Assembly (NCBI GenBank): GCA_037951105.1
Contig: JBAMJV010007487.1
Coordinates: 124,001-188,000 of the forward strand
Length of the DNA: 64,000 bases
DNA from: Echinarachnius parma
Taxonomy: Eukaryota; Echinodermata; Echinoidea; Clypeasteroida; Echinarachniidae
Direction of reading: 5' to 3'
This document shows positions 1 to 64,000 of this stretch, piece by piece. Position 1 is the stretch's first letter, and each line of letters opens with the position of its first letter. The translations under genes and the position numbers were made by a program. A model generated the notes under the pieces. The model saw nothing but the letters and a program-made list of their open reading frames with translations, had not been told where the DNA came from and ran no database searches.

Positions 1-1222
1 TGAACTAAAAAAGAGAAAGAAGTTTGATTTTCACTTATTTTTACATTGTCCAATTATTTAATATAATTTGGATTAGGGTAACAGAAAAAAACTCTAGATG
101 TGTAAATCAGTACATAAGGTAGAAATAATTTTGAAATTTCTTGCAATGACATATATTGTACTTTTCTATTGTGAGAAAAGAAATGTGCTGAACTTTTTAT
201 GAACTAAAAGAAAGAAGATCTATATTTCAAAATACCATTTTTTAGCTTGGTGAGAAAAGAGACGTACAATTCTGAACTTTGGGGATAAACACATTTTAAA
301 GACAAATCTGTAAGTTTCCCTAAATAAACTGAAAGTGATTAATTTGCTTGGTGATATTTATATTTATCCTTAATCATTTGGTAATGTACTAAAGAATATA
401 TACTTTTGGATGTTTTTTTTTTGTTTATACGTTTTCTTCTCTTTCTCAGAAAACCCCAAACATGACCAGAATAACAATTAACCTTTTACTCCAAAATTCC
501 AATACCAACAGAATAGAAACACAATTCATTTTAAAGCATTCATTACATTTGACATATTACTGAACCTGGGTTATATCATTGTTAATTAAATGATTTACAA
601 AATTAATAAAATGGGGGTCTTCGCTTTCGATCCTATTATAAATAACTCACCACATATCAAATATGATGCAATTCTTACTGGTCAAATTCTTGAATGAAAT
701 ACAGAGTAAAATAAAATTCAGTGCATTGTGAGAAAAGTGTGACTCTAAAATGAACTTAATGCATGATTTACGCTCTATAGTTTTGTTTAAAAATAGATGG
801 TATCTGTATGGGGTCCACCCTTAAATAAAACTAAGGCTCTGTGACTAATCAAATAGAGAAAACAAAAGCTATACAATATTTGTTATAAGTTTGACACAGG
901 CATACATTCTAACCACCAAGAGGGCACTGAATAGAATACTATGTGCATAGGTTAGACAGTATACTAGTACTTAGCTTATTCACGCTAGAAATTTAGAATA
1001 AATTCACAAATAGGTACTTGTTTTTCTATGATTTGTAGCTAAATCATTTGAATAATTTCACTTAATTAATATTCTTAAAAAAAGAGATTAAAGAAAAAAA
1101 AACATTAAATATTAATAGAGTTAGAAACATGTAGTAGGAAAAAATTTATAAATATAACTTTAATGTGAATTTGGACTGTTTTAATTGTATAAGCTAAGGG
1201 TACATGTAGGTAGTTTGAATGT
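1..1222. other. AT-rich non-coding DNA upstream of the non-LTR element
   Basis: No convincing gene is seen. The first 300 bases contain degenerate repeats of a theme reading roughly GTGAGAAAAGA followed by GAACT (near 170, 250 and 726). Part of this stretch may be the 5' untranslated region of the retrotransposon that follows, but no 5' boundary or target-site duplication could be recognised. Confidence 0.4.
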
Positions 1223-1234
1223 GTGTTTGTAGTG

Positions 1235-4200
1235 ATGTATGAATCTTGTAAGCATTGTAGATCTCTTCAATCTATATCTTCTACTCAGTCTTTATGTACA
1301 AAATGTTTATCGAACATATTCCCTTTTAATCATATTATTGACAATAATGAATATCTTTGGTCAGTGTATAGTTTCTTTCATCTCAATCACAATATTGATA
1401 TAGAAAGGATTCAAAGATTGAGAGTTAATCCCTTTGAGTTGAATAAATTGGAGCAAAATGATTTTCTTGATATTATAAATGATGACAATGTTCAATACAT
1501 TTCTTGTGGCGCAAGCAGTTATATATTTCCTGAAGATTTTTATGAAAAGTTCAAGAGCCATCAAGATTATTTTTCAGTGATGCATTTGAATACTAGAAGC
1601 TTGTGCAAAAATTTTGATAACTTACAAATATTATTGGCATCACTTAAATATAATTTTGATATTATAGGTATAAGTGAAACATGGTTTAATTGTAACACTC
1701 ATTTGGAAATGTACAATATAGAAAATTATTCCTTGGTTCAAGTTTGTAGATCAGATAAAATTGGAGGGGGTGTTGCTATATATGTGAAAAATGGAATTAA
1801 CTACTCTATTCGTAATGACTTATCTTTTTGCTCACCAGAGTTAGAGGTAATCTTTATTGAAGTGAAAGGTTTGGAAAATAAATTTAAAGTTTTTGGCTGT
1901 GTTTATAGACCCCCTAATACTAATGTATCAAGTTTTAATGACAAACTAAATACATGTCTATGTGTGCTAGAAAAAGAAAAGAAAGACATAATGTTGATGG
2001 GTGATTATAATATTGACTTGCTTCATCATCAATCTCATGATAAGACAAATGAGTTTTTAGAAACTATGTTCTCTTATAATATGTACCCACTAATTTCAAA
2101 GCCTACACGCATTACCGCAAGATCTTGCACCTTAATAGATAATATATTTATAAATACTTTTCATGAAAATGTACAAACTGGTTTATTATATACGGATATT
2201 TCCGATCATTTTCCTATATTTTGTTTGGTAAAGATGGATAGATCAGTACAACAGCAATGTAATAATAATGTTAAAAAAAGGGTAATCACTGATACAAAGA
2301 TACAAGAATTTAAGACGAGATTAGCCAAGACTGATTGGTCAGCAATTTATATGAATCATGATACTAATGCAAGTTATAATTATTTCATAAAAACTTTTAC
2401 TATGTTGTATGACGATTGTTTTCCATTTAAAGAGCAAATAAATGTTAAACGCAAACCTAAGAAACCTTGGATATCAAATAGTCTATTAGTGTCAATTAAA
2501 AAGAAAAATCGTCTTTATATGGCATATTTACACAAACCAAGTGATACATCTAGGATCAAATATACTTTGTATAAAAATATGTTGACTACTCTTGTAAGAA
2601 ATAGTAAAAAACAATATTTTTATGACCTTTTTTCAAAGTGTAAAGGAAATATGAAAAAGACATGGAATAATATTAATGATGTACTAGGTAATAAGAAACA
2701 AAATGTTATACCGAATGAAATGTACTTAGGTAAAGATAAATATTCTTCACGCGAACAGATTGTTCAAGAGTTTAACTCTTACTTTGTTAATATAGGTCAG
2801 AAACTATCAAATTCAATTCCATGTGTACCTAATTCTTTTAAGAAATATTTAAGTTCAGATTATGTCAATAGTTTGTTTTTGAAACCAGCTACGGTTCATG
2901 AGTTGACAGAACTTTGTACATCACTAGACCCAGCTAAAGCGTGTGGTTGTGATGATATTTCTGCCAAAGTAGTCAAAGAATCAATCTTTTGTTTTGTAGA
3001 CCCTTTGTGCAATATATTCAATAAATCAATTTCCTCTGGGGTATTTCCGGATTCTTTGAAAGTAGCTAAAGTTGTACCATTATATAAAAAGAAATGTAAA
3101 CAAAATATTGATAATTATAGGCCTGTTGCCATTTTGTCAATTTTCTCTAAATTATTGGAAAAAGTTATGTATAGTAGATTATTTAGTTTTCTTGAAAAAT
3201 ATGAAATTTTAATTAATGAACAATTTGGGTTCAGAAAAAAACACTCAACTGCACATGGGGTCTTGAATTTGTCTAATTATGTTATAAATGAATTGGATAA
3301 AGGTAACTTTTGTTTAGGATTATTTATGGACCTGTCAAAAGCATTTGACACCATCGACCACCACATTCTTCTTGATAAATTATGTTATTATGGCGTGCGA
3401 GGTGTAGCACAAAACTGGTTCAGATCATATCTGACTGGTAGAAAACAGTATGTGGTGGTCGATGGTGTCAATTCTGAGCTTAAAGACCTATCATGTGGTG
3501 TACCTCAAGGTTCTGTTTTGGGACCTCTCCTGTTCCTTATTTATGTAAATGACATTATTAATAGTTCAAAGATTTTTCGGTTTTCTTTATTTGCAGATGA
3601 CACTGTAATTGTACTATCCCATAAGAATGTGCATACACTTATTTCAATGGTTAACTTAGAATTAAGTAAAATAGTTTCTTGGTTTCAAAATAACAAATTG
3701 CATCTTAATTATGAAAAAACAAATTATATTATATTTCGTTCAAAAAACAGGAGAGTTCCACCCAACCTTGATTCCATATCTATCCAAAATACATCCCTCC
3801 AATGTGTTCAATCATTATCTTTTCTCGGGGTTATTATTGATGAATTCTTAAGTTGGAAGGCTCATGTAAAGAATGTTACTTTGAAGGTATCAAGAGGTGT
3901 TGGAATACTATCAAAATTAAAATATATCGTCCCCCAAAATGTATTAATGCTACTTTATAATTCAATAATACTACCACACTTATCATATTGCAACATTGTG
4001 TGGGGAAACTCTTATTTATCTCATTTAAATAAAATAAAATTGTTACAAAAGAAGGCTATTAGAATCATAACAAATTCAGAGTATAATTGTTCTAGTAATC
4101 CCTTATTTATTAATATGAAAGTTCTTCCAATACAGCAACTTATAACGCTTAATACCCTCATATTTATGTATAATTTCCATACTGGTCATCTCCCGCTCAT

Positions 4201-4429
4201 ATTTAAAACTTTGTTTGTAATTAATTCATCTGTTCATCCTCACAACACAAGACAAACAATGTTATTACATAAGCCTCCTGTACGTACAACTCATGCTCTT
4301 AATTCATTTCAAAATGTGGGAATAAGCAAATGGAATAATCTCAGCTCCAATATAAGATCCAGTACAACTTTGACAAGATTTAAGAAATTGTGTAAAAGTG
4401 AATTGTTTACAATTTTATCATCTAATTGA
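1235..4429 (+). CDS. Non-LTR retrotransposon endonuclease / reverse transcriptase polyprotein
   Basis: The protein cuts target DNA and copies the element RNA at the nick (target-primed reverse transcription). I start at the ATG at 1235, giving 1064 residues. The open frame reaches back to 1223 only through a GTG, and a stop lies at 1211. The N-terminus has a CX2CX12CX2C cysteine pattern followed by an IFPFNHI segment, which looks like the end of a PHD-type zinc finger. Next comes an exonuclease-endonuclease-phosphatase domain (roughly residues 112-335), with MHLNTRSL, ISETW, YRPP, MGDYNID and SDHFPIF motifs. The reverse transcriptase (about 560-860) shows DNYRPVAIL, FMDLSKAFDTIDHH, GVPQGSVLGPLLF and the catalytic FADD box. 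A C-terminal region with a YNIVW-like segment ends the protein. No frameshift or internal stop is present. The family group is confident; the exact clade (Crack, Daphne, L2 or CR1) is not. Confidence 0.88.
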   Translation: MYESCKHCRSLQSISSTQSLCTKCLSNIFPFNHIIDNNEYLWSVYSFFHLNHNIDIERIQRLRVNPFELNKLEQNDFLDIINDDNVQYISCGASSYIFPEDFYEKFKSHQDYFSVMHLNTRSLCKNFDNLQILLASLKYNFDIIGISETWFNCNTHLEMYNIENYSLVQVCRSDKIGGGVAIYVKNGINYSIRNDLSFCSPELEVIFIEVKGLENKFKVFGCVYRPPNTNVSSFNDKLNTCLCVLEKEKKDIMLMGDYNIDLLHHQSHDKTNEFLETMFSYNMYPLISKPTRITARSCTLIDNIFINTFHENVQTGLLYTDISDHFPIFCLVKMDRSVQQQCNNNVKKRVITDTKIQEFKTRLAKTDWSAIYMNHDTNASYNYFIKTFTMLYDDCFPFKEQINVKRKPKKPWISNSLLVSIKKKNRLYMAYLHKPSDTSRIKYTLYKNMLTTLVRNSKKQYFYDLFSKCKGNMKKTWNNINDVLGNKKQNVIPNEMYLGKDKYSSREQIVQEFNSYFVNIGQKLSNSIPCVPNSFKKYLSSDYVNSLFLKPATVHELTELCTSLDPAKACGCDDISAKVVKESIFCFVDPLCNIFNKSISSGVFPDSLKVAKVVPLYKKKCKQNIDNYRPVAILSIFSKLLEKVMYSRLFSFLEKYEILINEQFGFRKKHSTAHGVLNLSNYVINELDKGNFCLGLFMDLSKAFDTIDHHILLDKLCYYGVRGVAQNWFRSYLTGRKQYVVVDGVNSELKDLSCGVPQGSVLGPLLFLIYVNDIINSSKIFRFSLFADDTVIVLSHKNVHTLISMVNLELSKIVSWFQNNKLHLNYEKTNYIIFRSKNRRVPPNLDSISIQNTSLQCVQSLSFLGVIIDEFLSWKAHVKNVTLKVSRGVGILSKLKYIVPQNVLMLLYNSIILPHLSYCNIVWGNSYLSHLNKIKLLQKKAIRIITNSEYNCSSNPLFINMKVLPIQQLITLNTLIFMYNFHTGHLPLIFKTLFVINSSVHPHNTRQTMLLHKPPVRTTHALNSFQNVGISKWNNLSSNIRSSTTLTRFKKLCKSELFTILSSN

Positions 4430-4761
4430 GTAGACTGAATTCATATGTTATTCTGTATTTTTTCCTCTCTTCTACTTTCTTTCCTTTTCTTCAAAATCTG
4501 CTGCGACATGGTATGAGTGTATTTATGCATGGTAGTTGGGGGGAGGGGGGCGGGTAGGGTGGGCTCACGAATGTAGTTTTATGTATGAATATTTATTTCC
4601 ATCAATGTGTATGTAATATTTTGTTATGTATTGATATGTGAAAGGGCCCTATTACAAGCTTTGCTTCCTAGGTGTCCCTAACCATTCATTATATTTTACA
4701 TTGTACAACATCATTCATGTATAAACTTTGTATTTGATTTTTAATGATTTGGTTGAATAAA

Positions 4762-4797
4762 TTGAACTTGAACTTGAACTTGAATAATTGAACTTGA
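4762..4797 (+). repeat. TTGAAC tandem 3' tail of the non-LTR element
   Basis: About five imperfect copies of the hexamer TTGAAC follow an AT-rich 3' untranslated region. The CR1/L2 reverse transcriptase recognises and extends such microsatellite-like tails, so this probably marks the 3' end of the insertion. Confidence 0.6.
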
Positions 4798-4990
4798 CCC
4801 ATTTTCTTAAATTTCTCTTTTTTCTGATAAAAATATAACTTTGATTTGCAATGGCAACTATTAGCAGTTATAGATCTATGCTCAGCAATGGGGTATAAAG
4901 TGCAAATACTCCTACTGATTCTTGACACCAAGTTTCATAGTTGCTCATAAAACCTTATTTGGAACATGAATCATGCTACTCCAAATAGCC

Positions 4991-5386
4991 TGGAACATAC
5001 TACTTTCTAATATCATTCAATGTGCCTGGAACATACTACATTCTAATATCATTCAATGTGCCTGGAACATACTACATTCTAATATCATTCAATGTGCCTG
5101 GAACATACTACATTCTAATATCATTCAATGTGCCTGGAACATACTACATTCTAATATCATTCAATGTGCCTGCAACATACTACTTTCTAATATCATTCAA
5201 TGTGCCTGCAACATACTACATTCTAATATCATTCAATGTGCCTGCAGCATACTACATTCTAATATCATTCAATGTGCCTGGAACATACTACATTCTAATA
5301 TCATTCAATGTGCCTGGAACATACTACTTTCTAATATCATTCAATGTGCCTGGAACATACTACTTTCTAATATCATTCAATGTGCC
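4991..5386 (+). repeat. 36 bp minisatellite, 11 copies
   Basis: Eleven head-to-tail copies of a 36 bp unit start TGGAACATACTAC and end TTCAATGTGCC, with unit starts at 4991, 5027, 5063 and so on. Variation is limited to a few positions (TGGAAC/TGCAAC/TGCAGC, CATTC/CTTTC). Because 36 is a multiple of three, two forward frames stay open across the array; I treat these as a by-product, not as genes. High copy similarity implies recent expansion. Confidence 0.95.
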
Positions 5387-5569
5387 TGCAGCAACAACTT
5401 GACATGGAAATAGAGTAAAACATGATTCCAATGAGTATGGGAACTTAAATGGTTACTATGTATCATTTCTACAGGAATTGCAGATGGGTTGGTTATTATC
5501 AGTAATTGAAATGAAAAGTCAAGGAACATTGCCGCATTCATCAGTAGCTGTTATAATGTTACCAATAGC

Positions 5570-5640
5570 CAGAGCTGGCAATTAGTATGGAACCACTGGC
5601 CCTGGGCAACCAAGCTTTTAGTCATTACATTTTTGGTTTC
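5570..5640 (+). repeat. Dispersed CAGGGCTC-type repeat (hAT-end-like), diverged copy
   Basis: The segment beginning CAGAGCTGGCAATTAG and running through CCCTGGGCAACC resembles the copies near 38186, 43688 and 51497. The best copies start CAGGGCTCGCAATTAG, which fits the ends of hAT transposons. No matching second end was found. Confidence 0.35.
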
Positions 5641-5687
5641 TCTATTTTTTCTTGGCTGACTGGGCAACCCAAATTAACCAACTCTCT

Positions 5688-5853
5688 TTGTTTTGGGCCA
5701 CTCTAGACTTGTTTTGGGCCACTCTAGACTTGTTTTGGGCAACTCTAGACTTGTTTTGGGCCACTCTAGACTTGTTTTGGACAACTCTAGACTTGTTTTG
5801 GGCAACTTTGACTTGTTTTGGGCCACTCTAGACTTGTTTTGGGCAAGCTACAT
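5688..5853 (+). repeat. 21 bp minisatellite, about 8 copies
   Basis: The unit TTGTTTTGGGCCACTCTAGA plus C is repeated about eight times, with CCACT/CAACT alternation and one slightly shortened copy. It lies next to the CAGAGCTGG repeat and shares the GGGCAAC/GGGCCAC theme with the other members of that family, so it may have expanded from it. Confidence 0.9.
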
Positions 5854-6694
5854 TTGAAAAGCATCCGTTCAACTTGACCAACATGGACTCCAGGGAGAAA
5901 ATTGATTGAACATTGCGATAGCAAACTTCTGATTATGGTCAATAATAAAACAAAAATTACACTTTAAAAGGGAATAAGCATAAATTAATTACAGAGGCCT
6001 GTACAATTGCTGGAATCTTGACCTCACAGTTCACACAATAATTCAGTTAAATTATGATCAGATGGCAAAATTAAAATTGGTCCAATAAGAAGATGAAAAA
6101 CAAATTTGTTTCATAAATAAGATGAGTATAACTTACTGTTTCTTGCAAGCAGGGAGTAGCACCTAAACTGTATATTTTCAGGACAGATTATTCAGTCATG
6201 ATGCAAATCTGTTTAAAAATAAGAAAAATAGATGAAGAAAACAGTTTTACGAGATGGGGCGAGTGTGATTTACAGGACTGTTGAATTACTGAGATTTTGA
6301 CTTCATGCAGGTACTTCAGAAGATGTGAGTAATGCCAGGATGATTCAACATGAACCAAAAAGTCACATTACTGAAGGGACAACTATGGAGGCAAATGCAA
6401 ATCATATTAACAGTTCTTTCCAACTCAACTGTGGTAGCACACTTATATTAATAAATAAATCAATATGTTACACCAGTCTATAATCATGAATGTTATTTTC
6501 TTGACGATCATATTGTAACCAATTTCATTTGTGCTATTTTTGCCCACTTTCTATTATGTTTGGGCTCTGACTATGCCTTTAGAAACAAGAGTGCAGCATT
6601 TATACAAGAGGGGAGAATCTGGTGATCACCACATACAATGTCAAGAACTGAAGTAGCACCTCTAGCATGTATAGTATTTATTCACTGCATTAGG
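5854..6694. other. No recognisable feature
   Basis: This is AT-rich sequence with only short open frames. I see no gene, RNA or clear repeat boundary in it. Confidence 0.4.
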
Positions 6695-7228
6695 TTAAAG
6701 GGATAGTTGAGTTTTGGTAGAGAGGGCGCTAGACTACTTTTTTGTTGTTGTGAGGTAATGAAAAACTGAGTGTAAAATTTGAAAGAGCATAATATTTAAA
6801 TAATAAAATCATCTTTGTTTGATCAAAATCGGTTCAGAGACGGCTGAAATATCAATAATTATAACAATTTGTAATAAAGCTGGGGCCCCAGGTTTATTAG
6901 AGAATTTTGAACCAGCCGTTAAAAATTCAAAAAAATGCTTCCTCTTTTCAAAAAGTTACAAAATAGGTATTTAAATAGTTTTTGGTTATTTCTCTATCTA
7001 ATCACTATTTCAACAAAACATCACATGCACAATATTTTATTCAAGATGAGTGTTTAGAGAGCGCCCTCTTTTTGAATGATAACATGACCTTTACTATATC
7101 ATTTGTAATTTTGTGTTCCTTTCTAGTTATAACTATTAGTTTGTAATGTAATGATGCAGGTTTTGGTTACTAAAATTCAGTTTCACCAAAACTGTACTCT
7201 CCTTACCAGAACTCAACTATCCCTTTAA
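6695..7228 (-). mobile_element. Short inverted-repeat element, TTAA-flanked family 1, copy 1
   Basis: A 534 bp element bounded by TTAA with terminal inverted repeats beginning TTAAAGGGATAGTTGAGTT. It carries the subterminal motif GAGGGCGC at one side and GCGCCCTCT at the other. Copies 2 and 3 lie at 39302-39872 and 48188-48718; this copy is in the opposite orientation to copy 2. There is no coding capacity. TTAA flanks would fit mobilisation by a piggyBac-type transposase, but the TTAA could also be part of the inverted repeat. Confidence 0.7.
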
Positions 7229-7605
7229 TACCCCCCCCCCCCCCGTACCCCACCCCAGCACTTTGATGGAATGAGAGAATCTTATAATGATCGCATTGCC
7301 AAGGGCATTATAGGAATACCCCTAGTATTATTCACAATTTTGCATCATTAGATTTGTAATATTTATCCAGAGAGTCTGATCTGTCACTTAGGAGTGGGTG
7401 CAAAGTGAGTCGAGTCTTTTTATTTAAAGACATTATATCCCACAAATATATGAAATTTATTTGAATTGAAAGTTATAGTTTTCACTTTAAATGTTTGAAA
7501 TAAAGAGCAATTTTATTTCCTTTTTAAAGAGGGGGGGGGGGGGGGGGGGGGTTGCATGCTGAGCAGAGGTGGATAGCTCTGAAAATGATATAAAAGGGGG
7601 AAAAA

Positions 7606-8708
7606 CATATATGAGACCGGCTCCCAGAGAATGGGTGTAAAGTCGGGATGGGTCTTTAGTACTTAGAGCCTCAAAATCATAAAATATTGTCTTTGGCTGA
7701 AATGTTTAACTTTATGGAATTTGATACTAACATGTTTCATCTACATTCTCTGAAAATTTCAGGTCCTTAATCAAATTTTTTATGCCGTAAATAATGATTT
7801 TTCTAAGCAACCTTCATTTCGGTTTCGACCAGAAACTCAGTAAATCCGCGCTGGCTGATCATGATCGATTGTGAAACGAACGCGCCAGCTATGTGTGTGT
7901 GATTCGACCGTACCGCCGCGCGGCGAGCTGCACGAAGAAAGCACTGTAGCTGTACAGTGATTGGTCAGACTAACCTGAATAGAGTTGTATTGTCCGTGTG
8001 TTGTACATTTCCGGGAAGCGTTCGCGGCATTTAACTTACTGTATAGTAAACGAGTACCTAGTTGGTTTGTTTATAATTCTATGGGTACCGCATTGAATCG
8101 CGCTGGGCATGCCGCAAGTGTGCAGTGTGCGTGTGCAGCGTACCATATCATACGGTATCAAACTGCGCTTTTCTTTTGTCTACCGGTGGCACAGCGGCGG
8201 TATGGTGAATATGATGCGGTGGTTTATTGCGGTACGTACATACACAATACACCGCGGTTGTAATACATGCACATCAAAGGGCAGCACATGGGCTAGTTTG
8301 TCGATCAACTGAGACTTAGGGCTGAGGTTTTGTACAATTACGTAATACCGGCGAAAGCGTTGCTGATTGGCCGATGAATAACAGTATAACTGCGCATGCA
8401 TTATTTCGTTTGCTGATCGATTACGAAAAGCGGAAAGGTGAAAGCGAACCGTTCAACTTCTCGCTCTGTGTGTGAGAATGCTTTTCTGAATGGATGCAAA
8501 ACTTTAGAAGCGATTTTCTCCGTTGTTTGACAAATCACGGGGCTCTGGTCCATGTTATTAATTTGCGTTTTTCTAGCCTTCAAGAAACTCATACTTATCA
8601 AGTTGTATATCATTTTAAAGCTGAAATCCTAGAGAATTCAAAACACTAACAATCTCAATTTTGATATTCCCGATGAATTACCCAAAGTGACAGAGCCGGT
8701 CACATATG
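7606..8708. mobile_element. Candidate 1.1 kb inverted-repeat element with CpG-rich interior
   Basis: The left end reads CATATATGAGACCGGCTC and the right end reads GAGCCGGTCACATATG. Weaker inverted similarity continues about 100 bp inward. The interior from about 7840 to 8500 is rich in CpG, unlike the AT-rich surroundings. Short open frames of 60-90 codons lie inside, none resembling a known protein. It could instead be a CpG-rich promoter flanked by chance similarity; no target duplication was recognised. Confidence 0.45.
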
Positions 8709-9150
8709 GGCAACTCCACGAAAAATGTTACCCAAGGGTGGAAAAATGAAACTCATGGGACAGCCTTGTTAACTACTGGATATTAATGAGGAAGGACCAT
8801 ATTTTGATGACTAAAGGAAACAAGAGCCCCAGGGGGGCACGACGCTCACCTGAGGTCAATCAATTCACATCTGGCGCATGTTCTCTCTGGCACCCTCAGA
8901 AGATATGAAATCAGTTGAAATCATGCCAAAATCTATAATGTGATGTACTATTTAATCAATAACTTTTGATCCCCTGTACCTAACATTATGATTTACCATA
9001 ATGTTTGGGTGAATCATAAAAAAAGACAGACACACATATAAGACAAAGCTTAACACATTTCACCAGCCACTGACCACTTCAGCATATTAACCCCACTCAC
9101 ATAGGGACCCTATGGGGCCATTCTGCGATATGACAACTTGCATTGTCATT

Positions 9151-9500
9151 TACCGTAAATCTCCGCGTGTACGGCGCACTTGTGTATAAGGCGCACCCCC
9201 TACTTTCTAAAAAAAAGAAATTTTGTTTTGGGACACTTACTTACAAAGATCTTCAATTATGAGAAAAATTTATAACAAATTGTTAATTATTAGATAATTG
9301 CATATATAATGAGTACTGCTGCTCATGAATGTATGAATATTCATTAGTAATTTGCTTAATAAACTTGAATTTTTTACCTATTTTTTACCTATCTTATATA
9401 TTTTTTTTTTTTGCTGTACCTGTGTATAAGGCGCACCCCCAACTTTTTCTATTTGTTTCCGACGGAAAAAAGTGCGCCTTATACACGGAGATTTAGGGTA
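9151..9500. mobile_element. TA-flanked inverted-repeat element (mariner-type target)
   Basis: A 350 bp element with ends TACCGTAAATCTCCGCGTG and its near-complement GGAGATTTAGGGTA, plus the internal word GTATAAGGCGCACCCCC repeated at 9183 and 9423. Both ends coincide with TA, as expected for the Tc1/mariner superfamily. It has no coding capacity. Confidence 0.7.
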
Positions 9501-11150
9501 TATAGATAAGGTCTACATGTTACAAAATGTCCAGATTGTAATACTTGTTGATGTGGAGAAGAAAATATTTGAAATTCATTTCACATTTCCTACGAGCCAT
9601 TCTTGGGTCCAATGCAGCTAGGTAAGAATAAGACTAGTTATTTGAGGTGTACAGGAAGAAAGAGCATAAATTCCTTTATTTTTAGAGCCCTATTCATTTA
9701 ATGATTTTTATTATTGTGTAAATAACTATAATTTAGAAAAAATCCTCAAATTGGCAACACATTGTGATACATGTATTTGTGAAACAGATATATTTGTGTT
9801 CAAATTGGCATCTTTGCGGCAAAGTCACTATATTTGTTTTAAATGGTTATTACTTAATATTTTCCACCTATTTTTATGCCATTGATCCATCGATGAAATT
9901 TAGGAGTTGCCAATTTGTAGAGGAAAACAATGATCAATTGTGCCTTAAAATAGCTCTCGTCCTTGATGGGATTACAGCTAGGTTCGGTATGATTTGATCA
10001 TTTGATCATCTTTTGAAGGAACACCAAAATGCACAAACAACTTTCATTCTTCATCTACCATTTTAGCAACTTTGGATCCCCTCCCTAAAGATAATTAAAG
10101 GAGTATATACCTCTGTGCAAAATTTAAGCTAGAATTGTTGAATAAGTAGTAAATGCATATAACAGAAAGAAAATAAAACAAAAACAAAATGTGACCTAGA
10201 AAACATCAATGATACAATAGGGGCATTCACACATGCTAAAAAGTAACAATTGCATGTTGCTTCAAATCATGATTATTTTTTTGCATATTTTATATTCATT
10301 TAATTCCAATGGGTTAATTTAATAGCATCATTTTATTCTCTGGTCTCTAACAGTCGAAAAAGCACAATGCAACTGAGTGTGCAAATGGAATGCTGTGAAA
10401 CCACTAGACCACCGAAAGGCTGGTTAATTTTAGAGTTTGATTCTAACTATCCCAGTAAGTAAGGTTATTTAATTCATTTAATTGTGCTGGGTCATTAAAA
10501 AAAGTATGTTTCTTGCATGTTCACACAGGCAAAAAAAACACCTCACAACCTGCTGGATTGTACGATTTTTAAATCAAAATGCACATGAGCAACTGGACCA
10601 AACTTTGACCTACATGTAACTATTCCGCACCCATCCATTGACCGAGTGCTGAAGATACTGTAAGCATGCATTTTGCATGTTGGATATGAAAACTGATACA
10701 ATTTACACTGTTCACACACACAAACACCACTTGCAAAAAGATACACCAAAAGTGTATTGCACATGATGATTTGAATCATACTTATTTTCATAAATAATCC
10801 GAACTACTATTTTCACGCACAAAACCGCCCCTCCCCCCCCCCCCCCCCCCGAAAAAAATAAAATAAAAATAATAACAAAAAAAATAATGAATTGCAACCT
10901 AAATAATCATAACTATTTGGGCAGTGTGAATGGTACTAGCAATGAAAGCTGCTAACAAGGTCAAGCATGAAAACATCAAAACATGAAAACACATGCTATA
11001 AATAGAAAGATTTGGGTCAAAACATGGTCCTAGATGTAAACAAGTGTCTGGGTTTCCTATTAGCATATTTATTTGCATATTTGGGAGAATGGTGATTGGC
11101 TGAGAGCAAGAGAAGGATAACCAGGTGCTTGTTAGTTGGTCTGCAGGTGG
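9501..11150. other. AT-rich filler with a truncated copy of the 323 bp unit
   Basis: No gene is recognised. At about 10026-10090 a short stretch matches the start and middle of the 11151 unit (AACAACTTTCATTCTTCATC, then CCATTTTAGCAACTTTGG), as though about 120 bp had been deleted from it. Confidence 0.4.
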
Positions 11151-11792
11151 TAGGGCCCCCAAAAAAACTGTTACGCCCACAGGGCCCTTGTGGGGCCACC
11201 CACAAAAATCTTGTGAACAACTTTCATTCTTCATCAATAGAGGCATCTACATATGAAATATCAGGTCTGTCATACTTCTGGATCTTGAGAAGAAGATGTT
11301 TAAAATTTACATATTTTTTACACTTGGTGCCCTCCTCCAGGGCCCCCCTGGGGGCCACGCCCACCATTTTAGCAACTTTGGTTCCTCTACTCCTAAAGAT
11401 GATTCCTGCCATGTTTGGTTGGAATCTAATCATTGATTCTGGAGAAGAAGATGAAAATGTATATTTCCTATGGTAGGGCCCCCCAAAAAACTGTTACGCC
11501 CACAGGGCCCTTATGGGACCACCCACAAAAATCTTGTGAACAACTTTCATTCTTCATCAATAGAGGCATCTAAATATGAAATATCAGGTCTGTCATACTT
11601 CTGGATCTTGAGAAGAAGATGTTTAAAATTTACATATTTTTTACATTTGGTGCCCTCCCCCAGGGCCCCCCTGGGGGCCACGCCCACCATTTTAGCAACT
11701 TTGGTTCCTCTACCCCTAAATATGATTCCTGCCAAGTTTGGTTGGAATCCGATCATTGGTTCTGGAGAAGAAGATGAAAATGTAAAAAGTTT
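11151..11792 (+). repeat. 323 bp tandem duplication (two copies)
   Basis: Two copies start TAGGGCCCCCCAAAAAACTG at 11151 (one extra A in the first copy) and 11474. They differ at only a few positions over about 300 bp. Each contains GC-rich palindromic patches (CCAGGGCCCCCCTGG-like). Overlapping open frames on both strands run through the duplication, but they do not resemble proteins. Confidence 0.85.
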
Positions 11793-11868
11793 ACGGACGA
11801 CGGACGACGCACGACGCACGACGGACGACGGACGACGGACGACGGACGACGGACGACGGACGACGGAC
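11793..11868 (+). repeat. ACGGACG heptamer microsatellite
   Basis: About eleven copies of a 7 bp unit (GGACGAC in register), with two early variants (GCACGAC). It ends directly before ACAAAAAGCGATCACAATAG and the hairpin. Confidence 0.95.
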
Positions 11869-11884
11869 AAAAAGCGATCACAAT

Positions 11885-11915
11885 AGCTCACTTGAGCCTT
11901 TGGCTCAGGTGAGCT
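11885..11915 (+). other. 14 bp stem hairpin at the repeat terminus
   Basis: AGCTCACTTGAGCC and GGCTCAGGTGAGCT pair across a TTT loop with one T/G wobble. It is followed by AAAAAG rather than a long T run. It probably forms the terminus of the element starting near 8822. Confidence 0.75.
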
Positions 11916-12184
11916 AAAAAGTTTGAAATTCAATGCAGAATATATTTTTTTTGGCCATTGAAGTAGGGACAAAAATTGTATGTATATACCCCCCAAAATG
12001 ATGAAATTTGCATCCGTTGTTTGTGAAATAAAATTTAAAAATATGGATAACTTCAGAACAATAATTCTACTTCTAATGTCTTGTTTATGCTTTGTTTTAA
12101 CATCATAGAAAAGGAAATTGTGTAAAAATCTTTACTTTTTGAAAACTGTTATTGGATAAAATCTTGATTCTTACAACATTGATG

Positions 12185-13463
12185 TGTAATGTCCGTGACG
12201 TTTTAGATATAACAGTTTTTGTAGAAGCAGAAGTCCTAATTCAATTTAATTCAAAATTCATTTGCAAAGCTAGAATGTTATATCATAAAGTATATCAAGA
12301 GCATTTACTAAACTATTTGATGGTTTGTCCAGAACAGCGTCACGGACATTACGTCACGGCTGCGTCACGGACATTACATACACAGTGAAAAGTATGAAAA
12401 AGCAGAGCAAAAAAATATCAAGCATTATTTTCTTATGTAAATGTCTTACTTTAGCCAAGAAATAAGATAATCCCAAGTAACAGGGGGACTACTACCTTCC
12501 TGGTTCAAGTTTTAATAAATTGTATCGTTAATCAGATAGTGAACTTTGCGTCAGTACTCTGAACTATTTATAAAACTAAATTCCTTGCTTAATTTGAACA
12601 TGCATGTCTCAATAATCAATAAAGACTTGACTATAACTTACTGGGAGGAGAAAGAGATGGTTAAATCTCATATAGTATGATCAAATTGCAAAAATTATAC
12701 ACTTAGTCCATGATTTTCCATGTGTTATGCCCATGATGTACACAACCTTTTTTATATTTTACAATTTTTGGGCACAACACAGCATTGTACCTCATTAAAA
12801 ATGTATAATATTTTTTTTAATAGATGACATTTGGTTTACTGCACATTCTGTTGAAAATTAAAAATTTTACAATAATTTTGGAAAAACTTATTAATATTTT
12901 AAAAATAATTTGTTGATAATTGAAAAAAAAAATTGAAATATAATTTTTTTTCTCAAAACTGTTTGATTACATATCAAATGTACAATTAAAAAAGTGTCAT
13001 GCACAATGCAGCATGTTTTGCGGGTTATTTCTGAGTTTAGAAAAAGTGGACAAAAGTGTAATGTCCGTGACGCTGAAAATGTAATGTCCGTGACGCAACG
13101 TTTTGTTGTCTAGATCACATATGCCTGGCCCGTTTCCCCCAAAACAACTTGGATTCAATTCATCATTGCCTTGTCTATAATTAAATACCTAAATCACCTT
13201 TGTGAGGTCTCGGAACTCACAGACTTTTGCAAAGATGTATATGGATGCAAAAAGTCATGTCCAAAAGATGTAATGTCCGTGACAGCGCACATTTTGCAGA
13301 ATTACTCAGTAACGAATTGGATAAATGTTCTGAAACTTTTTTTGCATACTAAACCAGGATATTGTTTTGTAATTAAAATAAAAGTTAGACATTAGTTAGA
13401 GGTATGAATTAATAGTGGCATTTGAAAGTCATGAAAATTCTCTGATTTGTAATGTCCGTGACG
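12185..13463. repeat. Seven-copy cluster of the word TGTAATGTCCGTGACG
   Basis: Forward copies lie at 12185-12200, 13057-13072, 13080-13095, 13269-13284 (ends GACA) and 13448-13463. Reverse copies lie at 12338-12352 (one base short of the full word) and 12363-12378. The sequence between them is AT-rich and shows no obvious repeat, so the word itself has been kept or placed repeatedly. The reverse copies are both on the left side and forward copies dominate the right side. This could be a set of binding sites, for example transposase sites at element ends, or a host protein's sites. No gene is seen here. Confidence 0.8.
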
Positions 13464-13472
13464 CTGGAGTTG

Positions 13473-13857
13473 CCCATATAAAGACAGATTCACACGACTT
13501 GAAATTTATAGCTATCACTTCAAAGCTTATCCTCTGTCATACTACCTGGAATTTCCCAGAAAATAATTTCCTTTTACTACCGGGCGTTTCCAAATGCACT
13601 TCTTCTTCCCTATCACATGCAACTAATACCAGTATGAGATGCCGAGTAGAAGTTTTAACAGCCCTATAAAAGAAGACAGATTTATACATATTGAAATGTA
13701 TAGCTACCACTTGAAGAGTGTCTCCTCTTTCATACTACCAGGAAATTCCAGTAAGAAAAGCAAGACTTTTTATGTTTCTTCGCTCTATTACCTTATTCCC
13801 AGGTATCTCAATGCACTTCTGTGCTTGCTATCACATGCAACCAATACCAGAATCTAA
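13473..13857 (+). repeat. Diverged tandem duplication (~190 bp units)
   Basis: Two diverged copies (about 13473-13660 and 13661-13857) share CATATAAAGACAGATT-like starts, ATAGCTATCACTT/ATAGCTACCACTT, TCATACTACC and TATCACATGCAAC near the end. No function is seen. Confidence 0.6.
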
Positions 13858-14639
13858 CACATAATACCATACTGAAATTCATCATCTCAGATTGCATCAA
13901 AGCCATTGGCAACAGAAACAAGGTGTACCCTGTACAAATTCTATGGGAGTTTTACAATCTAGGACGTAACAAGTTAATTAGCACTGCACCAAATATGCTC
14001 ATCTTGAAGTGCATTTAATAGAGAGAACAAGAATGGAGGAAATATATCAAGAATATTGGAGATGGAGGGAAAGAGTTACGAGGACCCGGGTGCGATCGAA
14101 TAACTTTTACTTGTCATGGTGTTGCATTTATTCCTTGCCATATCAATAGTCCACCATGATTCATACTTCTCTCGTTCCAGCCGCCTCTCAATTCATACAT
14201 CTCCCATTCCAGCCACCACTCCACAGATTGCAGCGATTAAAACAAGAATTGGGGTACAAGCCTCTCGTTTGGAAACGTCCCGGTGTTGGTTTACACTCCA
14301 GCGTCAAGTAGCCAGGGAGCGGGCGACGGCGCAATCCATTCACAGCTTGGGATTCCTCCAGTCAAAATGACCCATTTCTCATCTCCAAAATGCAAATCAA
14401 CTCACCAATTCACCATCATCTGAATATCAAAATGAGATCATTTTCCCCCTCTCTCTCTCCGCTATACTCCATACAACCTGTTCAATACTACTTGATTTAG
14501 GTATCACATGCATTCTCCGTAGCCCCCAGTCCGAGTAATCAGGGGACCAGTCCTGAATTGGTTAATATTGTTTTACAGTACCCAAGATGATTTTCCCTGT
14601 CTCTCTTTGCTTCCATATCGTTGCGGAGCTGAAAGCGGA

Positions 14640-14752
14640 CTCCATCACTGGTTCCACGCCTCCATGCTTGTTTGCACATGCGGACATGAAGAGGGCATCA
14701 CTGGTTCCACGCCTCCATGCTTGTTTGCACATGCGGACATGAAGAGGGTGCA
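14640..14752 (+). repeat. 53 bp perfect tandem duplication
   Basis: Two copies start CATCACTGGTTCCACGCCTC at 14643 and 14696 and look identical, indicating a recent event. Short open frames cross it on both strands but look like by-products. Confidence 0.9.
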
Positions 14753-14759
14753 ATCTGCA

Positions 14760-15752
14760 CCAAGAGGGTGATGCTATCCAAATGTTAGTATTGGTCCGAC
14801 CACCGAGAGCCTTTTAGCCTGCTCTTCAACAAACCACCATCTTCATCATCAATCCACCGGCTCATCTACATCATCTCTGAGCTCATCTACACCATCTATG
14901 TGCTCATTTATATCATCTCTTGACTCATCAGCATATCACTGCTGGGCTTGATATTCATCTCAAAGTGCTCGTCTAACAAATTGCCGGGTTTTGAAATTCA
15001 TTTCAAAGTGTAATATCATTCATTTGAAAGTGTTTGTCTAAATGGGTTGATTCATTTCACAGCACCTAGCTCGTATGAATACAAGATAAGGAACCATCAT
15101 CCATCTTAGTTGCATAATTAAGGGGGAGCAGAGAAGGGGGGGGGGGGGGTGATGCCCCTCCTCCTGTCCCTTACTGCCCCCCATAGAAATCTTTGTCCAC
15201 TCGTTGCCCTACCTGTAGTGATAAGATATAACCCAATTGTAATTGTTTGTCTAGGAAGCCACCCCTCCACTGGAATTCTTACCCCCAACTCTTTGTGCCC
15301 TCTTATACCCCATTCCATTCCCCCTGGCTACGACATTTAAACATCTCCTTGATGGATCTTGTCAAATTCTCTCAACAATTTTCGGCTTTTGTTACGTTTT
15401 TGTCGTCAGGTCGGTTATCGACCCAGGCTCCTCAAGACCATTCTGAATTCAAGCTGAAGTGGACATGAATATTTTGATTCGATGAAGCAATTAACAAATG
15501 ACAGGTATATATACAGTATATATATGCAGGGAGAAGCAAAACGGGGGATAAATTGCAGTATTTTGTTTGATTGAGAACACTTATTTATTAATATAATGCG
15601 ACCCTGCTGCAATGCAGCTGATGGAAACACCAGTTGGCATTTGGAGTGCCAAGTTTCACAGGTGCTTACTCAATGATCATCCTGCTTACTCAACAAGGTC
15701 AACACATTATCACAAATGCACAACCCAGAAAATAATTCATAAGCTCAATATA
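14760..15752. other. No recognisable gene
   Basis: The stretch has several short degenerate repeats (CTCATCTACATCATCT-like words near 14860-14940), a G14 run and a short purine/pyrimidine-biased part. No gene or RNA is recognised. Confidence 0.4.
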
Positions 15753-15825
15753 TAATAATAATAATTATACATTTATATCGCGCGCACATCTGTCCGTTCG
15801 GACACTCGTGGCGCACAAATCTCAA
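15753..15825 (+). repeat. Dispersed repeat with TATATCGCGCGCACATC core
   Basis: An ATA-rich stretch is followed by ATTTATATCGCGCGC and a short palindrome GTCCGTTCGGAC. ATA-rich runs followed by a TTTATAT-CGC core are common in dispersed repeats of marine animals. Only one copy is clear here. Confidence 0.35.
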
Positions 15826-16581
15826 ATCATGTTATCTTTGGGAAATGTATGCACTTCAAAAACATTAAAAACTCCCTAAATTGCTCTAAATGTTTCATTT
15901 CACTGAATTGAATGACAGAATAATGTCCATAATAGTGACATAAACAATCCCATCTCTAGCAAAAATGTTCTTTTAACCTGTTCCCTTCAAGACTTTTGAA
16001 ATTCCCATAGACTTTGTACATAGGCCACAAGGTTCTCATATGCACGGTTTTAACCAATGAGGATGCTTGGATGTTGACACTGCTCCATTGACCTCAGGCT
16101 GAGATAACTCATGCATGATCAACACTAGGTTAATAATTGTTCACATTAGTTTACCAATTTCAGGCTAATTACATAAAATAATATCACAATATACTCTCAT
16201 TCTAGGAGAAAATTAAACAAAATAATACTTGAAGAATCATTTTGAACCTCACCTCTCTCTCTCAATATGTTCAGCATTATCACAGTAAGTAGATGATGGT
16301 ATCAACATACTATAAATATGTCTTGTTTGATGAATGAAATTCAACCCTCCCTTTAACATACGTGCAGGGGGGTGGGGGGGGGGGGGGGCCCACATGCCCT
16401 CAATAATTTGACAAAAACAATAATAAAAGTAAGAGGACATTTTTTAAATGAAAATGTAGAAATACATAAGGTGAGCCCCCCCCCCCCCCCCCCCCCTCAA
16501 CCCAATAATTCATGAGCCACCTATCAGTCCAACAAGCATGAAGATAAAATTGGTAAGATTAAAGCAGGAAACATGAACTTC

Positions 16582-16631
16582 TATTATAATATTATACTAA
16601 TATTATTATATTATTATCATTATTATTATAA
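16582..16631 (+). repeat. ATT-rich microsatellite
   Basis: An imperfect run of ATT/ATA units. It is flanked by non-coding sequence. Confidence 0.8.
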
Positions 16632-16639
16632 ACCATCCC

Positions 16640-17902
16640 TGTGTGGTCAGATGTGAGCATGCATGCACATCCCTATCTACATTAGATGTCAACTTACTGT
16701 AGATTAACAATTTAGATACGGCCTACCCCACTCAGGACTGGTCCCCAAAATACTTGAATAATTGATCCAGTTTATTTTAAATTCCGTAAAAAAAAGAAGA
16801 AGAAGTTTAAAAACAATTATAATGTACAATTATAACAATATATCCAAGTTGTAGAGTTTGATTGCCAGAAGAACATAAACAAAAAACAGCTTAAATATGT
16901 TTTAAAAGCAAAGTAATAAACAAAGTTACTTTGGCTGGCCTCTATCGGGAAAGTCTGTTTTATACATGTATCAAAGGAAAATTGTCTTCACTTGCCAAAA
17001 TCCCTCGTAGTCCCCTTAAAAATCTTATTCACATTACATTGTAAGACCTTGCCTATTTTTAACCTACCCTTTCACAATTTTGAAATCCACAAAAACATCA
17101 TGTATCATCAATTTTGTATTATTTTTGTGGTGAATTAACAAATTACATGAAATAATGCAAAACTGAGCTTTAAAACATCAATTAAGAATTTCAAACAGAT
17201 TTTCTGCATAAAAACAATTCTTGAATTTGATTAGATTTTGTATTTTGGTCAGGTTTTCTAGTCAGACATTTGATTCTATTTTCTTGCCTATAATAAGCAC
17301 AGCTTGCACTGCAGTTAAACCCCTGATTCTCGGGGCATGGCATACCATGTATTAACTCAATGGGAGTTACACAACCTATGAGAAAATGGATGTGCAAGGC
17401 CTTAACGGCATTTGTCTTCACCTCAGGAGAGTGGAAATGGTGTCAGGTTTCTAGTCCTGTCTTCAGAGAATAACTCCATTTCAAACAAAGGATCAAGTTT
17501 GTGAAAGGGAATCTCCCGTTTGCCTCTAACATCATAACACATCACTCGTTGCATCTTGAGCAAGGCACCCAAGCGAGCCAATACTTTGCCTGCCTCGATG
17601 CCTCCATGCTACAGCATTGGTAAAGCCAGTTTAACTCATGTATCATGTATCAGGTTCAACCATCATTGATGGTGGGGGGGGGGGGGGGGGGGGGGGCTAG
17701 TACAAGTTTAAATGAATCATCATTTTTATTATTATTATTTGCTTATTTTCAATGAGCTTTCTGTGGGGGCACAGGGAGAGTTACCTATGCCTAATTGTGC
17801 AAGCCTTGATGGCCTTGGGTTAGGCTTAGCAGTAAGTTTATTAGGTATTAGGTATTAGGTATATTAGCAGATACTGGCAGAAACGAAATGATGCGGAATG
17901 GA
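16640..17902. other. No recognisable gene
   Basis: AT-rich sequence with a G23 run at 17674 and a short ATTAGGT repeat near 17848. Nothing else is supported. Confidence 0.4.
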
Positions 17903-18091
17903 CTACTTGGATACTTTTAATTTGGCTCCGTTCACGATGTCTGCTTGTTGGACTGTGGCCATGTGACGTTTTGCCACATTTTGGTCCGATAGGAAATGTT
18001 GCAGTGGGACTAGGTAATTAGGTTTCATGCTAAGACCAGAGAGGTAGGAAGAGGCCTCCCTGCTTAGACCCTGTGCTGCTCCAAGTATCAT
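17903..18091 (-). pseudogene. Possible degenerate retroelement Gag fragment (DUF1759-like)
   Basis: A 62-codon open stretch contains REASSYLSGLS, then NYLVPLQHFL, then KRHMATV. The spacing resembles the Gag region (DUF1759) of BEL/Pao and related LTR elements, where a GL-L/M-NY-AL--L----I--HM pattern is typical. The similarity is judged by eye only and no neighbouring Gag or Pol sequence supports it. It could equally be a stray exon or chance. Confidence 0.22.
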
Positions 18092-18639
18092 TATATTACA
18101 TGAACTTTGAGGATGGAGCCAGAGATATGATGGACTGTGATGTCTGGAAAAGCCATGCTTCTTCAGTCACTGCTTTTCCAGCGACTTCCAAGTATATTGC
18201 CTTAAGGGGAAGTTAATCTGGGAAAATATCTAAATACATAAGTAATAATGGCAAAATCCCGCGATTAAATTGTGAGAAAAATCAGTCATGAATTGAAATG
18301 AGTAAGTTATTTTCAGTGGAATTTTACGGAGAAATGGCAATTGCTTTGGTGATGTTTTATAGCTCATGATTATGATATCATTCACTGCCATCCTCTACTC
18401 TGTTTTGTTCATGTACAATGTTACTTATTTTCCCGTCATATAAGGGGCTATATAAATTTGGGTTATACTAAGTAACAAGAGAGGTTGGAGGGATGTAAAA
18501 TGCATTCATCACAGACAGAGAAGACCTTATCTATAATTCACACTCGGCACTCAGAGGGTTAATGCACTAGAAGGCATTGGCCTAGTGGCCTGGCTGGCTA
18601 GCAGGTAATCCATATTGTGTTTATGGAATTTACAGTTGA

Positions 18640-19990
18640 GCTGGGGGTTTGATGGGGTGCGAGTGATGGGGTGTTGAATGCACCTGTCTGCATGCACCCC
18701 TGTATACCATTACCCCCCCCCCCCCCCCTCACTACCAACAGCTATCTCTTATACACTTGTTGTCCCTGTAATCTGTCTTTTCCATGTGGTAGCATAACAA
18801 GGGTCAATCTAAATTAGGGGGAAGGGGTTCCTTTCTGATGGGGTGGTATGCACATCTGTCTGCACCCCTGTACACTAATACCCCCCCCCCCCCCCCCTTT
18901 CACTACCAACAGCCATCTCTCTTTTACTGGACTTCAATAATCTGAAGGTCTGATCTACTGGGGAGGAGTGGGGGGGGGGGGGCACCTTACTGGTGGTAAG
19001 AGCACCTGTCTGCACCTGTCTCTACAAAAAATGTATATCAGCAGAATGGGCTGTGCCAATCAGTGATATAGCCAGGGTCATCAAAGATGAGGAGGGGTGC
19101 TAGAGTTCCCCTGATAAGAGCACCCCTCTGCAAGCATGCACACCATTACCCCCCCCCCCCCCCCCCCCCACCCTACCAGATCCCGTTATCACCACATCTC
19201 TATATTCTTGTTGCACAATCATACTGTGGTGTGGGTAAGGGGGAGTGTAAGGGTGCATGTGATGTGGTAAGCAAGTTTCTACCACCACTGCATACCATTC
19301 ACACCCCCCCCCATCATGCTCTCTAGATTTCAACACTACCAAGAGTATCCTATACCCATCCCTCATCAATCCTATTATGATCTCTCTCGTTTCCCAGTTT
19401 CAAAGTCAGACTGGGGTACAGATAGGGTCAAACCAGATTTGGAGTATGGGTATCTGGGAGGATGCTGGTGTTGTGAGCACCGGTCCATAACTTCCATAAC
19501 ATTACCCCCACCCTCTCCTCCACTCCTTCCATCATACCCTATGGATTTCAACACTACCAGCAGTGTCCCACACCCATCCCTCAGCATCCCCACTATGATC
19601 TCTCTCTTCCAGTTTTACAATCATTCAGACTGTAGTAGTAGTTAGGGTCAAACAAGATTTGGTGAGGGGATATGGGGGAGGATTCACGGGTCGTTAGTGC
19701 CTGTCTGTACCTTGCATACCAATACCACCCCCTCCCCTCTCCATCCCTCATCAACCCCAGTCTGATCTCTCTCTTCCAGCTCCACAATTCAGCATGGCAT
19801 TGGCATAGCCAGGGTCTATGTGGACCAGTGACAATGGGGAAAGGGGGGGGGGGGGGGGTGGAGGGGGGCAGGGGTCCTTCAGAAAATATGGTTGTACCCC
19901 TGCATACCATTACACCTCCTCATCTCTAGTCTCTATATCAATCAATGAAATTATACTAGGAACTCTCTCTCTCTCTCTTCCAGGTTCAGA
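18640..19990 (+). repeat. Degenerate tandem array with poly(C) in each unit (~150-270 bp period)
   Basis: About seven diverged units share CACCTGTCTGCA, CACCCCTGTATACCATTACC, a C-run, then CACTACCAACAG or a related stretch, and later CTCTCTTCCAG. C-runs fall near 18713, 18881, 19149 and 19303, with related CCCC patches near 19505, 19727 and 19914. Open frames within it shift between units and do not look like genes. Confidence 0.7.
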
Positions 19991-21188
19991 ATCCTGTCCA
20001 AGTAAAGTAGAGTATGAAGGGGTCAGGAGTGTTACAAAATGATACCAGACAGAATATAGGGGGATATTTACCAAAATATTACCAATTTTAAATTCTCTCC
20101 AATGGCCCCACTCCCAACCCATAGACCTAGGTCTAAGCCCATCCTCAGTTTATTTCTATGTACAAAATCATTCAGAACAAATTATGTGATGATGGTGATG
20201 ATGATGATGATGATGTCACCAAGGTACTGATGATCATTATAATAATCCACAACACTTGTATTGCTCCATTTAGCTGTTTCAAAAATATTTCAAAGGTGCC
20301 CCCCCCCCCCCCCCCTTAAAAAAACAAACATGTTGACAGACTATAAACAACCAGGGAAGTGCATTTCACAAAATTAATGAGGCATACAGAATAGACACAC
20401 ACAAATGTTTTGGTAGAGATTATTGAGCTTCCAAAAACCATTAGTGGTATGTATAAACTTGTGTAGTACACTTGTAAACAAAATCCATAAATAACAAGTG
20501 ATAATGATAAATAACCCCCATTTTCCCCTCTTTTTTGACATCGTTAAATCTATTCTTTACAGCAAGTCACGCCTCATTTACGCACAAATTCATTACAGGT
20601 GTCTTTTAAAAAGACTAGCCAACCAAGCTGAACCCTTCAAGTAATAATCCAAACGACATCAATCAACTGCCTGTGAATATGATTTCCCTTTTGACACCAT
20701 ACATAGAGTGCAACAAAGAGACTTTATATCCAGTCTTTGGGTGGTTGTCATGTTCTTACCGCAGTTCAGACATATTGCATGTAAATCAACAAAATCTCAG
20801 CACAAAATGATTACAATCTCAGCCTAAAATCATTTTTAAATGGTTATAACATGGATTTTATTAGGAAGTACGCTAATAAAATCCCTGATCATAATGGCTA
20901 TTCCATCAAACCACACATGTAGCTAACTTGGCATTACAAGGGGATCACAAAAAAGAGGGAATTAAATCTATATTTTGATTTGTTAGCGTGTATAAATGAT
21001 GGTGATGAAAGATAATTACCAGATGTTTTTGCCATACAATACTGGGTAATTGGGGTATTTATGACTGAATGATGCCAAAATGAGGGTATTTGGTGCAATC
21101 CACAGGTAGAATCATATTTGATGGCTTTTGCTGATGATTCTTTTGTCACGCAGCAACATGGTGGTACATGAGTCCTTCACACTGAAAC
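19991..21188. other. No recognisable gene
   Basis: Contains a GAT trinucleotide run (about 20185-20216) and a C17 run. No gene or defined element is seen. Confidence 0.4.
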
Positions 21189-21311
21189 TTTAAGATTGTC
21201 AAGCCCTTGAATCAAACACTCACTGCAAAAAGTTGGGGTTTCCACCAGCTTATACTTTTCCAAAGAAAACAGGTTTAATTTCTGTATTTGTTTTCAGCAC
21301 TTTATTGCACA
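21189..21311 (+). repeat. Dispersed repeat shared with 37087-37200
   Basis: Shared words are CTTGAATC-AACACTCAC, TTGGGGTTTCC, TTTTCCAAAGAAAACAG and CACTTTATTGCACATTAAA/CACTTGATTGCACATTAAA. In this copy it runs straight into a TTAA-flanked element, so it may be the older target or part of a larger repeat. Confidence 0.6.
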
Positions 21312-21448
21312 TTAAAGGGATCTAGTAACATTGTTCAAATCCTCAAAACTCACTTGGAACTATAGCGGTTCTCTCATACCTTGTTTTTATTCATGTTAAC
21401 AATAGAATCATGGGACAGGTTTTGTTTTTTCCTATTTCCCTTTCATAG
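21312..21448 (-). mobile_element. Partial TTAA-flanked element, family 2
   Basis: Begins TTAAAGGGATCTAGTAACAT and matches the reverse complement of the right part of the copy at 26247-26625, through the CATGGGACAGGTTTTG segment. The remainder is missing. Confidence 0.65.
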
Positions 21449-21622
21449 TCGTGACTAGGAGGAAAAAGGATCCAGAAATCTCCCAACTTTGGATAATTGG
21501 ACATCTCATTAGAATGAATTTGTCTATAGAACCCTTTGTGTCCGGATTCTGATAGTTACATGTATATTTCAAGTCTAGCTGTATACTATTCCATGTTACA
21601 AGGACATCAAATCTGCAATTTC

Positions 21623-21711
21623 ATTGCAGTGTGAGTGGTTCCATAAATAGGATAATGATCATGAACCATTGCAGTGTGAATGGTTCCATAAATAGGATAA
21701 TGATCATGAAA
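21623..21711 (+). repeat. 44 bp tandem duplication
   Basis: Two nearly identical copies start CATTGCAGTGTGAGTGG / CATTGCAGTGTGAATGG at 21623 and 21667. Confidence 0.85.
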
Positions 21712-21739
21712 CTATTTATCCCATGGCTTGGTGGGAAAT

Positions 21740-22800
21740 TCTACCATTGCGTGCTAATAACCCCAACGCTAAATTCCCTCTGATGACAGATGGACATGAC
21801 TACAACAGGTACAGGAGGTTCCTTTTCTTTTTTTCTTTTTTGTTGGGGTGGGGGGGGGGGGGGGGGAGAAGATGGGGATGTGGGCATTACAGCTAAACAA
21901 CACTTCTGGCAAACCTCTCAGTCTCAATTTAAAAATGTCAAAGAATACATCATACATTACCTGTGTAAGTATAGAAACAATGAGCAATCTACATACAATG
22001 TGCAAACATAGAGACCACCTATATCATGTAAATAGGAGAAATAAGAAAAGTGGCAACTGTACACAGGTGACCTCTACAGGAGGGTTCCTTAGCATTGATT
22101 TCTCTGGAGAGGAAAAACTTTTGGTTGCTATAGACAGGTGGCCAATAAGACAGGTTTGACTGTATTGCATCATCACAAAGAGAACAAAATCCACCATATT
22201 TTAACCACATCAAGATAGTGTTCAATCTAGACGATTTTGACGGCTTTTCAAAACATTTAAAGTATTTTTTCTTCAAAGTTTGGCTTTAAAATACTGAATC
22301 CAAGCATTCTGGTCCCATGTTAACCCATTGTGTGCTAATAACTCTAGCTATAATTTCACTTGATGACAGATGAATATGGATGCAACAGGTACATCCAGAT
22401 TGTTCCCTTTTTCAGGGGAGGGGGGGGGGGGGGAGTTCCCTTAATAATTTTGATGATTTTAATGGCTTTTCAAAATATCTTTGTGTTTTCTTTCTCTTCA
22501 AAACACTGAACTTCCAAGCTTGCACTCTGGTCCCATGTTTAACCCACTGCTTGCTAATAACTCCAGGCCTAATGTCACTTGATGACAGATATATATAGGC
22601 ATAACAGGTACACACAGATATATCTGTTCTTGGGGGGGGGGGGGGGTGAGAGATGTTGATAAGTTGGATAAGTGCATTCAGGTCCCATGGATAACCAGTT
22701 ACCTGCTAATGACCCCAGTCCGTAATAACCCCATTCCTAAAAACCCCAGTCCTTAATAACCTCAATGACAGATGAGCATGAGTGCAACAGGTTGTGCACA
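21740..22800 (+). repeat. Degenerate long-period repeats with TGATGACAGATG and a poly(G) run
   Basis: Four diverged units (about 21740, 22321, 22542, 22694) each have GCTAATAAC, then TGATGACAGAT, then GCAACAGGTACA-like sequence; the first three are followed by a G-run. A more diverged unit lies near 25060 and another trace at about 28045. The unit at 22019-22170 also carries GTGGCCAATAAGACAGGTT, related to the satellite at 23486. Confidence 0.6.
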
Positions 22801-23218
22801 TCAATACATTTATACATCAAAATATATTTTAGTAAATCGCTATTCCTTAAGTACAGTTTACTATTTTAGTGACGTAGATATGACGTAGATACAGTAAATT
22901 TTAACTTTAAATCGTTTTCAGAATACACCCCCTAGATTATTATAAAACAATTTTTTTGGAGGGGGGGGGGGGGGGGGGGGTGAAAGTAGAGATATTGGAA
23001 TAACTGAAATTCAACTTGCATTATGGCCTCTTGTCACCTACTAAACACTCCAGCACCATATATCAAACCTGTGTTAAGTGACCACCGATGGGAAACTAGA
23101 CAAGTGGTCACTGACAGATGACCCATAGACCGTTGGAGCCACAGACCCTTTATTATAAATCCATAGAAAAGTTCCATGTTGTTTTGATCTACAGGGAATC
23201 ATTCTTGGTGGCCACTTA

Positions 23219-23485
23219 GATCCCGTTTACAGTGCAGGGCCGGCCCGAGCCGCGGCTCAGCCGTGGCCTAAATTTCGGTACTCGGCCCTCCAATTTTGTG
23301 CGTTTACAGTGGCGGGCTCGGCCCGGCCGCCCTTTTAATATCTTGTCGTAGTGGCGCTCTGCATGTAAACAAACCATTATTTTGGGGGCGCGCCGGGGTC
23401 ACAGTACAAAGGCGCGTTATTTGCAATGAATTTTTTTCCAAATTTGGTACCGCATTTGGCCCTGCGTGCGTTTACAGTGAGAAAA
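23219..23485 (+). mobile_element. GC-rich Harbinger-like element, partial copy
   Basis: Begins GATCCCGTTTACAGTG after TTA and shares long stretches with the complete copy at 29208-29840: GTGCGTTTACAGTG, then TTGTCGTAGTGGCGCTCTGC, ATGTAAACAAACCATTATTT and GGGGGCGCGCC. The right end is lost where the 34 bp satellite begins. It has no coding capacity. Confidence 0.7.
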
Positions 23486-24775
23486 AGACAAGTGGCCACT
23501 AAGACAGGTTGGCTGATATAGACAAGTGGCCACTGAGACAGGTTGCCTGCTATAGACAAGTGGCCACTACAGACAAGTTGGCTGCTATAGACAAGTGGCC
23601 ACTACAGACAAGTTGGCTGCTATAGACAAGTGGCCACTGAGACAGGTTGGCTGCTATAGACAAGTGGCCACTAAGACAGGTTGGCTGCTATAGACAAGTG
23701 GCCACTAAGACAGGTTGGCTGCTATAGACAAGTGGCCACTAAGACAGGTTGGCTGCTATAGACAAGTGGCCACTGAGACAGGTTGGCTGCATAGACAAGT
23801 GGCCACTGAGACAGGTTGGCTGCTATAGACAAGTGGCCACTGAGACAGGTTGGCTGCTATAGACAAGTGGCCACTGAGACAGGTTGGCTGTTATAGACAA
23901 GTGGCCACTGAGACAGGTTGCCTGCTATAGACAAGTGGCCACTACAGACAAGTTGGCTGCTATAGACAAGTGGCCACTAAGACAGGTTGGCTGCTATAGA
24001 CAAGTGGCCACTAAGACAGGTTGGCTGCTATAGACAAGTGGCCACTGAGACAGGTTGGCTGCTATAGACAAGTGGCCACTGAGACATGTTGGCTGCTATA
24101 GACAAGTGGCCACTGAGACAGGTTGCCTGCTATAGACAAGTGGCCACTACAGACAGTTGGCTGCTATAGACAAGTGGCCACTAAGACAGGTTGGCTGCTA
24201 TAGACAAGTGGCCACTGAGACAGGTTGGCTGCTATAGACAAGTGGCCACTGAGACAGGTTGGCTGCTATAGACAAGTGGCTACTAGACAGGTTGGCTGCT
24301 ATAGACAAGTGGCCACTGAGACAGGTTGGCTGATATAGACAAGTGGCCACTGAGACAGGTTGGCTGCTATAGACAAGTGGCTACTAAGACAGGTTGGCTG
24401 CTATAGACAAGTGGCCACTGAGACAGGTTGGCTGCTATAGACAAGTGGCCACTGAGACAGATTGGCTGCTATAGACAAGTGGCCACTGAGACAGGTTGCC
24501 TGCTATAGACAAGTGGCCACTGAGACAGGTTGGCTGCTATAGACAAGTGGCCACTGTAGGCAGGTTGGCTGCTATAGACAAGTGGCCACTGTAGGCAGGT
24601 TGGCTGTTATAGACAGGTGGCCACTATAGGCAGGTTGGCTGCTATAGACAGGTGGCCACTATAGGCAGGTAGGCTGCTATAGACAGGTGGCCACTATAGG
24701 CAGGTAGGCTGCTATAGACAAGTGGCCACTGAGACAGGTTGGCTGCTATAGACAAGTGGCCACTAAGACAGGTTT
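23486..24775 (+). repeat. 34 bp satellite, about 38 copies
   Basis: The unit reads TATAGACAAGTGGCCACT followed by GAGACAGGTTGGCTGC, with variants (AAGACAGG, ACAGACAAG, GTAGGCAGG) in local blocks. Blocks of similar variants imply expansion by several rounds of unequal exchange. The spacers of a CRISPR array are absent. The unit matches the end of a dispersed transposon-like repeat that reads ACAGTCAAACCTGTCTATAG, which lies inverted immediately after the array. Confidence 0.95.
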
Positions 24776-24806
24776 GACTATACAGTCAAACCTGTCTATA
24801 GTGGCC
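24757..24806. other. Inverted repeat at the satellite boundary
   Basis: GGCCACTAAGACAGGTTTGACT and its complement AGTCAAACCTGTCTATAG then TGGCC face each other across a 4 base spacer. The right arm continues as a partial inverted copy of the satellite unit to about 24950. This is the arrangement expected where two transposon ends abut. Confidence 0.75.
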
Positions 24807-24999
24807 ACCCAGGGAGACAAGAAATGTGGCCACTGTAGACAGGTGACCTCTATAGACAGGTTCAATTACACTGTTTTTCTCTGCAAGGGATCAGTTTGAG
24901 TGGCCACTATAGGCAGGCTGCTGCTATAGACAGGTGGCGGCTAAGACAGGTTTGACTGTATTTGCCTTTTTGTTGTGGGGGGGGGGGGGGGGGGGGGGG

Positions 25000-26246
25000 A
25001 TTTTCATAAGTAGGTTAAAACACTGACCATAAGTGCATTCTGGTGTAAGTGCATTCTGGTCATTGCTTTACCCAGTCCTAAATTTCTTTGATGACAGATG
25101 AATATATGATTTCAACAGACACATCTGTTTTTTCCCCATCTGGGCTTGAAAACCAAGGAACATTTATGTTAATCTTGGAACTCTGATTTTGGTTTTGTGC
25201 CAAAAGATATATATACATTAGAGTACGAAGACCTTGTGGGCTTGGAAAATTGTGGCAAAACACAGTCAATGTGTAATTTTGTTGTGTTTTTAAATCTCAT
25301 TAATAATGTCAGACAAATTTACCAGTGATTACCCTCTATTGGTAATGAGTATGTTTCTTTTACTGACTGGCCTGACCAATCTCACATGCACGGCTGGCTC
25401 ATATCTGCATGAAGTTCAGCTTGTTTTTATTAAAAAAAGTTATCACCAACAAAAACTAATTTTAAGTCTATTCAATAGGTTCTCTGCCAAACACATAACA
25501 AACACAGAAGAAAAAACCATATAAAGGAACCTAAACTTCAACATATAATGAGAGAACTTTATTAACAAGGTAAGTCCTAGAGTCACACCAAAGTTACTTT
25601 ATTCATTCATTAGATTATAATCAAACCGGATATATTTCATCAAATTTATGACATCTGAACTTGTTTTTTCCGTTCATAAAAATGACAACCAAATGATTGA
25701 ATCAAATTTGTTAATGAATGAAGCCCCGAAGGGTAAACGTTTTGGTGATAAACCAACCATGACCTCCATTATCAATACTGTTTATCACAATATTTACAAT
25801 GGTGTCCTCATTCTGTGCCACTTCCTTTCAAACAAATAGAATGCTTCTTGGTGGTAATGGCATGGGTGTGTTCTAAAATAAATAACAAGAAAACACACAA
25901 CTACTATAAATAGTGAGTTGAAAGCCGGAAACTAGTCCAGAATGGAGGATATGAATAATAAACAAATGTTTCATTTTTGGTGGAATAATAGGAAATGTGA
26001 AAACAACGCAGCTTCATAACAATCTCGCAAATTGTACGTCATTATTTATATTTCCATTTTATTGCCACCTCTCCTTCCTCCCACACTATCTCACTCAAAA
26101 ACCTCACCCGTCTCTTACACATATAAAAATTAAAAACCTTTCAAAAAAAAGTGAAGATGCAAATAGCGATATGCAGTTTATTGCGGAGAGTACCTTCATA
26201 TTTCTAACACTTCCAACTAAAGAGGTAAAAGAAATCAAACATATAC
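25000..26246. other. No recognisable gene
   Basis: AT-rich sequence with short open frames only. No RNA gene or repeat boundary is supported apart from a trace of the TGATGACAGATG repeat near 25090. Confidence 0.4.
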
Positions 26247-26625
26247 TTAAAGGGATCTAGTAGCGTTGTTGACATGTGCAAAAAGTGATGAGTGGTTGAT
26301 ACAATGTATATTGTTGTTATCTGATATGTCCACTGGTTGTTGTGTGAAAATTTCAAGTTAAATGGACGTTATATGGCCGAGTAAAGAGCAAAAATGCAAA
26401 GTGATATTCACTAACTCATTGCACTCACGGTTTACATGGTCCAGTGGATAATTTAACATCTGAACACTTCAATCGAAAATACCTTTTTAACGAAAGGGTA
26501 ATTTGAAAAACCAAAACCTGTCCCATGCTTTTATCGTTAATATGAATACAACAAGGTATGAGGGAACCGCTAGAATTACAATATTGGATTTTGAGGATTT
26601 GGACAATGTTACTAAGTCCCTTTAT
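26247..26625 (+). mobile_element. TTAA-flanked inverted-repeat element, family 2, copy A
   Basis: A 379 bp element beginning TTAAAGGGATCTAGTAGCG and ending GGACAATGTTACTAAGTCCC then TTTATAA. Other copies are at 28119-28510, 54987-55374 and (partial, inverted) 21312-21448. They share GTGCAAAAAGTGATGA, AAATGGACGTTATAT and CAGTGGATAATT. No coding capacity. Confidence 0.75.
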
Positions 26626-26790
26626 AATTTTCAATATTAACAATATTTTTATTTCGACCATATTTATGGCATCCTTTAACTAGCATTTATGTAGGTCACG
26701 AACATACACTTGTAAATAATAAACAAAATTAATTTTACCAAAAATTAAAAACAAAACAAAAACATTGAGAGAAGATTTAGTAATGAACGT

Positions 26791-26910
26791 AAGCATGATA
26801 TGACATTAGCATGTAAGCACCCATAACAGTTCCACATGATATAGTAAGCACCCATAACAGTTACACATGATATGACATTAGCATGTAAGCACCCATAACA
26901 GTTGCACAGC
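26791..26910 (+). repeat. Short tandem repeat with GTAAGCACCCATAACAGTT
   Basis: Three copies of GTAAGCACCCATAACAGTT, two of them preceded by TGATATGACATTAGCAT. Confidence 0.8.
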
Positions 26911-27059
26911 AATTATTTGTTTTTCAGTTGGGAGGGGGCTGAAGGGGCAGTGTTTTTTGAGTGAGAAGCAAAATAAAGATATTTTTCTCACGGTGGGGAC
27001 TTCAAAACAAGCAACATAATAATAATCATGTTTGTTTGAAAGGATGAGAGGGTACTCAA

Positions 27060-27560
27060 GATTTGTTGGGGCACATACCCTACCCACACCTCAATCTCTG
27101 TGCCCATGTGGCTGTATCCAGGTGGCTAAGGGCTAATGTTGTTCAACTAGTAGTAACGTGCCCCAGTCCCCCTTGGATTTTCCCCCCCAAAATGGGTTGT
27201 GTGTTGGGGCACACGTCCCCCCCCCCCCCCCCCCCCACTGTCTGTTCACCTACATGTACTTCCATGTCATTAAGGGCTAATCATTTCACTTAACAATTGT
27301 TTGTTAGGGCACACCCCCCCCCCCCCCTCATTCTCTGTGCCCCTACAACAATGTGATTAGGGGTTAGTGTTGTTCAACTAAGAAGTTGTTGTTAGTTAGG
27401 GAACATGCCCCACCCCATCCCATAGACTATGTCTTTGTATCCATGTTTTTTAACTACAGCATACAACTGTGGTGCACTTCCCTTAGCACCCCCACCCCCC
27501 CCCCCCCCCCCCCCCGTTGCCCCCTACGTTGCCCCCTACATAGTGGGAAACGCCCTACCC
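27060..27560 (+). repeat. Degenerate tandem repeat with poly(C)
   Basis: Diverged units share TTGGGGCACA or TTAGGGCACA, a C-run, a TCTGTGCCC segment and AGGGCTAAT/AGGGGTTAGTGTTGTTCAAC. No gene is seen. Confidence 0.6.
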
Positions 27561-27679
27561 CCTAAAAATGAAATGTACACTCTTATTACCAACCATGTGA
27601 AAGAATATAATTTTACTAATATGGGATTATACAAATTTGGCCAAGAAACTGACTACTAATTGATATATTTGCAAAATTA

Positions 27680-27860
27680 TAAATTGATCTACTGCGGATT
27701 GATATCGCCAAAGTGGAATCGCGCATACGCTACGTGCAAATGACCGCGTGCGTGTTCGCTATACAGGCTTGTCCTCAGCTTGTCGATATCTCCAGTCCAG
27801 CGCTAGCGGCGCGGACAGGTGCGAACGGGCAGTTGATTTATACATTTCACGGGCGGGTAT
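27680..27860. other. CpG-rich patch
   Basis: A patch of raised CpG (GATATCGCC, GCGCATACGC, GCGCTAGCGGCGCGG) in an AT-rich setting. It overlaps a 60-codon open frame without recognisable similarity. It may be a promoter or an element interior. Confidence 0.25.
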
Positions 27861-28118
27861 TGGATTTCTTCCGATATTTCTGTATTTAACGATGCTTAGG
27901 TTCGGATTTTACCACACAAGCCCTATTTAAATACTTATTCAACAATATTGATCAATATAGATGTTTTCGGCTACTTTCCCCAAACTGGTATTGGGCTTTA
28001 AGTGCTAGTGTTGTTCAAGTCCATCATGCCTTACACCTGTTACCTTGCTGACAGATGAAGCCAGGTACTATGAGCCTCAAACACCAGAACACAACACACT
28101 AATAGTAATACCCTGGCC

Positions 28119-28510
28119 CTTTCACATCTACTAACTTTGTTGGCATGTGCAAAAAGTGATGAATTGTTGGGAAAATGTGTATTTTCGTGTCCAGATATAT
28201 ATCCACTTAGTAATGTGTGAAAAATTCACGTTAAATGGATGTTATATTGCTGAGAAATTAGCAAAAATGCAAATGATATTCCCTAACTCACAGCACTGAC
28301 TTTGTACACAATTATGACTATCCAGTGGATAGTTGAAAAAGCAAACACTTCAATCGCAAATATCTTTTTTACGAAAGGGAATTTCGAAAAACCTAAATAT
28401 GTTCCTTCTTCCTATGGCTAATACAGATACAACATGGTACATGTATGAGAGAACCACTAGATCTCTAACTAAGTTTTGTGGATTTGGACAATGTTACTAG
28501 AACCCTTTAA
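28119..28510 (+). mobile_element. TTAA-type inverted-repeat element, family 2, copy B
   Basis: Shares GGCATGTGCAAAAAGTGATG, TTAAATGGATGTTATAT and the right end GGACAATGTTACTAGAACCC then TTTAA with copy A. The left terminus is degenerate. Confidence 0.65.
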
Positions 28511-29204
28511 TATACAAATTACAAACCGATCAAATCATCTGGACTAACTGAACATTTTCAGAGTCTTTCTAAGTTCTTGACCATTTCAGACAAGATCAAA
28601 CTTCCAATGTGAAAAGGGTATGAAATGGGCACTTTTATCCCTGCCACAACTTGAAGTCTGTCCACATCAACCTGAAGAATCCAGGGCAGGTTATGATCAG
28701 ATCTTCATTTTTCACAGATTGCATCCATGCTGCTTCTCAGACCAACTCTATCGGTGTGACACATATGAAACAGCAGGAAAGTTCTTCAAAACCTTAAATG
28801 GATAAATAGAGAAGTAATAAGCGAATGAGATTCGAACAGACTTCAATTCAAAGGAGACATTACCACGGTACCAAACCTCCCATTCCATCTGCTGATAGTG
28901 GGGGAGCAATAAGAACAGTGGTCACTGGTCAAGGTATTGACCAATGACCGGCTTGGCATATTGACCATTGACTTATTGTTAGCTCTTTAGCAGGAGAAAT
29001 AAATCGCTCTTCTCATCTTAGTTTCTCCAAATGTGATCATTCATATAGGGCCCTTCTCTGGACAAATCGAAAACACATCCGTTTGAAATTTGGTTGATAT
29101 GAAAAGCATGGTTTGGGACTGTAAAAGATGTATAAAAGGCAAAGGCATGCTAGGTCTGGAAGAATTCTTTCACTATTTCTTCAGTTTCACACCAATCGAG
29201 TCTG
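28511..29204. other. No recognisable gene
   Basis: Non-coding by eye. Short open frames only. Confidence 0.4.
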
Positions 29205-29207
29205 TAA

Positions 29208-29840
29208 GACCCCGTTTACAGTGAGAAAAAGGCAGGGCCGGGCCAGGCCCGGGCCAGGCCGCGGCCGAGTTGGCCCCGCAATTTTGTGCGTTTACAGTGC
29301 GAGGCCAGGCCGCGGCCTACATTGTAACCTTCCAATATTTTGTCGTAGTGGCGCTCTGCATGTAAACAAACGATTATTTTGGGGGGCGCGCCGGGGGTCA
29401 CAGTGTAGATCCGGTCGCGCGCGCGCGGGATATTTCCAATGAATCTTTTCCCCAATTCCCTATGTTTATGCATGTTAAATGCACGGCGAACTTTCGAATA
29501 TCACAGCTGCCCGTACCTAATATAATAATTGATTAATCTTTGTTCTACCCTACAACACGAGAATATGGACGAGGAAGATCGACCGAAGAAAATACCATGA
29601 AAGCGTGGGTTCGATTGTTATGGTACGGCGTCATTATCCTATGACGTAATGATCCTTTCACTTCCGGGGTAACAGTTGGCCCCGCAATTGGCCGCGCAAT
29701 TGGCCCCGGTGCGTTTACAGTGAGAAAAGGCTGGGCCAGGCCGAGGCCGAGACTACCTCCAGAGCTGGTCCAAATGCGCGGCCAGTTTGGCCTCGCAATT
29801 GGCCGCGCAATTGGCCCCGGTGCGTTTACAGTGCGGGGTC
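29208..29840. mobile_element. GC-rich Harbinger-like inverted-repeat element, complete copy
   Basis: A 633 bp element starting GACCCCGTTTACAGTG and ending CAGTGCGGGGTC, flanked by a 3 bp TAA duplication (29205-29207 and 29841-29843). A 3 bp TWA duplication is typical of PIF/Harbinger. The word GCGTTTACAGTG or CGTTTACAGTG recurs four times, near both ends and inside, which could serve as transposase sites. The interior is very rich in GGCC palindromes. No transposase is encoded. Confidence 0.7.
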
Positions 29841-30318
29841 TAAGTCGTATCAGCTTCAAATGTAGTATATGCAGGCTTGACCTCCGTGTGAACACAATGC
29901 ACGTCTTGTCAATCCTGAACATGGCATTGGGGATAGAGCTATAGAGCCGTTAATCTGTGGTGATTTATCAGGGGACCTAGTATTCCTAGAAACATTGTGG
30001 GGAACAGATTTACAGCACCTTTTGACTTTCATGTGCATTGCACCTAAATGTGAACAGCAAATCGCCAGGCAATATCAATAACAGTTTCCCACAGCACTTT
30101 GTTTTAACTTAATTTATCCTAACAATAATCATTCTCTCTCTCACTCTCTGTCTCCCTTGATTTCAATTCAAATATTTCCAATGCCTTTTGGACTTCTGCA
30201 TGCAGGTAAAAAGAACTGTGAATCGTGAGACAATAATTATTGCCTCACAATTTCATGAAAGTTTCCAAAAGCATTTGATTTAACTTCATAAATTTATCTT
30301 TGTTTAAATTTGTAAAAA

Positions 30319-30322
30319 ATAA
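30319..30322 (+). other. Target-site duplication of LTR element, left
   Basis: ATAA precedes the left LTR and follows the right LTR at 36762-36765. If the last A of the right LTR is counted as target instead, the duplication is AATAA (5 bp). Both lengths fit Ty3/gypsy elements. Confidence 0.6.
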
Positions 30323-32074
30323 TGTAGCACCCATGTGGAACCCCTCCATGGTTGCTAATGTGTTCATTAATTGCTTTATAAGTTAGGAGTATTTATATTA
30401 ATATGTTTGTGATATTGGGAATAAGTTTTGTTGTAATACACTTTAAATGTATCCTACAGAGCCTATGATGGGAATCGGTACAGGAAATGGACAAGGGATT
30501 TATTTGGCTCTTAATTTAATAAATTGTAACTCCTAGTTTTATGTCTTTAAGCCGCTATTAAGGAGTGTTTGGATTACTTTAATGACCCAAGGAGCTAGGC
30601 TTTGTAGGTTATTGGATAAAGGATAATTAAGCTTTTCATTTAGCACTTGGGTTTATTGTTAATTAGGGATTAAGATACTATTATGGAGAAAGCCTGGCTT
30701 GGTGCTTTATGTTTATATTGGTGTTTATTAACAGCTTGCCCTGGGGAAATTATGCAGGAGGCATAGTTTATTTGACTTTTGATTTAGGCTGAAAGAGGGT
30801 CCCCTTTGTCTTTAAAATTATGTTTGATAATATACTTGTTAGGTTGCATAAGCATTTCCTGTAGGGGCGGGGCTTATACATTACACCTCCCAAAAGTAGC
30901 TTTGGCCAATAGTAATTAGTTTAGGTCACCTCTTTCTAGTAATAAAATATTTAGTCCAATCATGTGATAATAAGGAACCCTTCCCCCCTATGATGTACAG
31001 GAATATCATTTCCATAGGGCCATGTAGTTAAGGATCCATATAAAAGAGAATGTAATAGGTAATTAATGATGAGTCACACGAACAGCAAAGGAATAGAAAG
31101 GTAGTCGTAATCAGGAGCAGTTAGCTCTCATCCCACCCAAGTTTCCCGTCATCTACCATCCTCATCAAACTAATTACTAACCAAGAAATATCGACAACTT
31201 ATTTGGACACTTCTTTGAACCATCGGAAACTAGATTGAAAGGAGAACTTTACGCCGAGAATAATATATTGGAAGCTACAAATTCAAGGAGTGAACTTTAG
31301 CCCAAGAAGCAAACCATTATTGCTCGTGGCTCACTGGATCATTTTAGCAACAAACTAGTTGCCACTTTTGTGCCAAGGAGTCCCAGGCCATTCCCGCATT
31401 TTCCCGTCCAGAAGGTGCCCAGCCAGTAACCAGCCCCGTCCCGACGTCGAGCCCGAAGTCGCCCACGTCCTCGAGCCGTCGCACCATCCCAGCCCATCAG
31501 GAAGCGCATCCGAAACCGACATAACAGTATAGCTAAGTGGCCACCATTTACTAATTTCATTTTCCCTAACATATCCCTTCCCTTCCCCCTATGACCTTGA
31601 TATAAGCATTTAGTAGTAAGTTAAGTAGGTATTGTTTTGATCCTTACCGTTAAGGAACGTTTGGCAATAATATTTATTGCAACTAGTATTTAAGTCTGTA
31701 AATTATATAAGTTTGTGTTAGTTGAAATTGATTGAGATGGGATTTGTAATCCCAACATGCATCTTTGTAAATAATAATTAACATTGGCATTCCACTGAAA
31801 TATTATGCTTTATTCGATCGCTTTATTATTGTTGTTGGTGGCGTTTGTAAAGGTGAGTCAGGCTGGTGAGATGGTGGTTGTGGTGGTCTATGTATGAGTT
31901 GATGTGACCAGTTGGCATTGAACCTTAGTGTATTAGCTATCGAAAAGAACGGACCAATAAAACACTCCACCTCCGTTTACATGGAACCTACATTTCATGT
32001 AGATGCGAGGCGGATGTCCTAACCCCCAATTATTAGGATTACATAATATCTCTCTATTTGGGTGGTGGGTTGCA
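30323..32074 (+). repeat. Left LTR (1752 bp)
   Basis: Runs from TGTAGCACCC to GGTGGGTTGCA. It contains a TATA box at 31039 and a possible poly(A) signal AATAAA at 31956. From these, the transcript would begin near 31070 and the R region would be about 900 bp. A 77-codon antisense open frame at 31339-31572 (repeated in the other LTR) has no recognisable similarity. Confidence 0.92.
31039..31046 (+). promoter_or_regulatory. TATA box in the left LTR
   Basis: TATAAAAG within CCATATAAAAGAGA. It is about 715 bp into the LTR, with a matching copy at 35726-35733 in the right LTR. It probably directs transcription of the element from near 31070. Confidence 0.5.
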
Positions 32075-32513
32075 CGGAACTCATGACCTTATTTTATGCG
32101 TTTAAATCAGCACCATATTTTTGATAGTTATTTGAAGAAATTTTTTATATTTTTGTATTAGTATTATAGTTAATTGGTTCGATGTCGACTGGTCCAAAAT
32201 AAAAAAAATAACTGCCTTCTTATCATGCCTGACAAGCCTCAACAAATTATTTTGTAGGAATTGATAGTATGTGCTCGTCCAATCTCAGCATTAGGTATAT
32301 GTTTTTGTGTATCATCTTTGCTAATTTTGTTTAATGAATGTTCTTTAATTGTACTGAATTTGAGTTGTGTTCCTTGATTAACATATTGACTTTAATTAGA
32401 CGAGATGGCAAACTCAATAGACGACTGCACAGTCGCTTTGAAGCTTTTGATGCATATTTGCATAGGGCCGCAAAGTATATAGTGATAATGTAATTGATAG
32501 GACCATAATTATA
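32075..32513 (+). other. Leader region of the LTR element
   Basis: The sequence follows the left LTR as CGGAACTCATGACC and is AT-rich. A primer-binding site would be expected at its start, but no clear match to a tRNA 3' end beginning TGG is seen. No gag is present. Confidence 0.5.
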
Positions 32514-33404
32514 ATGGGGTTCGAATCCCAAGACCTCCCCCCATCACTTCGCTGCACAGGGACTGTTAAATGGTTCCACGTGAAGAAAGGATACGGTTTC
32601 ATAACATTGCCTGTGCCTGGTGTCCAAGATGTTTTTATTCATTGGTCAGACATTAGTCTAAATAATCCTAACAAAAGGCAACGAAGTGTTGGGGATGGAG
32701 AGCTTGTGGAGTTTGATTTAGTTACAAATGAGAAAGGCCAGAAAGGAATGAATGTGACGGGACCTAACTTTACACACGTCCAGGGTAGCAGGTATGCCAG
32801 AGATGGGCGTCGACGTCGTCCCCGCAACAAACGGCGACGACGACGACATCGATCCAACTGCGCATACCGAGACCCAATTACACTCTCTCCCTCCCAGCCA
32901 ATCTCTACCCCATTCGCTCAATTTGAACAGGAGAATGTGGAGGATACAGGTATTTTGTTTTGGGACGCACCCCCACCCACTGACGTGGATAGCCCCCTCC
33001 CCCAGGAAATGCATTGTGATGCAGTTGCTGATGCAGTTAGTGAGGAAAGTGAGATTGATGAGAATGAGCAGATTGCTCCTGATGAAAATGATAATGTAGA
33101 GGAAGTTGAACAAATAGAAGAAGTCGGTGATTTGATAATATTTGATGATGAGCCTAGCGGTTCTGATTTATTGTTGATTGAAGATGACCACTATGTCAGA
33201 CGTTCACACAGACCGTCTATACCCCCTGATAGGTTAACATATTATCAGAACCAGTCTTCGGTTCCCACCCCTCATGTGCAGGATTGTCCGCAGGTGCGCC
33301 ACACGTCTGAGTTCAGGCGTGCATTAGGATTGCTACAAATTAATCTCTTCGCATTGTGCCAGTGGCCCAGTCGGGCAAGTAGAAATAGGATTGTCGAACT
33401 TTGA
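32514..33404 (+). CDS. Y-box-type cold-shock domain protein carried by an LTR retrotransposon
   Basis: A single-exon ORF of 296 residues. Residues 15-84 form a cold-shock domain: GTVKWFHVKKGYGFI with the RNP1 motif (25-30), VFIHWS as RNP2 (40-45), then NNPNKRQRSVGDGELVEFD and NVTGPN. VQGSRYA (89-95) follows, as in animal Y-box proteins just after the domain. This places it with the YBX family rather than bacterial CspA or Lin28. Residues 97-113 are almost pure Arg/Lys/Pro. An acidic region (about 174-227) leads to YVRRSHRPSIPPDRLTYY (227-244), which resembles the C-terminal tail of gypsy Pol proteins. The start is the ATG at 32514, with A at -3 and G at +4. Cold-shock domains bind single-stranded RNA and DNA, so binding the element's own transcript is plausible but inferred. 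Absence of introns suggests capture through mRNA. Confidence 0.85.
   Translation: MGFESQDLPPSLRCTGTVKWFHVKKGYGFITLPVPGVQDVFIHWSDISLNNPNKRQRSVGDGELVEFDLVTNEKGQKGMNVTGPNFTHVQGSRYARDGRRRRPRNKRRRRRHRSNCAYRDPITLSPSQPISTPFAQFEQENVEDTGILFWDAPPPTDVDSPLPQEMHCDAVADAVSEESEIDENEQIAPDENDNVEEVEQIEEVGDLIIFDDEPSGSDLLLIEDDHYVRRSHRPSIPPDRLTYYQNQSSVPTPHVQDCPQVRHTSEFRRALGLLQINLFALCQWPSRASRNRIVEL
32518..32529 (+). promoter_or_regulatory. tRNA B-box-like sequence GGTTCGAATCCC
   Basis: A perfect match to the T-arm/B-box of tRNA genes, overlapping codons 2-6 of the ORF. No A box or cloverleaf is seen upstream, so this is either chance or a scar of a tRNA-derived sequence at the capture junction. Confidence 0.3.
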
Positions 33405-34969
33405 ATGGCCCGTGCTAATTTTGCAATTAGCCAGCAACTTAATTGCTGGTTTGTGAAATTGTCATATTGAGCCATATAGATATTGTTGTTTAGATATGTA
33501 GGACTATATTACATGTGTCCTCAGCGATGATTTTGATATTTTGTGAGTTTATGTTTTTAAGACTCGCGGTAACGTAGCTCTAGTAAATAGTAGCTTTATT
33601 TAAGTGCATTTTGTGATACACTATTGAATTAATTATTGGTTTGGAGAAAATTCTATACAGAAATTTCTGTGCATGCATTTCCCTTGTTATAATGGTATGT
33701 TGCCATGATCGTTTTGATATGGTTTACTATTAGGAACTTTTTGTTGGATAAGTCATAACGTGTCCACTGTAAGTGTTTTAATTATGTTATTATTAGGTAA
33801 ACATCTCCAGTTACGAGCTGCGACTTGTTTTGGTTTGAAGGGACCTCATCCCTTCATGTGCATTATGAATATATTATATAGGCCTTTGTAACCTTTGAGT
33901 TTGTATTGCCATTTTTGTTTAGTTATGGAAAATATGGTACAGGGTACATATTTAGTGATAGTCTAATTAATGTGGTTAACTTTTTTTGAAGTCTTAATTG
34001 TTGCCGCTTGATTGAGAGATAAATGTATGGAATATTAGGCAGTGTGATAATCAGGGAATTGCGCACTAGCCGGGATTAATTTTAGAGTTAGAATAAGCTC
34101 GGGAAGTTGGGAACTTCGATATTGATATGATTTAGCTTAGGAGACATGCAGGAGTATACCTCTCTTTGAATACATGGGTACATTAATTGTTGCCAATCTT
34201 TGCATTATTTTTAAAAGTGATATTATCTTGTCGCTAAGAGACAAGTCTTGATTGAATCGCTTTTTAGTTAATATAGTCATTTATAATTAAGGGATTTGTT
34301 TTCTCTTTTATGCCTGCATTGTGAATTTGTGGGAATCAAATTGTTAAGTTTTAGAAAGACAACAAGAGACACTTTCTTACTTAAATTTTGCATCTGAATG
34401 ATACTTTTGTTTTTGTTTATTTTATTTGTGACTTCTTGAAAGTCGCATTTTGTTGTAATTTGATTCACGCCGAAGCAGTTTAAATGTTATTATGTTATTA
34501 TTTTTGCCTTTATATAATTTGATTTGATTTGATTTTTGTTTATTACGGCTAGATTCACTCTGAGGTTAATTCGATATATTTCACTTTCGTTTTTGTTGAT
34601 GTTTATTTGAAAGCCCGTTTGTAACATTCCATTAATTAGTTATTTGTGACGTTATACATTTCGTTTGTTGCAGTGACACAGATAAACAATATCACCGATA
34701 CATGTTCGGCTTATGAATAGTTATATGAAACATTGGTAATAAGAATTTTGTTTGTTTGAAAAAGACTGAGAACGGACGTAGTGAGCACTAGTAGGTAGAT
34801 TTGCCACTCTTTTTGTTTTTATTTTATAATTTGTCTAATATCTTTTGATGATTTGTTTATATTTAACCTCATTTAATCGCTGTATCATATCTGTAGGGTG
34901 GATGCCAATCCATGTAAATGTATTTATGCTAGTAATTATTGATATTTGTAATTTATGTGGGCACATAAT
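33405..34969 (+). other. 3' non-coding part of the LTR element
   Basis: About 1.6 kb of AT-rich sequence without coding frames or recognisable Pol remnants. It may be the 3' untranslated region of the captured gene or degraded element sequence. Confidence 0.5.
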
Positions 34970-35009
34970 TTAAATTTCGGGGACGAAATTTCCCTGGAGG
35001 GAGGGTAGA
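34970..35009 (+). other. Pre-LTR motif and polypurine tract
   Basis: TTTAAATTTCGGGGACGAAA is followed by TTTCCCTGGAGGGAGGGTAGA, which abuts the right LTR. The GGGGACGAAATTT motif before a purine tract is frequent in Ty3/gypsy elements. The purine tract primes plus-strand DNA synthesis. Confidence 0.65.
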
Positions 35010-36761
35010 TGTAGCACCCATGTGGAACCCCTCCATGGTTGCTAATGTGTTCATTAATTGCTTTATAAGTTAGGAGTATTTATATTAATATGTTTGTGAT
35101 ATTGGGAATAAGTTTTGTTGTAATACACTTTAAATGTATCCTACAGAGCCTATGATGGGAATCGGTACAGGAAATGGACAAGGGATTTATTTGGCTCTTA
35201 ATTTAATAAATTGTAACTCCTAGTTTTATGTCTTTAAGCCGCTATTAAGGAGTGTTTGGATTACTTTAATGACCCAAGGAGCTAGGCTTTGTAGGTTATT
35301 GGATAAAGGATAATTAAGCTTTTCATTTAGCACTTGGGTTTATTGTTAATTAGGGATTAAGATACTATTATGGAGAAAGCCTGGCTTGGTGCTTTATGTT
35401 TATATTGGTGTTTATTAACAGCTTGCCCTGGGGAAATTATGCAGGAGGCATAGTTTATTTGACTTTTGATTTAGGCTGAAAGAGGGTCCCCTTTGTCTTT
35501 AAAATTATGTTTGATAATATACTTGTTAGGTTGCATAAGCATTTCCTGTAGGGGCGGGGCTTATACATTACACCTCCCAAAAGTAGCTTTGGCCAATAGT
35601 AATTAGTTTAGGTCACCTCTTTCTAGTAATAAAATATTTAGTCCAATCATGTGATAATAAGGAACCCTTCCCCCCTATGATGTACAGGAATATCATTTCC
35701 ATAGGGCCATGTAGTTAAGGATCCATATAAAAGAGAATGTAATAGGTAATTAATGATGAGTCACACGAACAGCAAAGGAATAGAAAGGTAGTCGTAATCA
35801 GGAGCAGTTAGCTCTCATCCCACCCAAGTTTCCCGTCATCTACCATCCTCATCAAACTAATTACTAACCAAGAAATATCGACAACTTATTTGGACACTTC
35901 TTTGAACCATCGGAAACTAGATTGAAAGGAGAACTTTACGCCGAGAATAATATATTGGAAGCTACAAATTCAAGGAGTGAACTTTAGCCCAAGAAGCAAA
36001 CCATTATTGCTCGTGGCTCACTGGATCATTTTAGCAACAAACTAGTTGCCACTTTTGTGCCAAGGAGTCCCAGGCCATTCCCGCATTTTCCCGTCCAGAA
36101 GGTGCCCAGCCAGTAACCAGCCCCGTCCCGACGTCGAGCCCGAAGTCGCCCACGTCCTCGAGCCGTCGCACCATCCCAGCCCATCAGGAAGCGCATCCGA
36201 AACCGACATAACAGTATAGCTAAGTGGCCACCATTTACTAATTTCATTTTCCCTAACATATCCCTTCCCTTCCCCCTATGACCTTGATATAAGCATTTAG
36301 TAGTAAGTTAAGTAGGTATTGTTTTGATCCTTACCGTTAAGGAACGTTTGGCAATAATATTTATTGCAACTAGTATTTAAGTCTGTAAATTATATAAGTT
36401 TGTGTTAGTTGAAATTGATTGAGATGGGATTTGTAATCCCAACATGCATCTTTGTAAATAATAATTAACATTGGCATTCCACTGAAATATTATGCTTTAT
36501 TCGATCGCTTTATTATTGTTGTTGGTGGCGTTTGTAAAGGTGAGTCAGGCTGGTGAGATGGTGGTTGTGGTGGTCTATGTATGAGTTGATGTGACCAGTT
36601 GGCATTGAACCTTAGTGTATTAGCTATCGAAAAGAACGGACCAATAAAACACTCCACCTCCGTTTACATGGAACCTACATTTCATGTAGATGCGAGGCGG
36701 ATGTCCTAACCCCCAATTATTAGGATTACATAATATCTCTCTATTTGGGTGGTGGGTTGCA
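35010..36761 (+). repeat. Right LTR (1752 bp)
   Basis: It has the same length as the left LTR and no difference was seen by eye. Its TATA box is at 35726 and its candidate AATAAA signal is at 36643, where transcripts would be processed. Confidence 0.92.
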
Positions 36762-37086
36762 ATAACAACAACAATACCGTAATCATAATGCTAGATCTTA
36801 AATAGTTTGTAATATTCTTTTCCCCTCTTTTCCCCCTCCCCCCCCCCTTCACATTCCATCAGCTCACTATGAAAGGGGTATAAATCTCACAGTTTGAGGG
36901 TAAACATGACACGATTCATGAACAGTTCAAGGCATACAAGAGTAAAACAACAAAACAATGAAGTTAGTGACTTTATAGGATTATCCTAGATTATTCGACA
37001 GGACTGAATTTTAAAAGCAGACAATTTATAAATAGATTGAACATGAAATAGCGTGTGAATGTAACTAGTGTGCATAAATCCATAGA
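36762..37086. other. No recognisable gene
   Basis: Begins with the ATAA target duplication and an AAC-rich stretch. Otherwise AT-rich and featureless. Confidence 0.4.
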
Positions 37087-37200
37087 GCCCTTGAATCCAA
37101 CACTCACGGACAAAACTTGGGGTTTCCCCCTTCGCATATTTTTTCCAAAGAAAACAGCTTTAATGTTTGTATTTGTATTCATCACTTGATTGCACATTAA
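37087..37200 (+). repeat. Dispersed repeat shared with 21189-21311
   Basis: Same order of words as the earlier copy (AACACTCAC, TTGGGGTTTCC, TTTCCAAAGAAAACAGC, TTGCACATTAAA). Here no TTAA element follows it. Confidence 0.6.
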
Positions 37201-37562
37201 ATACCGTCAAGCGTCAGGATGCTTTACCGCGGATCCCCATTTTGAACCTGTTTGCGCGCACTAGATAACATTGAGCAAGTGTGTATTGTACAAAACGTAA
37301 GTTATCACCATCAGCCGTATTATTAATTTAACAAAATCATTGCATGTCATTACAGTGATGAAAAATGAAAATAAATATCCACATAAACAATCCTAGAAAT
37401 TAACCTTTTTGCATTGTGGCCCAGTCGGCCAATTATACCCCTTTCATAATGCGCTGATTTTCATCGGATGGGTCCGGACGCATCCGATGAAACGGCCACT
37501 ATGAATGGTACAGAGGAGAAATAACAGGGGAAATAGCCGATAAAAAGAAGAGAAATAGGCGA

Positions 37563-37594
37563 TGAAATTCTCCTGCTCCAGAGCAGGAGAAATT
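37563..37594. other. Small palindrome
   Basis: TTCTCCTGCTC and GAGCAGGAGAA flank a CA loop. A single hairpin in non-coding sequence; it lacks a terminal T-run and has no known role. Confidence 0.6.
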
Positions 37595-37699
37595 CTCTTT
37601 ATATCGGTGTGACTCCAATGAAACGTTGTGTTTGAATGGGTTCGGGAGAAAAACACCGATGAAAATGGTCAAAGGTCATTATTTTGTCCCGTCCACTGT

Positions 37700-38185
37700 A
37701 GCGCCCAGCTAGCAAGCTGGGCATATCACATCAAAGCCACAACAAAGAAAGCAAACTCCACCAGTGCTTTTTCTTCAAAGAAACATCAGAATGTCCAAGA
37801 AAGACGAAGGCCCTCTGCTACATGACCCTTGTGCGTCCTATCCTGGAGTATGCCTGCCCGGTATGGGATCCCCACACCCAGGACAACATCCACAGACTGG
37901 AAATGGTGCAGCATCGCTACGCCCGGTTCGTCACTGGAGACTATCATCGAACTACTGTAGCTGCGTCACAGCCATGCTTAGACAGCTCCAGTGGCCTTCC
38001 CTACAGGAACGCAGAGCGCAACTCAAAATGTGCATGATGTATCGCATCGTACATCTTCAAACTGACACCCTCCAGCCTCATCTACTCACGGTATTAACAT
38101 CACACCGTGGACACAACCAGAAATTCTGGATACCTTTTGCCAGGACCTTCATCTACCAGAAGTCTTTCTTTCCTGATGCTATAAG
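37700..38185 (+). pseudogene. Broken 3' part of a non-LTR reverse transcriptase ORF
   Basis: The region encodes the C-terminal part typical of Jockey/CR1-superfamily reverse transcriptases: ASWAYHIKATTKKANST, then FLQRNIR, then LVRPILEYACPVWDPHTQ, RLEMVQHR and ARFVTGDYHRTT, then MLRQLQWPSLQERR and SFFPDAISRA. These lie in different frames, so at least three frameshifts are needed to connect them. The upstream catalytic part is absent, consistent with 5' truncation at insertion. The 3' end is interrupted by a CAGGGCTAC repeat at 38186. It is unrelated in sequence to the intact element at 1235 and must come from a different subfamily. Confidence 0.85.
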
Positions 38186-38300
38186 CAGGGCTACACACTC
38201 AACTTTTTTCTCAGTGGCCTGATCGGGCCAGTAAAATAACTTATTCCCCTATTCTGGTGGCCTGAAAGAAAAATTACTGGCCCTCCACTTGCACCTTTAA
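38186..38300 (+). repeat. CAGGGCT-type dispersed repeat inserted in the RT fragment
   Basis: Starts CAGGGCTACACACTCAAC and continues with GGCCTGATCGGGCCAGTAAA, related to copies at 43688 and 51497. Its insertion breaks the reverse-transcriptase fragment. The start fits a hAT terminus. Confidence 0.45.
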
Positions 38301-39301
38301 ACAAGAGGTAGAAGGGGACTGATGATTTTTAGCTGCACATAGATTGATGTAGATTGTTTTTAACTGGAAATTTGCTTCTAGCCACCAATTGTCAGTGATC
38401 CTAAATCCTACTGTCCCAAATGAGAAATTTTAGGGCCATCAGGTTCAGTTTTTGGGCTAATAGGATTTTTACAATCTTGTCGTTAAATAATTATGATAGT
38501 CCATCGCATCTCAACTCAATCTCTAATTGGGGTCTTGTCGATGAGACTACACTGATCTTATCATCCATCAAGCCAGGCTAAGGAATGTGCTAAATAAACA
38601 GGGCAATCTTGAAGCTATTTACAGCTCAAAACCAGATCATTAGTCAACTTCACTGCATATACCCCTCGGCCTTGCCACTGGGCTGACTCATTGCTTCTAC
38701 CCCTACTTCCACCTACCATATAGGGTCCATATGGTCCCACTGTCCACCTTTCTACCAAATATGAGTATCATGGTAGGGTCCAGGCTTCCATGTAGTTCTA
38801 TCATGGACCATGGATTGTACCATGGATAGGTACCCATGTAGGTCCAGTACTAGTCCAGGGTTCATTGGTCTTCCCACCTCTCTGGTTCCACCATGAACCT
38901 AGGCTATGCATAGCTCCAATTTCCTCTACCAAGGGGCTAGTAGTACTCTATCTACTCTATATTATACAGTACAGTGAAACCACATTATAAGAAGCACATT
39001 ATACAAGGGCTAAAAACTAAAAAAGTATAAAATACATAGCACCCAGACATGTGACAATTTACTTTGTTGTATCAGGTACCTTATCATATAAGAGCTCTTT
39101 ATAAAGAGGTTCCACTGTATAACCAGGAAAACTCCCATTTCCCTGGTATAACTGCTTCCATCAGCACATATGACAAAGTTGTATAATAATTGATTTATAT
39201 AGTACCTATATTATTGATCATGAAGGTCAGGCATTAATTTCATGTAATTTGAAGGTATGATTGATTATATGTTCAACAGACACCAATTTACACTAATGAA
39301 C
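38301..39301. other. No recognisable gene
   Basis: Non-coding. A patch near 38700-38900 has many CCATGG/GGTCCA words in both orientations, and a weak ACAGTGAAACC element-end trace lies at about 38972. Confidence 0.4.
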
Positions 39302-39872
39302 TTAAAGGGATAGTTGAGTTCTGGTAAAGAGAGTACAGTTTGGGTCAAACTGAATTTTAGTAACCAAAACCTGCACCATTACATTACAAACTAATAGTAA
39401 TAACTCCACCATGCTTGAAAGGAATAAAACAATTCAAATGACTAAGTAAAAAGCATGTTATCATTCAAAAAGAGCCGTTAAACTCAAGAAGGCACTTTCT
39501 AAACACCCATCGGTTTCAACCATTTAAAATAAAATATTATGCATGTGATGTTTTGTTGAAATAGTGATTAGATAGACAGATATTCAACAACTTTTTACAA
39601 ATATCTTTTGTGAATTTTTGAAAAGAGGAAGCATTAAAAAAAATATTGTAACGGCTGGTTCAAAATTATTGAATAATTGTGGGGGCCCACAATAATTACA
39701 AATGGTTATGTTTATGGATATTTCAGCCATTTCTGAACGATTTTGATCAAATAAAGTTTATTCTGTCATTAAAATTGTATGTTCTTTCGAATTTGACACT
39801 CAGTTTTTCATTATCTCACAAAAAATTATTTTGTGTAGCGCCCTCTATACCAAAACTCAACTATCCATTTAA
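39302..39872 (+). mobile_element. TTAA-flanked inverted-repeat element, family 1, copy 2
   Basis: A 571 bp element starting TTAAAGGGATAGTTGAGTT and ending AACTCAACTATCCATTTAA. Shares TTTTAGTAACCAAAACCTGC, ATCATTCAAAAAGAG and GATCAAATAAAGTTTATTCT with the other family members. Confidence 0.75.
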
Positions 39873-41229
39873 TATCTTTAATTTTGGAGGAAAATAACAA
39901 GAAATTATAACAAATTCACAGAAATATTGAATGGAGGAAGAGTTGGTGAGGGGGAACATAATAAATGATTGTGATGTAATATGTTAGGGTGATATGCACC
40001 ATAAGTATGATAGAATAGAATCCTCCATTTTGAAGACTACAGCATGATCATATGAATGGTAACTGCCTAACTGGGTTGACAGTGGGGAGATACAATCTAA
40101 GATCTTCTGATAACAAACAGGCTCCAGGTTGATTCACAGTTCATATTTATTCATGCATGCATAAATTAATGAATGAAAAGTCCCCTATCAGTCCCTGATC
40201 AGTGGCATCGTGTGGTCGGACTAATTAGGGGGGGGGGGGGGGGGCACACCTTATATATTTCTTTATTTTTACACAGACTTCCCCCTTCTTTTGTTTTTTT
40301 TTGTGCAAATTACTGGGGGGGGGGGGGGGGGGGGGCACAGTCCCCTTGTACCCCCACACCATAGCTATGCCACTGTCTCTGATCATTATGCAGCAGATTT
40401 ATTAATCTGTTTGCTTACTTCTAGCTTTGAAATAGTCTGATAACATCATGATTTGTCTAGATAATGTAAATGATGAAATGAGATTAGTCTAGCTTTTACT
40501 TCGCAGCAAAGGAGAAAACCAACAAAAAGGAGATTGTTAAAGAGTACAATTACTTATAACCAAATTCAAATGATAGGAATTAGTTCTTTCAGAATCGGGG
40601 CAACAGTTTAGTCTAGGATTACTTCAGACCCAGGGGGAAAAAAAACCTACTAAAATGAGAATTTCAGTAAGTAGAAGAACTTCAAATTACAAGTATTTTC
40701 ACAACAGTTAAATTCAGAAAGCTACATTATTAACAGTGATTTTGTGACAGAAAGATTAACAACTGCCTTCAAATCCAAGTAATAAATGATGTAGCTTCAT
40801 CCCTGGCTGCTTTGCCTACATACAACCTCCATGTCGTAAGCCGTTACTCTTTATCTCTATTGTTATCCTCAATTACACATGATTCTTAGCTCCACCGCCC
40901 AACCTGAGTGAATTACCCCCAATCCACCTCCCCCTATTGTAACCAGTCTGGGTGCTTACCCCCATGATCAAAATAACCGTCCATTCAAAAATTGTGTTCA
41001 TATGCAAACCTCCCCTACTCCCCCCCCCCCCACCCCCACCACTCCAAGACATTCCCTACAGTATGATATAGTTCTAACCCTATTTTTTTTACTATCCTCC
41101 TCAGAATGAACAAGTGCACTCTGGAAAAAAAGATGAATCGAGAGACTGTCCCATCCACTTGCACAGACAGACAGACAAATGTACAATACACCAAACATAG
41201 ACATGCATGTATACATGACAGAATAGAAA
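39873..41229. other. No recognisable gene
   Basis: Two G-runs at 40228 and 40315 are both followed by GGGGGCACA, suggesting a local duplication. A C-run lies at 41020. Nothing else is supported. Confidence 0.4.
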
Positions 41230-41440
41230 CGATGAGTAAGTTGAGTGAATCTAAATGCTAATATCCAAAATGCTAAAACAGATCAACAAACAAACAAACA
41301 AACAAGTATTCATACCCATTGAAAATGAGAAACAGAAATGATGGCAAAGCTGAGTGAATCTAAATGTGGATACCTAAAAGGCTAAAACAGAAAGACAAAC
41401 AAACAAACGTCACACAAATTAACACCAATATCAATTCTAA
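41230..41440 (+). repeat. Diverged 109 bp tandem duplication
   Basis: Two copies share GTGAATCTAAATG, GGCTAAAACAGA and an (AAAC)n run. They start near 41230 and 41339. Confidence 0.7.
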
Positions 41441-41789
41441 ACCGGGAAACGATGCGTAAGGTTAAGAGTTGTAAATGAGGCAGCATGTTTGAGCGTAACA
41501 GTACAGAAGCTATTGGATGTGATTAGTAGGAGGAGGGATTGCGGGCTGTCAATCAACGGACTACAATAGGGCAGTGAATGACATAGGACTGTTGGAATGC
41601 GTGGTAGCTTGCTACATGGGTGTGTGGGTACCCATTGGTCCACACCCATGTGGTCTCATTCTATCAGGTCACGAGCAGAATCACAATTTAGGGGCTTTGA
41701 ATTATGATTAGGGATTATGATAAGGGTTTATTGTTTGGAATAGGATTCGGGTTCTATGTTTTAGGGTTGAGGTCCAGTTCGGATATGGG

Positions 41790-42135
41790 GAAATGGGGAA
41801 ATGGAAGTTTCAGGTTTTATGTTGTAGACTAAATGAGACGTAGACCAAATGGGTTTAGACCAAGCAAACATAAACCATGTGGCAGTTAGCTGCCTGCTGT
41901 GCCTCTCTGCCAGGTATACAATCAACAATGGACAATCAATGCAACGCACACTGTGGACTAGTACTATCGGTAATAAATGGTGTACACAAATTGTGTGCTT
42001 GTACCTATATAATATACAGAGTAATGGTGCTACTGTTGATGTACTACTTGAGGGTTTACGGCTTTTGGTCTACATCCATTTGGTCTACATCCATTTGGTC
42101 TATGTCTCATTTGGTCCCAAACTTCAATTTCCCAA
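41790..42135. repeat. Inverted-repeat element with GACCAAATGG arms
   Basis: The left arm has GAAATGGAAGTTT, then AGACTAAATGAGACGTAG, then ACCAAATGGG. The right arm reads CATTTGGTCTATGTCTCATT, TGGTCCCAAACTTCAATTTC. The two arms are clear complements with a few changes. TTAGGGTT-like words beyond both arms may extend the repeat. No coding capacity is seen. Confidence 0.55.
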
Positions 42136-42339
42136 ACTTGACCCCTCTCAACCCTAACCCCAAACCTTACCATCGCCCTTAGACCCTAACTACGAACCTT
42201 AAACATAATCGCTAAGCCTGTAAATACAAATATCGCTAGTATATATAATCGGAGCAGACCAAATAGGTGTAGGCCAGGGCTATGAGGCTACTCGGAATGA
42301 GTGAGTTGCATACCTCAATGGTTGGGTTGTATACCCTCT

Positions 42340-42960
42340 GGTTGTACCTAGCTGTGAAGTGGCATGCAGACATGACAAAAATGACACCAATATGAAAGGG
42401 AAGAAACACAGAAACGGTACACAGTAGTGGTGGCATAAAGCACACCAATCACAGATATAATGCTCCAGGTATACATATAGCCCAGCATGAAATGGTAGAC
42501 CAGAGTGATGCCAAAGTAAAGCACACAAATCATAGAGCTAGTGCATTTGGCCCAGCATGAAATGGGAGACCAAAATGGTGATATAAAGCACACCAAGCTT
42601 ACAGAGCTCCGGTCGTTAGTTTGGGCTAGCCGTGAAGTGGCACTCGGACTTGCCAGACTTGATAAAAACGGCACCAGAAATGAAAGCGATCCAATATGTT
42701 TGCTCTTTTTGCATAGCGTTCTTACTTGAGATTGGCAAGCTAGGCAGATTATCTTTGAGACTTTTGGAGACTTCTTGCTAGATAGACAAATATGTGTGTT
42801 AATGTACCTAGTCCTGGTCTAGTCTGGTAGACCCATAGTCTGATTTGTATCATAATTGATTAACATGGCACCACAAATGAAAGTCGTCAAACAGGTTTGC
42901 TCTGTTTGCTTTGCTTTCTGACTTGACGCAGGAGCCTGTGAGACTGAGATGGCTGTAAGA
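42340..42960 (+). repeat. Degenerate tandem repeats (~80 bp period)
   Basis: Units share AAAGCACACCAATCA, CCCAGCATGAAATGG and AGACCA near 42430-42600. More diverged copies of GGCACCA-AAATGAAAG and TTTGCTCT-TTTGC extend to about 42920. Confidence 0.6.
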
Positions 42961-43386
42961 CATACTGGCATCTTGTTGTCAAATAGACAATCTTGCAGTG
43001 CTTCCTAAAGATCAAATAAACCTTCAAATTAAATGTTCTGCTGCATGCATGTTACTTACCTAAAAGTTAATTAGACAAGCAAAGTTTTAACTTTATTTGA
43101 ATCAAAATGTACTATTTCCTTCATTCACATAACTTTGAAAGAAATATTATGAAGAGGAAATTCTACCAAATTAAAGACAATAATACTGATCAAAACAACC
43201 ATTATCAATTCATGCCTCATTTGCTACTAAATGATTCTTTAACTAATTGTATAAATTAATGAAAAATATAGTAACATTGACATGAAGTCAGCTCTGCAGG
43301 GGATGGCATGTCGTGTCAATTAGATGCGGATGAAATATTTTCTAACAAAGCATGAAATTAAATAAAAGAAATAACAGTGTTGGGAA

Positions 43387-43692
43387 CTAATTCTCCCAAT
43401 TCTTTGGCATCATACCCCCTGCTAATCTATCCGATTCATAATCCAACATCACCAATTGTCCACACAAGCTCTTGCCCTCCCCCAAACCCATCAAAAACAC
43501 AAAAATCAATCGGCCATTGATTTGTTGATCACAGAGTTTGGCGTCTAAAATCAATAGCAAACAATCGTCAGTGTACGGAGTGTCAATAATGTGACTGTAT
43601 GTGCCTGTGTCATTGACATGTATGGAACCCTCATTACCCTCTGCATTTCTTAGTCTAAATCTAGTTGTATCTACAATACAGTCCATGCAGGG
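43387..43692 (-). CDS. Unrecognised open reading frame, possible exon
   Basis: I do not recognise this product. Starting at the ATG at 43690-43692, the minus strand encodes about 101 residues beginning MDCIVDTTRFRLRNAEG and ending GGMMPKNWEN before a TAG stop. The composition looks protein-like: it is balanced, includes the segment SHIIDTPYTDDCLLLI and is not low-complexity. Upstream it runs directly into a dispersed CAGGGCTC repeat at 43688, which may have cut off the rest of the gene. It could be a terminal exon, a retroelement fragment, or chance. No splice acceptor is convincing. Confidence 0.3.
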   Translation of the reverse strand, partial: PCMDCIVDTTRFRLRNAEGNEGSIHVNDTGTYSHIIDTPYTDDCLLLILDAKLCDQQINGRLIFVFLMGLGEGKSLCGQLVMLDYESDRLAGGMMPKNWEN

Positions 43693-43830
43693 CTCGCAAT
43701 TAGCACTGGTCCTCTGGTCCCGGGCCACCAGAAATTAACCAAATGAATGCTTAATTTTACTGGCTCAAATGGGCAACCAAATATGACAGACATTTGAATG
43801 TTTTTCTCTGATTGGGGCTTCCAGATGTAC
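43688..43830 (+). repeat. CAGGGCTC dispersed repeat, best-preserved end
   Basis: Starts CAGGGCTCGCAATTAGCAC and continues GGTCCCGGGCCACCAG. The CAGGG start is typical of hAT termini. The other end was not found. Confidence 0.45.
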
Positions 43831-44072
43831 GTTTTGGGCCACTTTCATTTGCTAAATTGATATTTTCCTTGCCCAGCTGTGCAACAAAGAACTTGTTTTT
43901 ATTTTTAGCATTGATTCATGCCCGAGGGATTTTGAACTAGCTAAAGTGATGATTTTGAATGTGTTTTTAAAAGTCAACAATTTCTACAGTCCTGTATACA
44001 TGTACAATATGTGTTACCATCCATTGGAGATGATTAGATTTTGTCATAACACACAGTATAGAGTACAGAAGC

Positions 44073-44449
44073 CATGACGTCATAAAAACACTTTTTTAGA
44101 ATTTTCAAATTTGGACTTCATTTTCAGAAAGAGCATAACAAATAATGTCCAAATACTGAAAATCAAAGGAATAGGTTACTTATTGGCTGAGATATGCCCA
44201 TCTGAATTAATTTTACTTCAATGGGCAATCAGTGTTATAGTGCACTGGTTCATAAATTTATGAACCAGTGCACTATAACACTGATTGCCCATTGACAAAA
44301 AAATAATTTGGATGGGCATATCTCAGCCAATACGTAACCTATTCCTTTGATTTTCGGTATTTGGACATTATTTGTTATGCTCTTTCTGAAAATGAAGTCC
44401 AAATTTGAAAATTCTAAAAAAAATGTTTATGTCATCATTTATGACATCA
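44073..44449. mobile_element. Near-perfect zero-spacer palindrome (~188 bp arms)
   Basis: The centre is CATAAATTTATG at 44251-44262. The left arm from ATGACGTCATAAAAACAC inward is repeated inverted on the right out to about 44449, with only scattered changes. Shared arm words include TTTCAGAAAGAGCATAACAA and GCACTGGTTCATAAATTT. It has no coding capacity. It may be a fold-back element or the fused ends of a deleted transposon. Confidence 0.85.
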
Positions 44450-44783
44450 CACTTCCCCACTCTATTCACTGACTTCAACCAAATCAATCAAGAATATATT
44501 TGACACAGTCCTGGATTCATAACATTCATTGCACTCACTTCCATTTAAAACTATGTGTTCATGTATTTTGGTTTATAATGCATTTTAGACCCTAGTCTAA
44601 GTATTTTGGGACCTATCCCAAATGGGTTAACTTCATGCCATTGTTTGGTTTGTACTTACTAAGTACTGGCCACTCATCTATTATTTCAATTACTTGGTAA
44701 GATATCATCAGTTTGGTCAATGACCCTCAGACATTCTCAGAAATCATTAACAACTTAACAAACCCCTCATCAATTGGTCTTTA

Positions 44784-45269
44784 AGGCCCGGTCACATATC
44801 ACTGGATAGCATAAATGGAGGCACGACGAATAGACAATTTGCGAAATCAAATTATCCGGTGGTAAAAGTCGTCTCCATTGCTTCATGCACAAAACTTTCC
44901 ACCGGATAGAACAGGCATGTGAGTGAGGTAAGAAAAAAAAAGAGGAAAGTCGCAGCGTAATTCAACAAATGTGCGGGAAGTGCACATGCGGCTGGGGTCC
45001 AGGCCTTGAGGTTTATGTATTCTCCACACATTTTTCATAATTCTTTTTTTTTTTTTTACATTAAAAACAAAACGCGGAATTCCGCGTTTTTTAATTTCAA
45101 AAACGTGGAATTCCGCGGAAACGCGGAAGTCTCACATGCCTGATAGAACAACGTACATCGACTGACAAGGAACGGACAAGACACGCATACGAACGGACAC
45201 AAACGGATTGAAAATGTTGCTCTCTGTCGGGCATCCATTTACGCAATCCGGTGATATGTGACCGGGCCT
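44784..45269. mobile_element. Harbinger-like inverted-repeat element with a nested insertion
   Basis: The ends are AGGCCCGGTCACATATCAC and its exact complement. Inverted similarity extends about 50 bp. It is flanked by TTA duplications (44781-44783 and 45270-45272), as expected for PIF/Harbinger. Without the nested insertion and its extra 8 bp, the element would be about 249 bp. Confidence 0.82.
44913..45141. mobile_element. Nested hAT-like element
   Basis: A 229 bp element with ends AGGCATGTGAG and CTCACATGCCT, flanked by an 8 bp duplication GATAGAAC (44905-44912 and 45142-45149). An 8 bp duplication is the hAT signature. Its right half carries palindromic words ACGCGGAATTCCGCGT and ATTCCGCGGAA. 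It inserted after the surrounding Harbinger-like element. Confidence 0.85.
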
Positions 45270-45272
45270 TTA

Positions 45273-46547
45273 GCAATCATTACCCAGTACTAGGTGTTAG
45301 GCAATGTGGCTTACCAAAGGGATTAGGGCATAATGGTCATTAGCTAGTAAACACAATAGATTAGATTGGCACAAATAGATGATCAGGATTGGTTTGCACC
45401 CATACTGGGTTGATTGTTAACTTGGCAGTGTTAGCCCACTGTGGCTGTCAATGGGACTTGGCCCTAGTCCAGGACTAAACTTGGTCAGGACTATATTATG
45501 ATACCAATGACTAACACTAAATGGAACGCACAATCCTAAAGTCCATTTTTGTCAGGAAAAAAATTAAATCAGAAGAAAAAATAATCCAATAGTGAAAATG
45601 AATGGCTGGCTGGTGGTCCTGAGCATGCTTCAGGGGAGATATACAGTATGGAGAATGCATTTCATACACAATACAATCATCTCAAACAAATTGCTTCTTT
45701 TTTTTCAGAACATTTTCCTTTAGAAAAAAAAAAACATTAACCACTCATAAACCCAGAAAAAAATATGATTAAATAGACTGGCAATATTTGTGGTTTAATC
45801 CTTCCCCTCATTCATTTGGACCTAATCCTAATCCTAATCCTTCTGTTGCCTTTCTACACAGTGCATGCACACAGACAGAAAGAGAGGGGACCTAAACCAA
45901 GATTATATAGGCCAGTATACATAATTGCTTGCACAATAGTTTTAAACGACTAGTTTTAATATTTCTGAACTTATTATTCTCTTCTTTGCACGTTCCCCAT
46001 CTTATCAGTGCTTTTATGCCATCGTTCACACCGCATTGTTTACATGATGCCACTTATAAGTGTTTGTAGTTCAGAGGTCAAAGATCACCAATGTTTATAA
46101 ACCATAACATCCCATATCAGCAGGCTGTAAAATAAGTGTTACTCTACTTGAGTTGAAAGCCAAACAAAATTCCCATTGAAATGCTGAAATTTAACCCATT
46201 TCTATTCTTTTAATTTGTACATGTTAAAATATTGATGCATTTGCAATCATAAAAGAACTCATAACTCAATCAACACAACTTGAGAAGGGTGCTAAGGTTC
46301 TGTGAAAAAGAGGACTAAAACTAAAACTTTGCGAGTCAAGTGTTCTGGAAGAAAGACACATCTGAAAGTTCCTCACATTTCTACATTTACATGAATACTT
46401 GTTGTTCACATTTAATAAAGCCTTTTCCTTGACCCTGTACTGCAGATCAAGATTAGTAAAGACTTTTCACATTGTTTGACCCATGAACGATATTTGGGTG
46501 GTCCAAAACAAAAGAAAACATTACAAACTCAGAAATTCTGCTATGTA
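45273..46547. other. No recognisable gene
   Basis: AT-rich, non-coding by eye. A CCTAATCCTAATCC run lies near 45820. Confidence 0.4.
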
Positions 46548-46575
46548 CAGTGAAACCTGTCTATAAAGAGCACAC
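46546..46575 (+). repeat. Isolated transposon-end-like sequence
   Basis: ACAGTGAAACCTGTCTATAA then AGAGCACAC matches the end sequence found at 24780 (ACAGTCAAACCTGTCTATAG). No complementary end is clear. Confidence 0.4.
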
Positions 46576-46674
46576 ACACGGAAGACAGAAAAGTGGTGTT
46601 TATGACCAGGTCTTTGTATACAGATTAATTTACATGTCCAACAGTCAAGATTATGGTCTTTATTGACATATTTT

Positions 46675-46821
46675 GGCCCTGTTGCAGAAAGAGATAAAAT
46701 CAAATGTAAGTCAGATCATGTGACTGAATGCACAAATCTTATTGGTCCCAATGTGCATATTTTCTGACTTGCAATTAATTGCAATTTTACAATCAATTGC
46801 AACTCTTTCTGCAACGAGGCC
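46675..46821. mobile_element. 147 bp inverted-repeat element
   Basis: The ends GGCCCTGTTGCAGAAAGAG and CTCTTTCTGCAACGAGGCC are near-perfect complements. The interior holds several TTGCAATTAATTGCAA-type palindromes. No clear target duplication is seen. Confidence 0.75.
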
Positions 46822-47511
46822 TTGGTCTCTTTATACAGTTAGATGGTTGCTAGATGGATGTCACAGCAGGTTGGAATGAATGGTGTAATGATAGTCTGAA
46901 GCTTGGTGTCTACTTTTAAAGCTTGCCTTCATGAAAATAGCACTAAAAATTTGTTTTGCATTGAAATCTGTAAATTCAAGGGGAATCATTTTGATATTCG
47001 GGGCTATTTTTTGCATTTCAGGGGCGAATTCACTGCGGTGACCGCTAAAACATTTTTGACTACCATGTTACTAGGCCTTGTTACCATTGTTGTAAGTATC
47101 CAATCATTGCAACTAGTACTATGGCAACAGCTATAATGTTGATTGGCTATTTACACTTCACATAGTTACAATTGGGCATTTACAACAAGTTGGAAAAGTT
47201 TCATAAGACTGGCTCAGATCCAAGCAATGTCAATCAAATAGGACTTCCATTATGCATTCACATGTCCATCTCAATTAGCTATTTAACTAGACGGGATCAG
47301 TAACACTTAGCACCCCATCAACACCCATAACAACCTCTTGACTGGACTATTATCAAGCACATGTCCATCCCTCCCATCCAGACCCAAACTCTGAAAAGGT
47401 CCTTTCATGCATGTATACACAAAGGACATCAAGAGGGTCATCCTATAATCCAGGCACAAGACCCTGGGAACAGGCCTCAATACAACTTGGACTTGGAATA
47501 AAGGTCTCACT

Positions 47512-47640
47512 TACACAATGCAGTTTGCACTTGGGTGGGCCCTTAGTATTCTTTAGTGTACTTGGAACAGGTCCCTCAAAACACAATGCAATTTGGACTT
47601 GGAAAGGGATCTAAGTATTCTTCAATGTACTTGACCTGTC
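47512..47640 (+). repeat. Diverged ~70 bp duplication
   Basis: Two copies share ACACAATGCAGTTTG/ACACAATGCAATTTG, CACTTGG/GACTTGG, AGTATTCTT and AATGTACTTG/AGTGTACTTGG. Confidence 0.6.
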
Positions 47641-47913
47641 AATATAGAGTACACAATAAATGTGCCAGAAGGCCTATTCACAAAGTGGCCATTCATACAG
47701 GTAGTTCATTGTGTAGATCCATAAAACTCTGATAAGTTGTGTTATCACACATTTAATTTGACTTGGCACAGCTTCTCCCATTTTCATTGCAAACAAAAAA
47801 ATAATACAACTATGAAACTCCCATACTAAATGTTTCCCAGTCTCATTGTGTTAATTTATGACATAACTTTAGAAAATTGAAATACAATTCAGTTCAATGT
47901 TGATGGTTTATTT

Positions 47914-47939
47914 GTTTCCATGGTAACATGGTATATAAG
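47914..47939 (+). promoter_or_regulatory. Candidate promoter: RFX X-box followed by a TATA box
   Basis: GTTTCCATGGTAAC (47914-47927) fits the RFX X-box pattern GTHNYYATRRNAAC perfectly. TATATAAG follows at 47932-47939. In animals X-boxes often lie upstream of ciliary genes. Downstream, AAATAGGTAAC near 48026 could be a splice donor, but no coding exon could be identified. Confidence 0.35.
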
Positions 47940-48187
47940 ACAGAGACCGAGCCAACCGATCATGAGATGGCCTAGCTAGAGGGTAGCCTACATGGTTACT
48001 GTCAGCTTACAAAAACAAGAACAAATAGGTAACAACATTGACATATCAATAACAACACAACAAGCAAATAAGCTATTTTGATGGATTGTGCGGGTTGTGA
48101 TTCCCTTAATTCAAAGTTCAAACCTCTAAATGTATTATTGATATTTGTAGAGTAATTTGACGGTGGTTTAACCATTGCTGTGGTTAC

Positions 48188-48718
48188 TTAAAGGGGTAGT
48201 ACAGTTTTGGTAAGGCTGAACTTTAGTAACCAAACCTGAACAGTAACATTTTAAACTAAAAGTCATAACTTCACCATGCTCGAAAGGTATAAAAAATTAC
48301 AAACGACTAAGTAAAAAGCCCGTTATCATTCAAAAAGAGCCATAAAAACACAAGAGGGCGCTTTCTAAAAAGGCATTGGTTTCAACCATTTTTCATACAA
48401 AATTATGCATGTGATGTTTTATTGAAATAATGATTTAATAGAGAGATCATCAACAACTATTTAAAAAACGCTTTTGAACATTTTTGAAAAAGTGCAAGCA
48501 TTTTCTTATTTTTTTGAAAAAATCATCTAATTATTTGGGCCCCAAACAATTATAGATGAGATATATTTATTGATATTTCAGCCGTTTCTGGGTCGATTTT
48601 GACCAAATAAAGTTTATTCTGCCATTAAAATTGCATGTTCTCTCAAATTCGACACTCAGTTTTTCATTATCTCACAACAAAATTGTGATGTGCAGCGCCC
48701 TCTAACTACCCCCTTTAA
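48188..48718 (+). mobile_element. TTAA-flanked inverted-repeat element, family 1, copy 3
   Basis: A 531 bp element starting TTAAAGGGGTAGTACAGTTT and ending AACTACCCCCTTTAA. Shares CTTTAGTAACCAAACCTGA, ATCATTCAAAAAGAG and GCAGCGCCCTCT with the family. Confidence 0.75.
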
Positions 48719-50396
48719 ATTGTAAACTGGCTGATTTTCAGTAAAGTCATACATTGTAAAAAGAGAAAATGAATACATGATTAATGAATTGGTGAAACTA
48801 TCATTCATTTGTGATATGCAATTATTTCCTGGTTTTTGTGGGAATCCTCTAGTGATCGGGAGAAATAGAAAATTTTGAATTTTCTCATAAATCTTATACT
48901 GCTCGCACACAGCCTAAGCCTGCCAATTACAGAACAAAGAGCGTAAACACAACAAAATTGTGATAATATAAATCAATTGGGGCTTGGTTAGAAAGGAAAT
49001 CGGGTTGAGTTGATACAAACAATCACATGATTCAAATATAATTGCTGCGTCACAGCCATGGCCACAAAAAGTTTGTGCTCAAAAGGCTTTGGGTTTTTCT
49101 GCACACAGCACCGAGGTGTAGCTAAGATTTGGAGGGCGTGGGGGGGTAGGACAACTGCCCCCCTAAATTTGGGAAATCTAACACCAAGCCCCTGCTCTGA
49201 GAGAAAATAATCATAGAAATATAAACAATCACTCCAATTCCATATTAGGCACGTACATGTATTCCCCCCTCCTCCCTCTACCCCTCTGTAGGAAAGCCCC
49301 CCCCCCCCCCCCCCCCCCCATCCGAATTGAGTCTGGCTGCGCCCCTGTGGCACAGAATGCTATGTATCATCTTCTAATCCACACATTTGAATAGCTATTG
49401 TCAGCTATTGTTGCAGCACAAAGGGGAGGGTCCTCACCACAATTCACACAATTAAAAACACTCAAACACAAAGATGAATTCTTGGTGAACAGGACAAAAG
49501 CCAGCCCTATTGACAGCGGCTACAGGGATGAATAGCTCTGTGTGCACACTGTTTGGAATGAGGAGCTAGCTGTACTGAAGACTGGCTTCTACTATCTGAG
49601 AACAAACAAAGCTAAAACAAACACGCCCATGATTGACAGGCTGGGCCAGGACTGCATTGCTAGGCCATGGACCCTACAGTATGTACCTCCTTGGTACAGC
49701 ACAGTACAGTATGCATGGTATGACTGGTTTGGTCTAGTTTGGTCAAGGAAATACAAGCCTAGCTAGTACATCTTTGGTTTGGTCAAGGAGGTACAAGCCT
49801 AGTAGTACATCCTTGGTTTTGTGCAGGAGAGCTAGCTACCACAATAATTAGTTTGGCCCATGCATTTCTTCCAGGAAGTGGCTTACTACTTATTTCTCCT
49901 ACCTCTCTGATCAATAAGTATTACTAACATATACCAAATATTGGGATAATGTTTATTGGAGACAAAAAACATACATAGGGACTTGGGGCAATTTAGCCCC
50001 CCAAATACCAACAAGAGCCCTTGAAAATCATTAGTCTTAGACCCCTACATGTTCAATCATTTTAAAAGAAACCCCTGATACATTCATTTATCATTTTTCC
50101 TGTAAAATTGTTCAAGCTAAACTGACAAAAACAATCGTGTAATGTGTGACCAAAGGTGAATACCAACTTAAATGCCTGTATACATTACCTGTAGTTTAGC
50201 CAGCGTTTTATAACTCCATTTTATTATTCTGGTTTACACAACAAATTCTTTTATTACAAATCATAAAAGCAGCCATGCTACAGAAACGGTGGTTTTTCGC
50301 CAGTAATACTCACACTCTGTACTGAAAGTGAAATACTTTGCACTTGATGATTGGGGGCACATTATCTGTTTCTTCTTTCATTATCCTAAATAAAGG
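48719..50396. other. No recognisable gene
   Basis: Includes a C23 run (49297) and short duplications of TTGGTTTGGTCAAGGA-GTACAAGCCTAG near 49745-49800. No gene is supported. Confidence 0.4.
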
Positions 50397-50956
50397 TTAA
50401 AGTCATACCTGTAAAGTGTCCAAATCCACGAAAATTACTTGGAGCTTCCTCGTTTCTCTTCTACCGTGTTGTTTAGCTTATGGTAAGAGAAGAATAAAAT
50501 AGGGTTTGATTTTTTCAAATGTCCCTTTAGTATGAAGATAATTATCATTGAAAATCATTATTCCAAAAGCGTTAATCAACGCAATTGAAAAAAAGTACAA
50601 TTGTTGTAGCTAAACGCGTCCGCATTGCAGCACGCGTGGGAACAATCCGGAGATTGAACTTTGAACCCAGCGAGCACAAAATCCATGAATTCTGTACTAC
50701 GTCTGTAACGTAATCATACACGGGTGCGAATATCTCAAACGGCGGATTATTACTGTGACAAATGTATGGCAGACCATCAGTATTCGGTGATAAAATATGA
50801 ACTCAATATTCGTTTTTTTTTCACTAGGTAAACAGTGTTCGTTTTCTTTCAAACTTTCACAAATCTTTCAATGTATTTTACAATGATATTGATATAGGAT
50901 TGAAGTCTCAAATGTCATTTTGTGCAATATCTGACACTTTACAGGTATCACTTTAA
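50397..50956. mobile_element. TTAA-flanked inverted-repeat element, family 3
   Basis: A 560 bp element. The left end reads TTAAAGTCATACCTGTAAAG then TGTC, and the right end is its complement with one change. TTAA lies at both termini. The interior near 50600-50760 is CpG-richer than its surroundings. No coding capacity. Confidence 0.65.
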
Positions 50957-52440
50957 TATTGAATAACATTGAATACAAATTTTGATAAAAAAACAAATAT
51001 TAACCTTTAAATTTGTATTGCAAGGCTAATACAATATTGTTACTCGTTTTGACAGATTGCTGGGGGTATGCGCCCCTTTGCCCCCCCCCCCCCCCCCACA
51101 CCATCCAGCTGCATGAATGAAATGAGCGTCAGTGCCAGAGTGATTTATCCCATTAGTGTCAGAGCCTGGCTTATGACCCTATGACAGGAAGTTGTTCAAT
51201 GTGAATGCATGCAAATAGGAAACAATAAATATGTCAATTCAATTCTATCAACCCCGTTATTGAAAGACTTATTTGATTTGTTGGTATAGCATGCATTCTC
51301 CACAGACCCACGGCCAAGTATTTTCAGGACCAGTCCTGAATAGGTTAATGGTAAAGGATTTTTACTGCGTTACATTTGAAATTGCCAAAGGTGTGCTCAA
51401 CCTGCAGTGCAATTATTATTCCAATAATAGCCTGTATACAGGAAGTTGATCAATTTGAAAAAAAAAAAAAAAATCAGAGTTACACATAGGCATAGGCAGG
51501 GCTCAACATTAACAGTTGCCCTGTTACCGGGGGCAATTAGCAAGAATTGATCATGTCAGGCAAGTAAAATTTGTATAAAAGGTCTAATTTGGCTTGAACC
51601 CGATTGGGCAACTCATATTTCTGTTCAACTACTAGAGAAAAAATCCTTCAGTGTATTCTAGTCTAATCTGATAGATTTATAAACAAGAGACCAATTTACC
51701 AAGCAGATCAAGCTACCTAGCAAAATTATTTGTTTCCCTTTGTTCATATTGTTGTTGTTGTTGTTGTTGTGTTGTGTTTTTTTTTTTGGGGGGGGGGGGG
51801 GCAAGTCAATTTTCTGTTCAGGCAAATAAAACATTTAAATTTTATTTTCCCAAAGGGGCAAGTAGAAAAAAAGTTATTTTGGAGGCTTGACATAGGAATC
51901 AATGAATGTGTCATAATATTCAATCATATAGTAGAATAGGACACCGTATATATAGCAGACAAGGAAAGTGGATACACAATATAAATAGGACACAATAAAT
52001 ATGGCACATTTATACCAATTAATGATTTCATGAATATTAAAAAGATGTATTTACACTATTCCAAAGGTTTATTCCTGCTACTTGTTAATCACTATCCCAA
52101 TACCAGCTTGAACGCATGGCTTATGGCCGTAATCAGGAAATGATTCAATATGAAGAACAATCACAGTTACGTGCATGTATAAGAAGTAATAAATCTGTCA
52201 AAATTAATATTGAAAGTAAATTCATTCAAACTTCACTTTGAATGAGTGTGGTTTTATGACCCTGATATACAAAGAGCGTAAATTATTCAATGTGAAGAAT
52301 CATAATCACATAATCACTTCACAATAGGTTGCAATGAACATGTCACATTCAATCTGTTTTATTGGATGGATTACTGAGGTATTGCATGTGAACATTCACT
52401 GCATTGCCAACTAAAAGAAAAATATTTGTGATTTCATGCT
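50957..52440 (+). repeat. Degenerate repeats around GGCTTATGACCCT
   Basis: Diverged copies of (T)GGCTTATGACCCT...AGGAAGT(T)G(A)TTCAATGTGAA occur near 51168, 52128 and 52250. A CAGGGCTC repeat lies at 51497 and a GTT run at about 51752. No gene is seen. Confidence 0.4.
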
Positions 52441-54090
52441 TTGATTAAACATTGATTAGTTAATTTCAGAGTAAAAGTATTACATTTTATTTAATATTCC
52501 TTAGCATTAAAAGGTCCACATATTCTGGCCATATAGGTTTGGAATCTAGTTAATCTGAGCAATTCCAATAAAACAAAAATATACAATGTACATGTATATT
52601 CCTTTGTTTTAATGACCAATATGTAATCATGATAAATTAATGACAAATCAATCAGTGTTATCTTGATTAAATACCCCATTAATAATACCTGTAAGTCATT
52701 TTCACACCTCTGGTACAAGTCGCACGCAACTACAAATCAGAATTCCTGATATAGCGTGTTGTTACAATGTAGTACATGATATATCTTAGCAACAGCATAC
52801 CCCTACACTTTCCATCAAAAATCAAATATTTGAACTTTGATTAATAAATGCACTCCATGTCATGTTTGCATGGCTTTAACTCTATAATGGATAAAGTGTT
52901 GGCATTCCACTGATTGACATGTGGGAGGTTAAAGGAAAATTACTGATAAAAACTGTGACTTGGCGATTAAAGGTACAATGTACGATTGTATGTTTGCCTT
53001 TTGTATGTTGTCATCGTTGTGTGCAGTTGCATATCACTGGGTACTGACTCACAGTTTGTTATGCCACGATTAATTATTTCCCCATTACATCCCAATGTCA
53101 CATTCACAAAGAAATTAAATGATATATAATGATATTCGTTATTAACAATTAGAGGCCTTTTGCTGCCAGGTTATTCAAGGAAAATGGAATCAATCAAGCA
53201 GAATTCCAACCCCCCCCCCCCCCCCCCCCCCCACCCAAACAATAGAGAATAATAATAAAACAATTATAAGGTGAAGCCAATGACTTACACACTACTGTGC
53301 ATGGTTATTTTGTTTCAGTTTACTAGTTTGTATAGAATGAAATGGAAATGAAATAATTGTTTCATGTCTGACAACTAAAAGCATAGTTTTACATTCCTCA
53401 AGTGAAACATGATATAATTTATGAGGTTAATAGACATGTTTCTCAATCTCTATTCAAAAGCAGCTATGATTATATTTGTTTGTAGTTTGGGATAATATGG
53501 CAATCATTATCAATATTTTGACTCATGATTTAAATTAACAGTAAAATGCAAATCTTCAAGTACCGTAAATACGTATTTATTAAGTATTATTTGCAATTGC
53601 ATTTTATACAAATTATTTAAAAAAAATTATATTGAAAATTGTCCAAGCAATACAAAACTGCTAGATGGTAGATTACATGTGAACACCCTGAGTCAACATA
53701 TCTTTGGCAGTACCTGCAGTATTTGACTGAGTACCTTCTGAATAAGTTGTTGACGACGTCCTCTTTGTAATTATACATATCAAGTTAATGTAATGCCAAA
53801 TTCAATTGGATTCTGAAAAGTTTTAGCTGGAAAAGGGTCTTGAAAACCTCATGAAACGTTGCTCAACAACCAGTCAGAAGAAACCACAATCTGGTGATCA
53901 GACCGGACATGAACCTCAGCAAGAACGTTTTTCTTGAGAACCGCCAACCAATGAACCATGACCAAGCTCCTCCGAATACCAGCAACTAATCAGCAAATCC
54001 AGAGCCACCAATCGTACGATCAAATAAATATTCGGTAATCGGAGCCCCGCCGATAACCCGATACCTCCCCATGTGGGCACATGGAGAGGT
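52441..54090. other. No recognisable gene
   Basis: AT-rich sequence with a C23 run at 53210. Nothing else is supported. Confidence 0.4.
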
Positions 54091-54500
54091 TGTCTAAATG
54101 AATGCAAGCCCCAAGCAATGAACTTGCAGCACGGCTTTTCTTAATTCCAACCTTTTCTTATACTAGTACTTGTAGCAGAGCCAGGATGAAATAATGTGAT
54201 TTCCAACTTGGAGGGGGGGTGGGGGGGGGGGGGGCAGATTCATCATAGGTTGGGGATGGGGCAAAGATAAATGAATGCAAGCTTCTAGCAATGAACTTGC
54301 AGCCTGGCTTAATAATGACAACTTTCTCTAACTCTTAGTGAGTGGCATAGCCAAGTCAAACCAAAAAAGGGGGAGGGGGTGGGGGGCACAGAGATATAAC
54401 ATGGGTTGGGGGCACTATGTGCTATACTGTAGGTTAATGAATGGAAGCCTCTAGTAATGCACTTGCAGTCCAACTTTTTATAATTCTAATCTTTCTAGTA
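54091..54500 (+). repeat. Three diverged ~170 bp tandem units
   Basis: Units near 54095, 54270 and 54436 share AAATGAATGCAAGC-like starts, AGCAATGAACTTGCAG and ACTTTCT/CTTTTCTTATAC stretches. The first two are followed by a G-rich run. Confidence 0.7.
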
Positions 54501-54986
54501 GTAGAGGCATGACAAGGTCGAAATTACATGTGATGTAATTGAATAGAAAAGGGCAATGGGACACACGTGTATATATACATGTGGTAAACACATACGCACA
54601 TCATAAAGCATATATACTTATCATGATGGGAGCACTGAATTTTCATTGTTGACAATAATTAGTGACTTTATAGAACAAAACTCTCATCCCATGCAGGCAT
54701 CTGTGTTTGTTGTTATGCCATGCTAATATTTGTTCTCAAAATCAAATCTGACAATAATCTTTTAAAAGTAAATGATACAAATGTAATATACCCTCATTCA
54801 ATAAATCGATACCCTCCGTTGATTCAGCTGACAGATTCACACCACAGCAGCTCTTGATAAATGAAAATTCAATATGTGTAAATGAAATTGAAGATGATCA
54901 AATGGTGATAAATTGGTTTTTCATGACCTGTTGGAGCATATGGAGCATTTCATGAACATATTCACTGTATGAATGTGAAGGCCTGA

Positions 54987-55374
54987 TTAAAGGGATATAG
55001 TATATTTGTTGACATGAGCAAAAAGTGATGAATGGTTGATAAAAATGTGTGTTTTTTGTGATCTTATATGTCTACTAAGCAATGTGTGAAAATTTCACAT
55101 TAAATGGACGTTATATGCCCGAGTATTGAGCGAAAAATACAAAGTAATATGGACTACCTCATTGCACTGATTTTGTACACAGTTAAAACTTTCCAGTGGA
55201 TAATTAAAAATCTGAACACTTCAATCATAGATATCTTGTTAAAAAAAGGAAATTAGAAAAACCAAACCATGTTTCATGCTTTGATTGGTCATACAAATAT
55301 AATAAGGAATTATAGAACCACTTGAGTTCTAAGTAAGTTTTATGGATTTGGACAATGTTACTAGATTCCTTTAA
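54987..55374 (+). mobile_element. TTAA-flanked inverted-repeat element, family 2, copy C
   Basis: A 388 bp element starting TTAAAGGGATATAGTATAT and ending GGACAATGTTACTAGATTCC then TTTAA. Shares GCAAAAAGTGATGAATGG and AATGGACGTTATATG with copies A and B. Confidence 0.75.
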
Positions 55375-55398
55375 AATGATTCATTAGTTTCTGGTTAC

Positions 55399-55583
55399 CT
55401 GTTGTGATGTTCTCTCATAGCTGCCTCCATAAGTCCTGTATGATGATCTCTCATAGCTGCCTCCATAAGTCCTGTATGATGATCTCTCATAGCTGCCTTC
55501 ATAAGTCCTGTACTTGTCTGCATTAACTCACTCAATGCCAGGTGATTGTTAATTGGTCTGTAGTCATTAGTGTTCACTGGATG
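55399..55583 (-). CDS. Putative exon with 12-residue repeats
   Basis: I do not recognise the product. On the minus strand the open frame contains NHLALSELMQTSTG and then three tandem 12-residue units of the type GLMEAAMRDHHT, encoded by a 36 bp tandem repeat. It ends CACAACAG followed by GTAACC, a good splice donor. The candidate acceptor (TTGGTAG before CATCCAG) lacks a strong pyrimidine tract. A homologous exon-like segment at 56014-56138 shares the ELMQTSTGL core and the same donor. This pair suggests duplicated exons of a minus-strand host gene, though a pseudogene is possible. Confidence 0.4.
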
Positions 55584-56013
55584 CTACCAATCTTCATCAC
55601 TGGTGATGCAAGAGTTCAAACAAATGTTCAAAACGTTGTTAAGTAATTTCTGAAGGGAATGTCACATACCCAATTTCAGTGGTGGAGCTTTTTGAAGAAA
55701 AAACAATAGAAAACATAAGGGGAACATTACAAAAAAAAGAAAAAAAGGAGATACATAAGATGTGCCCCATTAGCCCCCCTCCCCACAAATCATTTTTGTG
55801 CTTAATTCACATTGCATATATATGCCTAAATTTACCTAAATTATACCTTAATTTACTTTGATTATTTTACAGATTTTGCTTGAGCCATTGGGGAAACTAT
55901 AGCTTTTTTTTTTCTTTTTCCCCCAAAGTTCTTACCTGAATGTGAGTTTGACTTGGCCCAGACAATCATAAAGTGCTTCACCTTGATCTAATGATATGTT
56001 GGTTTCTAGTTAC

Positions 56014-56138
56014 CTGTTGTGAAGATCTCTCAGAGAGGCCTTCAGAAGTCCTGTACTTGTCTGCATTAACTCTTGAATTGCCAGTTGATTGTAGCTCTGT
56101 AAGCGATGATGCTCACTGTATGCTACTTCTCTCCACCA
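56014..56138 (-). CDS. Putative exon, homologue of the exon at 55399
   Basis: On the minus strand it reads QSYNQLAIQELMQTSTGL then LKASLRDLHNR, ending CACAACAG/GTAACT, the same donor as the other exon. It has only one 12-residue unit where the other has three. The acceptor is either GTGCTAG (exon end at 56138) or GAAGTAG (56122). The product is not recognised. Shared reading frame, shared core and shared splice donor are the evidence that this was coding sequence. Confidence 0.4.
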
Positions 56139-56940
56139 CTAGCACTGAAGGTATTTGATATAGCACCCTCATCAAATTGGGTCCTCTTTGATATCTTTGG
56201 GAGAGAAATAACATCAATATTTTGACATAAAAAAATAGATAGAAATTAAAAGTTTGAATATCTGCTTTAAAAACAAAAACAATATCTATAGTGTTGTTTT
56301 GTTCTAAGCTTCACCATCCGTGTAAGTAAAACTCTTCATGCTCAGTGCATGTTTGAGTCATTGTGAAGAAAAACACAGTCAGACTTGGGTGGGTCCTGGA
56401 TCAGTGGTTTGGGGGTTCAAATCACTACCAGAGTCTACTTGTGATTCGTTCACAGTGTCTACGACTTGCACTGTGCATCAACTGTTTAAATTACATCATA
56501 TTTTAAAAGAATATCATTATTTTAAAAGGAAATATGTGTAATTATCACCCCCATACTACAAAGTACATGTATGTAATTAAATTGCCAAAGAGTTATTACG
56601 AAATGATGTGATCCTGGTATTAGAAAAAGCCAACTGGCAAAGAAACAGAGAACAATGACTTCTCGTTTTAACTTGTATAAATTATATAATCATCACAAAT
56701 AAAAGGCTGAATTACAACTAATAGCGAATATCATAAGATATAAACAAATTAGAATACCGGTATGCATGTCATATCAAGTGTAAATTAAGATTAAACAAAA
56801 GTGAAATGGAATTAGTACAAAAGTAGATTGTTAGATGAATTATAGCCAAAATGCAAAATATTTACATCAAGATAGTGAAAAATTGTCAAAATGTGAACAA
56901 AATGTGAACGTCTACAGAAGGTTATGAACAATAATGTCTA
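56139..56940. other. No recognisable gene
   Basis: AT-rich. Likely intronic if the minus-strand exons are real. Confidence 0.35.
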
Positions 56941-56981
56941 ATTTAATACAAAAATTCAATAATTTTGCAGTTAATTCTTAC

Positions 56982-56997
56982 CTTCCTGGTATTGAAA
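56982..56997 (-). other. Possible 16 bp micro-exon
   Basis: On the minus strand TTTCAATACCAGGAAG lies between a strong acceptor (CCCTTTTATTTTCCACAG) and a strong donor (GTAAGAATT). The splice sites are better than those of the neighbouring putative exons. Whether it belongs to the same gene is unknown. Confidence 0.25.
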
Positions 56998-57149
56998 CTG
57001 TGGAAAATAAAAGGGTAAATCAAGAAAAGAAAAGCTACATGCAGGTATACATTACATAATACAGAAGGAAAGCATAGGTGGAAGTAATCAACAACAATGA
57101 AATCAAGATTTGTAATTAATTTCATGAACAGTGAGCTGCAATATTATTT

Positions 57150-58270
57150 GAGTCTTAGTAGAAAACAAGAAGAGGAAATACAGTAGGCCAATATGATATC
57201 CTGGCATGTACTAGTATGTACTTTGAATAGGAACGGATTATAAGGTATGAGCATTGGAAGGAAATGTGGTGGTAGCCAGTAGGGTAATCAGAGATGGAAG
57301 AAATTAATAAGATTTTATTATAAGCTACAGAGGCCAAATATAGTTTTTCGTCTTAGTAGAAACAACAAAATAGACACAATTAGACGATGATGATGGCGCC
57401 ATAGTGGTAATGTTCCATAACGGGGAAGAGAATATATGATTTTCTGAATGGGGTTTACTTTGGATAGGAACAAATTACAACGGGGGAAGGGGGTATGAGA
57501 AAATGAACAGAAATTGTCAGAAAAGTTATGACTTTGTGAAAGACTGCCATAATTTGACGAGGAATTACAGGTACCAGTATAAGATGGTAATGGTACTGAC
57601 CAAGAAATAAATACATGCAAAATATGAATTCTAAATAAATGGTGGTACAAAGAGAAAATTGTCTTCAACAAGATGAGTAGACAGATTAAGGTGGTCATGG
57701 TAATGACCGAGAGAAGATGGGAGTGGAAAATATAATTGTATAAACTGTAAATAATGGAGCACACAAAACTCCTCTCACAAGCTTGAGCACATGACGAGTG
57801 TAGTATTTCAATGCCTATTCCCCATTACAGGACTGTTTGGATTAAAGGTAGTTCAGATTCGTCAAATGAGATGCGCGGCGCCATCTTGCATACGCGTTGC
57901 GCACGGTGCGTAATGCACGTTAGCTCAGTGTCATGCGGTGCGCGCAAACTAACCCAGTTCAAAATGGCGACCCGCTATGTAGCATCCCCACGCTTGATGC
58001 CCTTTAAGAGGAACAGACCGAAGGGGAAAGAAGAAAGAAGATTTTCTAGATGTATTTGTGGTAAACATCTGGCAAAAAGAAAAGGGAATAAGACTGGGGT
58101 GTACTTTTGATAGGAAAAATAAAACAGGGGAAGTGGTATGAAAATATCAAAAGAAAAGTAATGACTTTATGAACGGTGGTGATCATTTTGAGATATGAAA
58201 TGGTAATGTGAATGATGGTAAAAGGTAGAGGAAAATATGATTTTCTAGATAACAGTTAAATCTTTACAAG
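57150..58270. repeat. Degenerate purine-rich repeats
   Basis: Diverged units share TTGATAGGAA/TGGATAGGAAC, CAGGGGAAG-GGTATGA, GTAATGACTT-TGA and AATATGATTTTCT. Period is a few hundred bases. No coding sense is apparent. Confidence 0.45.
57870..57980. promoter_or_regulatory. CpG-rich patch with two YY1-like motifs
   Basis: CAAGATGGCGCC (minus strand, 57878-57889) and CAAAATGGCGA (plus strand, 57960-57970) face each other across GC-rich sequence with GCGCACGGTGCG and GTGCGCGCAAAC. The plus-strand ATG in AAAATGGCG opens a short frame (MATRYVASPRL) of about 48 codons. CAAGATGGCGGC-type motifs are common at animal promoters. No downstream exon was identified. Confidence 0.3.
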
Positions 58271-60098
58271 AAACTGCTGCAAAAAGATTGGGAATGAGAC
58301 AGGGTCGGTCTGCAGTAAATGTGGCGGAATCTTCACAGCATGCAGCCAATATCCACACACAGTCGCTGCAAGTTATTCCATCAACAGATGTGTGAAAATT
58401 ACTATCAATTTACATATTTATTCTTGCATGTGGAGAGCACAAATTAAGACTTCAAAGGCTGTCTCCACGACAGAATGCACATAGGCTACTGCATGATTGT
58501 AGAGAATTGATGAATATCATCAGTCAAGAAATCATATCTGAAATCATGTGATGTACCCATGTAGTTGTGCTTATTGTGTATTTCTACCAAATATGCAGTA
58601 GTTTGTGTATGTCACCTTTTTCTATCCAATTTGCAATGTTTGTAGTAATGTGAAGTCCATATGTAAATCAGTGATAAAAATATGCATTCATAAACATTTT
58701 AAAGAAAACATGAAATAATATATGATTTTAAGAGTGATATGAAATGTTATTACCATCAATCATCATTAATAAGAAAAGGAAAATCTTATTTATAATAGAA
58801 CAAGTAGCTCTGTATGTCATGGGGGTAAAACATCCTTTGGATGCCAGACCAAGAAACAATGTAAATCAGTAATGATATGCACAAAACCTGAAACAAGAAG
58901 AGAAAAGCAAAGAAATATAGAGGATAAAATCAAAGGGGAAAAGAGGAAAGAAATTAAATACAGAAGGGAAAGAAAACAAAATAATATGAGGGAACAAATG
59001 AATAAGGAGAAAATAAAATAGGAAATGGGCAAGAAAAAAATGGAATAATACCAAGGGGGGAAAGCGGACGCCTATAATAAGTGGCATTCAGTTGTGCACT
59101 GTTCTCACGGTATGGGGTCGTGTACGCTGGTGTGAGGAAATGGCTGGTCTCAGCCACTTAATGTGTGAACAATTATTACGCTCCGTCACTTCGTTCACCC
59201 CGCCTCCTCAATAGGCTTAGGAGGGAGACTGTACATGGGCCGGCCTGTGTAATACTCATTTCATATCTCAAGAATGTTTTTTGCTCAATTGATTAATAAT
59301 TTTAATTACTAGCTTATTCTGATTAACTTGTAATATCTTTTCTCATTCATAACTTATCTGATTCTTAGTAAAGTTCATTTAATTTCTTTCTGATTTTCAT
59401 GATATTTGTGTTGAATTTGTCCAACAGGCTAAAATGACTAGGGTTTAATAAAACCCTCTGATTACAATCAAGGCAAGGATGTGAAAAGGGAGGAAGAAGG
59501 CAGAGGGAGAACGCCAAGCTACAAGTAACTTCTTTCCACCGTGAAATATCTCTCAGCTCGACGACGCCTTTTCTAAAAATCATAGCCTTAAACTATGATT
59601 TGGATGTAGCTACGACGTAAAGTGAAGGAGCACATGTCATAATCTTGAGTGTGTACGTTCGTTCATCCTTTCCCAGGGAAAGTTCTTTCGATGACGCTGT
59701 TCGTGGAATCATAGCCTCCAACTATTACTGGGTGGTACATGTATGTACCAACGACACAAAGTGACGCAATCCGCATCATTGGCATCAGCTTGTACATGTA
59801 TGTTCACCTGTGTGGAAAATATAATCAGAGTTGCATGTGCAGTATGCACACAAGGCGTTAAGTGCCTGAGGGGGCAATTTGCGTCCACCCAGTTAATGGG
59901 ATCCATTAATTGGACTAATTAGTGGGGCGTGTGCTGTTTGCTGTCTGGGCGTTAGTAGGAAGAGTGTCTGTTTCAGATGCCAGGACAACATGTCTATAAC
60001 AGCCTTGATGTTTCTCAAGTTGCTATGCCTTCTTGAAACCTACAGGTGCCTTTTTTTATTTGTATGCACCAACATTTGATATCCACAATCATACACAC
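58271..60098. other. No recognisable gene
   Basis: A purine-rich block (58880-59060) and a CpG-richer part (59160-59240, 59540-59760) are noted. No gene or element boundary is supported. Confidence 0.4.
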
Positions 60099-60112
60099 AA
60101 TAGTACACCCTT
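60099..60112 (+). other. Target-site duplication of the Penelope-like element, left
   Basis: AATAGTACACCCTT here is repeated exactly at 63193-63206 on the other side of the element. Confidence 0.88.
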
Positions 60113-60164
60113 ATGAAATCTATTTTAAACTTTTGATCACAATACAAATATTTACCTCCGAAAT

Positions 60165-60193
60165 TTTCGGCTGTCGTCTACAGCCTTCGTCAG
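60165..60193 (-). ncRNA. Hammerhead-ribozyme-like core
   Basis: On the minus strand CTGACGA is followed by a perfect 6 bp stem (GGCTGT/ACAGCC, loop AGACG) and GAAA, the invariant hammerhead core arrangement. GGTCACA upstream can pair with TGTGATC downstream as a distal stem I (one G-U). Stem III is short and unclear. Hammerhead motifs are established in Penelope-like elements. The TGA stop of the ORF (60190-60192) lies inside CTGACGA. Confidence 0.6.
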
Positions 60194-62643
60194 CGATGTG
60201 ACCCGACTTGACCTTTCGTGACGTAACGATCGATCAACGGGTCATAGACATTCGGTAGCTTGTATCGCCCCCCGTCTCGGTTCAGTGAAGGTTGAAAGGC
60301 CCGGATGTAGATTGCTTCCTTCACCCCTCTCTCGAAGTATCGAGCCTCCCTGTCCAAGATGCTGACCTCTTTCAAGTCTACTTGATGGCCAGGAGACTCG
60401 ATATGGATGTGTTGTGAAACCTCCGATGCATACGAGCTGGGGCGTCGATGTTCCAGAAACCTTGTTTTGAGTGATCGCTCTGTTTCTCCGATGTATGATT
60501 CCTTGCAGATGCCTTTCGTTGTCTGTCCTTGGCAAGGAATCATATACACCACCCCCGTAGCGTTCTTCTTCTCGGTCTTGTCTTTCGGAGCTACTAAGAA
60601 TTGGCGTAGTGTTCGAGTTGGTTTGAACGAAACTCTAATGCCAACTTTATTGAAGTTCCGTCGAAGAGCTTCCGAGATGCCCTTGATGTAGGGAAGAACC
60701 ACGTGTCCTTTTGGAGGTTGAGTGTCTTTCCTGGCCGGTTCACCCTCCGTTGGCTTTTGGCGTTTGTTGAAAGCCCAACGAGGGTAACCGCACTTGGAGA
60801 GAGCTTTAGTGATGTGTTCTTTCTCTTTCTTGACAGTCAGAGGATCAGTGATTACGGTCTCAGCACGGTGGAACAAAGTACGGATAACTCCTAATTTATG
60901 TTCTAGTGGGTGATTGGAAGTGAAGTTGAGGTATTGATCGGTGTGGGTGGGTTTCCGGTAAATCTGAATGTCCAAACTACCGTCGGGCTTGATCACTGTG
61001 GACGTGTCGAGGAATGCTAGCGACCTGTCTTCCTCACCTTCAGTAGTGAACTTGATGTCCGGGTCAATCGAGTTCAGATGTTCAGTGAACTCATCTGCGA
61101 ACTCTTTCTTGAGTTTTGTGTGCGTGTCGTCCACGTAGCGGTACCACCAAATCGGTGGATGGGGGGCAGTGTTGATGGCTATCTCCTCAAAGTGTTCCAT
61201 ATACAGGTTACATACAATGGGAGAAACCGGCGAACCCATTGCTGCTCCATGAATCTGTTGATAGAAGACGCCATCGTAGACGAAGTACGTGCACCGTAAG
61301 CATACTTCTAGGAGTTGGACAATGTGGTTTACGGTGATTCGAGTCCTATCCTTGAGAGTGTTGTCCTCTTCTAGTTTAGATTTGATAATCTGTAGTGCTT
61401 TGTCAATCGGAACAGAGGTGAACAGTGCGGTCACATCATACGAACGAAGTTCTTCGTCTTCCTCCACTCGTTCACTCTTAATCGCTTCTGCAAACGTCTG
61501 AGAGTTGGCAACGTGATGGCATGTCTTGCCCACGAGAGGGGATAGAATATCCGATAGATGTTTAGCACATTGATAAGTTATGGAGCCAATACTGCTTACA
61601 ATCGGACGGAGCGGAATGTCAGGCTTATGAACTTTCGGTAAACCATAGAACTTTGGAGGGTTTTCTGTTGTGGGGTAGAGTTTGCGGTATTCATCTCTGT
61701 TGATACCTCCTTCATTTTCTATGTCTTGTAACACTTTAACCAGTTCCTTCTTGTATTTCTGTGTCGGGTCTCTCTTGCCTAGGTTTTTGTAGGTAACGCT
61801 ATCTTTGAGTAAAAGTTCACATTTCTTTTTGTATTCAACTGTGTCCAAAACTACTGCTAATCTACCCTTGTCTGCCGGTAAAATGCGAATATCTTTGTCT
61901 TTCTTCAAATCATCGAGGGCTTTAATCTCCTCTTTACTCAAATTCGAGTCAAGTTTCTTCGGGCGGTTAAGCAAGCCCGCTACTTTTGAACGTAATTCAT
62001 GAGCAGTACGATCGGGTAACTTACGGCACGCTGTCTCTGTGCTGGTGATGATGTCTACCACTGGAACCTCGGTTGGAGCGACGGAAAAATTCAGTCCCTT
62101 GGCTAAAACGGAGAGTTCTGGGTCGTTGAGCAAACGTTGAGAACAGTTTTTCACCCATTTACCGATGCAATCCGATGCTAAGTTGTTGTTTGACCGCGAT
62201 TGACGTTCAGTTTCTTTCCCCAACAGCCGTGTGAATTTGTCCTGTTGTCGTGTTTTCGATAACTCGTGTTCCCTGACCTGTGACCTTTCCACGCGCGATT
62301 TGACTTCCGCTATGGTGGCGTTAGGTAACTCCCCGCGAATAAAAATGTCATCTTCGAGACGATTTTTATTTTGATCAAGTACATTTAACTTCCCAACGAT
62401 TTGTCCGATTCTAACATTCAATAAGTCCTTTTCCGCTCGTCGTAAAATGTTATTCGCTTTTGGTCCCTTAACCGTGCTGGACAAATGTAAACTGGCCGGA
62501 GTTACATAGTGGTGCTTGCAATGTAGACTGAAGCGTAAGTGGTTGCGATATCGGGCGATCTTTTGCCCCGTTTTCTCCAAATGTCTAATGTTGTCAAGGC
62601 AATCCTTGCCGTAATCACGTCTAATATTACTATGAAAGTTCAT
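60190..62643 (-). CDS. Penelope-like reverse transcriptase with GIY-YIG endonuclease
   Basis: An intact 817-residue protein that primes reverse transcription at a target cut by its own nuclease. A basic N-terminal region (about 1-330) precedes the reverse transcriptase: KFYGLPKVHKPD (331-342) and LRPIVSS, SYDVTALFTSVP with the catalytic D403, HGAAMGSPVSP (465-475), and the YVDD box at 503-506. FLDTSTV and YRKPTHTDQYLNF follow. The C-terminal GIY-YIG domain spans about 696-790: GVVYMIPC, YIGETERSL, conserved arginine near 728, EAIYIRAFQPSLN with Glu776 and Asn788. Cys704/Cys713 and nearby histidines could form the small zinc site seen in animal Penelope elements. The start is the ATG at 62643, eight bases after TACCAATACAG. 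The length is typical of the family, with no frameshift. Confidence 0.93.
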   Translation of the reverse strand: MNFHSNIRRDYGKDCLDNIRHLEKTGQKIARYRNHLRFSLHCKHHYVTPASLHLSSTVKGPKANNILRRAEKDLLNVRIGQIVGKLNVLDQNKNRLEDDIFIRGELPNATIAEVKSRVERSQVREHELSKTRQQDKFTRLLGKETERQSRSNNNLASDCIGKWVKNCSQRLLNDPELSVLAKGLNFSVAPTEVPVVDIITSTETACRKLPDRTAHELRSKVAGLLNRPKKLDSNLSKEEIKALDDLKKDKDIRILPADKGRLAVVLDTVEYKKKCELLLKDSVTYKNLGKRDPTQKYKKELVKVLQDIENEGGINRDEYRKLYPTTENPPKFYGLPKVHKPDIPLRPIVSSIGSITYQCAKHLSDILSPLVGKTCHHVANSQTFAEAIKSERVEEDEELRSYDVTALFTSVPIDKALQIIKSKLEEDNTLKDRTRITVNHIVQLLEVCLRCTYFVYDGVFYQQIHGAAMGSPVSPIVCNLYMEHFEEIAINTAPHPPIWWYRYVDDTHTKLKKEFADEFTEHLNSIDPDIKFTTEGEEDRSLAFLDTSTVIKPDGSLDIQIYRKPTHTDQYLNFTSNHPLEHKLGVIRTLFHRAETVITDPLTVKKEKEHITKALSKCGYPRWAFNKRQKPTEGEPARKDTQPPKGHVVLPYIKGISEALRRNFNKVGIRVSFKPTRTLRQFLVAPKDKTEKKNATGVVYMIPCQGQTTKGICKESYIGETERSLKTRFLEHRRPSSYASEVSQHIHIESPGHQVDLKEVSILDREARYFERGVKEAIYIRAFQPSLNRDGGRYKLPNVYDPLIDRYVTKGQVGSHR

Positions 62644-62727
62644 CTGTATTGGTAGTTAATATGAAATCTATTTTAAACTTTTGATCACAATACAAATATT
62701 TACCTCCGAAATGTTTTTATTTTTTTT

Positions 62728-63192
62728 ATATGATTCCTTGCCAAGGACAGACAACGAAAGGCATCTGCAAGGAATCATACATCGGAGAAACAGAGCGATC
62801 ACTCAAAACAAGGTTTCTGGAACATCGACGCCCCAGCTCGTATGCATCGGAGGTTTCACAACACATCCATATCGAGTCTCCTGGCCATCAAGTAGACTTG
62901 AAAGAGGTCAGCATCTTGGACAGGGAGGCTCGATACTTCGAGAGAGGGGTGAAGGAAGCAATCTACATCCGGGCCTTTCAACCTTCACTGAACCGAGACG
63001 GGGGGCGATACAAGCTACCGAATGTCTATGACCCGTTGATCGATCGTTACGTCACGAAAGGTCAAGTCGGGTCACATCGCTGACGAAGGCTGTAGACGAC
63101 AGCCGAAAATTTCGGAGGTAAATATTTGTATTGTGATCAAAAGTTTAAAATAGATTTCATATTAACTACCAATACAGATGAACTTTCATAGT
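62728..63192 (+). pseudogene. Inverted partial copy of the Penelope-like element
   Basis: Plus-strand codons from MIPCQGQTTK to GQVGSHR (62730-63083) repeat the last 117 residues of the minus-strand ORF without change. They are followed by the same 3' untranslated region and the first bases of a new unit. The junction with the full unit (about 62700-62728) is a T-rich stretch. It lacks the reverse transcriptase and is not functional alone. Confidence 0.9.
63080..63108 (+). ncRNA. Hammerhead-ribozyme-like core, second copy
   Basis: Same arrangement as at 60165-60193 but on the plus strand: CTGACGA at 63080, stem GGCTGT/ACAGCC, GAAA at 63105-63108. This copy is followed by the 3'-to-5' unit junction. 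Confidence 0.58.
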
Positions 63193-63206
63193 AATAGTAC
63201 ACCCTT
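63193..63206 (+). other. Target-site duplication of the Penelope-like element, right
   Basis: AATAGTACACCCTT, identical to 60099-60112. Confidence 0.88.
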
Positions 63207-63900
63207 CTTGGTTCTACCATGGATAGTACCAGTACTAGTACATTGTACTATCGATGGTTCTACTGACTTTTTTGATTGACGATTGCTTCTTGGGTTGACA
63301 ATGATGAATTTGGCACTGGTAGAGACATGTTCAACAACTTCACACTTGTGGTAATTGACTTTCATTTGCCAAAGAATTTTGAGACATGTTTTCACAATTT
63401 TGTGTGGTTTTATAGCATTCCACACTCAGTCTTGGTCTGTTGTTATAGACCTTCATTACACCTCCTTACTTCTTGGTCTGATGATAAATGATGATTAATT
63501 TGTCTGGTAAAGTGGTAAAGTGGCCTTTCATAGCCCAAGAAGTTTTGAGACTTGTTTTTCAAAAATCTAGTGGTTTTGCAGTCCTCTAACCTCTCTGATC
63601 CCACCTCTCTGCTGATACTAAATTCAGTCTTGGTCCTGTGTTATAATATTAAAACTTTCAACTTCTTAGTTTGATCTAAGAACGGACTCCTGATGATAAA
63701 TGGTGGTGAATTTGTGACAATTCACACGTCTTGTAATTTACTTTCCTAGCCCATAACCATTTGAGACACAATTCTGAAGTAATTTGTGGTCTTGGTCTTG
63801 GTCCTGGTCTCTTCATTATACCTCCTTACTTCTTAGTTTGATCTAAGAGCTCCTTGGTCTGAAGATAATGATGATGAATTTGTCTGCACAGTGAGCTGAC
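63207..63900 (+). repeat. Degenerate tandem array (~190 bp period)
   Basis: Diverged units share GATGATGAATTTG, TTTGAGACATG/TTTGAGACTTG/TTTGAGACACA, CAGTCTTGGTC and CCTCCTTACTTCTTAGTTTGA. No coding sense is apparent. Confidence 0.65.
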
Positions 63901-64000
63901 AGCACAATGGCTATTCCTTCAGCGCCCCAGGCCCATTGAGGAGGTCAGCCAATGTGCCCCCCACAATGGAGAGACTTGTGAAGGAGGGTCAACGAACCCA

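What the first reader, a model, noticed from the sequence alone, without database searches (positions are those of the whole stretch)
30323..36761. LTR retrotransposon that has captured a Y-box (cold-shock) gene
The interior of a complete LTR element has no Gag or Pol and instead one 296-codon ORF with a eukaryotic Y-box-type cold-shock domain. The domain includes RNP1, RNP2, the NNP-K--RSVGDGE-VEFD segment and the following VQGS-YA. Transduction of host genes is known for retroviruses and some LTR elements, but I know of no Y-box case. A single-stranded nucleic-acid binder could package, mask or promote translation of element RNA, so the cargo may serve the element. The matching LTRs indicate recent activity.
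Basis: partly seen in the sequence, partly recalled or inferred. Interest (0 to 1): 0.92.

Follow-up and report, generated by a model that had tools for sequence, protein, structure and literature searches.

The report
Satellite retrotransposon carrying a Y-box domain
A family of young, non-autonomous retroviral-type jumping genes in an animal genome has replaced almost all of its own genes with an RNA-binding domain of the Y-box kind, fused to the tail of the polymerase protein of the larger element that probably moves it.

Summary
Window 30323-36761 is a complete LTR insertion (identical 1752-bp LTRs, TSD ATAA, PPT). Its 296-aa ORF has a real Y-box cold-shock domain (Pfam 2.5e-17; best PDB match YB-1). 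The window's own 1.2-Gb genome holds at least seven more copies, all with the ORF open; codons 1-97 are identical at DNA level in 8 of 8. At least six longer elements share the LTR, have open Gag and Pol frames and no CSD; one, scanned, shows RRM + PNMA-type capsid + CCHC in Gag and a Ty3/gypsy Pol (no protease recognised): the likely autonomous partner. 'No Gag or Pol' is wrong in one telling respect: the second half of the ORF is the partner's Pol C-terminus, so the cargo is a CSD-Pol-tail chimera. CSD copies have recombined with the partner and with a second LTR lineage (84% LTR identity), the CSD unchanged in 8 of 8. Best reading: a Ty3/gypsy satellite that captured a Y-box domain, is moved in trans, and uses the chimera to favour its own RNA. 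Trans-mobilisation and protein function are inferred, selection on the CSD is weakly supported, and the donor gene was not found (search unanswered). New variant of a known kind (compare Bs1).

The parts
30319..30322 (.). target-site duplication ATAA, left copy
30323..32074 (+). 5' LTR, 1752 bp, TG...CA
   Evidence: identical to the 3' LTR
31039..31044 (+). TATAAA box; transcription start expected about 30 bp on (LTR position ~747, by general rule). The A-to-B switch in the mosaic LTR of copy L013 falls at about this position
31956..31961 (+). AATAAA, one of three in the LTR (30518, 30941, 31956); the only one after the expected transcription start
32075..32091 (+). first 17 bases of the internal region (CGGAACTCATGACCTTA), where the primer binding site should lie; the same in the twelve copies aligned (six CSD copies, six partners; L012 and L013 not in that alignment). 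No standard TGG-type site; primer not identified
32075..32332 (+). leader shared with the partner at 85-87% identity in the three partner copies measured by blastn
   Evidence: all six shown aligned
32405..32479 (+). decayed remnant of the partner's Gag start (MANSIDDCTVALKLL...; partner MANFKGDHTVFLKNL), ends at a stop before the CSD ORF
32333..32948 (+). stretch without blastn match in the partner; contains the Gag remnant and the captured Y-box segment
32514..33404 (+). chimeric ORF, 296 aa: CSD + basic stretch + Pol tail
32550..32804 (+). Y-box-type cold-shock domain (residues 13-97)
32808..32849 (+). arginine-rich stretch after the CSD (residues 99-112)
32949..33404 (+). in-frame C-terminus of the partner's Pol
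33405..35009 (+). 3' non-coding region; 32949-35009 is 99.4-99.5% identical to the partner in the three copies measured
34994..35009 (+). polypurine tract CTGGAGGGAGGGTAGA
   Evidence: same in six of six partner copies
35010..36761 (+). 3' LTR, 1752 bp
36762..36765 (.). target-site duplication ATAA, right copy

Best explanation
A non-autonomous (satellite) Ty3/gypsy LTR retrotransposon in which the region from near the start of Gag to near the end of Pol is replaced by a Y-box cold-shock domain, joined in frame to the last ~150 codons of Pol. Its RNA is made from the LTR promoter, packaged by the PNMA-type Gag of the element with the same LTR and a related leader, and copied and inserted by that element's Pol. 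The CSD-Pol-tail protein is translated and most likely binds the satellite's own RNA, through the CSD and the arginine-rich stretch, while the Pol tail places it with the partner's Pol or particle; this favours the satellite in packaging, RNA stability or reverse transcription. Shown: structure, copies, partner, chimera, recombinant copies, youth. Inferred: capture from a host gene, trans-mobilisation, translation, and what the protein does.
For: Eight complete CSD copies and six complete long copies share the LTR (read by spacing; lower bounds). Gag is open in six of six long copies (431 or 439 aa) and Pol is open in both pieces of six of six, in continuing frame by coordinates. In the one copy scanned: Gag RRM_1, PNMA and CCHC; Pol RT, RNase H, integrase, RT nearest to Ty3 and integrase to Ty3 and PFV. 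The ORF is open in eight of eight CSD copies, with two kinds of junction into Pol, both in frame. The CSD has 0 variable of 291 sites in eight copies, against 10 of 484 in the flanking module (Fisher P 0.016). It keeps 38 of 48 highly conserved Y-box positions against 14 of 39 variable ones (P 6e-5). L014 and L015 carry the same leader and CSD in a different LTR lineage, and L013 has an A/B/A mosaic LTR, as expected if the RNAs share particles. LTR pairs differ at 0, 0, 0, 0, 7, 17, 1 and 2 positions. Precedent: YB-1 depletion lowers HIV-1 virion production through viral RNA metabolism, and YB-1 associates with integrase, direct binding not proven (PMC6040738, abstract); [quoted passage not shown]
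Against: No transcript, protein or mobilisation data. All eight CSD copies descend from one recent module, so open frames and identity may partly reflect youth; the CSD shows no synonymous change either. Four of the six variable leader sites are private to one copy, L011. dN/dS of the CSD cannot be computed; that of the first 75 tail codons is 0.48-0.62 between the two tail types (four comparisons, no test run), over the whole tail 0.13-0.75 (seven comparisons). The predicted transcript has 24 ATGs before the ORF. No protease was recognised in the partner's Pol, by Pfam or by a D[ST]GA motif in the first piece, so full autonomy is not shown. Primer site unidentified.
Confidence: 0.6

Rival explanations
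1. The CSD is a passive passenger. A satellite that moves by its LTRs, leader and 3' end captured a host segment once; the frame is open only because the family is young, and the protein does nothing for the element.
For: CSD codons 1-97 are identical in eight of eight copies, so the module is young. Many non-autonomous LTR elements move without coding (general knowledge). The tail between the two tail types changes at dN/dS 0.48-0.62 over 75 codons.
Against: The CSD is ~40% diverged from the Y-box consensus yet keeps the conserved positions and an open frame; neutral decay to that level gave a stop in 1000 of 1000 simulations, though this divergence could have arisen in the donor gene. The module came through a change of Pol junction and of LTR lineage unchanged and in frame.
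Confidence: 0.27
2. The CSD acts on the host rather than on element RNA: as a truncated Y-box protein it interferes with host Y-box or small-RNA control of germline messages, so that element RNA is translated or escapes silencing.
For: A CSD without the normal Y-box C-terminal domain, a layout that could act as a competitor (inference).
Against: Does not explain the fusion to a Pol tail kept in eight of eight copies.
Confidence: 0.08
3. The loci are an assembly artefact or a host gene with LTRs around it.
For: Only one assembly was available.
Against: Eight copies on eight contigs; six with perfect TSDs of six different sequences; partner copies with the same LTR and 3' region.
Confidence: 0.02

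Closest known systems
Bs1 of maize (LTR element with transduced host gene segments)
   Same: LTR element with captured host coding segments that gave a chimeric, translated gene (PMC13317346, passages); that its ORF also holds element coding sequence is recalled.
   Different: Other host genes (proton ATPase, xylan endohydrolase, glucanase segments); here one nucleic-acid-binding domain is fused to the Pol C-terminus, at least eight complete copies exist, and a partner with open Gag and Pol and the same LTR is at hand.
Ty3/gypsy (Metaviridae) elements with PNMA-type Gag
   Same: The partner has an RRM-type N-terminal domain, PNMA-like capsid, CCHC knuckle and Ty3-like RT and IN. A putative RNA-binding domain at the N-terminus of the PNMA family is described in PMC11011659 (one passage).
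   Different: The satellite keeps only a decayed Gag start and the Pol tail, and has a CSD.
Y-box proteins (YBX1/2/3, yps)
   Same: CSD with RNP motifs and Y-box-type loop; basic stretch after it.
   Different: 45-61% identical to the 124 CSD segments compared (from the 120 listed of 1163 hits); by far the longest branch of that tree (2.93); only 12 residues before the CSD, and a Pol tail in place of the Y-box C-terminal domain.
LARD/TRIM-type non-autonomous LTR derivatives
   Same: LTRs, leader and PPT kept, Gag-Pol lost.
   Different: Those are classically non-coding (recalled); this one keeps an open chimeric ORF.

Membership tests
LTR retrotransposon insertion | direct LTRs with TG...CA, target-site duplication, PPT | tested here: met
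   4-bp TSD in 6 of 8 CSD copies, not in L010 and L012
LTR retrotransposon insertion | tRNA primer binding site after the 5' LTR | tested here: inconclusive
   first 17 internal bases shared by the twelve copies aligned, but no TGG-type site; primer not identified
Ty3/gypsy family (through the partner) | Pol order RT-RNase H-integrase, Ty3-like | tested here: met
   in one partner copy; the CSD copies themselves carry only the Pol tail
Ty3/gypsy family (through the partner) | aspartic protease in Pol | tested here: inconclusive
   no Pfam match and no D[ST]GA in the first Pol piece of the one copy scanned; a diverged protease is not excluded
Non-autonomous satellite of that family | same LTR and cis-acting ends as an element with open Gag and Pol | tested here: met
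Non-autonomous satellite of that family | mobilised in trans by the partner | not testable with these tools
   inferred from shared ends and recombinants
Host-gene-transducing LTR element (Bs1 kind) | interior coding sequence homologous to a cellular gene | tested here: met
Host-gene-transducing LTR element (Bs1 kind) | donor gene identified in the host genome | not tested
   The genome search with the CSD as DNA or protein did not complete
Y-box protein | CSD with RNP1, RNP2 and the Y-box loop NNP.K..RSVGDGE.VEFD | tested here: met
Y-box protein | A/P-rich N-terminus and alternating basic/acidic C-terminal domain (recalled definition) | tested here: not met
   12 residues before the CSD; C-terminal half is Pol tail

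The most novel reading that the evidence does not exclude
A parasite of a retrotransposon has armed itself with a stolen host RNA chaperone: by fusing a Y-box domain to the tail of Pol, beyond integrase, it makes a protein that marks its own RNA for the partner's particle and so outcompetes the partner (eight complete CSD copies against six complete partner copies found, both lower bounds).
Probability: 0.33. Interest if true: 0.87.

Novelty: new variant of a known kind. Interest (0 to 1): 0.73.

Why it matters
Host YB-1 is a reported helper of retroviruses (PMC6040738, PMC4486188), yet the literature searches made here (listings, judged by title and start of abstract) showed no LTR element carrying its own Y-box domain. 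If the chimera works for the element, this is a natural experiment on how selfish RNAs compete for packaging: partner and satellite share LTR and 3' end and differ mainly by Gag-Pol versus CSD-tail. It also shows a cargo module found in two LTR lineages through recombination, which makes 'does captured cargo help the element?' directly testable by comparing copies.

Tried and rejected
Two insertions around a host gene: rejected (TSDs, eight copies). Bacterial cold-shock protein: rejected; Y-box chains score 76-90 bits, the best bacterial one 44. Remnant Pfam domains in the internal region: none in two plus-strand frames and the part of the third after the ORF; minus frames not scanned. Relatives of ORF residues 97-296 among public proteins: none at E <= 10 of 567 candidates, but only proteins of 0.55-1.75 times the query length are admitted, so full Pol proteins could not appear. 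Viral contigs: no relative of the ORF and no exact match to a PPT-LTR pattern. Rfam: nothing above gathering score in the window; best sub-threshold hit in the element mir-2582, E 0.098, taken as chance. Self-priming (LTR complementary to the primer region): no shared 9-mer or longer. Homology of the residues just before FWDAP to the partner's Pol: not significant (217 of 1000 shuffles as good). CSD tree: element on a branch of 2.93 with no supported neighbour, so no donor lineage is claimed. AlphaFold model of the ORF: mean pLDDT 52, strands within residues 13-82, no secondary structure after residue 86; no fold search made. Host species: not identified; the window's non-LTR ORF matched mostly unnamed contigs.
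Full report
OBSERVATION. The two LTRs (30323-32074, 35010-36761) are identical over 1752 bp, begin TG and end CA, and are flanked by the 4-bp duplication ATAA. A purine tract CTGGAGGGAGGGTAGA ends at the 3' LTR. The LTR holds one TATAAA (31039) and three AATAAA, the last at 31956. The ORF 32514-33404 has a cold-shock domain: Pfam CSD, E 2.5e-17; the best PDB matches are YB-1 and YBX2, aligned through the Y-box-specific loop. First-order Markov versions of the internal region gave no frame of this length in 500 trials.

COPIES AND PARTNER. One genome search was answered. The window is part of contig C7476 of a 1.2-Gb assembly, and a probe of the first 1178 LTR bases gave 44 matches, a lower bound (40 of 111 candidates scored). 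By spacing I read them as eight complete short elements (16 matches), six complete long elements (12), three single LTRs and 13 partial matches; the partial ones were not examined. The seven other short elements were fetched (L009-L015). All seven carry the ORF, open, which with the window makes eight of eight: 296, 296, 396, 294, 292, 396, 286 and 286 aa. LTR pairs differ at 0, 0, 0, 0, 7, 17 (plus 3 gap columns), 1 and 2 positions; six of eight have perfect 4-bp TSDs, all different, while L010 (3 of 4 bases) and L012 do not. Two of the single LTRs have 4-bp duplications (TTTA, TATA) and look like solo LTRs; the third shares its 3' flank with the first of these.

The six long elements (fetched as twelve pieces) have an open Gag (439 aa in five, 431 in one) and a Pol frame open in both pieces and continuing between them by coordinates, in six of six. 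Domains were scanned in one copy: Gag has RRM_1, PNMA and zf-CCHC matches, and Pol has RT, RNase H and integrase; RT is nearest to Ty3 RT (4ol8, 9.2e-65), integrase to Ty3 and PFV, Gag to PNMA2 (1.3e-7). No protease was recognised, so full autonomy is not shown. tblastn of the ORF found no CSD in any of the twelve pieces.

THE CHIMERA. Residues 126-296 of the ORF align with the C-terminus of the partner's Pol in six of six copies (89-90% identity), ending in the same residues and at the stop. At nucleotide level the match starts at internal position 875 (window 32949) and runs to the 3' LTR at 99.4-99.5% in the three pieces compared by blastn; the other three were in reverse orientation and were not searched on that strand. 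Upstream, the leader matches the partner at 85-87% in three copies measured (six aligned), and just before the ORF a decayed Gag start survives (MANSIDDCTVALKLL against MANFKGDHTVFLKNL). So Gag from about codon 15 and Pol up to its last ~150 codons are replaced by a segment holding the CSD and an arginine-rich stretch. In L010 and L013 the join lies further upstream in Pol (FAQFEQ|KNVGVKGKHK), in L010 at a short sequence AGAATGTGG shared by window and partner, and is again in frame. L011, L012, L014 and L015 share a diverged tail type, the last two ending in yet another C-terminus.

RECOMBINATION. L014 and L015 have LTRs about 84% identical to the window's and, from 33323 to the 3' LTR, 71-92% identity per 150-bp bin, but their leader and CSD (bins from 32123 to 32872) are 98-100% identical. 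The module is therefore found in two LTR lineages. L013's 5' LTR is A/B/A mosaic, the first switch near LTR position 750, where transcription should start (TATA plus ~30). Such joins are what strand transfer between co-packaged RNAs would make (inference).

SELECTION. Among the eight copies CSD codons 1-97 have 0 variable of 291 sites; the leader, counted from 32150 to leave out the start where L011 looks recombinant with the partner, has 6 of 361 and codons 98-138 have 4 of 123, gap columns skipped (Fisher P 0.036 for leader alone, 0.016 pooled). This is suggestive, not strong: four of the six leader sites are private to L011, and the CSD also lacks synonymous changes, so youth contributes. 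Against the 120 listed Y-box-type proteins (of 1163 hits) the CSD is 60% identical to consensus, keeps 38 of 48 highly conserved positions and 14 of 39 variable ones (P 6e-5); simulated neutral decay to that level left no stop-free frame in 1000. That divergence may have arisen in the element or in the donor gene; the search that would tell did not complete. Between the two tail types dN/dS over 75 codons is 0.48-0.62 in four comparisons (7-9 synonymous, 19-20 non-synonymous differences; no test run); over whole tails seven comparisons give 0.13-0.75.

MECHANISM. Inferred chain: LTR transcription; translation of the CSD-Pol-tail protein (24 ATGs precede it, so the route is unclear); packaging of satellite RNA in the partner's particle; reverse transcription and integration by the partner. 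The likely role of the protein is to bind satellite RNA and associate with the partner's Pol or particle. [quoted passage not shown] None of this tests the element.

KNOWN KINDS. LTR elements with transduced host segments are known, Bs1 being the classic (PMC13317346, passages). A putative RNA-binding domain in the PNMA family is known (PMC11011659, one passage). Searches for cold-shock or Y-box together with retrotransposon terms, for YB-1 with retroviruses and for captured genes listed nothing of this kind by title and start of abstract; apart from the four papers named here the listed papers were not opened, and the library is open-access only. Filing: a new variant of the transducing, non-autonomous LTR element.

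Noticed in passing
window 1214-4429 (+): Open 1071-aa frame of a non-LTR retrotransposon with endonuclease and reverse transcriptase domains; the four nearest relatives are unnamed ENA proteins at 70-88% identity over 79-100% of the stretch searched.
   Followed up: partly
window 60190-62655 (-): Open 821-aa frame with a weak RVT_1 match (E 3.3e-5, under the curated cut-off); recalled layout suggests a Penelope-like element, not tested.
   Followed up: no
window 29676-29722 and 29787-29833: 47-bp direct repeat (98% identical) just left of the element.
   Followed up: no
L019:525-1838: The partner's Gag starts with an RRM-type domain before a PNMA-like capsid; so the partner encodes one RNA-binding fold and the satellite another.
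   Followed up: partly
window 32514-32529: The start codon of the chimeric ORF sits in ATGGGGTTCGAATCCC, which looks like a tRNA T-arm / Pol III B box (recalled consensus); ARAGORN and Rfam found no tRNA.
   Followed up: partly
L013, 5' LTR positions 1-1752: A/B/A mosaic LTR, first switch near position 750, the predicted transcription start.
   Followed up: yes
window 32540-32570: CTGCACAG directly before GGACTGTTAAATGG (start of the CSD) reads like an intron acceptor; could not be compared with the host gene.
   Followed up: no
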